Assembly: GCA_028868825.1 (NCBI GenBank)
Contig: JAGWTU010000007.1
Span: 62,001-126,000, forward strand
DNA: 64,000 nucleotides
Source: Burkholderiales bacterium
GTDB lineage: Bacteria > Pseudomonadota > Gammaproteobacteria > Burkholderiales > Burkholderiaceae_C
Direction: 5' to 3'
Shown here: piece after piece, positions 1-64,000 of the stretch
How positions within the stretch are numbered: the first letter of the stretch is position 1
Layout: the number at the start of each line of letters is the position of its first letter
Notes under the pieces: generated by a model
What the model saw: the letters and a program-made list of their open reading frames with translations, nothing else
Database searches by the model: none
What the model was told of the DNA's origin: nothing
Position numbers and translations under genes: made by a program

Positions 1-1
1 C

Positions 2-55
2 GAGCACCTGCTGCCCGAGGTCGTGCGCCAGCAGACGCTGCGCTGGCGCGGGTAA
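2..55 (+). CDS. C-terminal end of an unidentified protein (cut by window start)
   Basis: An open frame enters from the left edge and runs for 17 codons (ending QQTLRWRG) to a TAA stop. The codons are GC-rich like the neighbouring genes, and the frame points the same way as the gene at 99. Too little is present to name a family. It could be chance, but the lack of another frame and the short gap to the next gene make a true gene end likely. Confidence 0.4.
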   Translation, partial: EHLLPEVVRQQTLRWRG

Positions 56-98
56 TTCGGCATGATGCGGGTCCCGTGCCCGCTGCATCATCGCCGCC

Positions 99-368
99 AT
101 GCCCAGGCTCTTGTTCACGCCCCAGCTGCGCCGCTTCATCGACGCGCCCGAGGTCCGCACGTCGGCGGCGACGCTGCGCGCCGCGCTCGACGACGCCTTC
201 GCCGGCAACCCGCGGCTGCGCGGCTATGTGCTCGACGACCAGGGGCATCTCCGAGCCAACGTCGTCGTCTTCATCGACGGCCGGCGCAGCAGTGACCGCG
301 TCGAACTCAGCGAGACCTTGCGACCGGACAGCGAGGTCCACGTACTGCAAGCCCTGTCCGGGGGTTGA
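99..368 (+). CDS. MoaD/ThiS-family ubiquitin-like protein
   Basis: An 89-residue protein of beta-grasp type. It has the features of MoaD/ThiS sulfur carriers: a hydrophobic VVVFIDGRR strand mid-protein, a VHVLQALSGG tail and a terminal Gly-Gly, the residue pair that is adenylated and thiocarboxylated in this family. It lies 15 bp upstream of the Asp-box repeat gene at 384 on the same strand, and the two probably form an operon. No moeB, moaE or thiG lies nearby, so a role in molybdopterin or thiazole synthesis is not indicated; a separate sulfur-carrier or conjugation role is possible. Upstream ATGs exist at 62 and 76 in other frames. The start at 99 gives the family-like length. No clear ribosome-binding site is seen. 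Confidence 0.75.
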   Translation: MPRLLFTPQLRRFIDAPEVRTSAATLRAALDDAFAGNPRLRGYVLDDQGHLRANVVVFIDGRRSSDRVELSETLRPDSEVHVLQALSGG

Positions 369-383
369 GAGGGAGTGACTGCC

Positions 384-1460
384 ATGGAGCCATCGCACCG
401 CGCCTGGGTCGCCACGCGCAAGGGACTGTTCGAGCTGCGGCGCGAGGCCGGGCCCTGGCGCATCGAGCGCGTCAGCTTCCTCGCCGAGCCGGTGACGATG
501 GTGCTGCCGCCCGACGCCGACGGGCGCATGCTGGCGGCGCTGAACCTCGGCCATTTCGGCGTCAAGGTGCATGCCTCGGCCGACGCCGGCAGGACCTGGA
601 GCGAGGTCGCCGCGCCGAGTTATCCGCCACAACCGCCCGAGGCCACCGGCGTGCCGTGGAAGATGGTGCAGATCTGGGCGCTGGAGGCGGCGGCCGGCGT
701 CGTCTGGGCAGGCACGATACCCGGAGGTCTGTTCCGCAGCGACGACTTCGGCGCCCACTGGACGCTTGTCGAATCGCTCTGGGGCCGCAGCGAGCGGCTC
801 GAATGGTTCGGCGGCGGCTACGACGCGCCGGGCATCCATTCGATCTGCCCGCATCCGCAGCGCGCCGGCGAGCTGCTGCTGGGCATCAGCTGCGGCGGCG
901 CCTGGCTGACGCGCGACGACGCCGCGAGCTGGGAGCTGCGCGCCAGCGGCATGCGTGCCGACTTCATGCCGCCGGAGAGTGCCGGGAACCAGAACACGCA
1001 GGACCCGCACCGCATCGTGCGCTGCAACGCGCATCCCGACACGCTGTGGACGCAGCACCATTGCGGCATCTGGCGCTCGACCGACAACGGCGAGCACTGG
1101 AGCGAAGTCAAGGCGCCTTTGACGAGCTTCGGCTTCGCCGTTGCCGTGCATCCGCGCGACCCCGAGACGGCCTGGTTCGCGCCCGCGGTCAAGGACGAAC
1201 GGCGCGTGCCGGTCGACGGCGCGCTGCTCGTCAACCGCACCCGCGACGGCGGTCGCAGCTTCGAGACGCTGCGCGCCGGCCTGCCGCAGAAGGATTGCTA
1301 CGACCTCATCTACCGCCACGGCCTGGCGGTCGGCGACGACGGGGTGTCGATGCTGATGGCCAGCACCACCGGCAACCTCTGGGCCAGCGACGATGCGGGC
1401 GAGAGCTGGGAGACCGTCTCCCAGCACCTGCCGCCGGTCTACGCCGTGCGCTTCGGCTGA
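384..1460 (+). CDS. Asp-box (BNR) repeat beta-propeller protein, sialidase-like fold
   Basis: A protein of about 358 residues with at least five Asp-box motifs of the S/T-x-D-x-G-x-x-W type: SDDFGAHW, TRDDAASW, STDNGEHW, TRDGGRSF and SDDAGESW. These mark beta-propellers of the BNR/VPS10/sialidase superfamily. No signal peptide is visible, so it is probably cytoplasmic, and the sialidase arginine triad cannot be assigned; calling it a sialidase would be unsafe. ATG at 384 is chosen because GGAG lies 8 nt upstream; a GTG at 375 is in frame. It follows the MoaD-like gene, and from memory this pairing recurs in other proteobacteria and actinobacteria. Its last 22 bp overlap the end of the convergent GNAT gene. 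Confidence 0.75.
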   Translation: MEPSHRAWVATRKGLFELRREAGPWRIERVSFLAEPVTMVLPPDADGRMLAALNLGHFGVKVHASADAGRTWSEVAAPSYPPQPPEATGVPWKMVQIWALEAAAGVVWAGTIPGGLFRSDDFGAHWTLVESLWGRSERLEWFGGGYDAPGIHSICPHPQRAGELLLGISCGGAWLTRDDAASWELRASGMRADFMPPESAGNQNTQDPHRIVRCNAHPDTLWTQHHCGIWRSTDNGEHWSEVKAPLTSFGFAVAVHPRDPETAWFAPAVKDERRVPVDGALLVNRTRDGGRSFETLRAGLPQKDCYDLIYRHGLAVGDDGVSMLMASTTGNLWASDDAGESWETVSQHLPPVYAVRFG

Positions 1461-1999
1461 GCGACGGCGCGCCAGGTCGCGGCGCTGACCTCGTAGGTCG
1501 CGAGTTCGCGGCCGTACCAGGTCTCGATGCCGCGGCAGTGCATGCCGAGCTTGGTCATGACATGGCTCGACGCGGTGTTCGCCGGCTCGCAGCAGGCGAG
1601 CAGCGGATCGGTCTTCAGCACGTCGAAGGCGTAGGCGGTCATCGCGCGCGCGGCCTCGGTCGCGAGGCCGCGGCCCCAGCGGTCGCGGCGCAGCCGCCAG
1701 CCGATCTCGATCGGGCAGTTCGGGTCGGGCTCGGGCGCCGGCTGGCGGCGCAGGTTCTGCAGGCAGCCGGCACCGACGACCTCGCCGGTCTCGGCTTCGA
1801 TGAAGGTCCACCAGGAATAGCCGCAGGCGGCCCAGCGCGCCTGCACGCGTTCGATCATGCGCCGCGTCTCCTCGGGCGTCTCGGGCCGGCCGAGGATGTA
1901 GTGCATCACCTCGGGATCCGCGTTCATCGCGCGCAGGCCCTCGAAATGGTCGTCCGCCATCGGCTCCAGGCGCAGCCGCGCTGTCGTCAGTACCGTCAT
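1439..1999 (-). CDS. GNAT-family N-acetyltransferase (RimJ/RimL-like)
   Basis: 186 residues. The N-terminal TARLRLEPM segment and the acetyl-CoA loop region WGRGLATEAARAM (Q/RxxGxG/A-type) are typical of acetyltransferase_3 proteins that resemble RimJ, RimL and RimI. These transfer acetyl groups to N-termini or small amines. The substrate cannot be read from sequence. The ATG overlaps the stop of the upstream YchJ-like gene (ATGA, 1996-1999), so the two are translationally coupled. The 3' end overlaps the convergent gene at 384-1460 by 22 bp. Confidence 0.85.
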   Translation of the reverse strand: MTVLTTARLRLEPMADDHFEGLRAMNADPEVMHYILGRPETPEETRRMIERVQARWAACGYSWWTFIEAETGEVVGAGCLQNLRRQPAPEPDPNCPIEIGWRLRRDRWGRGLATEAARAMTAYAFDVLKTDPLLACCEPANTASSHVMTKLGMHCRGIETWYGRELATYEVSAATWRAVAQPKRTA

Positions 2000-2382
2000 T
2001 CCTGATCTCCATCGACGTAAAACCAGCGTCCGCCTTCGCGCACGAAGCGGCTCGTCTCGTGCAGGCGGCTCGCGCGGCCGCCGAGCTTGCAGCGGGCGAC
2101 GAACTCGACCGTGGCGCGATCGGCGTCTTGCGCGACCTCGCGCCGCAGTTCCAGGCCGAGCCAGCGCAACGCGGGATCGAGCGCCAACGGCGCCGCCGGG
2201 CGCGTGCTCGCGTGCCAGGTGTCGAGCAGATAGTCCTCGAGCCCCAGCGCGTAGGCGCTGTAGCGCGATCGCATCAGCGCCGCCGCGCTGTCGGCCTGCA
2301 GATGGCGCGCGCCGGCGTGCCAGCGGCCGCAGCAGTCGGCGTAGCGCGGGCCCAGGCCGCAAGGGCAGGGGAGCGGGTCCAT
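1996..2382 (-). CDS. YchJ-family protein (UPF0225) with SEC-C motif
   Basis: 128 residues. It begins with the cysteine cluster CPCGLGPRYADCCG (a SEC-C type zinc motif), followed by the YchJ signature LMRSRYSAYALG and a C-terminal VEFVARCKLGGRA...LHETSRFVREGGRWFYVDGD. This matches the short form of the UPF0225/YchJ family, which has an NTF2-like fold and no firmly established function. It is the first gene of a two-gene unit with the acetyltransferase that overlaps its stop codon. Confidence 0.88.
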   Translation of the reverse strand: MDPLPCPCGLGPRYADCCGRWHAGARHLQADSAAALMRSRYSAYALGLEDYLLDTWHASTRPAAPLALDPALRWLGLELRREVAQDADRATVEFVARCKLGGRASRLHETSRFVREGGRWFYVDGDQE

Positions 2383-2459
2383 GGCCGCAGTCTAGACTGC
2401 GCCGGCGCCGCTACAGTCCGGCCTGTCCGATCGAACCCCATCGTCCAGCGAGGTCGCCC

Positions 2460-4367
2460 TTGTCCGAAGCCTCCGCCGACCGACCAGACCAGTTCGCGCT
2501 GCTGCGCCAGCGCCGCTTCGCGCCCTTCTTCTGGGTCCAGTTCCTCGGCGCCGGCAACGACAACCTGTTCAAGTTCGCGTTCACCGTGATGGTGACGTAC
2601 CAGATCCAGGTCAGCTGGCTGCCGGCGACGCTCGCCGGGCTGGCGATCGGCGCGCTCTTCATCCTGCCGTACCTGCTGTTCTCGGCCACCAGCGGCCAGC
2701 TTGCCGACAAGTACGAGAAGCGCACGCTGATCCGCTTCGTCAAGTCTTTCGAGATCGCCATCATGCTGCTCGCTGGCTGGGGCTTCATCCACCGCGATCC
2801 GGTCGTGCTGCTGACCTGCGTCTTCGGCATGGGGCTGCACTCGACACTGTTCGGCCCCGTCAAGTTCGCCTACCTGCCGCAGCATCTGCGCGAATCGGAG
2901 CTCACCGGCGGCAACGGCATGGTCGAGATGGGGACCTTCGTCGCCATCCTGCTCGGCCAGGTCGCCGGCGGGCTGCTGGTCTCGATTCCCGGACCGGGCC
3001 CCGAATACGTGGCGCTGACCTGCTTGGCGGTGGCGCTGCTCGGGCGCCTCGCCGCGCAGGCCGTGCCGCTGTCGCCGGCGACCGATCCGGCGCTGCGCAT
3101 CAACTGGAACCCGGTCACCGAGACCTGGCGCAACCTCGTGCTCGCGCACCAGAGCCTGGCGGTGTTCCGTTCGCTGCTCGGCATCTCGTGGATGTGGTTC
3201 TTCGGCGCCGTCTTCCTCTCGATGTTCCCGGCCTACGCGCGCGACGTGCTGCATGGCAACGAGCGCGTCGCCTCGCTGCTGCTCGTGCTGTTCTCGGTCG
3301 GCATCGGCATCGGCTCGCTGCTGTGCGAGGTGCTGAGCCGGCGCCATGTCGAGATCGGCCTCGTGCCGCTCGGCGCGATCGGCATGAGCGTGTTCGCGTT
3401 CGACCTCTATTTCGCCTCGCGCGGCCTGCCGCCGTCGGGAGAGATGGGCCTGGCCGCCTTCGTCGCCGGCGCGCCGCATTGGCGCGTGATGGCCGACCTG
3501 ACGCTGCTCTCGCTGTTCACCGGCATCTACAGCGTGCCGATGTACGCGCTGATCCAGCTGCGCAGCCAGCCCAGCCACCGCGCCCGCATCATGGCCGCCA
3601 ACAACATCCTCAACGCGCTGTTCATGATCGTCAGCGCCATCGGCGTCGGCGCGCTGCTCAGTCACGGTCTGACGATCCCGGAGGTCTTCCTCTGCGTCGC
3701 CGCGCTGAACGCCGTCGTCGCCGGCTACATTTTCCTCATCGTCCCCGAGTACCTGCTGCGCTTCATCGCCTTCATGCTCACGCGCTGCGTCTACCGGCTG
3801 CGCGTGGTCGGCGACGAGCACATCCCGGGCGCGGGCGCGGCGATCCTCGTCTGCAACCACGTGAGCTATGTCGACGCCGTCGTGCTGATGGCCGCCAGCC
3901 CGCGGCCGATCCGCTTCCTGATGGACCACCGCATCTTCGCCACGCCGGTGCTGGGCTGGATGTTCAGGCTCGGCAAGGCGATCCCGATCGCGCCCCGCGG
4001 CGAGGATCCGGCCGCCTACGAGCGGGCCTTCGAGGCCGCCGGCGCGGTGCTCGCCGAGGGCGAACTGCTGGCCCTGTTTCCCGAGGGCGGCATCACGCGC
4101 GACGGCCACCTCGGCGAATTCAAGGGCGGCGTGATGAAGATCCTGCAGCGCCATCCGGTGCCGGTCGTGCCGCTGGCGCTGAGCCATCTGTGGGGCTCGT
4201 ATTTCTCGCGCATCGAGGGCGGCGCGGCGATGGTGCGGCCGTTCCGGCGCGGCTGGCTCAACCGCGTCACGCTGGCGGCCGGCGCGCCGCTGGCGGCCGA
4301 GCGGGTGACGCCCGAAGGGCTGCGCGAACACGTCGCCGCGCTGATCGAAGGCGGGTCACCGGCCTGA
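2460..4367 (+). CDS. MFS transporter fused to a 1-acylglycerol-3-phosphate acyltransferase domain
   Basis: 635 residues. About residues 1-420 form a 12-helix major facilitator domain resembling the lysophospholipid flippase LplT. About 430-635 form a PlsC-type acyltransferase: NHVSYVD is the catalytic H-x4-D motif and LFPEGGITRDG the glycerol-phosphate binding motif. In enterobacteria LplT works with the separate acyltransferase Aas to reimport and re-acylate lysophospholipids. Here transporter and acyltransferase are one polypeptide, so the likely job is inner-membrane lysophospholipid recycling. The AMP-ligase half of Aas is absent. The start is TTG at 2460, with GAGG about 7 nt upstream and no competing ATG. 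Confidence 0.85.
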   Translation: MSEASADRPDQFALLRQRRFAPFFWVQFLGAGNDNLFKFAFTVMVTYQIQVSWLPATLAGLAIGALFILPYLLFSATSGQLADKYEKRTLIRFVKSFEIAIMLLAGWGFIHRDPVVLLTCVFGMGLHSTLFGPVKFAYLPQHLRESELTGGNGMVEMGTFVAILLGQVAGGLLVSIPGPGPEYVALTCLAVALLGRLAAQAVPLSPATDPALRINWNPVTETWRNLVLAHQSLAVFRSLLGISWMWFFGAVFLSMFPAYARDVLHGNERVASLLLVLFSVGIGIGSLLCEVLSRRHVEIGLVPLGAIGMSVFAFDLYFASRGLPPSGEMGLAAFVAGAPHWRVMADLTLLSLFTGIYSVPMYALIQLRSQPSHRARIMAANNILNALFMIVSAIGVGALLSHGLTIPEVFLCVAALNAVVAGYIFLIVPEYLLRFIAFMLTRCVYRLRVVGDEHIPGAGAAILVCNHVSYVDAVVLMAASPRPIRFLMDHRIFATPVLGWMFRLGKAIPIAPRGEDPAAYERAFEAAGAVLAEGELLALFPEGGITRDGHLGEFKGGVMKILQRHPVPVVPLALSHLWGSYFSRIEGGAAMVRPFRRGWLNRVTLAAGAPLAAERVTPEGLREHVAALIEGGSPA

Positions 4368-4414
4368 CGCGCCACCGGTGCTAAGCTGGCCGCTCCGAAC
4401 CACGAGGTTTCCCC

Positions 4415-5551
4415 ATGCCCGGACTGCTGCCCGACATCGATCCCGATGGCCTGCTCGAATACTCGGTCGTCTACACCGACCGCGCGCTCAACCACATGTC
4501 GGCGAAGTTCCAGTCGGCGATGCGCGACATCTCGGACGTGCTCAAGCAGGCCTATGGCGCGCGCGCGGCCGTCGTCGTCCCCGGCAGCGGCACCTTCGGC
4601 ATGGAAGCCATCGCGCGCCAGTTCGCCGGCGGCGCGCAGGTGCTGGTGATCCGCAACGGCTGGTTCAGCTTCCGCTGGACGCAGATCCTCGAGATGGGCC
4701 GCATCCCGGCCGGGCACAGCGTGCTGAAGGCGCGGCGCACGGCCGATGCGCCTCGCTCACCATTTGCACCGGCGCCGATTGCCGAGGTCGTCGCCGCGAT
4801 CCGCGCGCAGCGCCCGGCGCTGGTGTTCGCGCCGCATGTCGAGACCGCCAGCGGCATGCTGCTGCCCGACGACTACCTGCGCGCCGTCGCCGACGCGGTG
4901 CACGAGGTCGGCGGGATGCTCGTGCTCGACTGCATCGCCTCGGGGGCTATCTGGGTCGACATGGCGGCCTGCGGCGTCGACATCCTCGTCAGCGCGCCGC
5001 AAAAGGGCTGGAGCGGTTCGCCCTGCTGCGCCTTCGTGATGCTCGGTGAACGTGCGCGCGCGGCGATCGACGCGACGACGAGCAGCAGCTACGCCGCCGA
5101 CCTCAAGAAGTGGCTGCAGATCATGGAGGCCTACGAGGGTGGCGGCCATGCCTACCACGCGACGCTGCCGACCGACGCGCTGCTGCGCTCGCGCGCGGCG
5201 ATGGTGCAGACGCGCGAACTCGGCTTCGAGCGGCTGCGCGCGGCGCAGACCGATCTCGGCGCAAGGGTGCGCGCGCTGCTCGTCGCGCGCGGCTTTCCCA
5301 GCGTCGCGGCGGCGGGCTTCCAGGCGCCAGGCGTCGTCGTCAGCTACACCGACGACGACGGCATCCACAGCAGCAAGGCCTTCGCCGCCGTCGGCCTGCA
5401 GACCGCCGCCGGCGTGCCGCTGCAGTGCGACGAGCCGGCCGACTTCAAGACCTTCCGCATCGGTCTGTTCGGGCTCGACAAGCTGCTCAACGTCGAGCGC
5501 ACGGTGGCGCACCTCGACACCGCGCTGACGCGCATCGCCGCCAACCGCTGA
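4415..5551 (+). CDS. PLP-dependent class V aminotransferase (alanine-glyoxylate / serine-pyruvate type)
   Basis: 378 residues, the usual length. The Schiff-base lysine is K197 in SAPQKGWSG, and the aspartate that contacts the pyridine nitrogen is D172 in LVLDCIASGA. PGSGTFGMEA (about 56-65) is the phosphate-binding region. These residues place it with alanine-glyoxylate/serine-glyoxylate aminotransferases. The exact amino donor is not determined by sequence alone. ATG at 4415 is preceded by GAGG at good spacing. It follows the MFS-acyltransferase gene by 47 bp and may be co-transcribed, but no metabolic link between them is evident. Confidence 0.88.
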   Translation: MPGLLPDIDPDGLLEYSVVYTDRALNHMSAKFQSAMRDISDVLKQAYGARAAVVVPGSGTFGMEAIARQFAGGAQVLVIRNGWFSFRWTQILEMGRIPAGHSVLKARRTADAPRSPFAPAPIAEVVAAIRAQRPALVFAPHVETASGMLLPDDYLRAVADAVHEVGGMLVLDCIASGAIWVDMAACGVDILVSAPQKGWSGSPCCAFVMLGERARAAIDATTSSSYAADLKKWLQIMEAYEGGGHAYHATLPTDALLRSRAAMVQTRELGFERLRAAQTDLGARVRALLVARGFPSVAAAGFQAPGVVVSYTDDDGIHSSKAFAAVGLQTAAGVPLQCDEPADFKTFRIGLFGLDKLLNVERTVAHLDTALTRIAANR

Positions 5552-5612
5552 GCCGGCCGGCGCTGGGCCGGCAAGCGCTGAGCCGGCAAGGGCGCCGCGT
5601 TGGCGCTAAGAT

Positions 5613-5628
5613 CTGGATATCCATACAG
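5613..5628 (+). promoter_or_regulatory. LexA (SOS) box upstream of the radical SAM gene
   Basis: CTGGATATCCATACAG has the CTG-N10-CAG form with an AT-rich alternating centre, matching the gamma/betaproteobacterial LexA operator. It ends 15 bp before the ATG at 5644, where LexA would block transcription. Orthologues (PA0069) belong to the LexA regulon of Pseudomonas aeruginosa as I recall, which supports the call. Confidence 0.75.
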
Positions 5629-5643
5629 TTCTGCGCCGACGCC

Positions 5644-6762
5644 ATGCGCGAGCCCGATCCGCCGTCCCGGCCATCCCAGCCGGTCCGCTTCCACAAGGGC
5701 CGCGGCACCGGATCGAATGCGCCGTCGCGATTCGAGGTCTGGCGCCGCGAGGCCGACCAGGATCACCGGGCGCCCGGCGCTGACGATGACGAGGAGGAAA
5801 TCGGCGCGGCGCGCCCGGCGACGACGGTGACGGGCCAGAGCGCGCGCTCGATCATCGCCCGCAACGATTCGCCCGACATCCCTTTCGACCAGTCGATCAA
5901 CCCCTACCAGGGCTGCGAGCATGGCTGCGTCTACTGCTATGCGCGGCCGACCCATGCCTATCTCGGCCTGTCGCCGGGACTCGATTTCGAGACCCGCATC
6001 TTCGCCAAGACGAATGCCGCCGAACTGCTGCGCGCGGAGTTGCGGCGACCCGGGTACGCGCCGGCGCTGATCGCGCTCGGCTCCAACACCGATCCCTACC
6101 AGCCGGCCGAGAGGCGGCTGGGCATCACGCGTTCGGTGCTCGAACTGCTCAGCGAATGCCGTCTGCCGGTGTCGATCACGACGAAGTCGGCGCTCGTCAC
6201 GCGCGACATCGACCTGCTCGCGGGCATGGCCGAACGCGGACTCGTGCGCGTCCACATCTCGGTGGGCACGCTCGACCGCGAACTCGCGCGCAGGATGGAG
6301 CCGCGCGCCCCAACGCCGGCGCGGCGCATCGAGGCGATGCGCGAGCTCGCCGCGGCGGGGATACCGGTGGGCGTCTTCGCCTCGCCGCTGATCCCGGCCA
6401 TCAACGATGTCGATCTCGAACGGGTGCTCGAGGCCGCCGCGGCGGCCGGCGCCAGCGACGCCAGCTTCGTGATCCTGCGCCTGCCGCTCGAGGTGCGCGA
6501 CCTGTTCGTCGAATGGCTCGAGCACCATTACCCGCTGCGCGCGGCGCATGTGATGAGCCTCGTGCGGCAGATGCGGCAGGGCCGCGACTACGATCCCGAT
6601 TTCGAGCAGCGCATGCGCGGCAGCGGCATCCATGCGCGGCTGATCGAACAGCGTTTCCGCATCGCGGCGGCGCGCTGCGGTCTCGCTGCCGAGCATGTGC
6701 CGATGGACGTGTCCGCGTTCCGCCCGCCGCCCGCCGATCCGGCGCAGGCCAGCCTGTTCTGA
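5644..6762 (+). CDS. PA0069-family radical SAM protein (SplB-like), SOS-regulated
   Basis: 372 residues. The radical SAM cluster motif is CEHGCVYC (C91, C95, C98), preceded by NPYQGCEHGC as in spore photoproduct lyase-like (SplB/Rv2578c) proteins. These proteins bind a [4Fe-4S] cluster and S-adenosylmethionine. The N-terminal 75 residues are polar and acidic and probably disordered. The family is suspected to act in DNA repair, though the substrate is unknown. The LexA box directly upstream supports a DNA-damage role. It is transcribed alone; its end lies 25 bp from the end of the convergent receiver-TPR gene. Confidence 0.85.
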   Translation: MREPDPPSRPSQPVRFHKGRGTGSNAPSRFEVWRREADQDHRAPGADDDEEEIGAARPATTVTGQSARSIIARNDSPDIPFDQSINPYQGCEHGCVYCYARPTHAYLGLSPGLDFETRIFAKTNAAELLRAELRRPGYAPALIALGSNTDPYQPAERRLGITRSVLELLSECRLPVSITTKSALVTRDIDLLAGMAERGLVRVHISVGTLDRELARRMEPRAPTPARRIEAMRELAAAGIPVGVFASPLIPAINDVDLERVLEAAAAAGASDASFVILRLPLEVRDLFVEWLEHHYPLRAAHVMSLVRQMRQGRDYDPDFEQRMRGSGIHARLIEQRFRIAAARCGLAAEHVPMDVSAFRPPPADPAQASLF

Positions 6763-6787
6763 AGCGGCAGCGCGCGCAGCCGGGACC

Positions 6788-8416
6788 TCAGCGCCGCAGC
6801 ACCAGCCCGCCCGCCGAGCGGTTGCTGCGCCGCACGCCGGCGATGTGGCTGGCGGGCCGGCAATAGCGGTGCGCCAGCGTCCCGGCGGCCTTGAGCAGTT
6901 CCTCGATGCCTTCGATGCGCTCGCGGTGACGCTGCCCGACCAGCGAGGCCATCTCGATCAGCTTGGCGTTGCCGGTCTCGCGGCCATGGTTGAGCAGCTT
7001 CTCCACCGCCGCCTTGGCCTGGCCGCGCAGCGCGTTGTTCATCGCGTCCTCGGCGATCTGCATCACCTCGGCGTACGAGGAGCGGATCCATTCCTGGGCA
7101 TGCGGATGGTTGCGCACGGCCGCCGCCAGCACCTCCGACGACGCCTTGTTGACGGCGAAGCGGTGCGCGACGCGGCGCACGATGGCCTCGAGTTCGTCGT
7201 CGAGGACGCCGTAGCGATCGAGCCGCGACCACAGCGAGAGGATGTTGGCGCCGGCCTCCATGTCGAAATCGGGCTGCGCGATCTCCTCGGTGAACTCGCG
7301 CGCGCGCAGCACGCCGGCGGCGGCCTGGCCTTCGCCCAGCGTCATCAGCACCTGGCCGATCTCGGCCATGCGACGCAGCCGCGTCGACTGGTTGTAGGTG
7401 TCGGCGAAGCGCTGCAGCACGTCCTGCGCCAGACCCAGGCCCTTGGTGTCCTGGGCGTCGAAGCGCAGGAAGGCCAGCAGCATCATCGACAGCACGTCGA
7501 ACAGCCGCGACTTGTTGCCCATCGCCCAGGTGCGTTCGAGCATCTGGGTGGCAACCGGCGCATCGCCGGCATAGAAGCTCAGCGTGCCGCAATGCTGCAT
7601 GCGCAGGATGCAGCCCGGGGTGATCGAGGCGGCGATGCGGTAGGTGGCGCGGGCCTCCTCGAGGTTGCCCTGCTCCATCTGCACCTTGCCCATGACGTCG
7701 TACGAATCGGCGTACTGGGGCTGGTCGCCGATCAGCGATTCGAGGGTGCGCCGCGCCTGCATCACCTCGCCGTCGGCGAGCTGGCTGCGCGCCACGCCCA
7801 GACGTGCCCAGGGCACGGCCTTGGCGGCGACGACGGCGTCGAAGAGCTTCTTGGCCTCGTCGTGACGCCTGAGGTCGAGCAGCACCTCGGCGCCGATGCG
7901 GGCGGCGTACAGCCAGTAGAGCTCTCGCTGCTCGAAGCGCTCCTGGCACAGCGTCGCTGCGCGCTCCATGTCGCCGGCCTCGATGGCATCGAAGATCGTC
8001 TTCAGCACCCGTTTGCGCTGGCGCGCTTCCTTCACGCGCTCGAACAGCGTGTTGGCCGAATAGGGCTTGATGAGATAGCTGTCCAGCGCCGCCTCGGCGG
8101 CCTCGGTGACGCGCTGGTAGGTGGCGTCGCCGGTGATCATGATGAACACGGTCGAATGCGGCAGCATGCGCTCGCGCCGCAACTCCTCGAGCAGGTCCTG
8201 GCCCGATTCCTTGCCGCCCTCGAAGTCGTATTCGCACAGCACGAGGTCATAGCGGCGGTGTTCGAGCAGATCGCGGGCGTCTATGACCCGACCCGCCGCC
8301 TTGACATGACCGAAGCCGAAATCGCGCAGATGCTGCAGTGCCACGCTGCGTGAAGTGGCGTTGCCGTCGATCACCAGCGCCGAAGCCTTGATGACTTCGC
8401 GATCAAGCTGTTGCAT
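6788..8416 (-). CDS. Receiver-TPR protein (phosphoacceptor Asp replaced by Glu)
   Basis: 542 residues: an N-terminal CheY-like receiver (about 10-130) and a long TPR-rich helical region (about 135-480). Aligning with CheY, the phosphoacceptor aspartate position is E62 (YDLVLCEYD), while the switch threonine T95 and conserved lysine K117 (LIKPYS) remain. A glutamate here can mimic the phosphorylated state, so the receiver may be locked on. Its start overlaps the end of the paralogous upstream gene by 14 bp, and the two are surely co-transcribed. The output is probably protein-protein contact through the TPRs. The cellular pathway is unknown. Confidence 0.85.
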   Translation of the reverse strand: MQQLDREVIKASALVIDGNATSRSVALQHLRDFGFGHVKAAGRVIDARDLLEHRRYDLVLCEYDFEGGKESGQDLLEELRRERMLPHSTVFIMITGDATYQRVTEAAEAALDSYLIKPYSANTLFERVKEARQRKRVLKTIFDAIEAGDMERAATLCQERFEQRELYWLYAARIGAEVLLDLRRHDEAKKLFDAVVAAKAVPWARLGVARSQLADGEVMQARRTLESLIGDQPQYADSYDVMGKVQMEQGNLEEARATYRIAASITPGCILRMQHCGTLSFYAGDAPVATQMLERTWAMGNKSRLFDVLSMMLLAFLRFDAQDTKGLGLAQDVLQRFADTYNQSTRLRRMAEIGQVLMTLGEGQAAAGVLRAREFTEEIAQPDFDMEAGANILSLWSRLDRYGVLDDELEAIVRRVAHRFAVNKASSEVLAAAVRNHPHAQEWIRSSYAEVMQIAEDAMNNALRGQAKAAVEKLLNHGRETGNAKLIEMASLVGQRHRERIEGIEELLKAAGTLAHRYCRPASHIAGVRRSNRSAGGLVLRR

Positions 8417-10058
8417 TGAGCGTTTCCTGGACTTGGCGGCTGCGCATCAGCAACCCGCCCGGCGAGCGGCCGGTGCGCTGGATGCCGGCGATATGCCCGT
8501 CGATTCTGCACGAGCGCTGGATCTGTGTCGCCGCCCTGGCGACCAGTTTTTCGGCGTCGACGACATGCTCGCGGTGGCGGCTCGCGATCAGGCCGGCCAT
8601 CTCGAGCAGCCGGCCGTTGAGCGTGCGCTGGCCGATCGCCAGCAGATGTTCGGCGGCGGCACCGGCCTCACCCTGCATCGCGCGCGCCATCGCCTGCTCG
8701 GCGAGCGCCGAGATGCGCGCCTGGCAGCGCCGGATCATGCCCAGCGCCGGTTCGGTGCCGCGGGCGGCGCCGACCAGCGATTCGGTGATCGCGCGTGAGA
8801 TGCAGAAGCGCATGCCGATGCGCTCGGCCAGCTGCTCGTATTCGTCGTTCGGGCACAGTTCGGCCGGCAGCCGCGACCACAGCGCCAGCAGCATGTTCGC
8901 CGATTCGAGGTCGAAATCGTCGTCGCCGGCCTGGCTGCCGATCTCGCGCAGGCTATCGAGCGCGGCCGCGCCCTGATCGTCGGCCAGTCGCGCCAGCACT
9001 TCGGCGCAGCGTGTCAGCCGCGCCAGGCGGCGCGAATCCGGGAAGCGGCGCTGGAACTCGCGCAGCTGTTCGTGCATTGCCGCGGCACCCGGGCGGTCAC
9101 CCTCGTCGTGACGCACCAGCGCCAGCAGCAGCAGCGTCAGCGCATCGAACAGCTTGGACTGCACGCCCAGGCCGAGGCAATGCTCGAAAAGCTGGCGCGC
9201 CTCGCGCGTGCGGCCCTGGTAGAAGGCCAGTGCCCCGGCATGCTGGGTGCGCAGCAGGCAGCCCGGCGTGAGTTCGGCGGCCTTGCGGTACGAGTCCAGC
9301 GCCGCCTCGAAGTCGCCCTGGTCGATGAGCAGGCGGCCGACGAGGTCGTGGGCATCGGCCGATTCGGGTTCCTCGACGAGCACCGCGTGCACGGTCTCGC
9401 GTGCACCGGCGCTGTTGCCGGCGCCCATCTGCGCGCGCGCGATGCCCAGCCGCGCCCAGATCGCCTTGGTCGCCTCGGTCAGCTTCTCGAACACGCGCTG
9501 CGCCTCGACGAAGCGCCGCATGTCCAGCAGCAGTTCGGCGGCGACGCGGCCGCAATAGACGGCGTAGGGCTGGCGTTCGATGAAGCGCTTGTAGGCGCGG
9601 GCGAAGGCCGTCTGATGGTTGCCGGTGTCCAGCGCCAGCATGATGTCGGCGAGCTCGCGCTTGCGCCGGCGGGCCTCCGTCAGCCGCTGCATCAGCAGCG
9701 CGCCGGTGTAGGGACGCAGCAGCATGCCGTCCAGCGCCGATTCCGCCGCTTCGACCACCTGGTGGTAGCTGGCCCGGTTGGCGATCATCAGGAACACCGT
9801 GCGGTGCGGCAGCAGGTTCTCGCGCCGCAGCTCGTCGAGCAGATCCTGGCCCGCGTGCTCGCTGCCCTCGAATTCGCGGTTGCACAGCACGATGTCGTAG
9901 CGGTCGCGCTCGAGCATCATGCGCGCGTCGCGCACCCGCGCCGCGGTGTCGATGTGGCCGACGCCGGCGTCGCGCAGCTGGCCGAGCGCGACGCTGCGCA
10001 TCATCGGATTGCCGTCGACGAGCAGCGCGCGGGCGCGGTGGATGTCGCGGTCGATCAT
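8403..10058 (-). CDS. Receiver-TPR protein, paralogue with a degenerate receiver
   Basis: 551 residues with the same layout as the gene at 6788-8416. Blocks are shared along the length (for example GQDLL-ELRRE, CGTL/AGALAFY, SPGGLL/SAGGL), indicating an old tandem duplication. In this copy all three key receiver residues are altered: phosphoacceptor Asp to N60 (VLCNREF), switch Thr to A93, and Lys to R115 (LLRPYT). It should be unable to take a phosphate by the normal route. AAGGGA lies 6 nt before the ATG. It follows dnaJ by about 100 bp on the same strand and may be read from the heat-shock region or its own promoter. Confidence 0.85.
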   Translation of the reverse strand: MIDRDIHRARALLVDGNPMMRSVALGQLRDAGVGHIDTAARVRDARMMLERDRYDIVLCNREFEGSEHAGQDLLDELRRENLLPHRTVFLMIANRASYHQVVEAAESALDGMLLRPYTGALLMQRLTEARRRKRELADIMLALDTGNHQTAFARAYKRFIERQPYAVYCGRVAAELLLDMRRFVEAQRVFEKLTEATKAIWARLGIARAQMGAGNSAGARETVHAVLVEEPESADAHDLVGRLLIDQGDFEAALDSYRKAAELTPGCLLRTQHAGALAFYQGRTREARQLFEHCLGLGVQSKLFDALTLLLLALVRHDEGDRPGAAAMHEQLREFQRRFPDSRRLARLTRCAEVLARLADDQGAAALDSLREIGSQAGDDDFDLESANMLLALWSRLPAELCPNDEYEQLAERIGMRFCISRAITESLVGAARGTEPALGMIRRCQARISALAEQAMARAMQGEAGAAAEHLLAIGQRTLNGRLLEMAGLIASRHREHVVDAEKLVARAATQIQRSCRIDGHIAGIQRTGRSPGGLLMRSRQVQETLNATA

Positions 10059-10159
10059 CCGCGTCCCTTGCTGGCGCGCCGCACCACCACCGTCCGGGCA
10101 GGAAGATTCGTCGTCGGGATGGCCTCGCGCATGCCCTCCCTATCGGCCGCGGAGCGTCG

Positions 10160-11308
10160 CTACTTGAACAGGTCCTTGACGCGATCGGTCCAGGTCTTGG
10201 TGTTCGGCGAGTGGCGGTCGCCGCTCTTGCGGAACGATTCGTCGAGTTCCTTGAGCAGCTTGCGCTGGTGTTCGGTCAGCTTGACCGGCGTCTCGACGGC
10301 GACATGGCAGTACAGATCGCCCGGATAGCTCGAACGCAGGCCCTTGATGCCCTTGCCGCGCAGCCTGAACGTCTTGCCATGCTGGGTGCCCTCGGGCAGC
10401 TCGATCTCGGCCCGGTTGCCCAGCGTGGGGACGTCGATCGTGCCGCCCAGCGCCGCCGTCGTCAGCCCGACGGGGACGGTGCAATGCAGGTCGTCGCCGT
10501 CGCGCTCGAAGATCTCGTGCTGTTTGACGCGGATCTCGATGTAGAGGTCGCCCGGCGGGCCGCCATTCGTGCCCGGCTCGCCGTTGCCGGTCGAGCGGAT
10601 GCGCATGCCCTCGTTGATGCCCGCGGGGATCTTGACCTCGAGCGTCTTCTGCTTCTTGATCTTGCCCGCGCCGTGGCAGGCGGGGCAGGGATCGGGTATG
10701 ACCTTGCCGCTGCCGTGGCACTGCGGGCAGGTCTGCTGGATGCTGAAGAAGCCTTGGCGCAGATGCACCGTGCCGGCGCCGTTGCAACTGGTGCAGGTCT
10801 TGGCGCTGGTGCCGGGTTTGGCGCCGCTGCCGTGGCAGGTGTCGCAACCCTCCCAACTCGGCACGCGGATCTGGGTCTCCTTGCCGAAGGCGGCTTCCTC
10901 GAGCGAGATCTCCATCGCGTAGCTGAGGTCGCTGCCGCGGTAGACCTGCTGGCCGCCGCGGCGCCCGCCGCCGGCGCCGCCGCCGCCGCCGAAGATGTCG
11001 CCGAAGATGTCGCCGAAGGCCTCGGCGAAGCCGCCGAACCCTTCCGGACCGGCACCGCCGCGGCCGGCCATGTTCGGGTCGACGCCGGCGTGGCCGTACT
11101 GGTCGTAGGCGGCCCGCTTCTGCGGGTCGGAGAGCATCTCGTAGGCCTCCTTGGCCTCCTTGAACTTCTCCTCGGACTTCTTCGCCGTGTCACCCTGGTT
11201 GCGGTCCGGGTGGTGCTTCATCGCCAGCTTGCGGTAGGCCTTCTTGATGTCCTCTTCCGAGGCGTTCTTGGGCACGCCCAGGATGTCGTAAAAGTCGCGC
11301 TTGGCCAT
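10160..11308 (-). CDS. dnaJ: Chaperone DnaJ (Hsp40)
   Basis: 382 residues, the normal length. It has the J domain with HPD ([10 protein letters not shown]), a Gly/Phe-rich linker (about 75-125), and four CxxCxGxG zinc repeats beginning [24 protein letters not shown] and CPACHGAG, followed by the C-terminal substrate-binding domains. DnaJ delivers unfolded clients to DnaK and stimulates its ATPase. It lies 105 bp downstream of dnaK on the same strand, and the gap holds a long hairpin. Confidence 0.98.
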
Positions 11309-11337
11309 GAAAATCTCGGTGGCTGTCTAACGAAACC

Positions 11338-11380
11338 GCCGCGTGGAGGTTCGGGCGCAGCCCGTAACCTCCAACGCGGC
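11338..11380 (-). other. Long near-perfect hairpin between dnaK and dnaJ
   Basis: The arms GCCGCGT-GGAGGTT-CGGGC and GCCCG-T-AACCTCC-A-ACGCGGC fold into about 19 bp of stem, interrupted by single bulged bases, with a 3-nt loop. No T-run follows on the coding strand, so it is more likely an mRNA-processing or stability element, or a partial attenuator that sets the DnaK:DnaJ ratio, than a full terminator. Confidence 0.6.
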
Positions 11381-11413
11381 GAGATAGGGCGTCAGGCCGC
11401 AAGGCCCGACGGC

Positions 11414-13363
<1,950 letters not shown>

Positions 13364-13400
13364 TTTTCTGGCTCCTGTGGAGTGGATTCGGTTGTTCTGG

Positions 13401-13428
13401 AGTTGTGGATAAGTCGCCGGCTTTCAAG
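13401..13428 (-). promoter_or_regulatory. Sigma-32 (heat-shock) promoter of dnaK
   Basis: On the minus strand CTTGAAA (-35) is followed after 13 nt by CCACAACT (-10). Consensus is CTTGAAA and CCCCATNT. The -10 is imperfect, but spacing and -35 match the two stronger sites at 14013-14040 and 19521-19548. Confidence 0.5.
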
Positions 13429-13449
13429 GGCGCCGGGCGCCGGATCGTG

Positions 13450-13986
13450 CTATTTGGCGGCGCTGACGGTGACCAGGGCCGGGCGCAGCACGCGATCGGC
13501 GATCAGGTAGCCCTTTTGCAGCACGGCGACGACCGTGTTGGGCTCCTGGTCGGCGGGCACGACGCTGATCGCCTGGTGCTGGTGCGGGTCGAACTTGGTG
13601 CCCGCGGGCGGGGCGATCGCCACCACCTTGTTGCGCTCGAGCGCCTGGGTCAGCTGGCGCAGCGTCGCGTGGGTGCCTTCGAGCAGCTGCTCGGGGGTTG
13701 CGTTCTGGATCGCGATCGCGGCCTCGAGGCTGTCGCGCACCGGCAGCAGGCTCTCGGCGAACGATTCGATGGCGAACTTGCGCGCCTTGGCGACTTCCTC
13801 CTCGGCACGCCGGCGCGTGTTCTCGGCCTCGGCCTTGGCGCGCAGGAAGGCGTCGTTGGCCTCGGTGAACTTGGCCTGCAACTCGGCGACCAGCGACTCC
13901 ACCGCCGGCGCTTGCGGCGCGGCGGCATCAGCGGGGTTCGGGGTTGCGGGATCGGGCGTGGGAGCTTGTTCGTTGGTCGTGTTCAT
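13450..13986 (-). CDS. grpE: Nucleotide exchange factor GrpE
   Basis: 178 residues: a disordered Pro/Ala-rich N-terminus, a long coiled coil (about 25-85, [26 protein letters not shown]) and the C-terminal beta domain with the GrpE signature around [38 protein letters not shown]-type blocks. It releases ADP from DnaK. The ATG at 13986 is preferred: an in-frame ATG about 30 nt upstream overlaps the -10 element of the sigma-32 promoter and so could not be in that transcript. dnaK follows 86 bp downstream. Confidence 0.97.
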
Positions 13987-14012
13987 GGCTTGCGTGGAAA
14001 CGGCTGCCCGGG

Positions 14013-14040
14013 ACATGGGGACCGGGTCCGGAATTTCAAG
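14013..14040 (-). promoter_or_regulatory. Sigma-32 (heat-shock) promoter of grpE
   Basis: Minus strand: CTTGAAA, 13 nt, CCCCATGT. This matches the RpoH consensus (CTTGAAA / CCCCATNT) at every fixed position. It lies at the 3' end of hslR, about 27 bp before the grpE start codon. Confidence 0.85.
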
Positions 14041-14467
14041 GGCCGCGATCGAGGTCGTCGACGCTGGCGCTCCAGCGCTGCCAGTCGGCGAGCTTGCGCC
14101 GGTCGCGCTTGGTCGGCCGTCCCTGCTCGATCGCTCCGGCTGGCTCGGCACCGAGCCGCGCCGACTCGGCTGCGCGCTGGCGCGCCGCCAGGCTCTCGGG
14201 GGTTTCCTCGTACAGCGCCTGGGCCTGCGGCGCCGGGCCGCGCACGACGCTGAGTGCGGCGACGCGCACCGTCCGCGTCAGCGGTCCCTGGCGCATGGCG
14301 ACGAGGTCGCCGGGCCTGAGTTCGCGCGACGATTTCGCCGCCTGGCCGTTGACGCTGACGCGGCCGCGGCCGATTTCCTCGGCCGCCAGGCCCCGCGTCT
14401 TGTAGAAGCGGGCCGCCCAGAGCCATTTGTCCAGGCGCACACGGGTCTCGGCGAACGTCGCGGTCAT
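14036..14467 (-). CDS. hslR: S4-domain RNA-binding heat-shock protein Hsp15
   Basis: 143 residues. An S4 domain fills the N-terminal half ([19 protein letters not shown]...[18 protein letters not shown]), with a basic C-terminal tail ([15 protein letters not shown]). This is the Hsp15 layout: the protein binds the 50S subunit carrying a nascent chain and helps rescue stalled ribosomes. The start overlaps the hemH stop by one base (TGATG). The gene sits just before grpE, so it is a neighbour of the heat-shock genes. Confidence 0.92.
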
Positions 14468-15558
14468 CAGTCCTTGGCGCCCAAGGCCAGCGCCGAGCGG
14501 CGCTGAAGCGCGAGCCCGGCCGGGTCGGAAGCGCTGCGCGTGTCCCAGCCCTGGAGGTGGCGCTCGGCGAGGTCGGCCAGCGCGGCGATCCAGGCCGGGT
14601 CGTCGTTGAGGCAGGGCAGGTAGCGGAAGCGCTTGCCGCCGGACTGGATGAACGCGTCGCGGCATTCGATCGCGATCTCCTCGAGCGTCTCCAGGCAGTC
14701 GGCGACGAAGCCGGGGCACATCACGTCGACCGACTCGACGCCGGCGGCGGCGAGTTCGCGCAGCGTCGGCTCGGTGTAGGGTTGCAGCCAGCGGGCGCGG
14801 CCGAAGCGGCTCTGGAAGGTCACGAGCAGCTCGCCCTCGGCCAGGCCCAGCGCCTCGCCCAGCAGCCGCGCCGTCTTCAGGCATTGGCAGTGATAGGGAT
14901 CGCCTAGCGCCAGCGAGCGCTCGGGCAGGCCGTGAAAGCTCAGCACCGTCTTCGCGGCCCGGCCGTCGCGCGCCCAATGCGCGCGCAGCTGCGCCGCCAG
15001 CGCGGCGATGTAGCCGGGGTCGTCGGGATATTCGGCGATGAAGCGGATCTCGGGCGTGCGGCGTGCCGACTGGGCCCAGACCATCACGCCGTCGTTGACG
15101 CTGGCCGTGGTCGCGGCCGCGTACTGCGGGTACAGCGGCAGCACGAGCAGGCGGGTGACGCCCTCGGCGCGCAGGGCGTCGAGCGTCGCCGCGATCGACG
15201 GCTTGCCGTAGCGCATCGCGTGGCGCACCAGCAGGCCGTGGCCGCGCTGCGCCAGCACCTGCTCGACGGCCGCCGTCTGGCGCTGCGTCCAGACCGCCAG
15301 CGGCGATCCCTCGGGCAGCCAGATGCTGGCGTACTTGGCCGCCGACTTCGCCGGCCGCGTGCGCAGGATGATGCCGTGCAGGATCAGCCACCAGGGCAGG
15401 CGCGGGATCTCGACGACGCGTGGGTCCCAGAGGAATTCGCCGAGGTAGCGGCGCAGCGCCGCCGGCGTCGGCGCGTCGGGCGTGCCGAGGTTGACGAGCA
15501 GCAGCGCCGTGCGCGGCCCGCTGCCATGGCGGTAGGGTGGTTCGGCGCGCGGGGTCAT
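14467..15558 (-). CDS. hemH: Ferrochelatase
   Basis: 363 residues, the usual length for proteobacterial HemH. Recognisable blocks are LLLVNLGTPDAP near the N-terminus, the catalytic histidine in LSFHGLPERSL, and the C-terminal VMCPGFVADCLETLEEI. It inserts Fe2+ into protoporphyrin IX as the last step of haem synthesis. The ATG at 15558 overlaps the stop of the upstream receiver gene (ATGA), and its own stop overlaps the hslR start, so it is embedded in a tightly coupled operon. Confidence 0.97.
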   Translation of the reverse strand: MTPRAEPPYRHGSGPRTALLLVNLGTPDAPTPAALRRYLGEFLWDPRVVEIPRLPWWLILHGIILRTRPAKSAAKYASIWLPEGSPLAVWTQRQTAAVEQVLAQRGHGLLVRHAMRYGKPSIAATLDALRAEGVTRLLVLPLYPQYAAATTASVNDGVMVWAQSARRTPEIRFIAEYPDDPGYIAALAAQLRAHWARDGRAAKTVLSFHGLPERSLALGDPYHCQCLKTARLLGEALGLAEGELLVTFQSRFGRARWLQPYTEPTLRELAAAGVESVDVMCPGFVADCLETLEEIAIECRDAFIQSGGKRFRYLPCLNDDPAWIAALADLAERHLQGWDTRSASDPAGLALQRRSALALGAKD

Positions 15559-15932
15559 CGCGCGCCCTCGTCGCCCGGCCGGCGCGAGAGCTCGGCGACG
15601 ACGGTCGCGAGATCCACCGGCTTGGTCCAGCAACCGGCGAAGCCGGCGGCCCGCGCGGCTTCACCGACCTCGGCGCCGTCGTCCGCGGTGCACAGGAAGG
15701 CGCGCAGCGCGGGCGCGGCAAGCGCGGCGCGCAGTGCCGGCAGCAATGCGTAGCCCAGCGTGTCGGGCAGGTGGAGGTCGATCACGGCGAGCTCGGGCGC
15801 CCAGTCGCGCACGCGCTCGAGCGCCTCGGCGCCGCTGTCGGCGGTGCGCACCTCGATGCGGCCGGCCATGCGGCAGGTCTCGGTGAAGAGCAGCGTGTTG
15901 ATGCGGTCGTCGTCGACGTAGAGGACCTTCAT
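15555..15932 (-). CDS. Single-domain response regulator (CheY-like receiver)
   Basis: 125 residues, one receiver domain. Acidic pocket DDD at positions 7-9, phosphoacceptor D52 in LAVIDLHLP, switch T82 in FLCTADD, and K104 in CWTKPVD are all intact, so it should be phosphorylatable. No output domain is present. It overlaps the cyclase-FHA gene before it and hemH after it by 4 bp each, so it may pass a kinase signal to the neighbouring cyclase. No cognate kinase is in the window. Confidence 0.9.
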   Translation of the reverse strand: MKVLYVDDDRINTLLFTETCRMAGRIEVRTADSGAEALERVRDWAPELAVIDLHLPDTLGYALLPALRAALAAPALRAFLCTADDGAEVGEAARAAGFAGCWTKPVDLATVVAELSRRPGDEGAR

Positions 15933-16888
15933 CGCAGCGGGAGCAGCGGCTGCGGCTGGGTGTCGGCGAAGCGCAGCACGTCGAAGCTGACGCAGGCCGA
16001 GGCCGGGTCGGCGGGCGAGCCGCCCAGGCCGATGCTGCCGCTGCCGTGCAGCGTGCAGGCGCCGCGGCGCAGGCTGACGATCTCGCCGTCGTTGAAGCGC
16101 ACGTAGGTGCCGTTGTAGCTCAGGTCGGTGAGCTGGAAGCTGCCGCTGTGCCAGTCCAGCCGCGCATGCGAGCGCGAGACGCGCGTGTCGTCGACACAGA
16201 ACGCCGCCTGCGGGCTGCGCCCGAGCACGACCGGCATCTGCTCGCTGGCGAAGACGAGGTGGTGGCCGCCCCACATCAGGCGCAGGCCGTCGGGCTCGTT
16301 GACCGCGGCGACATCGCCGAACTGCGTCACCGCCTGGTCGCTGGCGGTGGCGCGGCGGCCGCCCATCACATGCACCTCGACCGGTTCGGCGCGGCCGCGC
16401 AGCGCGAGCCGGTCGAGGCTGCGAAAACGCAGCCGGCCCTCGGGCGCGAGTTCGGTCAGCACGTCGACCGTCACCAGGGTCTCGTTGTCGCCGGCATGAT
16501 CGAGCAGCCGCGCGGCGACGTTGACGGCGTCGCCGAAGCAGTCGCCCGCCATCTCGACGACCTCGCCGCGCGCGATGCCGACCTGCAGCCGCAGCGCCCG
16601 CAACCCCGAGGAGGCGCCGCGCTCGCTGCCGCGCGAGACCATGCCCTCGAGCAGATCGTGCATCTCGATCGACGCCAGCACGGCCGGCGGCGCATCGTCG
16701 AACACCGCCATCAGCCCGTCGCCCAGCGTCTTCACGACCTGGCCCTGGTGCGCCGCGACGGGGCCGCCGAGCGCATTCACGCAATGCGTGACGACCGAGG
16801 TCGCCTCGGCGTTGCCCAGGGTCTCGAACAGGGAGGTGCTGCCCCGCAGATCGGCGAACAGGACCGTGCGGTCGGAAATGCGAGTCAT
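15929..16888 (-). CDS. Class III nucleotidyl cyclase domain fused to an FHA domain
   Basis: 319 residues. The N-terminal class III adenylate/guanylate cyclase domain (about 1-190) keeps the two metal-binding aspartates in LFADLRGST and KTLGDGLMAVF. A C-terminal FHA domain (about 215-305) has the LGRSP and VSRSHARL phosphothreonine-binding motifs. It probably makes cAMP (or cGMP) under control of a phosphorylated partner bound by the FHA domain. It is the first gene of the overlapping run cyclase, receiver, hemH, hslR. Confidence 0.88.
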   Translation of the reverse strand: MTRISDRTVLFADLRGSTSLFETLGNAEATSVVTHCVNALGGPVAAHQGQVVKTLGDGLMAVFDDAPPAVLASIEMHDLLEGMVSRGSERGASSGLRALRLQVGIARGEVVEMAGDCFGDAVNVAARLLDHAGDNETLVTVDVLTELAPEGRLRFRSLDRLALRGRAEPVEVHVMGGRRATASDQAVTQFGDVAAVNEPDGLRLMWGGHHLVFASEQMPVVLGRSPQAAFCVDDTRVSRSHARLDWHSGSFQLTDLSYNGTYVRFNDGEIVSLRRGACTLHGSGSIGLGGSPADPASACVSFDVLRFADTQPQPLLPLR

Positions 16889-16905
16889 GTCGGCCGATTT
16901 TACCT

Positions 16906-16931
16906 GGGGCTCCGGGTAATTCCGGAGCCCC
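16906..16931 (-). terminator. Hairpin at the 3' end of rpoD
   Basis: A perfect 10-bp inverted repeat GGGGCTCCGG / CCGGAGCCCC with a 6-nt loop lies 12 bp beyond the rpoD stop and just before the next minus-strand gene. There is no clear T-run, so termination efficiency is uncertain. Confidence 0.55.
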
Positions 16932-16942
16932 GGCGGCTCGAC

Positions 16943-19222
<2,280 letters not shown>

Positions 19223-19499
19223 GCGGATCCTTGGCTAAAGCGGGGCGACGGGTGACACGCAGAGGGTCGTCGACCATGGCCGGCGTCGCAGGCCGGCACC
19301 GATGGGGTCGACACACCTCGGCCCACGCCCGGGACGAACCGGGAGCGGCAGAGGGCATCCATGCGTGTCGGACGGGCAAGTTCGCGTGAACTCATCGATT
19401 GCAGCCCTTGCGGAAGGGGGTTGACCTGAATGACCCGTGTCGCGGGCGGTCGGGGTCCGGAGGTGCTGCCGTCACTCTTGCCGTTTCGACAAACGGTGG

Positions 19500-19505
19500 A
19501 TTATA
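19500..19505 (-). promoter_or_regulatory. Consensus -10 box (TATAAT) of a probable sigma-70 promoter for rpoD
   Basis: A perfect TATAAT on the minus strand in a very GC-rich context, about 280 bp before the rpoD ATG. The -35 at 17-nt spacing is weak. It would give a long untranslated leader in which no gene is seen. Confidence 0.55.
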
Positions 19506-19520
19506 TCCGCCGCCCATCGG

Positions 19521-19548
19521 AGTTGGGGGCCGCGCCGGCCGATTCAAG
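19521..19548 (-). promoter_or_regulatory. Sigma-32 (heat-shock) promoter of rpoD
   Basis: Minus strand: CTTGAAT, 13 nt, CCCCAACT. This is one mismatch from consensus in the -35 and one in the -10. E. coli rpoD also has a heat-shock promoter, inside dnaG; here it lies just beyond the dnaG stop. The interval 19223-19555 between dnaG and rpoD holds these promoters and no gene. Confidence 0.65.
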
Positions 19549-19555
19549 CGGCGCG

Positions 19556-21376
19556 TCAACCGGCCAGGGCGACGAGTGCGTGCAGGTGCGACTTGATCTG
19601 GTCGTTGAGCGAACGCAGGCGATCGAAGTCCTCGCGCGCCACCGCGGCGGCGGCGGCCTCGCCCGACTGTTCCTTGAGTTCGTGTATCCACAGCTGATGC
19701 ATCACGCGGCGCAGGTCGTCGAGCGTCTGCTCCTCGTCGGGTGCCGCCGCGTTCACCCAGGCGAGGGCGGCGCCGTGGAACGGCTCGTCGGCCAGCGACT
19801 GCTCGAGCGCCGCCCAGGTCTGCGGCCCATGCTCGACGAGCTGGCGTTCGAGCCAGGCGGTGACGGCACCGTGGTCACCGCCCAGTCCGTGCAGCAGTTC
19901 GTGGTCTTCTGCGCCCAAACGTTCCCACCAATCGCTGTGGCGCAGCAGCAGGCGCAGCGCGAGGTCGGCCGGCGCCGCCGGCGCACGGCGGCCGTGGCGA
20001 CGCGCGGGCTGCACGACCGCTGCGGCCGTCGCCAGCGGGCGCACCGGTGTCGGCGCCGCCGCGCCACCCCACAGCGCCGTCAGGTCGGCCGCCTCGAGCC
20101 CGCCCTGGCGCGCGAGCTCGGGCAGCAGCTGGCGTTTGAGCGCGCCGTCGGGCAGTGCCGACCACAGCGGCCGCGCATGCGCAAGCATGCGCGAGCGGCC
20201 CTCGGCCGTCGCGAGGTCGGTCTCGTCGGCGGCCTGGGCGACGAGCTGGCGCGACAGCGGCACGGCCTGCGCGACCTGCTGCTCGAAGGCCGCGGCGCCG
20301 AGTTCGCGCACATAGCTGTCGGGATCGTGCTCGGTGGGCAGGAAGAGGAAGCGCACCTGGCGCAGGTCGGTGGCGTGCGGCAGCGCGGCCTCGAGCGCGC
20401 GCGCCGCGGCGCGGCGCCCGGCGGCGTCGCCGTCGAAGGCGAAGACGACCGCATCGGTGTGGCGGAACAGCTTTTGCACATGGTCGGCCGTGCAGGCCGT
20501 GCCGAGCGTCGCAACGGCATTGCCGAAACCCGACTGGGCCAGCGCGACGACGTCCATGTAGCCCTCGACAACGAGGGCGTAGCCGCGGTCGCGCAGCGCC
20601 TGGCGCGCCTCGTACAGGCCGTAGAGTTCGCGCCCCTTGCTGAACAGCGGCGTCTCGGGCGAGTTGATGTACTTGGGCTTGCTGTCGTCGAGGACGCGGC
20701 CGCCGAAGCCGATCACCTTGCCGTCGACCGAGCGGATCGGGAACATCACGCGGTCGCGGAACCAGTCGTAGCGCTCGGCGTGCTCGCTGCCTTCCCGGGC
20801 CTCGTCGCCGTCGCGCAGGCGCACGAGGCCGGCCTCCTCGAGCAGCGGGTCGTCATAGCGCGCGAACACGCCGGCCAGCGTGCGCCAGCCCGGTGGCGCG
20901 TAGCCCAGGCCGAAGCGCGCGGCGATGGCGCCGTCGAGCCCGCGCCGCTTCAGGTAGTCGATCGCGCGCGGTGCCGCCTTGAGCTGGGCGCGGTAGAACT
21001 CGGCCGCACGGTCGAGCAGACCGCCGAGCGTCGTGCGCCGCGCGCGCAGCGTCTCGCGGCGCTCGCGCTCCTGCGGGCTGACGTCCTCCTCGGGCACCGT
21101 CATGCCGACGCCCTGGGCGAGGTCGCGCACCGCCTCGACGAAGCTGAGTCCGGTCTGCTCAGTCAGGAAGCGGATCGCGTCGCCGCTGGCGCCGCAGCCG
21201 AAGCAGTAATAGAACTGCTTGGACGGGCTGACCGAGAAGCTCGGCGACTTCTCTGCATGGAACGGGCACAGGCCCATGAAATTCGCGCCGCCGCGCTTGA
21301 GCTCGACATGCCGGCCGACGACATCGACGATGTCGACGCGCGAGAGCAGTTCCTGCAGAAAACCGGCGGGGATCAC
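19556..21376 (-). CDS. dnaG: DNA primase DnaG
   Basis: 606 residues. The N-terminal CHC2 zinc finger reads CPFHAEKSPSF...YYCFGCGASGD. The TOPRIM core follows, with VVEGYMDVVAL and FAFDGDAAGRRAA carrying the metal-binding acidic residues. A C-terminal DnaB-interacting helical region completes it. It makes the RNA primers for replication. Its ATG overlaps the stop of the upstream GGDEF-EAL gene (ATGA), and rpoD lies downstream. The rpsU gene that normally begins this operon is absent here. Confidence 0.98.
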   Translation of the reverse strand: MIPAGFLQELLSRVDIVDVVGRHVELKRGGANFMGLCPFHAEKSPSFSVSPSKQFYYCFGCGASGDAIRFLTEQTGLSFVEAVRDLAQGVGMTVPEEDVSPQERERRETLRARRTTLGGLLDRAAEFYRAQLKAAPRAIDYLKRRGLDGAIAARFGLGYAPPGWRTLAGVFARYDDPLLEEAGLVRLRDGDEAREGSEHAERYDWFRDRVMFPIRSVDGKVIGFGGRVLDDSKPKYINSPETPLFSKGRELYGLYEARQALRDRGYALVVEGYMDVVALAQSGFGNAVATLGTACTADHVQKLFRHTDAVVFAFDGDAAGRRAAARALEAALPHATDLRQVRFLFLPTEHDPDSYVRELGAAAFEQQVAQAVPLSRQLVAQAADETDLATAEGRSRMLAHARPLWSALPDGALKRQLLPELARQGGLEAADLTALWGGAAAPTPVRPLATAAAVVQPARRHGRRAPAAPADLALRLLLRHSDWWERLGAEDHELLHGLGGDHGAVTAWLERQLVEHGPQTWAALEQSLADEPFHGAALAWVNAAAPDEEQTLDDLRRVMHQLWIHELKEQSGEAAAAAVAREDFDRLRSLNDQIKSHLHALVALAG

Positions 21377-24300
21377 CCGGCCAGTTTAGCGTCGCCGCCT
21401 GCGTCGCCTTCGCCGTTCGCGGCACTGGCCAGCGCGAACATGCCGCGGTAGTCGCGCACCCAGTGCATCACCGCGCTCGACGGCATCGGCGCCGCGATGC
21501 CGGTGCCCTGGCCGATGTCGCAGCCGAGTTCGAGCAGCGTGCGCGCCTGCGCCGGCGATTCGACGCCCTCGGCGACGACGGTGCAGCCGAAGGTGCGCGC
21601 CAGCCCGATCACGCCCTCGACGATGGCGCGGTCCTGGCTGTCGTCGAGCATCGAGTGCACGAAGCTCTGGTCGATCTTCAGCACGTCGACGGGCAGCTTC
21701 TTCAGGTAGGTCAGCGTCGAATAGCCGGTGCCGAAATCGTCGAGCGCGAAGCGCACGCCCAGGCCCTGGCAGCGCGAGACCAGCGCCGAGGTGGCGTCGA
21801 CATCCTCGTGCGCTGCCGTCTCGAGCATCTCGAGCTCGAGGCTGCGCGCCAGCGGTTCGCTGTGCCGCGCCAGCAGCTCCGACAGGCGCTGCGCGAAATC
21901 GGGCTCCTGCAGGTGGCGCGCCGAGATGTTGACGCTGACCGAGATGTCGAGGCCGTCGCTGCGCCATTGCGAGAGGTGGTCCAGCGCCTGCGCCAGCACC
22001 CAGTCCCCGATGCGTGCCGACAGCCCGGTGTTCTCGATCTTGTGCAGGAACTGCCCCGGCGCGACGAGGCCGTATTTCGGATGCTCCCAGCGCAGCAGTG
22101 CCTCGAAGCCGAGCACGCGCGAGTTCCGCATGTCGACCTTGGGCTGGTAGTAGAGGACGAACTCGTGGCGGTCCAGGCCCTCCTGGATGCGACCGAGTTC
22201 GAGCCGCTGCTGTTCGTCGCGGCGGCGGCCCTCGGTGTCGAAGAAGGCATAGCCGTTGCGGCCGGCCTGCTTGGCGCTGTACATCGCCTGGTCGGCGTGG
22301 CGCAGCAGCGTGTCGGCGTCGCTGCGGTCGATCGGGTAGGCCGTCACGCCCATGCTGGCGGTGATCTGCACGCTGTCCTGTGCCGGGTCGATCACATAGG
22401 GCTCGGAGACGACGCGCAGCACGCGGTTGACGGCCAGCCGCGCCTCGTCGAGCGTGCCGGCGCGCAGCAGCAGCACGAACTCGTCGCCGCCCAGCCGCGC
22501 CGCCGAATCGGTGCCGAGCTCGCGGCTGCGCAGCGCGCTGCGCAGACGGCCGGCGAGCTCGGTCAGCAGGCGGTCGCCGGCGGCGTGGCCGTAGCGGTCG
22601 TTGACGGGCTTGAAGCGGTCGAGGTCGAGGTAGCAGACGACGAGCAGGCCGCTGTCGCGGTCGACGGCGCGGATCGCCTCGTCGAGCAGCTGCGAGAGGT
22701 GGGCGCGGTTGGGCAGCCGCGTGAGCTCGTCGTAATGCGCCTGGCGCTCGAGCTGCTCGCGCTGCGCCTGCTGCTCGGTGATGTCGGAGATCACGAGCAC
22801 GTGGTAGCGCAGGTCCTGCTCGGGGCCGCGCACGGTGGAGATCGTCGCCTGCAGCGTGCACAGCTCGCCGTTGCGGCGGCGCTCGAGCAGCTCGCCGCGC
22901 CAGCTGCCCTGGTCGCGCAGGCTGGCCCACATCGCCGCGCGCTGCTGGCGCGCGATGGGGTCGGCCGGCGCCGGGCGCAGCAGCGATGGCACGGTGCCCA
23001 GCACCTCGTCGCGCGGCACGCCCAGGATCTGGCTGTAGGCGGCGTTGACGTCGAGCGCGCGCAGGTCGGGGTCGGTGATCAGCAGCCCCTCGTGCAGATG
23101 CTGGAACAGGCTCACCGACATCAGCTGGCGCTCCTGCGCGTCGTGGCGGTCCTGGACATCGGCCAGCGTCGCGAGCAGCCGCACCGGACGGCCGCCGGCC
23201 TCGCGCTCGATCACGAGCAGCGTCGCCTCGGTCCAGCGCCAGCCGCTGCCATGCGGCAGGCGCAACTCCAGCCGGCGCCGCCCGCTGCCGCCGCCGGTCA
23301 GCGCGGCAATGGCTTCGGCGAGCAGCGGCTGGTCGTCGGGATGCGCCTGGGCCTGCCAATGGGCGGGCGACCAGCCCGGGCCGCCCTGGCCCGTGATCGA
23401 TCGCCAGGCCGACGAGGCGAAGCTCTCGCTGCGGTCCAGGTGCCAGTCGGCGACGCCGAGCCGCGAGCCGTCGAGCGCCCATTCCCAGCGCTGTGAGCGC
23501 CCGCGCCATTCGGCCGTCGCCGCGTGCCCGAGCAGCATCGCCAGCAGCGCCGATCCGAGCCACCCGAGCAGCAGCAGCGGCGCCGCGCCGCCGCCGGTGG
23601 TCCACAGCGCGGCGCCGTGCGAGGCCTGGGCGCAGCCCAGCAGCGCCACCAGCAGCAGGCCGCCGGCGGCCAGCGCGAGCTGGCCGCGCAGCGCCAGCGT
23701 CAGCACGACCAGGTGCGGCACGAACAGCACCAGCACGGCCCAGCGCGTGCCGGGGGCGATCCACATCAGCCACAGCAGGCCCAGCAGCGCCGCGGCGCCG
23801 GCGTACGTGCGGCGCCGGCTGGCGATGCGGCGCTCGGGGGCGAGACTGTTCGGGTCGACGGCGCAGATCGCCACCGTGCAGGCCAGCATGCCCAGCATGA
23901 GCACGACCCAGCCGGCGGCGAAGTCGCCGAACACGTCGACGCCGCTGCGGCCGGCCAGGGACCGGCCCAGCGCCACCACGCCGGCCACCGGTAGCGCGCC
24001 GGCGCAGGCGACGGCCAGCACCAGGCGCAGGACGTCGACGGCGCGCTGCAGCCGCGAATCGAAATGCAGCTGCAGCAGGGCCGTCTGGATCATCAGCACG
24101 GCGCCGACGACGGCCAGCACGGCGCCGCCCGACGAGATCCAGGAATGCCCGAGTCCGACCAATGCCCCGTAGAGCCCGACGGCGGCGCCGGCGAGCGCGT
24201 TGCGGCCCCAGCGCCACGTGCCGGCCAGTGCCAGACCGGCCGGCAAGGCCAGCGCGGTCCAAGGCGGATAGGGCGCGGCCAGGGCGCCCGCGTAGGCCAG

Positions 24301-24402
24301 CACCAGTGCGGCCACCGCGATCGCCGCAGCGCGCAGCGACGATTCGGCGGTGAAGCGCCAGCCCTTGGTCAGGCCGGCGCGTTCGAGCAGCGGTCCGATC
24401 AA
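21373..24402 (-). CDS. Membrane-bound PAS-GGDEF-EAL cyclic-di-GMP protein
   Basis: 1009 residues. The first 300 or so hold several hydrophobic segments (a MASE-like membrane sensor), followed by a PAS/PAC region (about 310-540), a GGDEF diguanylate cyclase domain with intact RLGGDEFVLL, and an EAL phosphodiesterase domain with FEALLRWEHP and a later VVAEGVES. Both catalytic motifs look complete, so it may make or break cyclic-di-GMP depending on its signal. The stop overlaps the dnaG start by 4 bp, an unusual upstream partner for primase. Confidence 0.92.
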   Translation of the reverse strand: MIGPLLERAGLTKGWRFTAESSLRAAAIAVAALVLAYAGALAAPYPPWTALALPAGLALAGTWRWGRNALAGAAVGLYGALVGLGHSWISSGGAVLAVVGAVLMIQTALLQLHFDSRLQRAVDVLRLVLAVACAGALPVAGVVALGRSLAGRSGVDVFGDFAAGWVVLMLGMLACTVAICAVDPNSLAPERRIASRRRTYAGAAALLGLLWLMWIAPGTRWAVLVLFVPHLVVLTLALRGQLALAAGGLLLVALLGCAQASHGAALWTTGGGAAPLLLLGWLGSALLAMLLGHAATAEWRGRSQRWEWALDGSRLGVADWHLDRSESFASSAWRSITGQGGPGWSPAHWQAQAHPDDQPLLAEAIAALTGGGSGRRRLELRLPHGSGWRWTEATLLVIEREAGGRPVRLLATLADVQDRHDAQERQLMSVSLFQHLHEGLLITDPDLRALDVNAAYSQILGVPRDEVLGTVPSLLRPAPADPIARQQRAAMWASLRDQGSWRGELLERRRNGELCTLQATISTVRGPEQDLRYHVLVISDITEQQAQREQLERQAHYDELTRLPNRAHLSQLLDEAIRAVDRDSGLLVVCYLDLDRFKPVNDRYGHAAGDRLLTELAGRLRSALRSRELGTDSAARLGGDEFVLLLRAGTLDEARLAVNRVLRVVSEPYVIDPAQDSVQITASMGVTAYPIDRSDADTLLRHADQAMYSAKQAGRNGYAFFDTEGRRRDEQQRLELGRIQEGLDRHEFVLYYQPKVDMRNSRVLGFEALLRWEHPKYGLVAPGQFLHKIENTGLSARIGDWVLAQALDHLSQWRSDGLDISVSVNISARHLQEPDFAQRLSELLARHSEPLARSLELEMLETAAHEDVDATSALVSRCQGLGVRFALDDFGTGYSTLTYLKKLPVDVLKIDQSFVHSMLDDSQDRAIVEGVIGLARTFGCTVVAEGVESPAQARTLLELGCDIGQGTGIAAPMPSSAVMHWVRDYRGMFALASAANGEGDAGGDAKLAG

Positions 24403-24448
24403 CGCACCGCCCCCGGCGCGGATGCCGGGGCCAGGCGCGGCATCGTCT

Positions 24449-24760
24449 TCAGACCTCGAACTCCGACAGCGAACGGCCCGCGGCCAGCGCCGCCGTCAGC
24501 CATTTGGGCTTGAGACCGCGCCCGGACCAGGTCTGGCCGGTGGCCTTGTCGTGATACTTCGCGGCCACCTTGGCGGCGGCCGGCTTGCGCGCCACGGCGG
24601 CGGGCCTTGCCGAGATATCGGCCAGCGTGAGCCCGTATTCGGCCATCAGCGCCTTCACCTTGGCGATGGCGTCGGCCCGCTGCCCGCGCTGCGTCTCGGC
24701 GATCTGCCTTTCGATCGCCGCCTTCTGGGCGAGCAGTTCGGTGAGGGACTGGGATGACAT
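24449..24760 (-). CDS. H-NS-family nucleoid protein (HvrA/BpH3 type)
   Basis: 103 residues: an N-terminal coiled-coil oligomerisation part (about 1-45), a basic Ala/Lys-rich linker, and a C-terminal DNA-binding domain (KYHDKATGQTWSGRGLKPKWL) with the H-NS core TWSGRG. It probably silences AT-rich or foreign DNA. A candidate -10 TAATAT lies on the minus strand at 24794-24799, 34 bp before the start, so it likely has its own promoter. Confidence 0.93.
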   Translation of the reverse strand: MSSQSLTELLAQKAAIERQIAETQRGQRADAIAKVKALMAEYGLTLADISARPAAVARKPAAAKVAAKYHDKATGQTWSGRGLKPKWLTAALAAGRSLSEFEV

Positions 24761-24862
24761 GCGGGCTTTCGGCGGGCGGTCCGGGTGGCACCTATATTAG
24801 TCGTGGGCGGCGGCGGTGACGTCGCGGATATACCCGAAATCGCGTGGCGCGGCCCCCGTGCT

Positions 24863-25135
24863 TCAGGGGGCCGGCGGCACGTAGCCGGCCGGCTGGTCGG
24901 TCTCGCCGCCGAAGAAGAACTGCTCCATCTGGCGCGCCAGATACTGCCGCGCCCGGGCGTCCGCAAGGTTCAGCCGGTTCTCGTTGACGAGCATCGTCTG
25001 GTGCTTCTTCCAGAGCTCGAACGCTTCCTTGCTGACTTGGTCGTAGATCCGCTTGCCGAGTTCGCCCGGATACGGCGCGAAACCCAGGCCCTCGGCTTCC
25101 TTCTTCAGGTAAATGCATTGCACCATGCGAGCCAT
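24863..25135 (-). CDS. yggX: Probable Fe(2+)-trafficking protein YggX
   Basis: 90 residues, family length. The signature is [18 protein letters not shown] with the conserved cysteine near the N-terminus, then [22 protein letters not shown]-type sequence. YggX protects Fe-S clusters and takes part in iron supply for repair. GGAG at 6 nt before the ATG fixes the start; a second Met three codons later is less well placed. It follows argA by 14 bp and shares its transcript, as in many betaproteobacteria. Confidence 0.95.
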
Positions 25136-25149
25136 GATTTTCTCCAGCT

Positions 25150-26490
25150 TCAGTTCAGTTTCTTGACCAGCACCTGCGAGCGCCGGTCCCAGTTGTATTT
25201 CCGTTTGCGCGCCTCGGGCAGCCAGTCGGGGTCGACATGGACGAAGCCGCGCTTGAGGAACCAGTGCATCGTGCGCGTCGTCAGCACGAAGATGCTCGTC
25301 AGCCCCATCGCCTTGGCGCGGTGCTCGACGCGCTTGAGCAGCCGCTCGCCGTCGCCCTGGCCCTGCGACAGGGGCGAGACGGTGAGCGCAGCCATCTCGC
25401 CGGTGCGCGCCTCGGGGTAGGGGTAGAGCGCGGCGCAGCCGAAGATGATGCCGTCGTGCTCGACGACGCTGTAGTTGGCGATGTCGCGCTCGATCTCGGT
25501 GCGCTCGCGCCGCACCAGCGTGCCGTCGCGCTCGAAGGGCTCGATCAGCTGCAGCACGCCGCCGACATCGTCGCTGCCGGCCTCGCGCAGGCTCTCGAGC
25601 TTCTCGTCGATGACCATCGTGCCGACGCCGTCGTGGGTGAAGACCTCGAGCAGCAGCGCGCCGTCGGTGGCGAAGGGCAGGATGTGCGAGCGCTCGACCC
25701 CGCCCTCGCAGGCCTTGACGCATTGCTGCAGGTAGAACGCCGGGTCGGTGGGCAGCGCCGGAGGCGGCAGCGTCGCGAGCAGGCGCTTGGCCGCGGCGAG
25801 GTCGAGTTCGGTGTCGATGGCGCTGTCGGCATCGTCCATCTGCTCGCGGATGCCCGGGATCTCGGTCATGAAGACGAGCTTGTCGGCCTGCAGGGCGATC
25901 GCGGTCGAGGTCGCCACGTCCTCCATCGTCAGGTTGAAGGCCTCGCCGGTGGGCGAGAAGCCGAACGGGCTCAGCAGCACGAGCGCGCCCGACTCGATCG
26001 CGCGGTGCATCGCCGCGCTGTCGACGCGACGCACGAGGCCGCTGTGCATGAAATCGACGCCGTCGACGATGCCGACCGGGCGCGCCGTGAGGAAGTTGCC
26101 CGAGACGACGCGCACCGTGGCGTTGGCCATCGGCGTGTTCGGCAGGCCCTGCGAGAACGCGGCCTCGATCTCGAAGCGCAGCTGGCCCGCGGCCTCCTGC
26201 GCCGCGTCGAGCGCGAGATCGTCGGTGATGCGGATGCCGCGCGAATAGCGCGAGACATGGCCCTTGGCGGCGAGCTGTTCGGTGACCTGCGGCCGAAAGC
26301 CGTGGACCATCACCAGCTTGATGCCCATCGCATGCAGGATCGACAGGTCCTGCGCGAAGGTGTTGAGCTTGCCGGCTGCGATCGCCTCGCCCGCGAGCGC
26401 GACGACGAAGGTCTTGCCGCGGTAGGCGTGGATATACGGTGCCACGGCGCGAAACCAGGGCACGAAGGTATGCGGGAAGACGAGATTCAT
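25150..26490 (-). CDS. argA: N-acetylglutamate synthase ArgA
   Basis: 446 residues, the classical fused form: an amino-acid-kinase-like domain (about 1-290, with [11 protein letters not shown]) that binds the feedback inhibitor arginine, and a C-terminal GNAT domain (about 300-446, with [17 protein letters not shown] as the acetyl-CoA loop). It makes N-acetylglutamate, the first step of arginine synthesis. It is divergent from the VOC-protein gene and precedes yggX. Confidence 0.97.
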
Positions 26491-26554
26491 GCTGCGCGCG
26501 ATTGTGCCGCACCCTCTACACTGAAGACCCCCTCAATTCACTCAGGAGTCGGCG

Positions 26555-26956
26555 ATGGATCCGTTCAAGACCCCCGGTGCTTTCAGCTGGTGCGAACTCT
26601 CGACCAGCGACCCGAAGGCCGCCGCCGCCTTCTACGGCGAGGTGTTCGGCTGGAAGATCAGCGAGATGGGCGCCGAGATGGGCGGCTACCGCGTCGTCGC
26701 GATCGGCGGTTCGCCCGACGGCCAGGGCGCCGTCGGCGGCATCACCGCCTTCCCGCCCGGGGCGCCGCCGATGCCGCCGCACTGGGGCAGCTACGTCACC
26801 GTGGCCCAGGTCGAGCCGGTGCTGGCGCGCTGCGCCGAGCTCGGCGGCAAGACGCTGGTGCCGGCTATGGACATCCCCGGTGTCGGCCGCATGGCCGTGA
26901 TGCAGGATCCGCAGGGCGCGGTGCTGAGCATCATCGCCTACGCGATGCCGGCTTGA
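26555..26956 (+). CDS. VOC-superfamily protein (glyoxalase/bleomycin-resistance fold)
   Basis: 133 residues. FSWCELSTSDPKAAAAFYGEVFGWK is the typical first beta-alpha-beta unit of the vicinal-oxygen-chelate fold. A second half with VGRMAVMQDPQGAVLSIIAY completes one VOC domain, which would dimerise. It resembles the YdcJ/PhnB-like 'predicted enzyme related to lactoylglutathione lyase' group; the substrate is unknown. It is divergent from argA, with a 64-bp shared promoter region. Confidence 0.85.
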   Translation: MDPFKTPGAFSWCELSTSDPKAAAAFYGEVFGWKISEMGAEMGGYRVVAIGGSPDGQGAVGGITAFPPGAPPMPPHWGSYVTVAQVEPVLARCAELGGKTLVPAMDIPGVGRMAVMQDPQGAVLSIIAYAMPA

Positions 26957-26992
26957 GCCCCAGCGCCCGGGGCCGGAGATAATCCGCGCCCC

Positions 26993-29900
26993 GTGCAGAG
27001 AACCCCGCGCAGCGCCGCCCCGGCGCATCCCGTCCCGCCCATCCGCTATCCCGAATCGCTGCCGGTCTCGGCCCGGCGCGACGAGATCGCGCGCGCCATT
27101 CGCGAGCACCCGGTCGTCATCGTCTGCGGCGAGACCGGCTCGGGCAAGACGACCCAGCTGCCCAAGATCCTGCTCGAACTCGGCCGTGGCCTGGGCGCCG
27201 GCGGCCGCGGGCTGATCGGTCATACGCAGCCGCGGCGCATCGCCGCCAGCAGCGTCGCCAGGCGCATCGCGCAGGAGCTGAACTCGCCGCTGGGCGAGGT
27301 CGTCGGCTACAAGGTGCGCTTCCAGGACCGGCTGCAGCCCGGTGCCTCGGTCAAGCTGATGACCGACGGCATCCTGCTCGCCGAGACCGAGCGCGACCCG
27401 CTGCTGCGCGCCTACGACACCATCGTCATCGACGAGGCGCACGAGCGCAGCCTGAACATCGATTTCCTGCTCGGCTACCTGCGCCAGCTGCTGCCGCGCC
27501 GGCCCGACCTGAAGATCGTCGTCACCTCGGCGACCATCGATGCCGAGCGCTTCGCCAAGCACTTCGAATCGGCGCGCGGACCGGCGCCTGTGATCATGGT
27601 CTCGGGTCGGCTGTTCCCGGTCGAGCAGCGCTGGCGCCCGTACGAGGACAGCCGCGACTATGGCCTGGACAACGCCATCGCCGACGCCGTCGACGAGCTC
27701 TGGCGCGGTGCCGCCGGCGACATCCTCGTCTTCCTGCCCGGCGAGCGCGAGATCCGCGAGACCGCCGACCATCTGCGCCGCCACCTCGCGCAGGCCGCGC
27801 GCGGCGGCCCGCAGCCCGAGATCCTGCCGCTGTTCGCGCGCCTGAGCCAGGCCGAGCAGGACCGCGTCTTCGAGCCGGGCAACGGGCGCCGCATCGTGCT
27901 GGCGACCAACGTCGCCGAGACCTCGCTCACGGTGCCGGGCATCCGCTACGTCATCGACGCCGGCGTCGCGCGCGTCAAGCGCTACAGCTGGCGCAACAAG
28001 GTCGAGCAACTGCAGATCGAGCCCATCAGCCAGGCCGCAGCGCAGCAGCGCGCGGGCCGCTGCGGCCGCGTCGCCAACGGCATCTGCATCCGGCTGTACG
28101 GCGAGGACGACTACAACAGCCGGCCGCGCTTCACTGACCCCGAGATCCTGCGCAGCTCGCTCGCCGGCGTGATCCTGCGCATGAAGGCGCTGCACCTGGG
28201 CAATGTCGACGACTTCCCCTTCGTCGAGGCGCCGCCGCGCAAGGCCATCGCCGACGGCTATGCGCTGCTCGCCGAACTCGGGGCCGTCGACGAGGCCAAC
28301 GAGCTGACCGCCATAGGCACCGAGCTCTCGAAGCTGCCGCTGGACCCGCGCGTCGGCCGCATGATCCTGGCCGCGCGCGACCACCAGGCGCTGTCCGAGG
28401 TGCTGATCGTCGCCGCCGCGCTCAGCGGCCAGGACGTGCGCGACCGCCCGCTCGACAAGGCGCAGGCGGCCGACGAGAAGCACAAGCCCTTCGACGATGA
28501 ACGCAGCGAATTCGTCGGCATGCTCAAGCTGTGGAACTGGATCGAGGTCGGGCGCGGCCATGGCGACAGCGAAGCGCATCCGCACAAGCTGACGAACCGC
28601 CAGCAGGAACAGCGCCTGCGCGACCATTTCATCAGCCCGCGCCGCGTGCGCGAGTGGCGCGACATCCACAGCCAGCTCCACACCGTCGTCGCCGAGCATG
28701 GCTGGCGGCTGAACCAGTCACCGGCGACCTACGAGCAGCTGCATCTGTCGCTGCTCGCCGGCCTGCTCGGCAACATCGGCTGCAAGAGCGACGACGAGGA
28801 CTGGTATCTGGGCGCCCGCGGCATCAAGTTCTGGCGCCATCCGGGCGCCAACCTGAGCAAGAAGCCGGGGCGCTGGATCGTCGCCGCCGAACTCGTCGAG
28901 ACGACGCGGCTCTTCGGCCGCGGGCTGGCGGCGATCGAGCCGCAATGGATCCCGCCGCTGGCCGGCTCGCTGCTCAAGACCCAGCTGCTCGAGCCGCATT
29001 GGGAGAAAAAGGCCGCCGAGGTCATCGCGCTCGAACGCGCGACGCTCTACGGCATCGTCATCTACAACAACCGGCGCGTGAACTTCGGCAACGTCGATGC
29101 GGCAAGCGCGCGCGAGATCTTCATCCGCGAGGCGCTCGTCGGCGACGAATGGGAAACGAAGCTGCCGTTCCTCGCCCACAACCGCAAGCTCATCCGCCAG
29201 GTGCAGGAGCTCGAACACAAGGCGCGGCGCCAGGACGTGCTCGTCGACGACGAACTGATCCACGCCTTCTACGACCAGCAGCTGCCGCGCGACGTCTGCA
29301 GCGGCGCGACGCTCGAACGCTGGTTCCGCGACGAGGTCAAGCGCCAGCCGCGGCTGCTGCAGCTCACGCGCGAGGAGCTGATGCGGCACGAGGCCGCCGG
29401 CATCACGACCGACGCCTACCCGCGCCAGCTGCGCCTGGGCGGCATCGACTGCCCCGCGACCTATCTGCACGAGCCCGGCGACGAGCGCGACGGCGTCACC
29501 GTGACGGTGCCGATCTATGCGCTGAACCAGGTCAGCGACGCGCGTTGCGAATGGCTCGTCCCCGGCATGCTGCAGGCCAAGGTGCTGGCGCTCGTGAAGA
29601 CGCTGCACCAGCGCCCGCGTTCGCGGCTCGTGCCGCTGCCCGAATTCGCGGCAGAGTTCTGCGAGCTCACGCCCTACGGCGAGGGCGGACTCGTCGACGC
29701 GCTGCTCAAGGCCGTGCGCGAGCGCACCCAGCTCGCGATCCAGCGCAACGACTTCAAGCTCGAGCAGCTGAGCCCGCACCTGTTCATGAATTTCCGCGTC
29801 GTCGACGAGCATGGCCGGCAGCTCGGGCAGGGCCGGGACCTCGCCGGGCTGAAGGCGGCGCTGGGGACGCAGGCGCGCAGCGCCTTCCAGGCGCTGGCGG

Positions 29901-30868
29901 CGCTGAAGACCGAGGCGGTCGCGGCACCGGTGCCGCCGAGCGCGCCGACGAAGTCCGATGCCACGCGCGGCGTCCGTGCCGAGATCGTCGCGCCGCCGCC
30001 GCCGGCCGCACCGGCCGAAGCGGCGCGCTACACGGAATGGAGCTTCGGCGAACTGCCCGAACTGATGGAGGTGCGCCGCGGGCCCCAGGTGCTGGTCGGC
30101 TTCCCGGCCTTGCTCGACCGCGGCACGCATGTCGAGATCGAGGTTTTCGACGAACCCGAACTCGCCGCCGCGCGCCACCGCGCCGGCCTGCGTTGCCTCG
30201 TCGCGCTGCAGTTGCGCGAGCCGCTGCGCTTCCTCGAGAAGAACATCCCCGGGCTGCAGCAGATGGCGGCCTTCTACCTGCCGCTGGGCACGCTGGAGGA
30301 ATTGCGCGCGCAGATCATCGACGTCGCGCTCGATCGCGCCTTCCTCGGTGATCCGCTGCCGACCGATGCCGCGTCTTTCAAGCGCCGTCTCGACGAAGGC
30401 CGCTCGCGGCTGAACCTGATCGCGCAGGAGGTCGCGCGCCAGGCCGGCGTCGTGCTCGCCGAATACGGCGCCGCGCTGCGCAAGCTCAAGGACGCGCGGC
30501 CGCCGCGCGAGGTCGTCGACGACATCCAGGCGCAGCTCCAGCGCCTCGTCGGAAAGCGTTTTCTCGCCGCCACGCCCTGGGCCGTGCTGCAGCATCTGCC
30601 GCGCTACCTGAAGGCCATCGTGATGCGGCTGGACAAGTTGCGCGGCGACCCGGCGCGCGATGCGTCGCGGCTGGCCGAGCTGCGGCCGCTGGAGCAGCGT
30701 TGGCTGCGCCGCGTCGTCGAGCTCAAGGGCGCGCCGCATGCCAGGCTCGACGAGTACCGCTGGCTGATCGAGGAGTTGCGCGTCAGCCTGTTCGCGCAGG
30801 AACTGCGCACGCCACAGCCGGTGAGCGTGAAGCGGCTGGACAAGGCCTGGGCGCAGATCGAATCGTGA
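26993..30868 (+). CDS. hrpA: ATP-dependent RNA helicase HrpA
   Basis: 1291 residues, close to the 1300 of E. coli HrpA. Walker A is GETGSGKTTQ, the DEAH box is VIDEAHERS, motif III is TSATID, and motif VI is QRAGRCGR. Helicase-associated and OB-fold regions follow, then the long HrpA-specific C-terminal domain. The E. coli protein acts on mRNA processing and collided ribosomes. The start is GTG at 26993; no ATG is close. Confidence 0.96.
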   Translation: MQRTPRSAAPAHPVPPIRYPESLPVSARRDEIARAIREHPVVIVCGETGSGKTTQLPKILLELGRGLGAGGRGLIGHTQPRRIAASSVARRIAQELNSPLGEVVGYKVRFQDRLQPGASVKLMTDGILLAETERDPLLRAYDTIVIDEAHERSLNIDFLLGYLRQLLPRRPDLKIVVTSATIDAERFAKHFESARGPAPVIMVSGRLFPVEQRWRPYEDSRDYGLDNAIADAVDELWRGAAGDILVFLPGEREIRETADHLRRHLAQAARGGPQPEILPLFARLSQAEQDRVFEPGNGRRIVLATNVAETSLTVPGIRYVIDAGVARVKRYSWRNKVEQLQIEPISQAAAQQRAGRCGRVANGICIRLYGEDDYNSRPRFTDPEILRSSLAGVILRMKALHLGNVDDFPFVEAPPRKAIADGYALLAELGAVDEANELTAIGTELSKLPLDPRVGRMILAARDHQALSEVLIVAAALSGQDVRDRPLDKAQAADEKHKPFDDERSEFVGMLKLWNWIEVGRGHGDSEAHPHKLTNRQQEQRLRDHFISPRRVREWRDIHSQLHTVVAEHGWRLNQSPATYEQLHLSLLAGLLGNIGCKSDDEDWYLGARGIKFWRHPGANLSKKPGRWIVAAELVETTRLFGRGLAAIEPQWIPPLAGSLLKTQLLEPHWEKKAAEVIALERATLYGIVIYNNRRVNFGNVDAASAREIFIREALVGDEWETKLPFLAHNRKLIRQVQELEHKARRQDVLVDDELIHAFYDQQLPRDVCSGATLERWFRDEVKRQPRLLQLTREELMRHEAAGITTDAYPRQLRLGGIDCPATYLHEPGDERDGVTVTVPIYALNQVSDARCEWLVPGMLQAKVLALVKTLHQRPRSRLVPLPEFAAEFCELTPYGEGGLVDALLKAVRERTQLAIQRNDFKLEQLSPHLFMNFRVVDEHGRQLGQGRDLAGLKAALGTQARSAFQALAALKTEAVAAPVPPSAPTKSDATRGVRAEIVAPPPPAAPAEAARYTEWSFGELPELMEVRRGPQVLVGFPALLDRGTHVEIEVFDEPELAAARHRAGLRCLVALQLREPLRFLEKNIPGLQQMAAFYLPLGTLEELRAQIIDVALDRAFLGDPLPTDAASFKRRLDEGRSRLNLIAQEVARQAGVVLAEYGAALRKLKDARPPREVVDDIQAQLQRLVGKRFLAATPWAVLQHLPRYLKAIVMRLDKLRGDPARDASRLAELRPLEQRWLRRVVELKGAPHARLDEYRWLIEELRVSLFAQELRTPQPVSVKRLDKAWAQIES

Positions 30869-30997
30869 ATGCCATACCGCCGAATCGCGGGTCGGGGATA
30901 GGTCGACGCTCGGCCGGCGGTCCCTAGAATCGCGGCTGCCGCAACCGGCCTGCCGGGCGAGAACCATCCGAGGTTCCGGCGGTACCAGGAGACTTCG

Positions 30998-31618
30998 TTG
31001 CCGAAGCCGAATTCAGCCGTCGTTGCGGTGTGGTTGGGGGTCATGGCCATCGGCCTCGCGCGGGCCGAGGGTGCGGCGTCCGCGGCCGAGGACGAGGCGG
31101 CGATGGAACGCGCGCGCCGCGCCGCCGACAGCCCGTTCAAGGCCATCCTCGAAGCCTCGAAGTTCAAGCGCAAGGCCGCCGCCGAGTCCGTTGTCGAGGC
31201 GCCGCGGCCGCCGCCCGAACCCCCGCTGCGCACGCTCGCCGCGATCGCGCGGCCGGCGGCCGCGGCCGGCGCCTTGAGCCCGTCGTCGTTCGACGCGCCG
31301 CGCCAGCAACTGCCGCTGCAGCCGCTGCTGCCCGCCGGCCCCGATCCGCGCTGGGTCGCGGTGCTGACGCCGCCCAAGCTGATCCGCATGGTCGAACCGG
31401 CAATCCCGCCGCGCCTGCTCGCCGAGATCGACGCCAGGCGCGAGTTCACGGTGACCATGAAGATCCTGAGCGACGGCAGCGTCGCCGATGTGCGCATCGA
31501 TCCCGCACCGCCGCGCGGCTTGCAGCGCTATATCGTCGAGGCGCTGGTCCAGTGGCGCTACGAGCCGCAGCCGGTCGTGCGCGAGCACCGCGTGACGCTC
31601 GTCTTCAATCCCGCGTGA
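30998..31618 (+). CDS. Periplasmic TonB C-terminal-like protein
   Basis: 206 residues. An N-terminal hydrophobic stretch ending in ALARA-like sequence (AVVAVWLGVMAIGLARAEG) looks like a signal peptide. A Pro/Ala-rich linker follows, then a domain of about 75 residues with VTMKILSDGSVADVRIDPAPPRGLQRYIVEALVQWRYEPQ, the pattern of TonB C-terminal domains. Without ExbB/ExbD nearby and with a cleavable-looking leader, it may not be a true energy transducer. TTG is chosen as start because AGGAG lies 7 nt upstream. Confidence 0.7.
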   Translation: MPKPNSAVVAVWLGVMAIGLARAEGAASAAEDEAAMERARRAADSPFKAILEASKFKRKAAAESVVEAPRPPPEPPLRTLAAIARPAAAAGALSPSSFDAPRQQLPLQPLLPAGPDPRWVAVLTPPKLIRMVEPAIPPRLLAEIDARREFTVTMKILSDGSVADVRIDPAPPRGLQRYIVEALVQWRYEPQPVVREHRVTLVFNPA

Positions 31619-31629
31619 CGTGCGGTCGT

Positions 31630-32346
31630 TCAGCGCTGCAGCAGCGTCAGCGCGCGGTCCATTCCGCCCTCGGTGATCGACAGCATCGCCTGCGCCAGCA
31701 CCGCCGGCTTCGGGTGGTAGGCGATCGACAGGCCGGCCACGGCCATCATCGGCAGGTCGTTGGCGCCGTCGCCGACGGCGATCGTCCGCTCGGGCGCGAT
31801 GCCCATCAGCTCGGCGACCTCGAGCAGCACGCGGCGCTTCTCGGCGCCGTCGACGACCTCGCCCCAGGGCCGCGGCACGAGGCGGCCGGTGAGGCAGCCG
31901 TCCTCGACCTCGAGCATGTTGGCCCGCGCGTAATCCAGCCCGAGCCGCGTGCGGATGCGTTCGCTGAAGAACGTGAAGCCGCCCGAGACCAGCAGCGTCT
32001 TCAGGCCGGCGTCGCGGCAGGCGGCGACGAAGGCCTCGACACCGGGGTTGAGCTGCAGGTGGTTCGCCCAGACTTCCTCGAGCGCCGTCAGCGGCACGCC
32101 GCGCAGCAGCGCGAGCCGGCGGCGCAGGCTTTCGGCGTAGTCGCTGATCTCGCCGCGCATCGCCGCCTCGGTGATCGCCGCAACCTCGGCCTTGCGGCCG
32201 GCGGCCTGCGCGATCTCGTCGACGCATTCGATGTTGATCAGCGTCGAGTCCATGTCGAAGGCGACGAGTCGGTAGTCGGCCAGGCGCAGCGGCGGCTCGA
32301 AGCCGCGCACCCACAGCCCGGGCTGGATCTGGCGCGCGTCGCTCAA
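31630..32346 (-). CDS. serB: Phosphoserine phosphatase SerB
   Basis: 238 residues of the HAD family. Motif I is AFDMDSTLI (nucleophile D and acid D), motif II is LLVSGGFTFF, and motif III is VGDGANDLPMM. It hydrolyses phosphoserine in the last step of serine synthesis. It lacks the N-terminal ACT-like domain of the E. coli protein. The only sensible start is TTG at 32346, which overlaps the stop of a 23-codon leader ORF (TTGA), suggesting translational coupling. Confidence 0.95.
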   Translation of the reverse strand: MSDARQIQPGLWVRGFEPPLRLADYRLVAFDMDSTLINIECVDEIAQAAGRKAEVAAITEAAMRGEISDYAESLRRRLALLRGVPLTALEEVWANHLQLNPGVEAFVAACRDAGLKTLLVSGGFTFFSERIRTRLGLDYARANMLEVEDGCLTGRLVPRPWGEVVDGAEKRRVLLEVAELMGIAPERTIAVGDGANDLPMMAVAGLSIAYHPKPAVLAQAMLSITEGGMDRALTLLQR

Positions 32347-32414
32347 GGTTCGGCCCCCGCTGCCGCGCTGCCGTTGTCGAGCCGTCGTGCGGCGAGGTCG
32401 TCCGCCAGGGTCAT
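32343..32414 (-). CDS. Possible 23-residue leader ORF coupled to serB
   Basis: MTLADDLAARRLDNGSAAAGAEP starts with ATG 5 nt after AGGAG, the best ribosome-binding site in this neighbourhood, and stops at TGA overlapping the serB TTG. serB itself has no separate ribosome-binding site of that quality. The peptide has no recognisable family; it may only deliver ribosomes to serB. Confidence 0.45.
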   Translation of the reverse strand: MTLADDLAARRLDNGSAAAGAEP

Positions 32415-32422
32415 CTTCACTC

Positions 32423-35400
32423 CTATCCGGGCTGCGCCACCGGCTGGCCGAGCGAGCGCAGCAGGTCGCGCAGGAAATGCGCGCGGTCGGCGGCGCCGTC
32501 TATCGCGCGGTCGATGCGCAGCTTGTCGTTGCCGGCGAGCTTGATGGCGCGGTTCTTCTGCACCAGCTCGACGATGCGGCGCGCGTCGATCGGCGCATTC
32601 GCGCGGAAGGTCACGTTCATCAGCTTCGGGCCGGCGTCGATCTTCAGCACGCCGTAGGGTTTGGCGAGCACGCGCAGCCGGTGGGTGTCGAACAGCGTCT
32701 GGCCCTGCGCCGGCAGGCGGCCGAAGCGGTCGGTGATCTCCTCGAGCAGGGCGTCGATCTGCTCGGGTTTCTCGGCCGAGGCCAGCCGCTTGTAGAGTGA
32801 GAGCCGCGTGTGGACGTCGCCGCAATAGGCGTCGGGCAGCAGCGCCGGCGCGTGCAGGTTGATCTCGGTCGTCGCCGCCAGGGGGCTCAGCAGATCGGGC
32901 TCGCGCCCGGCCTTGAGCGCGCGCACCGCCTCGGAGAGCATGTCGTTGTAGAGCTGGAAGCCGACCTCCATCATGTTGCCGCTCTGGTTCTCGCCCAGCA
33001 CCTCGCCGGCGCCGCGGATCTCGAGGTCGTGCATCGCCAGGTAGAAGCCCGAGCCCAGCTCCTCCATCGCCTGGATGGCATCGAGGCGCTGCGCCGCCTG
33101 CTTCGTCAGCCCCTGCACGTCGGGCACGAGCAGGTAGGCATAGGCCTGGTGGTGGCTGCGCCCGACGCGGCCGCGCAGCTGGTGCAGCTGGGCGAGGCCG
33201 AACTTGTCGGCGCGGCTGATGACGATGGTGTTCGCGCTCGGCACGTCGATGCCGGTCTCGATGATGGTCGAGCACAGCAGCAGGTTGTGGCGCTGGGCGA
33301 CGAAGTCGCGCATCACGCGTTCGAGCTCGCGCTCGGGCATCTGGCCATGGGCCACGGCGATGCGCGCCTCGGGCAGCAGCTCGGCGAGCTTCTGGCGCCG
33401 GTTCTCGATCGTCTCGACCTCGTTGTGCAGGAAGTAGATCTGGCCGCCGCGCTTCAATTCGCGCAGCACGGCCTCGCGGATGACGCTGTTGCCCTCGCTG
33501 CGCACGAAGGTCTTGATGGCGAGCCGGCGCTGCGGCGCGGTGGCGATGACGCTGAGGTCGCGCAGGCCCTCGAGCGCCATGCCCAGCGTGCGCGGGATCG
33601 GCGTCGCCGTCAGCGTCAGCACGTCGACCTCGGCGCGCAGCGCCTTCATCGCCTCCTTGTGGCGCACGCCGAAGCGGTGCTCCTCGTCGATGACGAGCAG
33701 GCCCAGGCGGGCGAACTTGCAATCGCTCGACAGCAGCTTGTGCGTGCCGACGACGATGTCGATCGTTCCCGCGGCGATGCCCTCGAGCGCCGTCTTGACC
33801 TCCTTGGCGCTGCGGAATCGCGACAGCTCGGCGATCTTCACCGGCCAGGGGCCGAAGCGGTCGACCAGGGTCTGGTAATGCTGTTCGGCGAGCAGCGTCG
33901 TCGGCGCCAGGATCGCCACCTGCTTGCCGCCGTGGACGGCGACGAAGGCGGCGCGCAGCGCGACCTCGGTCTTGCCGAAGCCGACGTCGCCGCAGACGAG
34001 GCGGTCCATCGGCCGCGAGCTGACGAGGTCCTGGATCACGGCGTGGATGGCGGCGCGCTGGTCGGCCGTCTCCTCGAAGCCGAAGCTGGTCGCGAAGGCC
34101 TCGTAGTCGTGCGGACTGAAGCGGTGCGCGTAGCCCTCGCGCGCGGCGCGGCGGGCGTAGAGGTTGAGCAGCTCGGCGGCGGTGTCGCGCACCTGCTCGG
34201 CGGCCTTGCGCCGCGCCTTCTCCCATTGCTGCGAACCGAGGCGGTGCAGCGGCGCCTCGTCGGCGCTGACGCCGGTGTAGCGGCTGATCAGGTGCAGCTG
34301 CGAGACCGGGACGTAGAGCGTGGCCTTGTCGGCGTACTCGAGGTGCAGGAACTCGCTCGGCCCCTCGCCGATGTCGATGTTGACGAGCCCCTGGTAGCGC
34401 CCGATGCCGTGATTCAGGTGCACGACCGGGTCGCCGACCTCGAGCTCCGAGAGGTCCTTGATCAGCGCATCGACGCTGCTGACCTGCTCCTGCTTGCGCC
34501 GCCGCCGCGCCTGCGGCGTCGTCGCGAAGAGCTCGGTCTCGGTGACGAACTGGACGGAGATCTGCTGCTCGTTCTCGATCCAGTGGAAGCCCTCGGCCAG
34601 CGGCGTCGTCGCGATCGCGACCTTCTCGGGCCCGGTGAGGAATTCCTCGAGCGAGGCCACCGACGGCACCGCGATGCCATGGTCGCGCAGCAGCTCGAGC
34701 AGGCTCTCGCGCCGGCCGTCGCTCTCGGCCAGAAGCAGCACGCGCGCCGGCGTCGCATCGATGTGTCGCTGCAGCGTGCCCAGCGGCTCGGTGGCGCTGC
34801 GGTCGATGCTCAGATCGGGCAGCGGGCGCGCCCATTCGCAGGCGCCGGTCTCGCGCAGCGACAGCGTCGCATGGGCCTGGGTGCGGCCGTAGAACTCCTC
34901 GGCCGGCATGAACACCGCCGGCGGCGGCAGGATGGGCCGCTCGGGGTCGTGCTGGAGAAAGCGGTGGCGCTCGCGCGTGTCGATCCAGAACTGCTCGAGC
35001 GCCTCGTCGACCTTGCCGTGCAGCACCAGCGCCGCGCGCTCGCCGAGGTAGTCGAAGATCGTGCCGGTCTCTTCGAAGAACAGCGGCAGGTAGTACTCGA
35101 TGCCGCCGCCGGCCAGGCCCTGCGCCATGTCCTTGTAGATGCGGCAGCGCGTCGGGTCGCCCTCGATGCGCTCGCGCCAGCGGGCGCGGAACGCCGTGCG
35201 TGCGGCCTCGTCGAGCGGGAACTCGCGCCCGGGCAGCAAGCGCACCTCGGGCACCGGGTAGAGGCTGCGCTGGCTGTCCGGGTCGAAGGTGCGGATCGAG
35301 TCGACCTCGTCGCCGAACAGGTCGACCCGATACGGCACCGGCGAGCCCATCGGGAACAGGTCGATGAGCCCGCCGCGCACGGCGTATTCGCCCGGCGAGA

Positions 35401-35866
35401 CGACCTGGCTCACATGCTGGTAACCGGCCAGCGTCAACTGCGCCTTCAGCCGCGCCTCATCGAGTCGCGACTTCTGCTTGAACTGGAAGGTCGTGCCGGC
35501 GAGGAACGACGGCGGCGCCAGCCTCGTGAGCGCGGTCGTCGCCGGCAGCAGCACGACATCGACCTCGCCGCTGTGGATCGCCCACAGCGTTGCCAGCCGC
35601 TCGCTGATCAGGTCCTGGTGCGGGCTGAAGGTGTCGTAGGGCAGGGTCTCCCAGTCGGGGAAGACGCGCACGCGCAGCCCCGGCTCGAAAAACAGCAGCT
35701 CGTCGGCCAGGCGCTGCGTGTCCGAGGGCTCGGCGCTGAAGATCGCGAGCACGCGGTGGTCCTGCGCGTGGCTGCGCGCGAGGCGGGCGAGCAGCAGCGC
35801 ATCGGCCGATCCCGTGGGGCGCGGCAAGGCGTAGCGCTTGCCGGGCGCGATGGAGGGGAGTTGCAT
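32423..35866 (-). CDS. mfd: Transcription-repair coupling factor Mfd
   Basis: 1147 residues. The UvrB-homology region lies at the N-terminus (GSADALLLARLARS), then the RNA-polymerase-interacting domain (PVVHLNHGIGRYQGL), then the RecG-like translocase (GDVGFGKTEVALRAAF Walker A, DEEHRFGV, LTATPIPRTL, SRADKFGLAQLHQLRGRVGR) and a C-terminal TRCF domain. It removes stalled RNA polymerase at lesions and recruits UvrA. The start at 35866 (MQLPS) fits homologues; an in-frame ATG at 35905 is an alternative. It is divergent from ispD. Confidence 0.97.
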   Translation of the reverse strand: MQLPSIAPGKRYALPRPTGSADALLLARLARSHAQDHRVLAIFSAEPSDTQRLADELLFFEPGLRVRVFPDWETLPYDTFSPHQDLISERLATLWAIHSGEVDVVLLPATTALTRLAPPSFLAGTTFQFKQKSRLDEARLKAQLTLAGYQHVSQVVSPGEYAVRGGLIDLFPMGSPVPYRVDLFGDEVDSIRTFDPDSQRSLYPVPEVRLLPGREFPLDEAARTAFRARWRERIEGDPTRCRIYKDMAQGLAGGGIEYYLPLFFEETGTIFDYLGERAALVLHGKVDEALEQFWIDTRERHRFLQHDPERPILPPPAVFMPAEEFYGRTQAHATLSLRETGACEWARPLPDLSIDRSATEPLGTLQRHIDATPARVLLLAESDGRRESLLELLRDHGIAVPSVASLEEFLTGPEKVAIATTPLAEGFHWIENEQQISVQFVTETELFATTPQARRRRKQEQVSSVDALIKDLSELEVGDPVVHLNHGIGRYQGLVNIDIGEGPSEFLHLEYADKATLYVPVSQLHLISRYTGVSADEAPLHRLGSQQWEKARRKAAEQVRDTAAELLNLYARRAAREGYAHRFSPHDYEAFATSFGFEETADQRAAIHAVIQDLVSSRPMDRLVCGDVGFGKTEVALRAAFVAVHGGKQVAILAPTTLLAEQHYQTLVDRFGPWPVKIAELSRFRSAKEVKTALEGIAAGTIDIVVGTHKLLSSDCKFARLGLLVIDEEHRFGVRHKEAMKALRAEVDVLTLTATPIPRTLGMALEGLRDLSVIATAPQRRLAIKTFVRSEGNSVIREAVLRELKRGGQIYFLHNEVETIENRRQKLAELLPEARIAVAHGQMPERELERVMRDFVAQRHNLLLCSTIIETGIDVPSANTIVISRADKFGLAQLHQLRGRVGRSHHQAYAYLLVPDVQGLTKQAAQRLDAIQAMEELGSGFYLAMHDLEIRGAGEVLGENQSGNMMEVGFQLYNDMLSEAVRALKAGREPDLLSPLAATTEINLHAPALLPDAYCGDVHTRLSLYKRLASAEKPEQIDALLEEITDRFGRLPAQGQTLFDTHRLRVLAKPYGVLKIDAGPKLMNVTFRANAPIDARRIVELVQKNRAIKLAGNDKLRIDRAIDGAADRAHFLRDLLRSLGQPVAQPG

Positions 35867-35920
35867 CGGGGGGTTGGAAAGGGAAGAGCCCCGGTGCGCA
35901 GGCATCGGAGCGTCGAAGGC

Positions 35921-35936
35921 TCGATTCTAGAATCGA
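35921..35936. promoter_or_regulatory. Perfect 16-bp palindrome between mfd and ispD
   Basis: TCGATTCTAGAATCGA is fully self-complementary and ends 4 bp before the ispD ATG in the divergent mfd/ispD region. It is too close to ispD to be a -35 site and would sit in the ribosome-binding area of that mRNA. It could be an operator or an RNA hairpin; the binding protein is unknown. Confidence 0.5.
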
Positions 35937-35939
35937 CCC

Positions 35940-36638
35940 ATGCCTGATCAGACGAGCTCGAAGCCGAACTGTTATGCGCTCGTCCCCTGTGCCGGCGTCG
36001 GTCTGCGCGCCGCTGCCGGCGGGCCCAAGCAATATGCGGCACTTGCCGGACGCGCCGTCGTCGCGCACACGCTGGCGGCATTGGCCGCCGTGCCGCGGCT
36101 GACGGCGACGCTGGTCGTGCTCGCGCCCGACGACGACGCCTTCGAGCGCCAGGTCCCGGGCACGCAGGCCTGGGTCGCGCGCTGCGGCGGCGCGACGCGC
36201 GCCGCCAGCGTCGCCGGCGGCCTCGCGGTGCTGCGCGAACGTGGCGCATCGGAAGGCGATTGGGTGCTGGTCCACGATGCCGCGCGCTGCCTGCTGCGGC
36301 CGGCCTGGGTCGAGCGGCTGATCGCCGAATGCGAGGGCGACGAGGTCGGCGGCCTGCTCGCGGTGCCGCTGGCCGACACGATCAAGCAGGCGCAGGATGG
36401 CCGCGTCGCGGCCACCGTCGACCGCGCCGGCAAATGGGCGGCGCAGACGCCGCAGATGTTCCGCATCGGGCTGCTGCAGCGCGCGCTCGCCGCCGCCGGC
36501 CCGGGCGCCACCGACGAGGCCAGCGCCGTCGAGGCGCTGGGACTGGCGCCGCGGCTGGTCCCAGGCGAAGTAGAAAATCTGAAGCTCACCTGGCCCGCCG
36601 ATTTCGCGCTCGCCGCGCGCCTGCTGGAGACGCGATGA
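35940..36638 (+). CDS. ispD: 2-C-methyl-D-erythritol 4-phosphate cytidylyltransferase IspD
   Basis: 232 residues. The N-terminal nucleotide-binding loop is [23 protein letters not shown], followed by [13 protein letters not shown] and a C-terminal [10 protein letters not shown]. It couples CTP to methylerythritol phosphate in the MEP isoprenoid pathway. Its stop overlaps the ispF start (ATGA), the usual ispDF arrangement. Confidence 0.97.
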
Positions 36639-37132
36639 ACCTGCTCAATCTGCGCATCGGCGAGGGCTGGGACACGCACGAGCTCGTCGCCGGCCGTGCG
36701 CTCGTGCTCGGCGGCGTGACGATCCCGTACGAGCGCGGCCTGCTCGGCCATTCCGACGCCGACGCGTTGCTGCACGCGATCACCGACGCGCTGCTCGGCG
36801 CCGCCGCCTTGGGCGACATCGGCCGCCACTTCCCGGACACCGATCCCGCATTCGCGGGCGCCGATTCGCTGACCCTGCTGGCCGAGGCGGCGCGCCGCGT
36901 GCGTGCCACCGGCTGCGAGATCGTCAACATCGACAGCACGATCGTCGCGCAGGCGCCGAAGATGGCGCCGCACATCCCGTTGATGCGCGAGCGCATCGCC
37001 GGCGCGCTGGGGCTGGCGGCCGACGCCGTCAACGTCAAGGCCAAGACGGCCGAGCGCATGGGACCGGTGGGCGAGGGCCGCGCGATCGAGGCGCGCGCCG
37101 TCTGCCTGCTCTGGCGCGCCGCAGGCAGCTAG
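36635..37132 (+). CDS. ispF: 2-C-methyl-D-erythritol 2,4-cyclodiphosphate synthase IspF
   Basis: 165 residues. The zinc site has [17 protein letters not shown] (D and H) and [22 protein letters not shown] (H). FPDTDP and [14 protein letters not shown] (the family T-x-E-x-x-G motif) are present. It cyclises the ispE product in the MEP pathway. Its TAG stop abuts the stop of the convergent kinase gene. Confidence 0.97.
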
Positions 37133-37148
37133 CTAGGCTGCCGCCTGC
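37121..37148. terminator. Bidirectional hairpin spanning the ispF and envZ-like stops
   Basis: GCAGGCAGC and GCTGCC-GCC-TGC form an interrupted stem whose loop, TAGCTAG, contains the stop codons of both convergent genes. This compact arrangement could terminate transcription from both sides. Confidence 0.5.
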
Positions 37149-38506
37149 TTGCCGGGCGCCGGCGTCAGCGCCGTTGCCGGCGCGCGCTTGAGCCGCAGGT
37201 GCGCCACCAGGCCGCCGCCGGGTGCGTTGGCCAATTCCAGCGTGCCGCCCATGCGCTGCATTGCCTTGTCGACGATCGCCAGGCCGAGCCCGGCGCCGGT
37301 GGCCGCGGTGCGCGCCGCGTCGCCGCGGAAGAACGGCGTGATCAGCTGCGGCAACTTGTCGGGCGCGACGCCCGGCCCCTGGTCGCGCACGCTGATGATG
37401 GCCCAGGGCCCCGTCTTCTGGTAAGAGACGGCGACCTCGGCGATGCCGGTGTAGGTGCCGCGGCCATAGCGGCGCGCATTCTCGAACAGGTTGAGGAAGA
37501 CGCGACCGAGCTCGGTCTCGTCGGCCATCACGACGAGGTCGATCGCCACGCGCGAGGTGATGCGGATCTGCGCCGGGTCGCGGAAGACTGCGGCCTCGCG
37601 GTCGATCAGCTGCGAGACCAGCACCGGGCTCAACTGCGTCTCGCCGGGCCGCGCATAGTCCATGAACTTGTCGATGATGCCGTCGAGCTGGTCGATGTCC
37701 ATCGCCATGTTGCGCTTGGCTTCCTCGTCGTAGACGCTCATCTCGGTCTCGAGCCGCAGCCGCGCCAGCGGCGTGCGCAGGTCGTGGCTGATGCCGGCGA
37801 GCATCACCGCGCGGTCCTCCTCGACGCGGGCGAGTTCGCGCGCCATGCGGTTGAAGCCCATGTTGACCTCGCGTATCTCGCTCGTCAGCGTGTTCTCGTC
37901 GAGCCGCGAATCGAGGTCCCCCTCGCGGATGCGGCTGGCGGCGAACGAGAGCTCCTTCAGCGGCCGGTTGATCAGTCGCGCCACCGCCACCGAGCCGAGC
38001 AGCGTCGCCAGCAGCACCATGCCCATCCACACGATCCAGGTGCGGCTGGCAACCGGCGCCGCCCCGTCGATGTCGACCTGCAGCCAATAGCGGTCGGTGT
38101 CGATCGAGAAGCCGACCCACATGCCGGCCGTGCCGTTGACGCTGCGCGCGACGACCGCGTCGGCGCCGAGCGTGGTGCGCAGCTGTTGCGCGACGAGGCG
38201 CGTGAAATGGTCGATCTCGTAGGGCTCCCACTGGTCGGCCGGCTCGCGCGGCACGACATGGGTCGCGTCGGGCGAGCGCAGGCTCTTGAGCAGCGTCACG
38301 CGGTTGATGCCGTCGGCCTGCTTGAGCGCGGCGCGCGCCAGGTTCACGAGGGCCGCCGTCTGCTGCGCCTGCAGGATCGCGCGCGGCTCGAGTTCCAGCG
38401 CGCGCAGGGTCTGCAGCCACGCGAAGACGCCGCCTACGAGCAGGATCGCCAGCAGGAAGAACGTGCGCCAGAAGAGGCTCAGGCCGAGAGTGGAACGGCG
38501 CGCCAA
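37133..38506 (-). CDS. envZ: Sensor histidine kinase, EnvZ-like
   Basis: 457 residues. It has two transmembrane helices (about 15-35 and 165-190) flanking a periplasmic domain, then HAMP, HisKA with the EnvZ-type H-box GISHDLRTPLARLRLETEM, and HATPase with N box (LFENARRYG), G1 (VRDQGPGVA) and G2 (TGAGLGLAI). It phosphorylates the OmpR-type regulator encoded 48 bp upstream in the same direction. The likely input is osmolarity or envelope state. Confidence 0.9.
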   Translation of the reverse strand: MARRSTLGLSLFWRTFFLLAILLVGGVFAWLQTLRALELEPRAILQAQQTAALVNLARAALKQADGINRVTLLKSLRSPDATHVVPREPADQWEPYEIDHFTRLVAQQLRTTLGADAVVARSVNGTAGMWVGFSIDTDRYWLQVDIDGAAPVASRTWIVWMGMVLLATLLGSVAVARLINRPLKELSFAASRIREGDLDSRLDENTLTSEIREVNMGFNRMARELARVEEDRAVMLAGISHDLRTPLARLRLETEMSVYDEEAKRNMAMDIDQLDGIIDKFMDYARPGETQLSPVLVSQLIDREAAVFRDPAQIRITSRVAIDLVVMADETELGRVFLNLFENARRYGRGTYTGIAEVAVSYQKTGPWAIISVRDQGPGVAPDKLPQLITPFFRGDAARTAATGAGLGLAIVDKAMQRMGGTLELANAPGGGLVAHLRLKRAPATALTPAPGKQAAA

Positions 38507-38521
38507 CGGAGACTGTCTTGT

Positions 38522-38542
38522 ATAGCCGTCATTGGCGGCTAT
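38522..38542 (-). other. Perfect 7-bp inverted repeat in the ompR-envZ gap
   Basis: ATAGCCG-N7-CGGCTAT lies in the 48-bp gap between the regulator and kinase genes. It may form a small hairpin that lowers kinase expression relative to the regulator. There is no T-run. Confidence 0.45.
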
Positions 38543-38554
38543 CGTATGTCAGGA

Positions 38555-39289
38555 TCAGCTCGTGCCATCGGGGACGAACACGTAGCCGACGCCCCACACG
38601 GTCTGGATATAGCGCGGTTGCGCCGGATCGGGCTCGAGCATCTTGCGCAGGCGCGAGATCTGCACGTCCAGGCTGCGGTCGAAGGGTTCGAACTCGCGCC
38701 CGCGTGCCAGTTGCGCGAGCTTGTCGCGCGACAGCGGCTGGCGCGGATGGCGCACCAGCGCCTTCAGCATCGAGAACTCGCCCGTCGTCAGTGCGATCTG
38801 CTCGCCGTCCTTGGACAGGCGGCGCAGCGAAAGGTCGAACTCGAAGGGGCCGAAGTTGACGACCTGGGCCTCCTTGGACGGCGCACCCGGGGCCTCGGGT
38901 GCCGGGCGGCGGCGCAGCACGGCGTGGATGCGCGCAAGCAGCTCGCGCGGGTTGAAGGGCTTGGGCAGGTAGTCGTCGGCGCCGACCTCGAGGCCGACGA
39001 TGCGGTCGACGTCCTCGACCTTGGCCGTGAGCATGATGATCGGCGTGTGGTCGTTGGCGGCGCGCAGGCGGCGGCAGATCGACAGCCCGTCCTCGCCCGG
39101 CAGCATCAGGTCGAGCACGATGAGGTCGACGCTCTCGCGCGTCATGACGCGGTTCAGCGCCTTCGCGTCCTCGGCCAGCAGCACGTCGAAGCCTTCCTGG
39201 GCGAGATAGCGGCGCAGGAGGTCGCGGATGCGGGCGTCGTCGTCGACGACGCAGATCCGGTCGGCGCGGGCGTTGGGGGCGGTGCTCAT
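38555..39289 (-). CDS. ompR: OmpR-family response regulator
   Basis: 244 residues. The receiver keeps the acidic pair (VVDDDARIRD), phosphoacceptor in LIVLDLMLPGEDG, and lysine in YLPKPFNPREL. The C-terminal winged helix has LTTGEFSMLKALVRHPRQPLSRDKL and LDVQISRLRKMLEPDPAQPRYIQTVWGVGYVF, close to E. coli OmpR. It pairs with the adjacent EnvZ-like kinase. The upstream region carries a pair of TGTAACA-type repeats that may be its own binding sites. Confidence 0.93.
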   Translation of the reverse strand: MSTAPNARADRICVVDDDARIRDLLRRYLAQEGFDVLLAEDAKALNRVMTRESVDLIVLDLMLPGEDGLSICRRLRAANDHTPIIMLTAKVEDVDRIVGLEVGADDYLPKPFNPRELLARIHAVLRRRPAPEAPGAPSKEAQVVNFGPFEFDLSLRRLSKDGEQIALTTGEFSMLKALVRHPRQPLSRDKLAQLARGREFEPFDRSLDVQISRLRKMLEPDPAQPRYIQTVWGVGYVFVPDGTS

Positions 39290-39303
39290 GGCAGGCTCCG
39301 AAT

Positions 39304-39369
39304 TTGTAACAGGCGCATTGTGAGGCGCTCGGCAAGCCGTTTTCGGGCCGAAAAGACCATCTGTTACAA
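39304..39369. promoter_or_regulatory. Inverted pair of OmpR-box-like repeats (TTGTAACAG / CTGTTACAA)
   Basis: TTGTAACAG (39304-39312) and CTGTTACAA (39361-39369) are perfect inverted copies 48 bp apart in the divergent region between ompR and the SIMPL-domain gene. The TGTAACA/GTTACA core resembles OmpR-binding half-sites. They suggest autoregulation, possibly by looping, and control of the divergent gene. Confidence 0.55.
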
Positions 39370-39467
39370 GTCTTTCGGGCGGCGTGTCCGCCCGCGGCGC
39401 GGCAGCCGCGCGCAGCGCCGCGCGCGATACTCGTCGCTCGATCCGTCCGTCATCGACAAGGAGAGGT

Positions 39468-40205
39468 ATGCGACATCCCACGGCTATCCTGAGGCGCGGA
39501 CTGGCCTGCGCCACCCTGGCCGCGGCGGCCGCCGCAGCGGCCGCCCAGCCGGCCACACCGCCGCAGAACGTCGTCACGCTGGCCGCCAGCGCCACGGTCG
39601 AGGTCAACCGCGATTGGCTGACGGTGACCTTCTCGACCAACCGCGACGGCAGCGACGCCAACCAGGTGCAGGCGGCGTTGCGCACGGCGCTGGACACCGC
39701 GCTGGCCGAGGCGCGCAAGGCGGCAAGGCCGGGCCAGCTCGAGGTGCAGACCGGCGGCTTCTCGATCTACCCGCGCTACGCCAGCGGCAAGTTCTCGTCG
39801 GGCGTACCGGCGATCGCCGGCTGGACCGGCAGCGTCGAGCTCATCGTCCAGGGCCGCGACGTGGCGGCGATCTCGCAGCTCGTCGGCAGGATCCAGACGC
39901 TGTCGATCGCGCGCGTGGGTTACACGCTGTCGCGCGAGGCGCGCGAGAAGGTCGAGGGCGAGGTCACGGCACAGGCGATCGAGCGCTACCGCGCCCGCGC
40001 CGAGGCGGTGGCGCGCCAGTTCGGCTTCGCCGGCTACACGCTGCGCGAGGTGACGGTGAATTCCGACATCCCGATGCCGCAGCCGGTGCCGATGCTGGCG
40101 CGCGCGATGTCGGTCACCGCCGGCGCGCAACCCGAGGCGCTGCCGACCGAGGCCGGCAAGGCCACCGTCACCGTCAATGTCAGCGGCAGCGTGCAGCTGA
40201 AATAG
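39468..40205 (+). CDS. SIMPL-domain (DUF541) exported protein
   Basis: 245 residues. A signal peptide with an alanine-rich core (ATLAAAAAAAAAQPA) is followed by the SIMPL domain: VVTLAASATVEVNRDWLTVTFSTNRDG, LEVQTGGFSIYPRY and a C-terminal VTVNVSGSVQLK. The family is periplasmic or outer-membrane associated; relatives include E. coli YggE, linked to oxidative stress. AAGGAG just before the ATG fixes the start. It is divergent from ompR, whose possible sites lie in the shared region. Confidence 0.88.
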   Translation: MRHPTAILRRGLACATLAAAAAAAAAQPATPPQNVVTLAASATVEVNRDWLTVTFSTNRDGSDANQVQAALRTALDTALAEARKAARPGQLEVQTGGFSIYPRYASGKFSSGVPAIAGWTGSVELIVQGRDVAAISQLVGRIQTLSIARVGYTLSREAREKVEGEVTAQAIERYRARAEAVARQFGFAGYTLREVTVNSDIPMPQPVPMLARAMSVTAGAQPEALPTEAGKATVTVNVSGSVQLK

Positions 40206-40206
40206 G

Positions 40207-40239
40207 CAGGCACCGCGGCGCGCCGGCGCCGCCCGCCTG
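40207..40239. terminator. Hairpin between the convergent SIMPL and bdhA genes
   Basis: CAGGC-N3-GCGGCG / CGCCGC-N2-GCCTG forms an 11-bp interrupted stem immediately after the SIMPL-gene stop and 12 bp before the end of the convergent gene. There is no T-run on either strand. Confidence 0.5.
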
Positions 40240-40250
40240 TCCGTTGCGGT

Positions 40251-41021
40251 CTATTGCGCGGTCCAGCCGCCGTCGACGTTCCAGGCCACGCCGCGCACGT
40301 TCTGCGCCGCGGGTGAGCACAGGAAGACGACGAGCTCGGCGAGCTCCTCGGGCGTCGTGAACTGCAGCGAGGGCTGCTTCTCGGCGAGCAGGCGGCGCTT
40401 GGCCTCGGCATCGTCGACGCCGTCGGCGGCGGCGCGCGCATCGACCTGCTTCTGCACCAGCGGCGTCAGCACCCAGCCCGGGCAGATCGCGTTGACGGTG
40501 ATGCCGGTCGTCGCGTTCTCGAGCGCCGCCGCTTTCGTCAGGCCGATGACGCCATGCTTGGCCGCGACATAGGCGCTCTTGCCGGCCGAGGCGACGAGGC
40601 CGTGCACCGAGGCGACATTGACGATGCGGCCCCAATTGCGCGACTTCATCCCCGGCAGCGCGGCATGCATCGTATGGAAGGCCGAGCTGAGGTTGATGGC
40701 GATGATCGCGTCCCAGCGCTCGACGGGGAAGTTCTCGACGTTGGCCACATGCTGGATGCCGGCGTTGTTGACGAGGATGTCGCAGCTGCCGAGCTGCGAC
40801 TCGCAGCTGCGCACCATCTCGGCGATCTGGTCCGGCCGGCTCATGTCGGCGCCGTGGTAGACGGCCTTCGGGTCATGGGCGCGGACCTGGGCGAGTGCGC
40901 CTTCGGCGTCGCCGAAGCCGTTGATCATCAGCCGCGCGCCGAGCTGCGCCAGCCGCAGCGCGATGCCCAGCCCGATGCCGCTGGTCGATCCGGTGACGAG
41001 GGCGGTTTTGCCTGCGAGCAT
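40251..41021 (-). CDS. bdhA: 3-Hydroxybutyrate dehydrogenase (SDR family)
   Basis: 256 residues. It has the Rossmann motif TGSTSGIGLGIA, the NNAG motif, catalytic S in VNVASVHGL and Y-x3-K in SAYVAAKHG, with the family-typical ending RGVAWNVDGGWTAQ. It interconverts 3-hydroxybutyrate and acetoacetate with NAD, in polyhydroxybutyrate and ketone-body use. It is divergent from an alpha/beta hydrolase gene. Confidence 0.93.
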   Translation of the reverse strand: MLAGKTALVTGSTSGIGLGIALRLAQLGARLMINGFGDAEGALAQVRAHDPKAVYHGADMSRPDQIAEMVRSCESQLGSCDILVNNAGIQHVANVENFPVERWDAIIAINLSSAFHTMHAALPGMKSRNWGRIVNVASVHGLVASAGKSAYVAAKHGVIGLTKAAALENATTGITVNAICPGWVLTPLVQKQVDARAAADGVDDAEAKRRLLAEKQPSLQFTTPEELAELVVFLCSPAAQNVRGVAWNVDGGWTAQ

Positions 41022-41077
41022 TTGAGCGTTTCCGTTGATACGATGGCCTCGATTATCGACAAGCGGCTGAATCCAAA

Positions 41078-41944
41078 ATGACCGAGCCCGAACTGCACTT
41101 CGTCCGCTGCCTCGACAGCCGCGGCCTGCACCGCATGGCGTACTGGGAATGGGGCGCGCGGGACAACCCGCGCGTGCTCGTCTGCGTCCACGGGCTTTCG
41201 CGCCAGGGGCGCGATTTCGACACGCTGGCACGCGACCTCGCGGCCGACTGCCGCGTCATCTGCCCAGACATCGTCGGCCGCGGGCGTTCGGACTGGATCG
41301 CCGATCCGGCCGGCTATGCGATACCGAACTACGTCGCTGACATCGTCACGCTGGTGGCGCGGCTGGGTGTCGAGCAGGTCGACTGGGTCGGCACCTCGAT
41401 GGGCGGGCTCATCGGCCTGGGCCTGGCAGCGCTGGCCGGATCGCCGGTGCGCCGGCTCGTGCTCAACGATGTCGGCCCTTCGATCCAGGCGCCGGCGCTG
41501 GCGCGCATCGGCGCCTACCTCGGCCAGCCGGCGCATTGGGCCAGCGTCGACGAGGCCGCCGACGCGCTGTGGTCGATCTCGACGAGCTTCGGGCCGCATA
41601 CGCGCGAGCAGTGGATCGAACTGACGCGGCCGCAGCTGAAGCCCGACGGCGACGGCTACAAGCCGCACTACGACCCGGCGATCGCCGTGGCCGTGCGCGC
41701 CATCACGCCCGAGGCCGCCGCCGCCGGCGAGGCCTACCTCTGGCAGGTCTACGACCACCTGAGCTGCCCGACGCTGCTGCTGCGCGGCGGCGATTCCGAT
41801 CTGCTGTCGAGCGCGACGGCGCAGGCGATGGCCCAGCGCGGCCCCAAGGCGCAGCTGCACGAGTTCGCCGGCGTCGGCCATGCGCCGACGCTGATCCAGC
41901 CCGAGCAGCGGGCGGTCGTGCGTGAATTCCTGCTGCGCTCCTGA
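41078..41944 (+). CDS. Alpha/beta-hydrolase
   Basis: 288 residues. The oxyanion region is VCVHGLSRQGRDFD, the nucleophile elbow is VGTSMGGLIGL (serine), and GVGHAPTL gives the catalytic histidine. The aspartate is probably in LLRGGDSDLL. The substrate is unknown; the divergent position beside bdhA hints at hydroxybutyrate oligomer or related ester hydrolysis, an inference only. It ends 29 bp before relA. Confidence 0.85.
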   Translation: MTEPELHFVRCLDSRGLHRMAYWEWGARDNPRVLVCVHGLSRQGRDFDTLARDLAADCRVICPDIVGRGRSDWIADPAGYAIPNYVADIVTLVARLGVEQVDWVGTSMGGLIGLGLAALAGSPVRRLVLNDVGPSIQAPALARIGAYLGQPAHWASVDEAADALWSISTSFGPHTREQWIELTRPQLKPDGDGYKPHYDPAIAVAVRAITPEAAAAGEAYLWQVYDHLSCPTLLLRGGDSDLLSSATAQAMAQRGPKAQLHEFAGVGHAPTLIQPEQRAVVREFLLRS

Positions 41945-41973
41945 TGCGTGCGTGATGTGCGGCTGATGCGACC

Positions 41974-44202
41974 ATGAAGACCTCCGAGGCGCCGCTGCCG
42001 GCCACCGGCGCGGCGGCCATCGTCCAGCTGGCGAGTGCACCGGCGCTGGCCGAGGCCGATCCGGTGCGGCGCGCGCGGGCCTTCGCCGAGCCGCTGCTGG
42101 CCGACCATTTGCTCGACAGCGGCGAGCCCGCGCTGGCGCACGCCGACGGCACGGCCGCCGTGCTGCGCGCGATCGGCGCCGGGCCGGCGCTGTGCGCCGC
42201 TGCCTACCTCGTCTACACCGGCGACTACCTGCAGCGGCCCGAGGAGGTCGTCGCCAAGGCCTTCGGCCCCTCGTACGCGAGCCTGGTGACGCTGACGCGC
42301 AAGCTGATGCAGATCCAGCGCGCGGCGCAGTCGGGCATCGGCGGCACCGGTGCCCCGCGCGGCTCGCAGGGCGAGCCGGCGCTGCAACTCGAGCGCGTGC
42401 GCAAGATGCTGCTCGCGTTCTCGCGCGACCTGCGCGTCGTGCTGCTGCGCCTGGCGTCGCGGCTGCAGACGCTGCGCTGGTTCGCCGCCAGCCGCAATCC
42501 CTGCCCGGAGGCCATCGCGACCGAATCGCAGCAGGTGTTCGCGCCGCTGGCGAACCGGCTCGGCATCTGGCAGATCAAGTGGGAGATCGAGGACCTCTCG
42601 TTCCGCTTCCTGCAGCCGCAGGAATACCAGCGCATGGCGCGCCTCGTCGACGCCAAGCGCATTGAGCGTGAAGCGGCGGTGCGCCGCGTGCGCGAACAGC
42701 TGCTGCAGCGCCTGACGGCGGCCGGGCTGGCGGCCGATGTCGAGGGCCGGCCCAAGCATCTCTACAGCATCTGGAAGAAGATGCGGGGCAAGGATCTCGC
42801 GTTCGAGCGTGTGTTCGACGCCCGTGCGCTGCGCGTGCTCGTGGCCGACGTGCCGGCCTGCTACGCGGCGCTGGCCCGCGTCCACGAGGCCTGGCCGGCG
42901 GTGGCCGGCGAGTTCGTCGACTACATCGCGCGCCCCAAGCTCAACGGCTACCAGAGCCTGCACACCGTGGTGCTGGCCGACGACGGCGGCCCGCTCGAGG
43001 TGCAGATCCGCACGCACGAGATGCACGAGCATGCCGAGCATGGCGTGGCCGCACATTGGCTGTACAAGGAGGCGGGCGCGCGCGGCTATGCCGGCGTCAG
43101 CGCCAGCGGCGAGTTCGAGGAGCGGCTGGCGCAGGCGCGCAAGGCCGTGCTGCGCGAACTGCTGGCCTGGGAGCGCGACTTCGCCGGCACCGCCAGTTTC
43201 GACGACCGCATCTACGTCTTCACGCCGCAGGCGACGATCATCGACCTGCCGGCCGGCGGCACGCCGGTGGATTTCGCCTACAGCCTGCACACCGACCTCG
43301 GCCACCGCTGCCGCGGCGCGCGCGTCGACGGTCGCGTCGTGCCGCTGTCGACGCCGCTGCAATCAGGGCAGACGGTCGAGATCAGCGCCGCGAAGGAGGG
43401 CGGCCCGTCGCTTGACTGGCTCAACCCGGAACTGCACTACATCGCCAGCCCGCGCGCCAAGGCCAAGGTGCGCGCCTGGTTCAATGCCGAGCAGCAGGCG
43501 CAGACGGTGGCCCGCGGCCGCGAGGCGGTCGAGAAGCTGCTGCAGCGCGAAGGTCGCACGGCGCTGGAGCGCGACGCGCTGGCCGAGCAGCTCGGCTTCA
43601 GGAACGCGGCCGCGCTGTACGAGGTCGTCGGCAAGGACGAGTTCTCGCTGCGCAACATCGAGATCGTGCTGCGTCCGGCCGAGCCCGAGCCCGACGCGGA
43701 CCAGATCCACCTGCACCGTTCGCGCGCCGAACCCGGCGGCGGGCGCGGCGGCGTGCTCGTCGTCGGCATCGATTCGCTGATGACGACGCTGGCCCGCTGC
43801 TGCCGCCCGGCGCCGCCGGACGCGATCAGCGGCTATGTCACGCGCGGCCGCGGCGTGGCCGTGCACCGCAGCGACTGCAGCAATCTGCGCCACATGGCCG
43901 CGAGCGCGCCGGGCCGCGTCATCGAGGTCGCCTGGGGGCGCCCGGCCGATGCGGCCAGGCCCGCCGTCTATCCGCTCGATGTCGTCGTCGAGGCCGACGA
44001 TCGCCCGGGGCTGCTGCGCGACATCTCCGAGGCCTTCTCGAAGGACAAGATGAACGTCACCGACGTGCGCACGCAGCCCGCGAAGGACGGCCGCACGGTG
44101 TGGATGACCTTCACCGTCGAGGTCACCGATGCGGCCCGGCTGGCGCCGGCCCTGACGCAGATCGGCCGCGTCGCGGGAGTTCGTCACGCGCGCCGCAAGT
44201 AG
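41974..44202 (+). CDS. relA: GTP pyrophosphokinase RelA
   Basis: 742 residues. The synthetase domain is present (GRPKHLYSIWKKMRGK, FDARALRVLV, KLNGYQSLHTVV), then the TGS domain (IYVFTPQATIIDLPAGGTPVDFAYSLHTDLGHRC) and a C-terminal ACT domain. The N-terminal hydrolase domain has lost the HD pair: where SpoT has a metal-binding HD there is ALCAAAYLVYTGDY. It should therefore make but not degrade (p)ppGpp, as expected for RelA. A SpoT elsewhere is implied. Confidence 0.94.
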   Translation: MKTSEAPLPATGAAAIVQLASAPALAEADPVRRARAFAEPLLADHLLDSGEPALAHADGTAAVLRAIGAGPALCAAAYLVYTGDYLQRPEEVVAKAFGPSYASLVTLTRKLMQIQRAAQSGIGGTGAPRGSQGEPALQLERVRKMLLAFSRDLRVVLLRLASRLQTLRWFAASRNPCPEAIATESQQVFAPLANRLGIWQIKWEIEDLSFRFLQPQEYQRMARLVDAKRIEREAAVRRVREQLLQRLTAAGLAADVEGRPKHLYSIWKKMRGKDLAFERVFDARALRVLVADVPACYAALARVHEAWPAVAGEFVDYIARPKLNGYQSLHTVVLADDGGPLEVQIRTHEMHEHAEHGVAAHWLYKEAGARGYAGVSASGEFEERLAQARKAVLRELLAWERDFAGTASFDDRIYVFTPQATIIDLPAGGTPVDFAYSLHTDLGHRCRGARVDGRVVPLSTPLQSGQTVEISAAKEGGPSLDWLNPELHYIASPRAKAKVRAWFNAEQQAQTVARGREAVEKLLQREGRTALERDALAEQLGFRNAAALYEVVGKDEFSLRNIEIVLRPAEPEPDADQIHLHRSRAEPGGGRGGVLVVGIDSLMTTLARCCRPAPPDAISGYVTRGRGVAVHRSDCSNLRHMAASAPGRVIEVAWGRPADAARPAVYPLDVVVEADDRPGLLRDISEAFSKDKMNVTDVRTQPAKDGRTVWMTFTVEVTDAARLAPALTQIGRVAGVRHARRK

Positions 44203-44240
44203 ACCGCCCTCGCAACTCGTATATACTCGTGGGCTACCCC

Positions 44241-44317
44241 AGGCGCGTAGCTCAGCTGGTTAGAGCACCACCTTGACATGGTGGGGGTCGATGGTTCGAG
44301 TCCATTCGCGCCTACCA
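44241..44317 (+). tRNA. tRNA-Val (anticodon GAC)
   Basis: A 77-nt cloverleaf with encoded CCA. The acceptor AGGCGCG pairs with CGCGCCT; the D arm is GCTC/GAGC; the anticodon stem CCACC/GGTGG encloses the loop TTGACAT (anticodon GAC, reading GTC/GTT); the T arm has TTCGAGT. A TATACT -10 box lies at 44222-44227, and a strong terminator follows at once. Confidence 0.97.
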
Positions 44318-44322
44318 ACAGC

Positions 44323-44356
44323 AGCCCCCGGTTTCTCGTGGAACCGGGGGCTTTTT
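44323..44356 (+). terminator. Rho-independent terminator of tRNA-Val
   Basis: AGCCCCCGGTT / AACCGGGGGCT forms a perfect 11-bp stem with an 8-nt loop, running into TTTTT. It is the best intrinsic terminator in the window. Confidence 0.93.
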
Positions 44357-44725
44357 GTTGGAAAATCAACGACTTGGCGCCGCTGAATTCCTCGTCCTTT
44401 GTTCCTCTCCGCTCTCGGGTGCGGCGCTCTGGCCAGCGGAATTGCCGTCCTCAGCGCTGATCCAGCCGATCACCCGTGGATCAGCCCTGGCAAGCGCAGG
44501 GCAGGGGGTAGTGACGGAGTTGAAGCAAGAGATTGCCGCACTCGTTGCAGGGGCGCAGTCTGAGCGCCGGTCGACAGGCGCCGCTCATCCCGCAGTGGGC
44601 AATCAATGCGCGTCATCGGCGCTAAGGCGGGTACGCCGTGAGACAAGGCGAGCCGCCGCTGGGCGTGCGCGCCATCCCGGTCGGCGCCGGACCGCGGCCC
44701 GCGGCCATCGCGCCGAGCAGGGTCC
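44357..44725. other. 369 bp without a convincing gene, downstream of tRNA-Val
   Basis: Short frames are open here only because of base composition and resemble no family I know. No copy of the tRNA 3' end and no integrase remnant was recognised. The stretch begins the atypical accessory region. Confidence 0.5.
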
Positions 44726-45265
44726 CTATGAGGGCGATGGGCCGTTTCGCGGCTGTGACGCCGCGGCTTCGTAGCCCTTGCGTGTGATCTCGTAGACCTC
44801 GCCACGATCGCCGCGCGCAGCGAGCAGGCCGCGGTCGACGAGTTCCTGCAGCGCCGACTCCCAGCTGGCCACCGCGCGGTGATCGGACTTGTCGGTCAAC
44901 AGGCTCACGCCATTGGCGTGCAGGTCGACACCGGCGCCGAACTTCTCGTAAAGGACGGTGCCGCCCGGATCGGACGCGACGGCGGCGAGCAACGTGCGCG
45001 CCTCCTTCGACAGCCCTGGCTGGGTGATGCCGTCACTCGATGCCGATGTCGTCTTGGCATCCGACGCACGAAACATCGCGACGCCGAAGCCAATGACGCC
45101 CGCAAAGAGCAACACAAAGATGCCGACGCGGACATTGACCTTCGCCTTGGCAAAGAACAGATACGCCAGGATCGACAGTGCCACCACGAGCAGCGCCAGA
45201 ATGCCGAGCTGGCTCTGCGCTGCCGCCTTGATGACGTCGGGCAGACTCTTGAACAGCTGGTCCAT
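44726..45265 (-). CDS. Two-helix membrane protein with a winged-helix-like C-terminus (unrecognised)
   Basis: 179 residues. Two adjacent transmembrane helices lie at about 19-40 (LGILALLVVALSILAYLFF) and 46-65 (VGIFVLLFAGVIGFGVAMF), then a Ser/Thr-rich linker. The soluble domain from about 85 onwards (LSKEARTLLAAVASDPGGTVLYEK...WESALQELVDRGLLAARGDRGEVYEITRKGYEAA) has the helix pattern and final beta-hairpin of a winged helix, as in anchored regulators and toxin-immunity-like proteins. I do not recognise a named family. It stands alone in the accessory region after the tRNA. Confidence 0.7.
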   Translation of the reverse strand: MDQLFKSLPDVIKAAAQSQLGILALLVVALSILAYLFFAKAKVNVRVGIFVLLFAGVIGFGVAMFRASDAKTTSASSDGITQPGLSKEARTLLAAVASDPGGTVLYEKFGAGVDLHANGVSLLTDKSDHRAVASWESALQELVDRGLLAARGDRGEVYEITRKGYEAAASQPRNGPSPS

Positions 45266-45806
45266 GACTCCCCCTGATGTGCAGCCGATCGAACGGGTTT
45301 CGCCGGCCGGCCGCGCGATGGACGCCGGCCTGACGCTCGCGCTTCGGCGGCAATTTAACCCAGATACTTCGCCGGCCGACGCTCCGGGTCAGCACAACGC
45401 TCCATGCGCAGCGCCGGGCGGCCGCGAATCATCATTCAGGCCGATCGGATGCCCTGCACGCGCCAGTGGCTGCGGTCCTCGTCGTGGGCAAGGGCTTCAC
45501 GATGCGTGTAGAGCGGTATCCGTGGCTGACAACGCAGACGCTGCCGTTTGGCGCCGCGGCGACGCCAGTAGGTCGGTGGAACTGCCTGCTGTCGTCTTCG
45601 GCCACGCCACGCGAGCGACGGCGCACCCTGGCAATGCCGCGCCAGGGGCCCCGGAGCGGATGGCGGGCGCGGCCATTGCCGTCGTCAGAGGCGAAGCGGG
45701 CGGCCATGGGCGAGCGCGACGATGCAAGCGCAACAGCCCGCCTGCTTGCCTGCGGCGGATCCCGATCCATGAAAAGCGCGTCCTGGCGAAGGCAGTCGTC
45801 ATTGCA
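45266..45806. other. 541 bp without a convincing gene
   Basis: Open frames exist on both strands but none is protein-like over its length. A short minus-strand stretch ending near 45439 (…YTHREALAHDEDRSHWRVQ…) looks like the tail of a decayed gene, but a stop codon interrupts it upstream. Confidence 0.45.
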
Positions 45807-46521
45807 TCAATGCCCACCGCCTTCTTCGATTCGCCAGGCACACCGAGAGGAACCATCGGGGAAAGCGACGAGCACGCCCCGGACCGTTCCATCACGGTTG
45901 CTGACGAACGTCATCCGGGTATCGTCCATGCCGAAATCGGGATCGGTGAAAGCCGCCAGGGCCACCGGCGGCGCTCCGCCAAGACGGACATTGAGATTCC
46001 CGCCCGCGATGGTGAAACGGAGGTCGGGCCCGGCCGCGCCGCGATACAGGCCCGGTGTACGGGGCGAGGGCCTGAAACGGGGCGTCGAGCGCCTTCGGCC
46101 GCGTCGATTCGTGGTGGGCCAGGAAATGCCATCCGTCGGAGGTGCGTTTCCAGACGATCGTGATGTAGGCCACCTGCATCGGCCCTCGGGTGTGGTCCAA
46201 GGCGATACGCGCGAAGTCGTAGTCCCAGGTGGTCACCGCGAGAGCGCGGGTGAGGATGTCGAATCGAGGCGCGTACGCCACCACGTACCGGCCGGAGAAT
46301 TCACTCTCCGTCTCGTCGGCCTTGGCTGCAGCACCGGATCTGCGGTAGCCGTTGAAGGTTATCTGGGCATCATCGAGGAATGGCCGGTTTGCCGCCGCGA
46401 AGTTCGCTTGGCGCCAGGCCGTATTCATCGAGTCCAGGACGGACGTGATGCCGGCGATGGTGGCCCGAGGGCTTCGAGAGTGTCGAATCGGCATGTGCCG
46501 CCGGCGCGATCGAATGACCAT
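45807..46521 (-). pseudogene. Frameshifted NTF2-like protein with a C-terminal DUF3471-like domain
   Basis: The first frame encodes an NTF2/SnoaL-like (DUF4440) domain: MNTAWRQANFAAANRPFLDDAQITFNGYR, then VAYITIVWKRTSDGWHFLAHHES. It runs to LAPYTG near 46055. The next convincing residues lie in another frame, LYRGAAGPDLRFTIAGGNL, then TRMTFVSNRDGTVRGVLVAF, ending at the TGA at 45807-45809. Read together they give the L-x-x-Y-x-G-x-Y pattern that opens DUF3471-type domains. One extra base in the GGGCC run at about 46049-46055 accounts for the break. It may be a real pseudogene or a sequencing error. The true start is uncertain; several Met codons lie at its beginning. Confidence 0.65.
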
Positions 46522-46801
46522 CGGGTTGCGTCGATGGCATCACCGCTCCGCCTGGCGCTCCTGGGGTCTCCTGCCGGGAACTTTCGGCGGGCAACGTGCC
46601 GGGCTCATCGGCGCATCATCCGTCGACAGCGCTCGAGGAGCCCGCGGCACGACGGATCAATGCCTGCCTCGTGGTCTTGATTCGGCCGCGACCGGCCTGG
46701 TGGCGCGCGCATCGGGCCCGCATCGACCTCGCCGCCCCGTCAACCGCGAAGGATGTCCATCGCGGCTGGCGACCGGTCGTGCGGAATGGATTCGCGTGCC
46801 C

Positions 46802-47581
46802 TCAGGGCGCGGTGAGGCGCGCAGCCTGCCGCCGCCGCCACAGCGGCGCACCGGCGAGCGCGATTGCCACCAGGGCCAGCGATCCCGGCTCCGGCATGGG
46901 ATTCACCACCGGCAATCCGCAACCGGGGGAAGACTGTATGCAGGTCTGAAAGCTGATGTTCAAATCGCCACCGGCATAAAAGGCGCCGCGAGCGCTCGGT
47001 GTGAGTTTCATCGTGTCGAGGAAGATCGTGATGGTGTCCGGCGTGCTGGCGTCGAACGCGATGAGGTCCGCCAAATTGGTGGGATCGTCGAAGCCGCTGC
47101 CGGTGACGGTGAAGCCGGTGATCAATTCGCCCACGATGTTCAGGCCCGACAGCACGTAACGTGCGCGGTCGGCTCCTGAACTCAGGTAGCCGGTCATCAG
47201 GATGTCATCCATCGGATCGCTGGTGCCGCGGTCGTCCTGCGAGCCTGCAGACACGTGCAACTGGATGCGGGCATCGGCTCCGCCGAAGGTAATGTATTCG
47301 CCGGCCAGCATGTAGGCGCCGATCTGGGTGTCCACGAATCCGCCTGGACCGTCGTTGGCGTGGATGCCGTCACCGATGGCGAGGTTGGAGTCACTGACCA
47401 GGAGCGGCGTGTCATTGACGGTTGCGCCGCCATCGGAGGTGATGCCACCCGGCGAGGCCAGCAGGGCCGAGAACGTGCCGGTCAAGACGCCCGCCTGCGC
47501 CGACATCGCGACCATGCCGCCTGCGGCGAACAACGCCAAGCGAACCCAGGCCCTGCGAAGTGAATTTGACATCATCTCCAT
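46802..47581 (-). CDS. PEP-CTERM sorting-signal protein
   Basis: 259 residues. A signal peptide (ALFAAGGMVAMSAQAG) is followed by a beta-rich secreted domain of unknown function. A C-terminal PEP-CTERM tail is present: MPEPGSLALVAIALAGAPLWRRRQ, that is PEP, a transmembrane helix and an Arg-rich end. Such proteins are processed by exosortase and exported with exopolysaccharide. Exosortase genes are not in this window. Two AAGGAG-type sites precede three nearby Met codons (1, 3 and 4), so the exact start is open. Confidence 0.88.
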   Translation of the reverse strand: MEMMSNSLRRAWVRLALFAAGGMVAMSAQAGVLTGTFSALLASPGGITSDGGATVNDTPLLVSDSNLAIGDGIHANDGPGGFVDTQIGAYMLAGEYITFGGADARIQLHVSAGSQDDRGTSDPMDDILMTGYLSSGADRARYVLSGLNIVGELITGFTVTGSGFDDPTNLADLIAFDASTPDTITIFLDTMKLTPSARGAFYAGGDLNISFQTCIQSSPGCGLPVVNPMPEPGSLALVAIALAGAPLWRRRQAARLTAP

Positions 47582-48471
47582 TTCTCCTTTACTCCTTGGC
47601 TATGACACGAACGATTGAGGTATGTCGATAAGGGCGATCGCGCAAATTCGGGCACGTCTAATGGAAGTTAGGCTAATGCCGTTCGTGAAGTATGGGCAGC
47701 ACCTATTCAGGGGGTTATGGCCGGAAATTGACAATGAACGTCACAGGGAATCAAAGGCAATTGCGACAGATAGGCCTTCGAATTTCCCAATGGTGATCGC
47801 ATGCTCGAGCAGACTGCCGGAGTCCCTGCAAACTTTCAGATCAATGTCCGAGAAAATCGGGGCAGGCCAGGCTGCATGCCCGAATTCTCGGTGCCGGTCA
47901 CCTGCAGGCGCCGCGTGGGCGTTAGCCCATTTGAACGCCACCTGCCCTGTACGAGACTCCGACAGTCCATGTTGGGGATCGCGAGCCACGCCGAGGGGAT
48001 GCAGCTGACCGAGGGCGGGGCGCGGTCCAAGCGCAGCAGCCGGCTCAAGGCACTGGACGCGGCGCTGGCAGCGCGACCACCAGGCCCCCGGTGCGCCGCG
48101 CCCGAACCTGTTGCGCCGCGCGTTGTTGGACTGGATCGGCGACTAGGGCAGCGACTGGCGCGGCAGCGTGCGCAACGGCCGCAATGCCGTCGACACGTTG
48201 CGGCGCCAGTTGCCGAGCGCGGGCGGGCCGGCGGACTTCGCGGGCCGCGCTGGAGTCTTCACGCCGGGCAGCGCAAGACCCGGCTGGTCTCCCGGGCCAG
48301 GGCGGCCTGGGTTGTCCGCCGCGCGAAGCGGGGCCCCGACGAGCGCGCGCGGGCCTGACATGCCATCGCGCAAGGGGCCTTGAGACCGAGCGCGCCATGC
48401 GTCGCCGACAGACGGGCCGCCGCGCCCGGCACAATGCCGCCGTTCGGCGTGCGCTGGACGCGGAGCCCGTC
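47582..48471. other. 890 bp without a convincing gene
   Basis: The part at about 47590-47830 has noticeably lower GC than the rest of the window and would contain the PEP-CTERM gene promoter. The part at 48000-48470 has open frames on both strands, but none has a ribosome-binding site or a family-like sequence. It may be decayed genes. Confidence 0.5.
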
Positions 48472-48813
48472 ATGTCCAAGTACCTGATCTCTTTCCCCAG
48501 TGCGGCGATGGTCGTGCCCGAGGGCCAGTGGGCGGACGTCGGCCGCGACGCGCACGCCGTGATCGACCTCGCGAAGGCTGCGGGTGTCTACGTATTCGCC
48601 GGCGGCATCGACGAAGGGGTTCCTCCCGTGCTTGTTTCAGCGGACGGTGCAGTCGCCGAAGGCGGTTATCCCTGGGCGCCGCGGCTCGATGGCGGCTTCG
48701 CGGTGCTCGAGCTGTCCTCTCGCGACGAGGCGCTTGCATGGGCGGCTCGCATCGCGAAGGCCTGCCGTTGCGATCAGGAGCTGCGCGTCTTCCAGTTCGA
48801 TCCGCAGTCCTGA
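48472..48813 (+). CDS. YCII-domain protein
   Basis: 113 residues. It starts MSKYLISFPSAAMVV and contains VIDLAKAAGVYVFAGGID and WAPRLDGGFAVLELSSRDEALAWAARIAKACRC, a pattern shared with YCII/DGPF-domain proteins, which have a ferredoxin-like fold. Function unknown; some relatives act in degradation pathways. It is a single gene next to mobR. Confidence 0.75.
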   Translation: MSKYLISFPSAAMVVPEGQWADVGRDAHAVIDLAKAAGVYVFAGGIDEGVPPVLVSADGAVAEGGYPWAPRLDGGFAVLELSSRDEALAWAARIAKACRCDQELRVFQFDPQS

Positions 48814-48900
48814 GTGGGCGTCCGGGCGGTCGCGCGTCCTCGCGCCGCGTGCCGTGTCGCCAGCCGGTGCCGCGTGCCCCGGCCGATACGCTGGCGCCGC

Positions 48901-49320
48901 CTACCGTTGCGCGACCTGGCGGGCGAGTTCGAGAAAGCGCGCACGGTCCGCGCCGCCCAGCGGCTGCAGTATCTCGTCCTGCAGGTCTCGCACGATCGGC
49001 AGCAAGGCGGCATGCACCCGCTTGCCCTGCGGCGTCAACGACAGTTCGCGCGCCCGGCGATCGCGTTCGCTGACGACTCTCTTTATCCAACCCTTGTGCT
49101 CCAGCCGCTCGATGACGCCGCCGATGGTCGCCCGGTCATAGGCGATCATTTCCGCGACGCCGGCCTGATCGGTGGCCCGGTGGGCCTGGATGACGTCCAG
49201 CGCCGCGAACTGCACCGGCGTGACGTCGAAACCCGCCGCCTGGGTGCGCTGGGCGAAGACCAGGGTCGACTGCTGGTGCATGCGGCGTATCAGGTGCCCC
49301 GCCATCTCGAGTAGGTCCAT
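48901..49320 (-). CDS. mobR: MarR-family regulator, probably MobR
   Basis: 139 residues. The winged helix-turn-helix is clear: VTPVQFAALDVIQAHRATDQAGVAEMIAYDRATIGGVIERLEHKGWIKRVVSERDRRARELSLTP-type blocks. ATG at 49320 is chosen because GGAG lies 7 nt upstream; longer in-frame starts lack a site. It is divergent from a mobA-like hydroxylase. As I recall, MobR of Comamonas testosteroni represses mobA until 3-hydroxybenzoate binds, and the same arrangement is seen here. Two operator-like repeats lie between the genes. Confidence 0.85.
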   Translation of the reverse strand: MDLLEMAGHLIRRMHQQSTLVFAQRTQAAGFDVTPVQFAALDVIQAHRATDQAGVAEMIAYDRATIGGVIERLEHKGWIKRVVSERDRRARELSLTPQGKRVHAALLPIVRDLQDEILQPLGGADRARFLELARQVAQR

Positions 49321-49379
49321 GCCTGCGCTCCGTTCGAAGGGTCGAGTCCGCGCCGGGTGCGCCGGCAGCGGGTTTAATT

Positions 49380-49395
49380 GATAAGTATACATATC
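49380..49395. promoter_or_regulatory. MobR operator-like near-palindrome, site 1
   Basis: GATAAGTATACATATC is nearly self-complementary (two mismatched positions). It lies 60 bp upstream of the mobR start in the mobR-mobA intergenic region and is AT-rich in a GC-rich background. Confidence 0.65.
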
Positions 49396-49410
49396 GAGTT
49401 GACGCCAGAT

Positions 49411-49426
49411 GGTAAGTGTAGATATC
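49411..49426. promoter_or_regulatory. MobR operator-like repeat, site 2
   Basis: GGTAAGTGTAGATATC matches site 1 at 13 of 16 positions. It begins 31 bp after it (about three helical turns) and lies 58 bp upstream of the mobA ATG. Two in-phase sites suit dimer-dimer binding by a MarR protein. Confidence 0.6.
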
Positions 49427-49483
49427 ATTCGCCCGCGCCCCGGCAACCCGCTCATGGCGCCCATCCAAGCAAGGAGACCGGCG

Positions 49484-51394
49484 ATGCAGTTCTACAAGAA
49501 TGGCTTCAGGGGCGGCAACCCGGATGTCCGCGAGGCCGCGCCCAATCGCCGCAACCGCGGCGTCAACGAACCGCTGCCCGAGCAGGTCGACGTGCTGATC
49601 GCCGGCACCGGGCCGGCCGGCCTGTGCCTGGCGGCGCAGCTGGCGCAGTTCCCCGAGATCGAGACGATGATCGTCGAGCGCATGCCGTGCAACATCATCA
49701 AGGGCAAGGCCGACGGCATCAACACGCGCACGATGGAGATGTTCCAGGCCTTCGGCTTCGCCGACAAGGTCAAGCGCGAGACCTACTGGGTGAACCAGAC
49801 CGCCTTCTGGATGCCCGACCCCGTCAACCCCGGACACATCCAGCGCGTCGGTCGCGTGCAGGACGTGGCCGACGACAGCTCGGAAATGCCGCACATCCTG
49901 ATCAACCAGGCGCGGCTGCACGAGCTCTTCCTCGAGGTGATGAAGAACTCGGCTTCGCGCCTCGAGCCCGACTACAACTGGGAGGTCGTGGGCTTGACGG
50001 TCGACTCCACGACCGACGACCACCCGGTGACGGTGACTCTCAAGGACGCCAGCGGCGTGAACTGGTGGGCCACGCGGACGGTGCGGGCGAATTACGTCGT
50101 CGGCTGCGACGGCGCGCATTCGGCCGTGCGCAAGGCCATCGGCGGCGTGCTGCACGGCGACGCCGCGCACCAGGCCTGGGGCGTGATGGACATCCTCGCC
50201 AACACCGATTTCCCGGATGTGCGGCAGAAATGCCTCATCTCGTCGGCCAGCGAAGGCAATGTGCTGATCCTGCCGCGCGAGGGCGGCTACGTGTTCCGCA
50301 TGTACGTGGAGCTCGACAAGCTCAGGCCCGACGAGAAGGCGGCGAGCCGCAAGTTCACGCAGGAGGACATGATCGCGGCGGCGAACCGCATCATCCGGCC
50401 TTACACGCTCGATGTGAAGGAGGTCGTCTGGTGGTCGATCTACGACATCGGGCACAGCATCACCGACAAGTTCGACGACGTGCCCGAGGGCTCGAGCCGC
50501 CATCCCCGCGTCTTCACCGCCGGTGATGCCTGCCACACCCATTCGCCGAAGGCGGGGCAGGGGATGAACGTCTCGATGCAGGACACGTTCAATCTCGGCT
50601 GGAAGCTCGTCCATGTGCTCCAAGGTCGGGCCGACGCCGGCCTGTTGCGCAGCTATTCCCGGGAGCGGCTGACCGAAGCGAGGCGGCTGGTCGAGACCGA
50701 CCATGCATGGGCGCGGATCATGTCGGCGCCAACGACCCAGGCCGAACGGGACGGCACCGAGGAGCCGCGCATCATTCGCCAGTTCAAGCAGAACCTGGAA
50801 TTCACGGGCGGCACGGCGGTGAAATACGATCCGTCGCTGCTCGTCGCCGCCGCCACGCACCAGGCGCTCGCGCAGGGGCTGGAGATCGGACGCCGATTCC
50901 ATTCGGCGCCGGTCGTGCGCCTGGCCGACGCCAGGCCGATGCAGCTCGGTCATGCCGCCGAGGCCGACGCGCGCTGGCGCATCTACGCCTTTGCCGGGAG
51001 GGCGGACGGCTCGAACCCAGGTTCGGCGATCCACCGGCTGGCCGACTGGCTGGAGACCGATGCCCGCTCCCCGGTCGTCAGGCACCGGCGCAAGGACGAG
51101 GACATCGATGCGGTGATCGACTTCCGCGCCGTGTTTCAGCAGACCTTCGATCAGCTCGCTTTCGAGAACCTGCCGTCACTGCTCAAGCCCAAGACGGGCA
51201 AGCTGGGCTTGCAGGACTACGAAAAGGTGTTCTGCGTCGATCACAAGGGCGCCGGCGACATCTTCGAGATGCGCGGCATCGACCGCGACAGCGGATGCAT
51301 GGTGGTCGTGCGCCCGGACCAGTACATCGCGCATGTCCTGCCGCTGCACGGCTTCGACGAACTGGCAGCGTTCTTCGCCGGCTTCCTGAGGTGA
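49484..51394 (+). CDS. mobA: FAD-dependent aromatic hydroxylase, probably 3-hydroxybenzoate 4-monooxygenase MobA
   Basis: 636 residues. It has the FAD-binding GxGxxG (LIAGTGPAGLCLA, about 37-49), DG motif (VVGCDGAHSAVRKAIGG), GD motif (FTAGDACHTHSPKAGQGMN), and a C-terminal thioredoxin-like domain as in phenol 2-monooxygenase. Length and the divergent MarR gene fit MobA, which makes protocatechuate from 3-hydroxybenzoate; a phenol or other phenolic substrate is possible. AAGGAGA precedes the ATG at 49484. No ring-cleavage genes are nearby. Confidence 0.85.
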   Translation: MQFYKNGFRGGNPDVREAAPNRRNRGVNEPLPEQVDVLIAGTGPAGLCLAAQLAQFPEIETMIVERMPCNIIKGKADGINTRTMEMFQAFGFADKVKRETYWVNQTAFWMPDPVNPGHIQRVGRVQDVADDSSEMPHILINQARLHELFLEVMKNSASRLEPDYNWEVVGLTVDSTTDDHPVTVTLKDASGVNWWATRTVRANYVVGCDGAHSAVRKAIGGVLHGDAAHQAWGVMDILANTDFPDVRQKCLISSASEGNVLILPREGGYVFRMYVELDKLRPDEKAASRKFTQEDMIAAANRIIRPYTLDVKEVVWWSIYDIGHSITDKFDDVPEGSSRHPRVFTAGDACHTHSPKAGQGMNVSMQDTFNLGWKLVHVLQGRADAGLLRSYSRERLTEARRLVETDHAWARIMSAPTTQAERDGTEEPRIIRQFKQNLEFTGGTAVKYDPSLLVAAATHQALAQGLEIGRRFHSAPVVRLADARPMQLGHAAEADARWRIYAFAGRADGSNPGSAIHRLADWLETDARSPVVRHRRKDEDIDAVIDFRAVFQQTFDQLAFENLPSLLKPKTGKLGLQDYEKVFCVDHKGAGDIFEMRGIDRDSGCMVVVRPDQYIAHVLPLHGFDELAAFFAGFLR

Positions 51395-51452
51395 TGCGAC
51401 GGCGCTCGCGCGCGGCGGGCAACGGCAGCGCCCGCCGGCTCGCGGCGCGCCG

Positions 51453-51899
51453 TCAGGAATGGGCGCGCACCCAGGCCGCGAAGCGGGCCGCGTCCATCGC
51501 GCCCGAGGTGCGGGCGACCTCCACGCCTTGCTTGAAGATCGCGATCGTCGGAATGCCCCGGATGCCGTGACGTCTGGCCAGGTCGGGCTCCTCGTCGGTA
51601 TTCACCTTCGCGAACCGCCAGCGCGGCTCGAGCTCCTTCGCCACGCGCTCGTACACCGGGGCCATCGTGCGGCAGGGACCGCACCAGGGTGCCCAGAAGT
51701 CCACCACCAGGGGAATCCCGGCATTCGCCAGGTGCCTATCGATCGTCTCCGCCGTCAGGGCCACGGGATGACCGTCGAACAGCGGCTTGCCGCAGGAGCC
51801 GCAGTGCGCCTGGGCGGGATCGCCGCCCGCGGTGCGGTTTTTCTTGTGGCAATGCGGGCAGGCGATCACCGAGGGATCGGCTGCGGTCGGGTCGTTCAT
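51453..51899 (-). CDS. trxC: Thioredoxin 2 (TrxC)
   Basis: 148 residues. An N-terminal zinc finger (C14, C17, C33, C36 in CPHCHKKN and CGSCGKP) precedes the thioredoxin fold with WCGPC (C73, C76). This is TrxC, an oxidative-stress-inducible thiol reductant able to reduce protein disulfides and persulfides. It lies 12 bp after the methyltransferase gene on the same strand and so may be the last gene of the cyd transcription unit. Confidence 0.95.
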   Translation of the reverse strand: MNDPTAADPSVIACPHCHKKNRTAGGDPAQAHCGSCGKPLFDGHPVALTAETIDRHLANAGIPLVVDFWAPWCGPCRTMAPVYERVAKELEPRWRFAKVNTDEEPDLARRHGIRGIPTIAIFKQGVEVARTSGAMDAARFAAWVRAHS

Positions 51900-51911
51900 G
51901 GAGGGCTCCTT

Positions 51912-52541
51912 TCAAGACTGCTTGCGCGCGACGAGGCCGATGAGCGCCGAGCGGCCGTGGTGCTGCGAGCCCTCGGTCAGCTCGGCCTCGTATTCGCGCA
52001 GCTCGATGATGTCGAGAGTCTCAAACGCGCTGCGCAGCATCTCGGCGGTGTACAGGTGCGAGAGGATCGGAGGGCCACCGGTCTTGAACTCCAGTTGCCT
52101 GGGCGTGTAGCCCTGCAGGACGATCAATCCGCCCGGCTTGAGCGAGCCGACGATGTGCGCGAAGAGACGTTCGCGCAGCGGCGGATCGGCGAATTGCACG
52201 AAGATGGCAATCACCGCGTCGTAGGTCTCGTCGGGCCATGGCCAGCTGTCGCAATCGGCCACGCTGTAGGCGACCGCAACCCCGGCCTGCGCGGCGAGAG
52301 TCCGCGCCTTGGCGACGCCGATGTCGGCGATGTCGAAGGCTTCCACCTGGAGCCCCTGGCGCGCCAGCCAGACGCTGTTGCGCCCCTCGCCATCGGCCAC
52401 GCACAACACGCGGCCGCCCGGCGCGAGCAACGCGGCCTGCGCGCGCAGGTACTCGTTGGGTTCGCGGCCGAAGATGTAGCCCTCGGTGTCGAAGCGCCGG
52501 TTCCAGGTGGCGGCGGCGTCGGGGAAGGTCGGGTGGTTCAT
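51912..52541 (-). CDS. SAM-dependent methyltransferase (TehB/class I type)
   Basis: 209 residues. SAM-binding motif I is VLCVADGEGRNSVWLA, followed by motif II VEAFDIADIGVAKA and motif IV YDAVIAIFVQF. It resembles TehB-like and thiol-methyltransferase-like class I enzymes. The substrate is not decided by sequence. Its place between an SQR-like flavoprotein and trxC (gaps of 37 and 12 bp) hints at a chalcogen or thiol substrate, an inference from context. Confidence 0.8.
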   Translation of the reverse strand: MNHPTFPDAAATWNRRFDTEGYIFGREPNEYLRAQAALLAPGGRVLCVADGEGRNSVWLARQGLQVEAFDIADIGVAKARTLAAQAGVAVAYSVADCDSWPWPDETYDAVIAIFVQFADPPLRERLFAHIVGSLKPGGLIVLQGYTPRQLEFKTGGPPILSHLYTAEMLRSAFETLDIIELREYEAELTEGSQHHGRSALIGLVARKQS

Positions 52542-52578
52542 GTCGGCGTGGCCTCGGCAGTCGGGATGGGCGCGGATG

Positions 52579-53724
52579 CTAGCGATACCGGCGCAGGTAG
52601 TTCCACTCGAATCCGCGCTTGGCCCAGTGCAGCAGCCGCGACGCCGGCAGCAGCCCGTTGTGCCGCGGCGTGCGCCAGATCAGCGTGCCGCGGTCGAGCG
52701 CGTCGACGATGCACACCAGCTCGATCTTGAACGTCGCCTGCGCAGGCCTGCCGGCGAGGTCGCCGAGCGCATTGGCCGCGGCGGCCACCGCCTGCAGATC
52801 GGCCATGTGGGCCTGCTTGGGCATCCAGTCGGGGCCCGGAAAACTCCCCGCGTCGCCGACGACGTAGACGCGTTGGCGCCCCGGCACGCGGCCATGCGCG
52901 TCGGCCTGCAGCAGGCCGCCCGGCGATCGCGGCAGGCTCGTCGCATCGAACCAGGCGTTGCCCGTCATGCCGGGCATGAACAGGATCAGGTCGGCGGCGA
53001 ATTCGCCGCCCGCGGTCACCACCTTGCCGGCTTCGAAGCGCTCGATCTTGTGGCCCAGATGCGTGCGCACGCCGCGCCGCGCCATCTCGGCCAGCAGGTG
53101 CTGCACCGCCTGGGGCCCGAGGCGGTTGCCGGGCTCGGCCGAGGGGTTGAAGAAACAGAGCTCGAAGCGCTCGCGCCGCCCTTCGCGGCGCAGCTGCGCG
53201 TCGATGCCGAACAGGAACTCGAACATCGGCCCGCCGCGCACCGCCGTCGGCTCGTTCGGGTTGCCGGCGAAGCCGACGGCGATGGTGCCGCCCTGCATCT
53301 CGCGCAGGCGCTCGCGGATGCGCTCGGCCGCCGCGATGCCCTCGCAGGGCGTGATCGCGTGTTCGATGCCGGGCAGCTTCTTGATGAAGCGCCCGCCGGT
53401 GGCGATGACGAGCGCGTCGTTGACGACGTCGGCTCCGCTCGTGTGCACGACGCGGTCGTCGTCGCTCAGTCCGGTGACCTCGGCGGCGACGAAACGCACG
53501 CGCTGGCGGCGCAGGAAGTTCTGCAGCGGCACGATCAGGTCCTCGCGCGTGCGCAGCCCGCTCGGGATCCAGATGATGCCGGGCAGGTAATGCAGTTCGG
53601 CGCGCGGTGCGACCAGCGTGATCTCGGCCCGGGCGTCGCGCCGGCGCAGTTCGCGGATCGTCGACAGCGCGGCGAATCCGGCACCGAGCACGCAGATGCG
53701 CGCGCTCCCGGACGGGGCGCTCAC
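52579..53724 (-). CDS. SQR-like NAD(P)/FAD-dependent oxidoreductase
   Basis: 381 residues. Two Rossmann-type segments are present: CVLGAGFAALSTIRELRR (FAD) and a second region around GGTIAVGFAGNPNEPTAV. VYVVGDAGSFPGPDWMPKQAHMADLQA is the C-terminal FAD motif of sulfide:quinone oxidoreductase and NDH-2 proteins. Cysteines are at ICVLG, ITPCEGI, ELCFFNP and LVCIVD. The second catalytic cysteine of SQR (before GPxxE) is replaced: the segment reads PTAVRGGPMFE. So it is either an SQR variant or a different quinone reductase. GTG start overlaps the cydX stop (GTGA), tying it to cytochrome bd. Confidence 0.8.
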   Translation of the reverse strand: MSAPSGSARICVLGAGFAALSTIRELRRRDARAEITLVAPRAELHYLPGIIWIPSGLRTREDLIVPLQNFLRRQRVRFVAAEVTGLSDDDRVVHTSGADVVNDALVIATGGRFIKKLPGIEHAITPCEGIAAAERIRERLREMQGGTIAVGFAGNPNEPTAVRGGPMFEFLFGIDAQLRREGRRERFELCFFNPSAEPGNRLGPQAVQHLLAEMARRGVRTHLGHKIERFEAGKVVTAGGEFAADLILFMPGMTGNAWFDATSLPRSPGGLLQADAHGRVPGRQRVYVVGDAGSFPGPDWMPKQAHMADLQAVAAAANALGDLAGRPAQATFKIELVCIVDALDRGTLIWRTPRHNGLLPASRLLHWAKRGFEWNYLRRYR

Positions 53725-53846
53725 GCTGGCCCCCCGTCGTCGCCCGCGGCCTGGCTGCGGCCGGCCTCGTTCTCGCCCCACATCGCGTTCAGGATCGCCA
53801 GCAGGACGGCGAAGCCGACGCCCAGGACCCAGGCGAAATACCACAT
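53721..53846 (-). CDS. cydX: Cytochrome bd small subunit CydX
   Basis: 41 residues: MWYFAWVLGVGFAVLLAILN then AMWGENEAG. The MWYFAWxLG start, a single transmembrane helix and the conserved Glu (E25) are diagnostic of CydX, which stabilises the haem site of CydAB. AAGGAGAAT lies 7 nt before the ATG. The stop overlaps the GTG of the SQR-like gene. It is easily missed by automatic annotation because of its size. Confidence 0.95.
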   Translation of the reverse strand: MWYFAWVLGVGFAVLLAILNAMWGENEAGRSQAAGDDGGPA

Positions 53847-54017
53847 GCGCAATTCTCCTTCAGGTGTGCTTGTCGTCGCCGACGATGATGCGCGTGTCGC
53901 TCGCGTAGCGGTGCGGCGGGATCTCGAGATTCATCGATGCCGGCATGCAGGGTGAGGCAGGATCCGGTCCATGATCGCATTGCCGGGGGGTGGGGTGCGA
54001 AGTCGGTGGCCCGCACA

Positions 54018-55160
54018 TCAGTAGGCGGTGTGTTCGTTGGCGCGGATCTGCGCCAGCGTGACCTTGCCGCGCATCACGCGGTAGGCCCACGACGTGTAGA
54101 AGACGATCAGGGGCATGAAGATCAGCGTGGCCCAGAACATCAGCGCCAGTGTCAGGTGGCTCGAGACGCTGTCCCAGACGGTGAGGCTGGCGTCGGGCAT
54201 GCTCGACGACGGCATCACGAACGGGAACATCGAAGCGCCGGCGGTGCCGATGACGCCGGTGATGGCCAGCGCCGAGGCGACGAAAGCGGTCAGCGTGTGG
54301 CGCCGCGCCACCAGTGCCGCCGCCGCCAGCGCGCCGCCGACGCCGAGCGCCGGCAGCAGCCACAGCAGCGGCGCGCGGCCGTAGTTGGCGAACCAGGCGT
54401 CGGCGCTGCGCACGACGGTCTTGGCGAGCGGATCGGCGGCGGCGCCGGGGTCCATCGCCGAGGTGATCGCGTAGCCCTGGATCGATCCCAGCCGCAGCCA
54501 GATGCCGGCGGCGACGAAGGCCACCGCCATCACCAGCGCGGCGCCGACCGCGCCGCGCATGGCGCGCTGCTGGATCTGTCCCTCGGTGCGGTGCGCGAGG
54601 TAGGTTCCGCCGTGCATCGTGATCATCGCGCTGCTGACGACGCCGGCGAGCAGGCCGAACGGGTTCAGCAGTTGCCAGAAGCTGCCGGTGTAGGTCGACA
54701 CCAGGCGATCGTCGAAACCGAAGGGCACGCCCTGCAGCAGGTTGCCGAAGGCGACGCCGAAGATCAGCGGCGGCACGGCGCCGCCGATGAACAGGCCCCA
54801 GTCCCAGGTGCTGCGCCAGGCGGGGTGGTGGATCTTGCTGCGGTAGTCGAAACCCACGGGCCTGAAGAACAGCGCCCAGAGCACGGCCAGCATGGCCCAG
54901 TAGAAGCCGCTGAAGGCGGTGGCGTAGACGAGCGGCCAGGCGGCGAAGATCGCGCCGCCGCCGGTGATGAACCAGACCTGGTTGCCGTCCCAATGCGGGC
55001 CGACGGTGTTGATGACGACGCGGCGCTCGTCGTCGCCGCGGCCGACGAAGGGCAGCAGCGTGCCCACGCCCATGTCGTGGCCGTCCATGACGGCGAATCC
55101 CACCAGCAGCACGCCGACGAGCAGCCACCAGATCAGCTTGAGGGTCGAATAGTCGAGCAT
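54018..55160 (-). CDS. cydB: Cytochrome bd quinol oxidase subunit II CydB
   Basis: 380 residues with about eight transmembrane helices. Blocks include LKLIWWLLVGVLLVGFAVMDGHDMGVG at the N-terminus and VGPHWDGNQVWFITGGGAIFAAWP. It is the structural partner of CydA in the inner membrane. It lies 9 bp after cydA. The 170 bp between its end and cydX hold no clear gene. Confidence 0.98.
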   Translation of the reverse strand: MLDYSTLKLIWWLLVGVLLVGFAVMDGHDMGVGTLLPFVGRGDDERRVVINTVGPHWDGNQVWFITGGGAIFAAWPLVYATAFSGFYWAMLAVLWALFFRPVGFDYRSKIHHPAWRSTWDWGLFIGGAVPPLIFGVAFGNLLQGVPFGFDDRLVSTYTGSFWQLLNPFGLLAGVVSSAMITMHGGTYLAHRTEGQIQQRAMRGAVGAALVMAVAFVAAGIWLRLGSIQGYAITSAMDPGAAADPLAKTVVRSADAWFANYGRAPLLWLLPALGVGGALAAAALVARRHTLTAFVASALAITGVIGTAGASMFPFVMPSSSMPDASLTVWDSVSSHLTLALMFWATLIFMPLIVFYTSWAYRVMRGKVTLAQIRANEHTAY

Positions 55161-55169
55161 CGTGCGTCC

Positions 55170-56741
55170 TCAGGCCGGCGTCGAGGCGGCGCCATGCGCG
55201 GCCTCCTGGTCGTAGCGCCCGGTGCCCAGGCTGCCGGGCCCCTGGCGCGCGAACTTGATCATCAGGAACATCTCGACGACGAGCAGCAGCGTGTAGAAGC
55301 CGACGAAGCCGGCGAGCGAGCCGTACAGATTGGACGTCGCCAGCGTCGACACGCTCAGATTCGTCGGCAGCACGCCGTAGATGGTCCAGGGCTGGCGGCC
55401 GTACTCGGCCACGACCCAGCCGAGTTCGGCGGCAATCCAGGGAGCCGGCAGCATCCACAGCGCCCAGCGCAGCAGCCAGCGCTGGCGCCCGCAGCGGCCG
55501 CGCAGCGTGGACCAGAACGCGAGCGCGAACAGCGCCAGCATCGCGAAGCCCAGCGCGACCATGATGCGGAAGCTCCAGAACATCGGCGCGACGCGCGGGA
55601 TCGTGTCGGCGGCGGCGCGGTCGATCATCGCGGGCGTCGCCTGGCGCACGTCGGCGACGTATTTCTCGAGCAGCAGGCCGAAGCCGAGGTCGTCCTTGCT
55701 GCGCTCGAATTCGGCGCGCGCCTGCGCGTCGCCGCGGTCGCGGCGCAGCGCCTGCAGCGCGGTGACGGCGCCGATGCCGCGCACGATGCGCTCGCGGTTG
55801 CGGGCCTCGATCTCGACGATGCCGGGGATCTGCCGCGTCAGCGAGCGCGTGCCGATCAGCCCCATCAGCCAGGGCACGCTGACCTCCCAGTCGTTGCGCT
55901 GGTGTGCCGAGTCGATGCCGGCGATGAGCTTGAGCGAGGCCGGTGCCGGCTCGGTGTGCCACATCGCCTCGAGCGCGGCCATCTTGGTCTGCTGTGCCTC
56001 GCCCACGGTGTAGCCCGATTCGTCGCCGAGCACGATCACGCTGAGCGCCGAGGCCAGGCCGAAGGCCGCCGCGACGCGAAAGCTGCGGCGGGCGAATTCG
56101 ACGTTGCGCCCGCGCAGCAGATACCCGCTCGAGATCGCGAGCATGAACATCGCGCCGGTGACATAGCCGGCCGAGACGGTGTGGACGAACTTGGCCTGGG
56201 CATCGGGGTTGAAGACGACGGCCCAGAAGTCGGTCAGCTCCATGCGCATCGTCTGCTCGTTGAACGCGGCCCCGACCGGGTTCTGCATCCAGCCGTTGGC
56301 GATCAGGATCCACAGCGCCGACAGGTTGGTGCCCACCGCCATCAGCAGCGTCACCAGCAGGTGCCTGGGGCGCGAGAGGCGGTCCCAGCCGAAGAAGAAC
56401 AGGCCGATGAAGGTGCTCTCGAGGAAAAAGGCCATCAGCCCCTCGATCGCCAGCGGCGCGCCGAAGATGTCGCCGACGTAATGCGAGTAATAGGCCCAAT
56501 TGGTGCCGAACTGGAATTCGAGCGTGATGCCGGTCGTCACGCCGAGGGCGAAATTGATGCCGAAGAGCTTGCCCCAGTAGCGCGTCATGTCCTTCCAGAC
56601 GACCTGCCCGGTCATCACGTAGACGCTCTCCATGATCACGAGCAGCCAGACCATGCCCAGCGTCAGGGGCACGAACAGGAAGTGGTACAGCGCGGTGGTG
56701 GCGAACTGCAGCCGCGAGAGATCGACGAGCGACGGCGCCAT
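55170..56741 (-). CDS. cydA: Cytochrome bd quinol oxidase subunit I CydA
   Basis: 523 residues, as in E. coli CydA with the long quinol loop. H20 in ALYHFLFVPLTLG is a haem ligand. GRQPWTIYGVLPTNLS is the quinol-oxidase motif. It oxidises quinol and reduces O2 to water without pumping protons; bd oxidases resist inhibition by sulfide, cyanide and NO. The ATG overlaps the cydP stop (TGATG), so it depends on cydP translation. Confidence 0.98.
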   Translation of the reverse strand: MAPSLVDLSRLQFATTALYHFLFVPLTLGMVWLLVIMESVYVMTGQVVWKDMTRYWGKLFGINFALGVTTGITLEFQFGTNWAYYSHYVGDIFGAPLAIEGLMAFFLESTFIGLFFFGWDRLSRPRHLLVTLLMAVGTNLSALWILIANGWMQNPVGAAFNEQTMRMELTDFWAVVFNPDAQAKFVHTVSAGYVTGAMFMLAISSGYLLRGRNVEFARRSFRVAAAFGLASALSVIVLGDESGYTVGEAQQTKMAALEAMWHTEPAPASLKLIAGIDSAHQRNDWEVSVPWLMGLIGTRSLTRQIPGIVEIEARNRERIVRGIGAVTALQALRRDRGDAQARAEFERSKDDLGFGLLLEKYVADVRQATPAMIDRAAADTIPRVAPMFWSFRIMVALGFAMLALFALAFWSTLRGRCGRQRWLLRWALWMLPAPWIAAELGWVVAEYGRQPWTIYGVLPTNLSVSTLATSNLYGSLAGFVGFYTLLLVVEMFLMIKFARQGPGSLGTGRYDQEAAHGAASTPA

Positions 56742-56926
56742 CACGGGCGCACTCCCGTCGCCGCGGCGGGCGCGGGCTGCGCGAGGAGATGGGCCGCCGC
56801 GAGGTCGGCATCGACGTCGACGCCATCGGCGCGGACGAAGACCAGCCACAGCGCCGCGAGCAAGGCCAGCTTGATCGTGACGATGAGCGCGAGGTGGCGT
56901 GCGAGAGGGTGGGCGTGACGGGTCAT
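56741..56926 (-). CDS. cydP: Cytochrome oxidase small subunit CydP
   Basis: 61 residues with one transmembrane helix (LALIVTIKLALLAALWLVFV). This matches the CydP family found at the head of cydAB operons. AGGAAGG lies just before the ATG. Only about 12 bp separate the ATG from the sigma-54-like -12 element, so a transcript from that promoter would start almost at the ATG. Confidence 0.85.
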   Translation of the reverse strand: MTRHAHPLARHLALIVTIKLALLAALWLVFVRADGVDVDADLAAAHLLAQPAPAAATGVRP

Positions 56927-56938
56927 GGCCTTCCTGTA

Positions 56939-56953
56939 TCAAGACGCGTGCCA
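56939..56953 (-). promoter_or_regulatory. Sigma-54 (-24/-12) promoter of the cydPABX unit
   Basis: Minus strand TGGCACGCGTCTTGA: -24 element perfect (TGGCACG), -12 TTGA in place of TTGC. It is nearly identical to the ccoG promoter at 61837-61851. Four TGGCAG/CTGCC boxes lie 62-101 bp upstream, the right range for an enhancer-binding protein. Confidence 0.7.
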
Positions 56954-56974
56954 GCATCGGTGCTGGTGGTCAAG

Positions 56975-56988
56975 ATGATGGGAATCAA
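56975..56988 (-). promoter_or_regulatory. FNR/Anr-type box upstream of cydP
   Basis: On the minus strand TTGATTCCCATCAT matches the palindromic consensus TTGAT-N4-ATCAA at 9 of 10 positions. It lies about 50 bp before cydP. Low-oxygen activation of bd oxidase by FNR-type regulators is well known, so two inputs (oxygen and a sigma-54 activator) seem to meet here. Confidence 0.65.
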
Positions 56989-57014
56989 GGACTTGCGCTC
57001 GACCCGGTGCGCGA

Positions 57015-57054
57015 TGGCAGGTCCGCCGGCTGCCCGAACTGCCATCTCTGGCAG
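57015..57054. promoter_or_regulatory. Enhancer-like cluster of TGGCAG boxes (cyd region)
   Basis: TGGCAG at 57015-57020, CTGCC at 57030-57034, and the perfect palindrome CTGCCA-TCTC-TGGCAG at 57039-57054. The same hexamers cluster upstream of the two other sigma-54 promoters in this region. Confidence 0.6.
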
Positions 57055-57175
57055 GCGTCGGTGTGCCACGGCCGAGGTGCGCCCGGCGCTGGTCGGCGCT
57101 GCCTTAACGCAGATCAACGACAAGCGGCTGCTGCGCGCGCTCAATGCAGATGTCGCCTTTTTTGGGGAGCCAAAG

Positions 57176-57328
57176 ATGCATGCACTGAACGATCTCTTCA
57201 CGTCGGACGTCGGCCTCATGACCGTCGTGGGCATCGCCTTCATGCTCGGCATGGGCGTGTTCTTCGTGCGCTACTTCATCAAGCACATGCATGAAGACGA
57301 GGCCCGGGCGCGGGCCGCGAAGCGCTGA
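57176..57328 (+). CDS. DUF3149 small membrane protein
   Basis: 50 residues: MHALNDLFTSDVGLMTVVGI, then a transmembrane helix and a charged tail (IKHMHEDEARARAAKR). The NDLF-x-(S/T)-D-x-GLM start and single helix match the DUF3149 family of betaproteobacteria. Its function is unknown. It is divergent from the cyd unit and lies downstream of the TGGCAG cluster; a weak FNR half-site (TTAACGCAGATCAA) is at 57104-57117. Confidence 0.8.
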   Translation: MHALNDLFTSDVGLMTVVGIAFMLGMGVFFVRYFIKHMHEDEARARAAKR

Positions 57329-57387
57329 TGGGCTGAAGCGTATGTGCGCGCATGCGCCGGAGGCGTCGTGCGCTCCGGCCGCGCCTC

Positions 57388-58164
57388 TCAATGAACGCGG
57401 GTGTCGAGGCGGCAGCGCAAAGTCACGAATGCGGCTTCACCGATGCCGTCGCGCACGTGGATGTTGGACCTTCGCTGCTCGGCGACGGTGCTGACGAACT
57501 CGAAATCGCGCGTCGCCGGCGGGCAGTCGTGTGACACGTAGATCCGCGTCGCCGGCGGCAGGCTCAGCACGCGGTTGATGGACCGGAAGAGCCGGCGCGG
57601 ATCGCCCCCTGCAGGGTCGCAGCAGGCCGTGCCGCGGTCGGGCATGCAAAGCAGGTCGCCGACGAAAGCCGCCATGTCGGCGCCACCACCCGGCCCGTCG
57701 CTGACGACATAGGTGACGCCGTCGCTCGCGTGGCCGGGCGTGTGCAGGACCCGCACTTCGAGGCCGCCGAGGCCGAAGACCTCGCCATCGGCGTAGTGGT
57801 GGCATGCACCGCAGCCGGCGCCGACAGCCGTGCCGCCGTCGGCGTCGCCCCAGGTCTGCACGGCGGTCGCGTCCGCTGCACCCGCACCCAGCCGGCCGCC
57901 CAGCTGCCGCAGCAGCTCGGCGGCCGCCGCGAGCTGATCGGCCCGCATGCGGGTCTGAAGCAGCCAGGCGAGTTCGGCGCCGAGCTGGCGAACGCGCGCG
58001 ACGATGCGTGCGGCCAGCTCCTGCGCTGCCGGTGTCGTCGACACCTCCCTGGCGCAGTCGATGAGCGCGCAGGTGCGCGTGACCCGGTCGAGGACGAGAT
58101 AGCCGATGGCCCCGGTGCTCTCGGTCCACCAGGGTTCGATCTGCATGCGGCTGCGACTCGGCAT
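57388..58164 (-). CDS. Persulfide-dioxygenase-like metallo-beta-lactamase-fold protein with disrupted metal motif
   Basis: 258 residues aligning along its length with bacterial PDO/Blh (ETHE1-like) proteins: [45 protein letters not shown] and NIHVRDG. The first metal motif, THxHADH in the family, reads TRMRADQ (71-77), so two or three histidine ligands are gone, while H145, D170 and H212 remain. ETHE1 uses the first of these histidines to hold its iron. Glutathione-persulfide oxidation is thus doubtful. A CGACHH insert (118-123) might offer other ligands. GGGAG precedes the ATG. A sigma-54 promoter and the FisR-like gene lie directly upstream, divergent. Confidence 0.8.
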
Positions 58165-58194
58165 CTTGTTCTCCCGCCCTACCGGACTTGCCTT

Positions 58195-58209
58195 TCAAGA
58201 GTCGTGCCA
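58195..58209 (-). promoter_or_regulatory. Sigma-54 (-24/-12) promoter of the persulfide-dioxygenase-like gene
   Basis: Minus strand TGGCACGACTCTTGA: perfect -24 element and a TTGA -12, 31 bp before the ATG, leaving room for a 20-nt leader with a ribosome-binding site. Confidence 0.75.
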
Positions 58210-58318
58210 TCGCGCGCCGTGGCGGCGCCGGGGTCGGCCGGACCTGCGCCGTGCGAGGACGCAGGCGTCTGCACCCCGGTGCGCGGACCGCGCCGGGACG
58301 CCGCGCCGTGGCCTGCAT

Positions 58319-58357
58319 TGGCAGCCCATCTGGCAGAAGTCTGCCGCGCGCTGGCAG
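58319..58357. promoter_or_regulatory. Enhancer-like cluster of TGGCAG boxes (fisR region)
   Basis: TGGCAG at 58319-58324, 58331-58336 and 58352-58357, plus CTGCC at 58341-58345 giving the inverted pair GGCAG-AAGT-CTGCC. The cluster lies 110-150 bp upstream of the sigma-54 promoter and 47 bp upstream of the FisR-like ATG. Confidence 0.6.
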
Positions 58358-58403
58358 TCTTGGCCGACGCGCGCACAATCGAGCCCACCGAGGGCCCACC
58401 GCC

Positions 58404-59807
<1,404 letters not shown>

Positions 59808-59823
59808 GCGCCGCCGCCGCGCT

Positions 59824-60270
59824 TCAGGCCAGTCTTGCGCCGAGCGCGTCGAAGACTTCGATGTCGACGGGTAGCGCGGCGCGCACGCTCTGGGTCACGG
59901 TGCAATAGGCCTCGAAGCCGCCGAGCACGCGGTCCAGGTGTTCGAGTCGCGCCGCCGGCACGCCCAGCGTCAGGCGCGCGTGCAGCGCGAGCACGCGCAC
60001 GCGGCCCTCGGCGTTGCGACCGACATCGGCCGTCACCTTGCAGGCTATCGGCTCGGGCTGCTGCTTGAACTTGCGCAGCGCGAACAGCAGCGACGCGCTC
60101 AGGCAGTTGCCCACGGCCGATGCCAGCAACTGCACCGGCGACGGTCCGAGTCCGGTGCCCAGCGGCGGCGGCTCGTCGGCGAGCAGATGCGGCGTGGCGC
60201 CGCCGAAGTCGAGGTCGAACTGGTAATCCTGCACCTGGGTCAAATGCACGGTCGGGGTCGATTCGCTCAT
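59824..60270 (-). CDS. OsmC/Ohr-family peroxidase-like protein
   Basis: 148 residues. The two redox cysteines of the family are present: C56 in LLASAVGNCLSASLL and C123 in AYCTVTQSVR. OsmC/Ohr proteins reduce organic hydroperoxides with thiols, and some members are reported to act on persulfides. It lies 40 bp after ccoG on the same strand and so should be read from the same sigma-54 promoter. Confidence 0.88.
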   Translation of the reverse strand: MSESTPTVHLTQVQDYQFDLDFGGATPHLLADEPPPLGTGLGPSPVQLLASAVGNCLSASLLFALRKFKQQPEPIACKVTADVGRNAEGRVRVLALHARLTLGVPAARLEHLDRVLGGFEAYCTVTQSVRAALPVDIEVFDALGARLA

Positions 60271-60310
60271 GGCAAAGCTCCTGGTTTGTGTCGATGGCCG
60301 TACGGGATCC

Positions 60311-61762
60311 TCAACGAGGCACGATGAAGGTCGACTTCTCGCGCACGATGCGGTCGACCTTGCCGGCCGCGCCCTCGCTGACCGTGAACTCGATCGCGTG
60401 CACGCCCGGCTGCGCCTGCGCTGCCGTCTGCGGCGGCACCTGCAGCGACACCGAGAGCCAGCGCGCCTCGGTCGGCGCGACGTCGACGGCCATCGGCTCG
60501 CGCAGCCGCATCCCCGCCAGCCCGTCGGCGGCCACGACATAGTGCTGTGGCTGCTCGGTGGCATTCATGATCTGCAGCCGGTAGACGTTCTCGACCCAGC
60601 CGTCATCGACCTGGCGCGCCAGCGTGCCGCGGTCGCGCACGATGTCGACCTTGAACGGCGAGCGCGTCGCGATGCTGGCGGCGAGCGCGCCGCAGATGAC
60701 GAACAGGATGGCCGTGTAGACGAGCACGCGCGGGCGCAGCACGCGGCGTAGCCGCTCGCCGCGGCCGTAGCCCTGGGCGAGGCCGTTCTGCGTGTCGTAG
60801 CGCACCAGCCCGGTGGCGTAGTTCATCTTCTTCATCACGTCGTCGCAGACATCGATGCAGGCGGCGCAGCCGATGCACTCGTATTGCAGGCCCTTGCGGA
60901 TGTCGATGCCGGTGGGGCAGACCTGCACGCACAGGTTGCAGTCGACGCAGGCGCCGAGGCCGAGCTGGGCGGGGTCGGCCTTCTTCGAGCGCGAGCCGCG
61001 TGGCTCGCCGCGTGCCGCGTCGTAGGTGATGATCAGCGTGTCCTTGTCGAGCATCGCGCTCTGGAAGCGGGCGTAGGGGCAGACGTACTTGCAGATCTGC
61101 TCGCGCATGTAGCCGGCATTGCCGTAGGTCGCGAAGCCGTAGAAGCCGACCCAGAACGTCTCCCAGGGCCCGAGACCGAGGCTCAACGCCGACGCGCCCA
61201 GGCTGCGCACCGGCGTGAAATAGCCGACGAAGGTGAAGCCGGTCCACAGCCCCATCACGATCCACGCGCCATGCTTGGCGATCTTGCGCCAGGCCTTGTC
61301 CGCGCTCCAGGGTCCGGCGTCGCGCTTCATGCGCGCGCCGCGGTCGCCCTCGATCTTGCGCTCGACCCACATGAACAACTCCGTGTAGACGGTCTGCGGG
61401 CAGGCATAGCCGCACCACAGCCGCCCGGCCACGGTCGTGAAGAGGAAGAGCGAGTAGGCCGAGATGATCAGCAGTGCCGTCAGGTAGATGAAGTCCTGCG
61501 GATAGAGCACGAGGCCGAAGATGTAGAAGCGCCGCGCGCCGAGGTCGAACAGCACCGCCTGGCGTCCGTTCCAGACCAGCCACGGCACGCCATAGAAGAC
61601 GAGCTGGGTCAGCCAGACGAAGACCCAGCGCCAGGCGACGAAGCGGCCGCTGACCGATCGCGGGTAGATCTTCGCTTGCGCCTGGTAGAGCGAGACGATC
61701 TGTTCGCCGGGTTCGGCCCTCGCCACGTCGGCAAGGGGCGGGTCGTTCGATCGAGTATTCAT
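60311..61762 (-). CDS. ccoG: Cytochrome c oxidase accessory protein CcoG (RdxA/FixG-like)
   Basis: 483 residues. It has several N-terminal transmembrane helices with WCGYACPQTVYTELFMWVE, a pair of 4Fe-4S motifs (CVDCNLCVQVCP and CIGCAACIDVC), another cysteine motif (CKYVCPYARFQ), a further helix and a C-terminal Ig-like domain. CcoG reduces copper for assembly of cbb3-type oxidase. No ccoNOP genes lie here, so it is separated from the usual operon and instead stands with osmC under a sigma-54 promoter. Confidence 0.92.
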   Translation of the reverse strand: MNTRSNDPPLADVARAEPGEQIVSLYQAQAKIYPRSVSGRFVAWRWVFVWLTQLVFYGVPWLVWNGRQAVLFDLGARRFYIFGLVLYPQDFIYLTALLIISAYSLFLFTTVAGRLWCGYACPQTVYTELFMWVERKIEGDRGARMKRDAGPWSADKAWRKIAKHGAWIVMGLWTGFTFVGYFTPVRSLGASALSLGLGPWETFWVGFYGFATYGNAGYMREQICKYVCPYARFQSAMLDKDTLIITYDAARGEPRGSRSKKADPAQLGLGACVDCNLCVQVCPTGIDIRKGLQYECIGCAACIDVCDDVMKKMNYATGLVRYDTQNGLAQGYGRGERLRRVLRPRVLVYTAILFVICGALAASIATRSPFKVDIVRDRGTLARQVDDGWVENVYRLQIMNATEQPQHYVVAADGLAGMRLREPMAVDVAPTEARWLSVSLQVPPQTAAQAQPGVHAIEFTVSEGAAGKVDRIVREKSTFIVPR

Positions 61763-61836
61763 GGTTGGCGGCGGGCGAGGCTTGCGGGAGCCGATGCGGC
61801 TCGGGACCGCTCGTGGCGGGTGTTGCCGATGGCATT

Positions 61837-61851
61837 GCAAGACGCCTGCCA
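61837..61851 (-). promoter_or_regulatory. Sigma-54 (-24/-12) promoter of ccoG-osmC
   Basis: Minus strand TGGCAGGCGTCTTGC: GG-N10-GC spacing exact, with consensus TTGC at -12 and one change in the -24 element. It lies 75 bp upstream of the ccoG ATG. Confidence 0.8.
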
Positions 61852-61920
61852 GCCTCGCCCCGGCGCTTGCCCGCACGGGGTGGCCCGTCGCGGCGCGGCG
61901 GCCGCGGGCGTCGATTCGGA

Positions 61921-61964
61921 CTGCCAGTCGTGGCAGTCTGGCAGTTCAGCGATTGAAATGGCAG
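61921..61964. promoter_or_regulatory. Enhancer-like cluster of TGGCAG boxes (ccoG region)
   Basis: The perfect palindrome CTGCCA-GTCG-TGGCAG (61921-61936) is followed by TGGCAG at 61939-61944 and 61959-61964. The cluster begins 70 bp upstream of the ccoG sigma-54 promoter, a typical enhancer distance. Confidence 0.65.
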
Positions 61965-62050
61965 ATTCTCTGTCCCGCGCAGCGGGCGCCGTTGGCCATC
62001 CCCCTTCGAGGCGATGCGCCGGCGCCGCCACCGTTGCTACGCTGCGGCCC

Positions 62051-62272
62051 ATGCCCAATCTACCCAAGACCCTCAGCGCCATCGCAGCGCGCGCCGATGC
62101 CGAGGGTTACGTCAAGTTGACCGCGGCCGAGGTCGAGTTCGCGCTGACGCTCGACGGCCGGCGCCTGCTGCGCCGGTTCAGCCTCGAGTCGGACCAGTTC
62201 CGTCTCTCGAGCGCGGCGCTGGCGCTGCTGGTGGCCGAGGGTCAGGTGCTGGCGGACGCCGGCGCGGGCTGA
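62051..62272 (+). CDS. Small protein of unknown function (73 residues)
   Basis: MPNLPKTLSAIAARADAEGY opens a charged, soluble, helix-rich protein with no transmembrane segment or cysteine. Its length and coding bias fit a real gene; no family is recognised. It is divergent from ccoG, sharing the region with the TGGCAG cluster, but no sigma-54 promoter points towards it. Confidence 0.55.
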   Translation: MPNLPKTLSAIAARADAEGYVKLTAAEVEFALTLDGRRLLRRFSLESDQFRLSSAALALLVAEGQVLADAGAG

Positions 62273-62360
62273 GCGCGGGGCTGCCGCCGGCGCGGCCTTC
62301 CCGCGGCACCGACCCCGACGTTCATCGCCCGCCGGCGGCCCGTGCGAGACTGCGAGGGCC

Positions 62361-62966
62361 ATGAACCACACCTTCGTCTCCGCGCTCGTCCTGCTCCTGC
62401 TCGTGCTCGACCCGCTCGGCGCGCTGCCGATCTTCATCCCCGTGATGCAGGGCGTGGCGCCGGCGCGGCGGCTGCGCGTGGCGCTGCGCGAGAGCGCGAT
62501 CGCCTATGCGATCCTGCTCGGTTTCATGTTCTCCGGTCAGGCCTTCCTGGCGCTGATGCATCTGTCGGAGCGTTCGCTGGAGGTGGCCGGCGGCGTGATC
62601 CTGCTGATCATCGCGATCCGCATGATCTTCGGCGACCCCGGCGGCAAGCCGGGCCACGGCCCGACGCGCGCCGAACCGTTGATCTTCCCGCTCGCCGTGC
62701 CGCTGCTGGCCGGCCCTTCGGCGATGGCGACCGTGCTGCTGCTGGCATCGCGCGAGCCCGAGCACATGCTGCGCTGGATGGGCGCGCTGTCGCTGGCGAT
62801 GGCGGTCTCCTGCCTCGTGCTGCTGGGCGCCGACGTGATCCGCCGCTGGGTCGGCGATTCGGTCGTCGCGGCGATCGAGAAACTGATGGGGCTCGTGCTC
62901 TCGGCGATGGCGGTCGAGATGATCCTGGCCGGGCTCAAGCATTACTTCTTCGGCGGCGCCGGCTAG
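62361..62966 (+). CDS. MarC-family integral membrane protein
   Basis: 201 residues with six predicted transmembrane helices. LLLLVLDPLGALPIFIPVMQG at the N-terminus and FPLAVPLLAGPSAMATVLLL are typical of MarC/YhgN proteins. The family was once linked to antibiotic resistance in E. coli, a link later withdrawn; its function is unknown. Confidence 0.92.
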   Translation: MNHTFVSALVLLLLVLDPLGALPIFIPVMQGVAPARRLRVALRESAIAYAILLGFMFSGQAFLALMHLSERSLEVAGGVILLIIAIRMIFGDPGGKPGHGPTRAEPLIFPLAVPLLAGPSAMATVLLLASREPEHMLRWMGALSLAMAVSCLVLLGADVIRRWVGDSVVAAIEKLMGLVLSAMAVEMILAGLKHYFFGGAG

Positions 62967-63055
62967 CCGGCGTTCATCTCCTGGCTCGTCGGCTCGGGCT
63001 CCACGGCCGCCGGCGGCGGCGCGACCTGAGCGGCCCGACGGCCGCGCGCGGCGGA

Positions 63056-63319
63056 TCAGAGGATCGTCACGAACGGATGCAGTCGCTCGATCGCGTGCTG
63101 GCGATCGCAATCGACCTCGACGACGTCGAGCCGGTAGCGGCGCCTGCCGGGTTCGCTGACGACGATGATGCGCCCGAGATGCATGGACCGACCCAGGACC
63201 ATCGTGCCGACCGCCGGCGCATGTCCTAACGTGCGAGCGATGTGGCATCGACCTTCGGCATCCAGCAATGCGATTTCGGTGCCCTCGGCGCTGGCCTCGT
63301 AGACCTTCAATCGCAGCAT
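63056..63319 (-). CDS. Unrecognised small protein (87 residues)
   Basis: MLRLKVYEASAEGTEIALLD begins a beta-rich sequence with a repeated hydrophobic pattern (GTMVLGRSMHLGRIIVVSEPGRRRYRLDVVEVDCD). No family is recognised; the fold could be a small beta-barrel. The start at 63319 gives a compact domain; an upstream ATG at 63439 adds 40 residues unlike the rest. Confidence 0.5.
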   Translation of the reverse strand: MLRLKVYEASAEGTEIALLDAEGRCHIARTLGHAPAVGTMVLGRSMHLGRIIVVSEPGRRRYRLDVVEVDCDRQHAIERLHPFVTIL

Positions 63320-63630
63320 GGAGTCTCCGGCGTCGTGCGACGCTGTTTGCAAGTCGTAACCAAGTCGGGGATGCTTTTCTACGACGCCAGGATGCACAAC
63401 CCCAAGTTCTTGGGAGGCTCGGGTCGTTTCTTGATACATCTCAAGCAGGCGTCACCCCAGTACGACCGATCGGCCGGCCCGATGCTCTGGCGTCCCGACA
63501 CCCTCGGCTATGTCGAGGTTTGCATATCCCATCCCAGCTACCCTGCAAAGGTTGGGGGCTGCCCAAACCGCGTGCTGCCGTTAACTTCGCGTTACTGATT
63601 TCTCTTCGGGCCGTCACCAGGAGCGCCAAG
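63320..63630. other. 311 bp between divergent small genes, no gene seen
   Basis: This is lower in GC than its surroundings and probably holds the promoters of the two flanking small genes. A plus-strand open frame covers it but lacks a ribosome-binding site and family resemblance. Confidence 0.45.
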
Positions 63631-63942
63631 ATGCACGACCGATTCCGCCTCGCTCTACCGGCCGTCAACGTCATCCTGATTTCGGCGACGCCGGCGCAGC
63701 GCATCTCGGCACGTCATGGCGCCTGGCGTTGCAGCCGCGACGGTGCGCTGACCACGCCCGAGTTCCTCTTGAGCTGCGCGACGCTCGACGGCCAGGCGCT
63801 GGCCCTGGACTCGCGCGGCGAGATCGTGCCGCTGCGGCACAACCAGCCGACGCTGGCGCAGCGCGCCGCGGTCGGCGACTGGCCGGCGGAGTTCCTCGAA
63901 TGGCGGGCCCGCCGCGAGCAGGTCGGCAAGGCGATCGCCTGA
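63631..63942 (+). CDS. Unrecognised small protein (103 residues)
   Basis: MHDRFRLALPAVNVILISAT starts 7 nt after AGGAG. The rest is soluble, with LTTPEFLLSCATLDGQALALDSRGEIVPLRHNQPTL and a basic helix at the end. No family is recognised. It is divergent from the other small gene at 63056-63319. Confidence 0.6.
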   Translation: MHDRFRLALPAVNVILISATPAQRISARHGAWRCSRDGALTTPEFLLSCATLDGQALALDSRGEIVPLRHNQPTLAQRAAVGDWPAEFLEWRARREQVGKAIA

Positions 63943-63961
63943 CGCCGTCGCGGCGCCGACG

Positions 63962-64000
63962 TCAAGGAGCCAGGGCGCGCTCGGTGGTGATCTCGATGCG
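63962..64000 (-). CDS. C-terminal end of an unidentified protein (cut by window end)
   Basis: Twelve codons (RIEITTERALAP) followed by a TGA stop at 63962-63964 enter from the right edge on the minus strand. Too little is present to name it. Confidence 0.4.
   Translation of the reverse strand, partial: RIEITTERALAP

What the first reader, a model, noticed from the sequence alone, without database searches (positions are those of the whole stretch)
56939..61964. A local sigma-54 regulon: three matching -24/-12 promoters, each with a TGGCAG cluster upstream
The cydP, persulfide-dioxygenase-like and ccoG genes each have a minus-strand promoter of the form TGGCA-N-G-NN-TCTTG (TGGCACGCGTCTTGA, TGGCACGACTCTTGA, TGGCAGGCGTCTTGC). 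The first and third are almost identical. Each has four copies of TGGCAG or its complement clustered about 60-150 bp upstream, including the palindrome CTGCCA-N4-TGGCAG at two of the three. A sigma-54 activator gene lies in the middle. This suggests one regulator controls bd oxidase, a sulfur protein and a copper/oxidase assembly gene together. I do not know of this operator being described.
Basis: partly seen in the sequence, partly recalled or inferred. Interest (0 to 1): 0.9.

Follow-up and report, generated by a model that had tools for sequence, protein, structure and literature searches.

The report
Sulfide-sensor regulon rewiring bacterial respiration
Three matching promoters sit around a gene for a regulator that looks like the known sulfide-responsive activator FisR, and the same DNA sites recur in related bacteria in front of oxygen-respiration genes, which suggests that one sulfur sensor switches these bacteria to sulfide-proof respiration.

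Summary
In the held 5.84 Mb genome the promoter TGGCA-N-G-NN-TCTTG occurs three times and the exact palindrome CTGCCA-N4-TGGCAG twice, all in this cluster. The central activator is a FisR-type sigma-54 activator (PAS, AAA+, Fis HTH, C-x10-C-x6-C); its tree clade holds the Cupriavidus metallidurans protein (70% identical), which flanks pdo-sqr and tauE. Clusters of CTGCCA/TGGCAG above -24/-12 promoters recur in 33 of 58 regulator loci, before cydP-cydAB, ccoG, Rieske, dioxygenase/SQR genes and a divergent bd oxidase. Upstream of cydA, 22 of 24 regulator-linked loci have sites; of 31 genomes without the regulator 6 pass a loose test. New: cydP starts 1-3 nt after the predicted transcript start in 17 of 24 loci; the window's dioxygenase homologue lost HxHxDH; no usual SQR was found. 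Best reading: a FisR regulon extended from sulfide oxidation to sulfide-proof respiration. Sensing, binding and transcription are inferred. FisR is known; this respiratory reach and operator I found in no paper seen, but the key 2017 paper is not held.

The parts
58404..59807 (+). FisR-type sigma-54 activator (467 aa): PAS_4, Sigma54_activat, HTH_8; C80-x10-C91-x6-C98; GAFTGA present
56938..56953 (-). -24/-12 promoter of cydP: TGGCACGCGTCTTGAT
58194..58209 (-). -24/-12 promoter of the MBL gene: TGGCACGACTCTTGAA
61836..61851 (-). -24/-12 promoter of ccoG: TGGCAGGCGTCTTGCA
57015..57054 (.). half-site cluster of cydP (3 hexamers), with palindrome CTGCCA-N4-TGGCAG at 57039-57054
58319..58357 (.). 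half-site cluster of the MBL gene (3 hexamers, one orientation); also 47-85 bp in front of the activator's own start codon
61921..61964 (.). half-site cluster of ccoG (4 hexamers), with palindrome at 61921-61936
56983..56995 (+). IHF-like site AATCAAGGACTTG (9 of 9 to the recalled consensus WATCAANNNNTTR), centre 36 bp above the -24 element of cydP
56741..56926 (-). cydP (small CydP); predicted transcript start 1 nt before its ATG
55170..56741 (-). cydA, cytochrome bd subunit I
54018..55160 (-). cydB, cytochrome bd subunit II
53863..53931 (-). 23-residue stretch that resembles the C-terminus of a Rieske protein whose gene is whole at this place in the cyd gene row of relatives such as L061 and L067
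53721..53846 (-). cydX-like small ORF (MWYFAWVLGVG...), 82% identical to the L067 one
52579..53742 (-). SQR-like FAD oxidoreductase (type III-like, far below the NCBIfam cut-off), last gene of the putative cyd operon (start approximate)
57388..58164 (-). MBL-fold persulfide-dioxygenase homologue; HxHxDH motif reads RMRADQ
60311..61762 (-). ccoG (rdxA/fixG)
59824..60270 (-). OsmC-like protein, 40 bp behind ccoG, possibly same transcript

Best explanation
A FisR-type enhancer-binding protein, encoded at 58404-59807, binds repeated ACTGCCA/TGGCAGT half-sites (preferred unit CTGCCA-N3/4-TGGCAG) about 60-110 bp above three -24/-12 promoters. IHF bends the DNA between them, at least at cydP. When sulfide raises cellular sulfane sulfur, the cysteines of the PAS domain (C80, C91, C98) react, the AAA+ ATPase is released and it remodels the RpoN polymerase. 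This turns on (a) cydP-cydA-cydB-cydX and the SQR-like gene, giving a bd oxidase that sulfide does not block; (b) the dioxygenase homologue; (c) ccoG-osmC. In relatives the same operator stands before pdo-sqr, tauE, Rieske and divergent bd-oxidase genes. Shown by sequence: promoters, half-site clusters, IHF-like sites, gene content, conservation and co-occurrence. Inferred: binding, IHF use, signal, operon extent and transcription.
For: Genome-unique sites. Clusters with promoters in 33 of 58 regulator loci, which are related and not independent. First genes below them: CydP/CydA, CcoG, Rieske, PDO-type MBL, YgaP-like, SQR, a divergent CydA. Upstream of cydA: 22 of 24 linked loci versus 6 of 31 without the regulator by a loose criterion, Fisher p 7e-8. 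CydA of this type in 24 of 55 regulator-bearing and 6 of 244 other genomes, p 5e-15. IHF-like match >=8 of 9 in 19 of 40 versus 3.1% of shuffles, 16 of the 19 centred 33-36 bp above -24. C-x10-C-x6-C in 56 of 57 extracted regulators, the 57th being a failed extraction. C. metallidurans relative flanked by pdo-sqr and tauE with the same sites. Published: FisR forms a tetrasulfide between C53 and C64 (PMC8614764, passages), the same 11-residue spacing as C80-C91.
Against: No expression, binding or sensing data. 20 of 58 loci have no cluster and 25 no cluster with a promoter by my thresholds; 10 of 50 clusters lack a promoter. The MBL and ccoG promoters of the window have no good IHF-like site (5 of 9), nor do 21 of 40 promoters overall at 8 of 9. 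Two of the three -12 elements read TTGA, not TTGC. No usual SQR was found in the draft genome (best match 27%, E 1.6e-8) and the dioxygenase homologue is degenerate, so the sulfur arm may be gone. 7 of 8 unlinked cydA copies in regulator-bearing genomes lack the site. In A. baumannii sulfide raises cydAB, but FisR dependence is reported for pdo-sqr-tauE (PMC7315123, passages). Regulator-less genomes G081 and G185 keep site-like stretches at cydP (L239, L241).
Confidence: 0.8

Rival explanations
1. The same operators and activator, but the signal is not sulfane sulfur: the Cys/His-rich PAS domain senses redox state, metal, NO or cyanide, and the regulon is a general response to blocked haem-copper oxidases.
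For: Most targets are respiratory (bd oxidases, ccoG, Rieske). The sensor has invariant H85, H114, H116, H117 besides the cysteines. No usual SQR was found and the dioxygenase homologue is degenerate in this genome.
Against: Tree clade with the C. metallidurans protein that flanks pdo-sqr and tauE; PDO in 16 and the usual SQR in 12 of 64 loci near the regulator; FisR of Cupriavidus and Acinetobacter answer to sulfide or sulfane sulfur (passages).
Confidence: 0.15
2. Only the MBL/PDO-type promoter is a FisR target; the cydP and ccoG matches are served by another enhancer-binding protein of the genome with a similar operator.
For: The genome has 20 matches to this activator at E <= 0.001, itself included, so other sigma-54 activators exist.
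Against: Sites at all three share sequence and layout, and the strict patterns occur nowhere else in the genome; sites and this CydA type co-occur with this regulator.
Confidence: 0.04
3. Chance or compositional artefact.
For: TGGCAG is not enriched in the window overall; 20 other hexamers, mostly G+C-rich, form clusters in more of the 58 loci than CTGCCA does.
Against: Genome-wide uniqueness, a promoter beside 40 of 50 clusters versus 9.6% of random positions, IHF-like site at a fixed place.
Confidence: 0.01

Closest known systems
FisR of Cupriavidus pinatubonensis JMP134 (Li et al. 2017, not held; known through passages of citing papers and recall)
   Same: Sigma-54 activator; Cys pair 11 residues apart; a 70% identical relative in C. 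metallidurans stands next to pdo-sqr
   Different: Known targets are sulfide-oxidising genes; here cydPAB and ccoG are apparent targets, the dioxygenase is degenerate and no usual SQR was found. Its published operator, if any, could not be compared
FisR of Acinetobacter baumannii (PMC7315123, passages)
   Same: Sigma-54 activator of pdo1-sqr-tauE under sulfide; cydAB rises with sulfide there too
   Different: The paper says it lacks the regulatory-domain cysteines; I saw no claim that FisR controls cydAB
Other UAS-IHF-RpoN promoters (NtrC, NifA, NorR type; recalled)
   Same: Upstream activator sites, IHF bend, -24/-12 promoter
   Different: Operator sequence and gene set
Sulfide induction of bd oxidase in E. 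coli and M. tuberculosis (as cited in PMC7315123)
   Same: Sulfide-resistant bd oxidase made when sulfide rises
   Different: No FisR/sigma-54 regulator named for it in the passages I saw

Membership tests
FisR (persulfide-sensing sigma-54 activator) | Sensor domain + sigma-54 AAA+ with GAFTGA + Fis-type HTH | tested here: met
   PAS_4, Sigma54_activat, HTH_8; GAFTGA in the alignment
FisR (persulfide-sensing sigma-54 activator) | Cysteine pair C53-C64 (and, recalled, C71): spacing C-x10-C-x6-C | tested here: met
   C80, C91, C98 invariant in 21 aligned proteins; C53/C64 from PMC8614764; C71 recalled. The motif is also in more distant relatives
FisR (persulfide-sensing sigma-54 activator) | Groups with the Cupriavidus protein | tested here: met
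   18-row clade with C. metallidurans CH34 and Burkholderia latens, support 99/98; the JMP134 protein itself was not available
FisR (persulfide-sensing sigma-54 activator) | Controls and neighbours pdo and sqr | tested here: inconclusive
   Divergent PDO homologue with operator, but degenerate; no usual SQR found in the genome; a type-III-like SQR ends the cyd gene row
FisR (persulfide-sensing sigma-54 activator) | Activated by sulfide/sulfane sulfur | not testable with these tools
   needs experiment
Sigma-54 promoter | GG at -24 and GC at -12 with fixed spacing (recalled) | tested here: inconclusive
   All three have TGGCA and TTG in register; only ccoG has GC at -12, the other two have GA
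Persulfide dioxygenase (ETHE1/SDO type) | HxHxDH metal motif | tested here: not met
   Window protein reads RMRADQ; 14 of 14 homologues at 40-49% identity keep HxHADH; one fragment (L144) does not reach the motif; two more distant MBL proteins (L128, L143) also lack it
IHF site | WATCAANNNNTTR (recalled consensus) | tested here: met
   9 of 9 at cydP; not met at the MBL and ccoG promoters
Cytochrome bd oxidase | CydA, CydB, CydP models | tested here: met

The most novel reading that the evidence does not exclude
A persulfide-sensing FisR directly rewires the respiratory chain through a shared ACTGCCA-N3/4-TGGCAGT operator: bd-type oxidases, an alternative Rieske protein and CcoG are brought in together under sulfide. 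In this organism FisR has shed sulfide oxidation (no usual SQR found, decayed dioxygenase) and become a respiratory switch. Its main transcript begins almost at the cydP AUG, a sigma-54 mRNA translated without a leader, conserved in most relatives examined.
Probability: 0.4. Interest if true: 0.68.

Novelty: new variant of a known kind. Interest (0 to 1): 0.55.

Why it matters
Sulfide poisons haem-copper oxidases and induces bd oxidase in several bacteria, but how sulfide sensing is tied to oxidase choice is, as far as I know, mostly open. A single sensor with a readable operator in front of bd-type oxidases, a Rieske gene and ccoG would make that link directly testable, and would give a way to predict it from DNA across Burkholderiales. 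The almost leaderless cydP start would be a clear test case for sigma-54 transcripts translated without a Shine-Dalgarno sequence.

Tried and rejected
The exact N4 palindrome as the conserved unit: rejected; across 40 clusters inward pairs use N3 (12 of 31) and N4 (7 of 31), and 60 of 110 neighbouring pairs are direct repeats. Raw hexamer clustering as proof: weak, since 20 other, mostly G+C-rich hexamers occur as clusters in more loci; among the 120 orders of the same six letters the mean is 3.4 clusters against 50 for CTGCCA, but CCTGCA has 53. I relied on the coupling to promoters instead. The composite pattern CTGCCA-N75-105-promoter across 299 genomes: 73 genomes match, a good part of them without the regulator and apparently inside genes, so I took no count from it. 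More targets in the own genome: of 11 looser promoter matches the 9 outside the cluster have no hexamer within 250 bp; the 31 palindromes with one mismatch were not followed, the reversed control giving 61 places. An Fnr site near the conserved TTGAT: considered by eye only; the IHF consensus fits better. NCBIfam equivalogs NifA, NtrC, NorR and others: all far below cut-off. Divergent relatives L146-L149 and L231 (41-47%): no such clusters by the same scan.

Rows dropped: L242 (cydA start at a contig end); L067 failed the regulator extraction and, with the truncated L122, is not in the tree. Regulator absence means no match at E <= 1e-100, re-checked at 1e-75 for 8 genomes only. My sigma-54 score uses a recalled consensus with weights set by hand, and the 12-nt distance from -12 to +1 is recalled.
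Full report
Observation. The three minus-strand promoters are exact and, in the held 5.84 Mb assembly (98.5% complete), unique: TGGCA-N-G-NN-TCTTG occurs at 56953, 58209 and 61851 and nowhere else, reversed control 0. The exact palindrome CTGCCA-N4-TGGCAG occurs twice, both here. Exact hexamers number 3, 3 and 4 in the clusters, not four each. A looser promoter pattern gives 11 places in the genome; none of the 9 outside the cluster has a hexamer within 250 bp upstream, while the two inside have 3 each within 200 bp.

Parts. The activator (58404-59807) has PAS_4, sigma-54 AAA+ and Fis HTH domains and C80-x10-C91-x6-C98. Minus-strand genes are cydP, cydA, cydB, a cydX-like ORF and an SQR-like gene in a row; an MBL-fold dioxygenase homologue divergent from the activator; and ccoG followed by an OsmC-like gene.

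Relatives. Of 299 genomes of the family 55 have the activator at E <= 1e-100, in 58 places. I took 58 loci including the window (L051-L070, L101-L137). Clusters of at least 3 CTGCCA/TGGCAG in 70 bp number 50 in 38 loci; 40 of 50, in 33 loci, have a promoter of score >= 0.85, and 34 of 50 one of >= 0.90, against 9.6% and 2.2% of random positions. The loci are related, so these are not independent trials. The cluster edge lies a median 75 bp above -24 (range 28-144). Of 110 neighbouring pairs 31 face inward, 19 of them with 3 or 4 bp between; the base before CTGCCA is A in half of 150 copies.

IHF. In the 75 bp above -24, 19 of 40 promoters have a match of 8 or 9 of 9 to the recalled IHF consensus, against 3.1% of shuffles, and 16 of the 19 are centred 33-36 bp above -24. 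The window's cydP site is a 9 of 9; its MBL and ccoG promoters have none.

Targets. First genes below the promoters include CydA/CydP, CcoG, PDO-type MBL, a YgaP-like membrane protein, a Rieske protein (L058, L059, L121, L131, L133, L137), a divergent bd subunit I (L051; cio-type by recall), an SQR (L055) and a sub-threshold DsrE match (L128). Over 64 loci (the 58, named loci L141-L145 and CH34), within the held stretch: Rieske 28, CydA 27, CcoG 18, PDO 16, usual SQR 12, SQR-III-like 12, TauE 6. In L061 and L067 the order is cydP-cydA-cydB-Rieske-cydX-ybgE and further on the SQR-like gene; the window keeps only a 23-residue piece of that Rieske gene. Whether the Rieske genes elsewhere stand beside cytochrome b, or are second copies, I did not check.

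Control without the regulator. CydA of >= 77% identity is in 30 of 299 genomes, 24 of them among the 55 with the regulator (Fisher 4.5e-15). Upstream of cydA (500 bp), 22 of 24 regulator-linked loci have a promoter and at least one hexamer; of 31 regulator-less genomes 6 pass this loose test, and in none of the 31 is the best-scoring site TGGCAYG...TTG. Most of the 31 carry a more distant CydA (55-63%); only 4 carry the same type, so the like-for-like control is small. One of the six (L239), and L241 just below the score limit, look like decayed sites before cydP. Of 8 cydA copies elsewhere in regulator-bearing genomes one (L258) has the full arrangement and 7 do not. The two linked cydA genes without a site are L126 and L129.

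Identity of the regulator. By tree the window protein lies in an 18-row clade (99/98) with C. metallidurans CH34 and B. latens; 44 other rows (97/80), 38 of which have CydA, Rieske or CcoG nearby, form a second group. Very long branches outside warn against reading the root. The CH34 regulator (70% identical) lies beside a PDO-SQR pair and a TauE gene, each side with a promoter and 4-5 hexamers. Citing papers say that C. pinatubonensis FisR forms a tetrasulfide between C53 and C64 (PMC8614764, passages) and that A. baumannii FisR activates pdo1-sqr-tauE under sulfide, although it lacks the cysteines, with cydAB also raised (PMC7315123, passages). The FisR paper itself is not held.

Almost leaderless cydP. 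With +1 taken 12 nt below -12 (recalled), the cydP ATG begins 1-3 nt after the predicted start in 17 of 24 regulator-bearing loci with a promoter, and a start codon 15-19 nt after it in 6 (L106, L108, L110, L114, L117, L124); L128 has no clear start, its frame being broken there. In four of the 17 (L056, L118, L132, L135) other in-frame ATGs lie nearby. The six lie in one weakly supported part of the second group, which also holds L125 and L127 with 1 nt. All 17 start with ATG, five of the six too (L124 GTG). An SD-like AGGAAGG in the window would lie upstream of the predicted start. In S. meliloti leaderless mRNAs were mapped and all begin with AUG (PMC3616915, passages). Nothing is mapped here.

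Decayed dioxygenase. The window MBL protein reads RMRADQ where 14 of 14 homologues at 40-49% identity keep HxHADH. The usual SQR of CH34 has no close relative in the genome (best 27%); another PDO-like protein with HVHADH lies on another contig. So in this organism the sulfur-oxidising arm of FisR may be lost or replaced.

Literature. Searches with FisR plus sigma-54, persulfide, Cupriavidus, sulfane sulfur, sqr, cytochrome bd, cysteine numbers and CTGCCA, and one on cydAB, ccoG, petA and sigma-54 regulons (two searches listed 20 of 36 and 10 of 466), plus one on petA2/Rieske (10 of 46), showed in listings and in the passages I opened no paper that ties FisR to control of cydAB, ccoG or Rieske, or names this operator. 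This covers only the held open-access library.

Verdict. A real, conserved FisR-type set of sites that reaches from sulfide oxidation into the respiratory chain. Known kind of regulator, new reach, operator not seen reported; interest 0.55.

Noticed in passing
window 56926-56953: The -12 element lies 13 nt before the cydP ATG, so the predicted sigma-54 transcript is almost leaderless; 1-3 nt in 17 of 24 loci, 15-19 nt in 6, unclear in 1.
   Followed up: partly
window 57388-58164: Dioxygenase homologue with HxHxDH replaced by RMRADQ in an intact 258-codon frame, still behind the operator.
   Followed up: yes
window 53863-53931: 23-residue piece of a Rieske gene that is whole in the cyd gene row of relatives.
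   Followed up: yes
L058, L059, L121, L131, L133, L137: Rieske genes directly under FisR-type promoters, elsewhere often beside ccoG; possibly alternative Rieske subunits. Whether cytochrome b lies beside them was not checked.
   Followed up: partly
L239, L241: Two genomes of one genus without the regulator keep hexamers (3 and 1) and a near-consensus promoter before cydP, as if the site were decaying.
   Followed up: partly
L116:7591-8967: Unknown membrane protein with a C-terminal cytochrome c domain below a cluster and a -24/-12 match.
   Followed up: no
G058, G213, G252: Genomes with two regulators of this family each.
   Followed up: no
window 58319-58357: The MBL half-sites also lie 47-85 bp before the activator's own start: possible autoregulation.
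   Followed up: no
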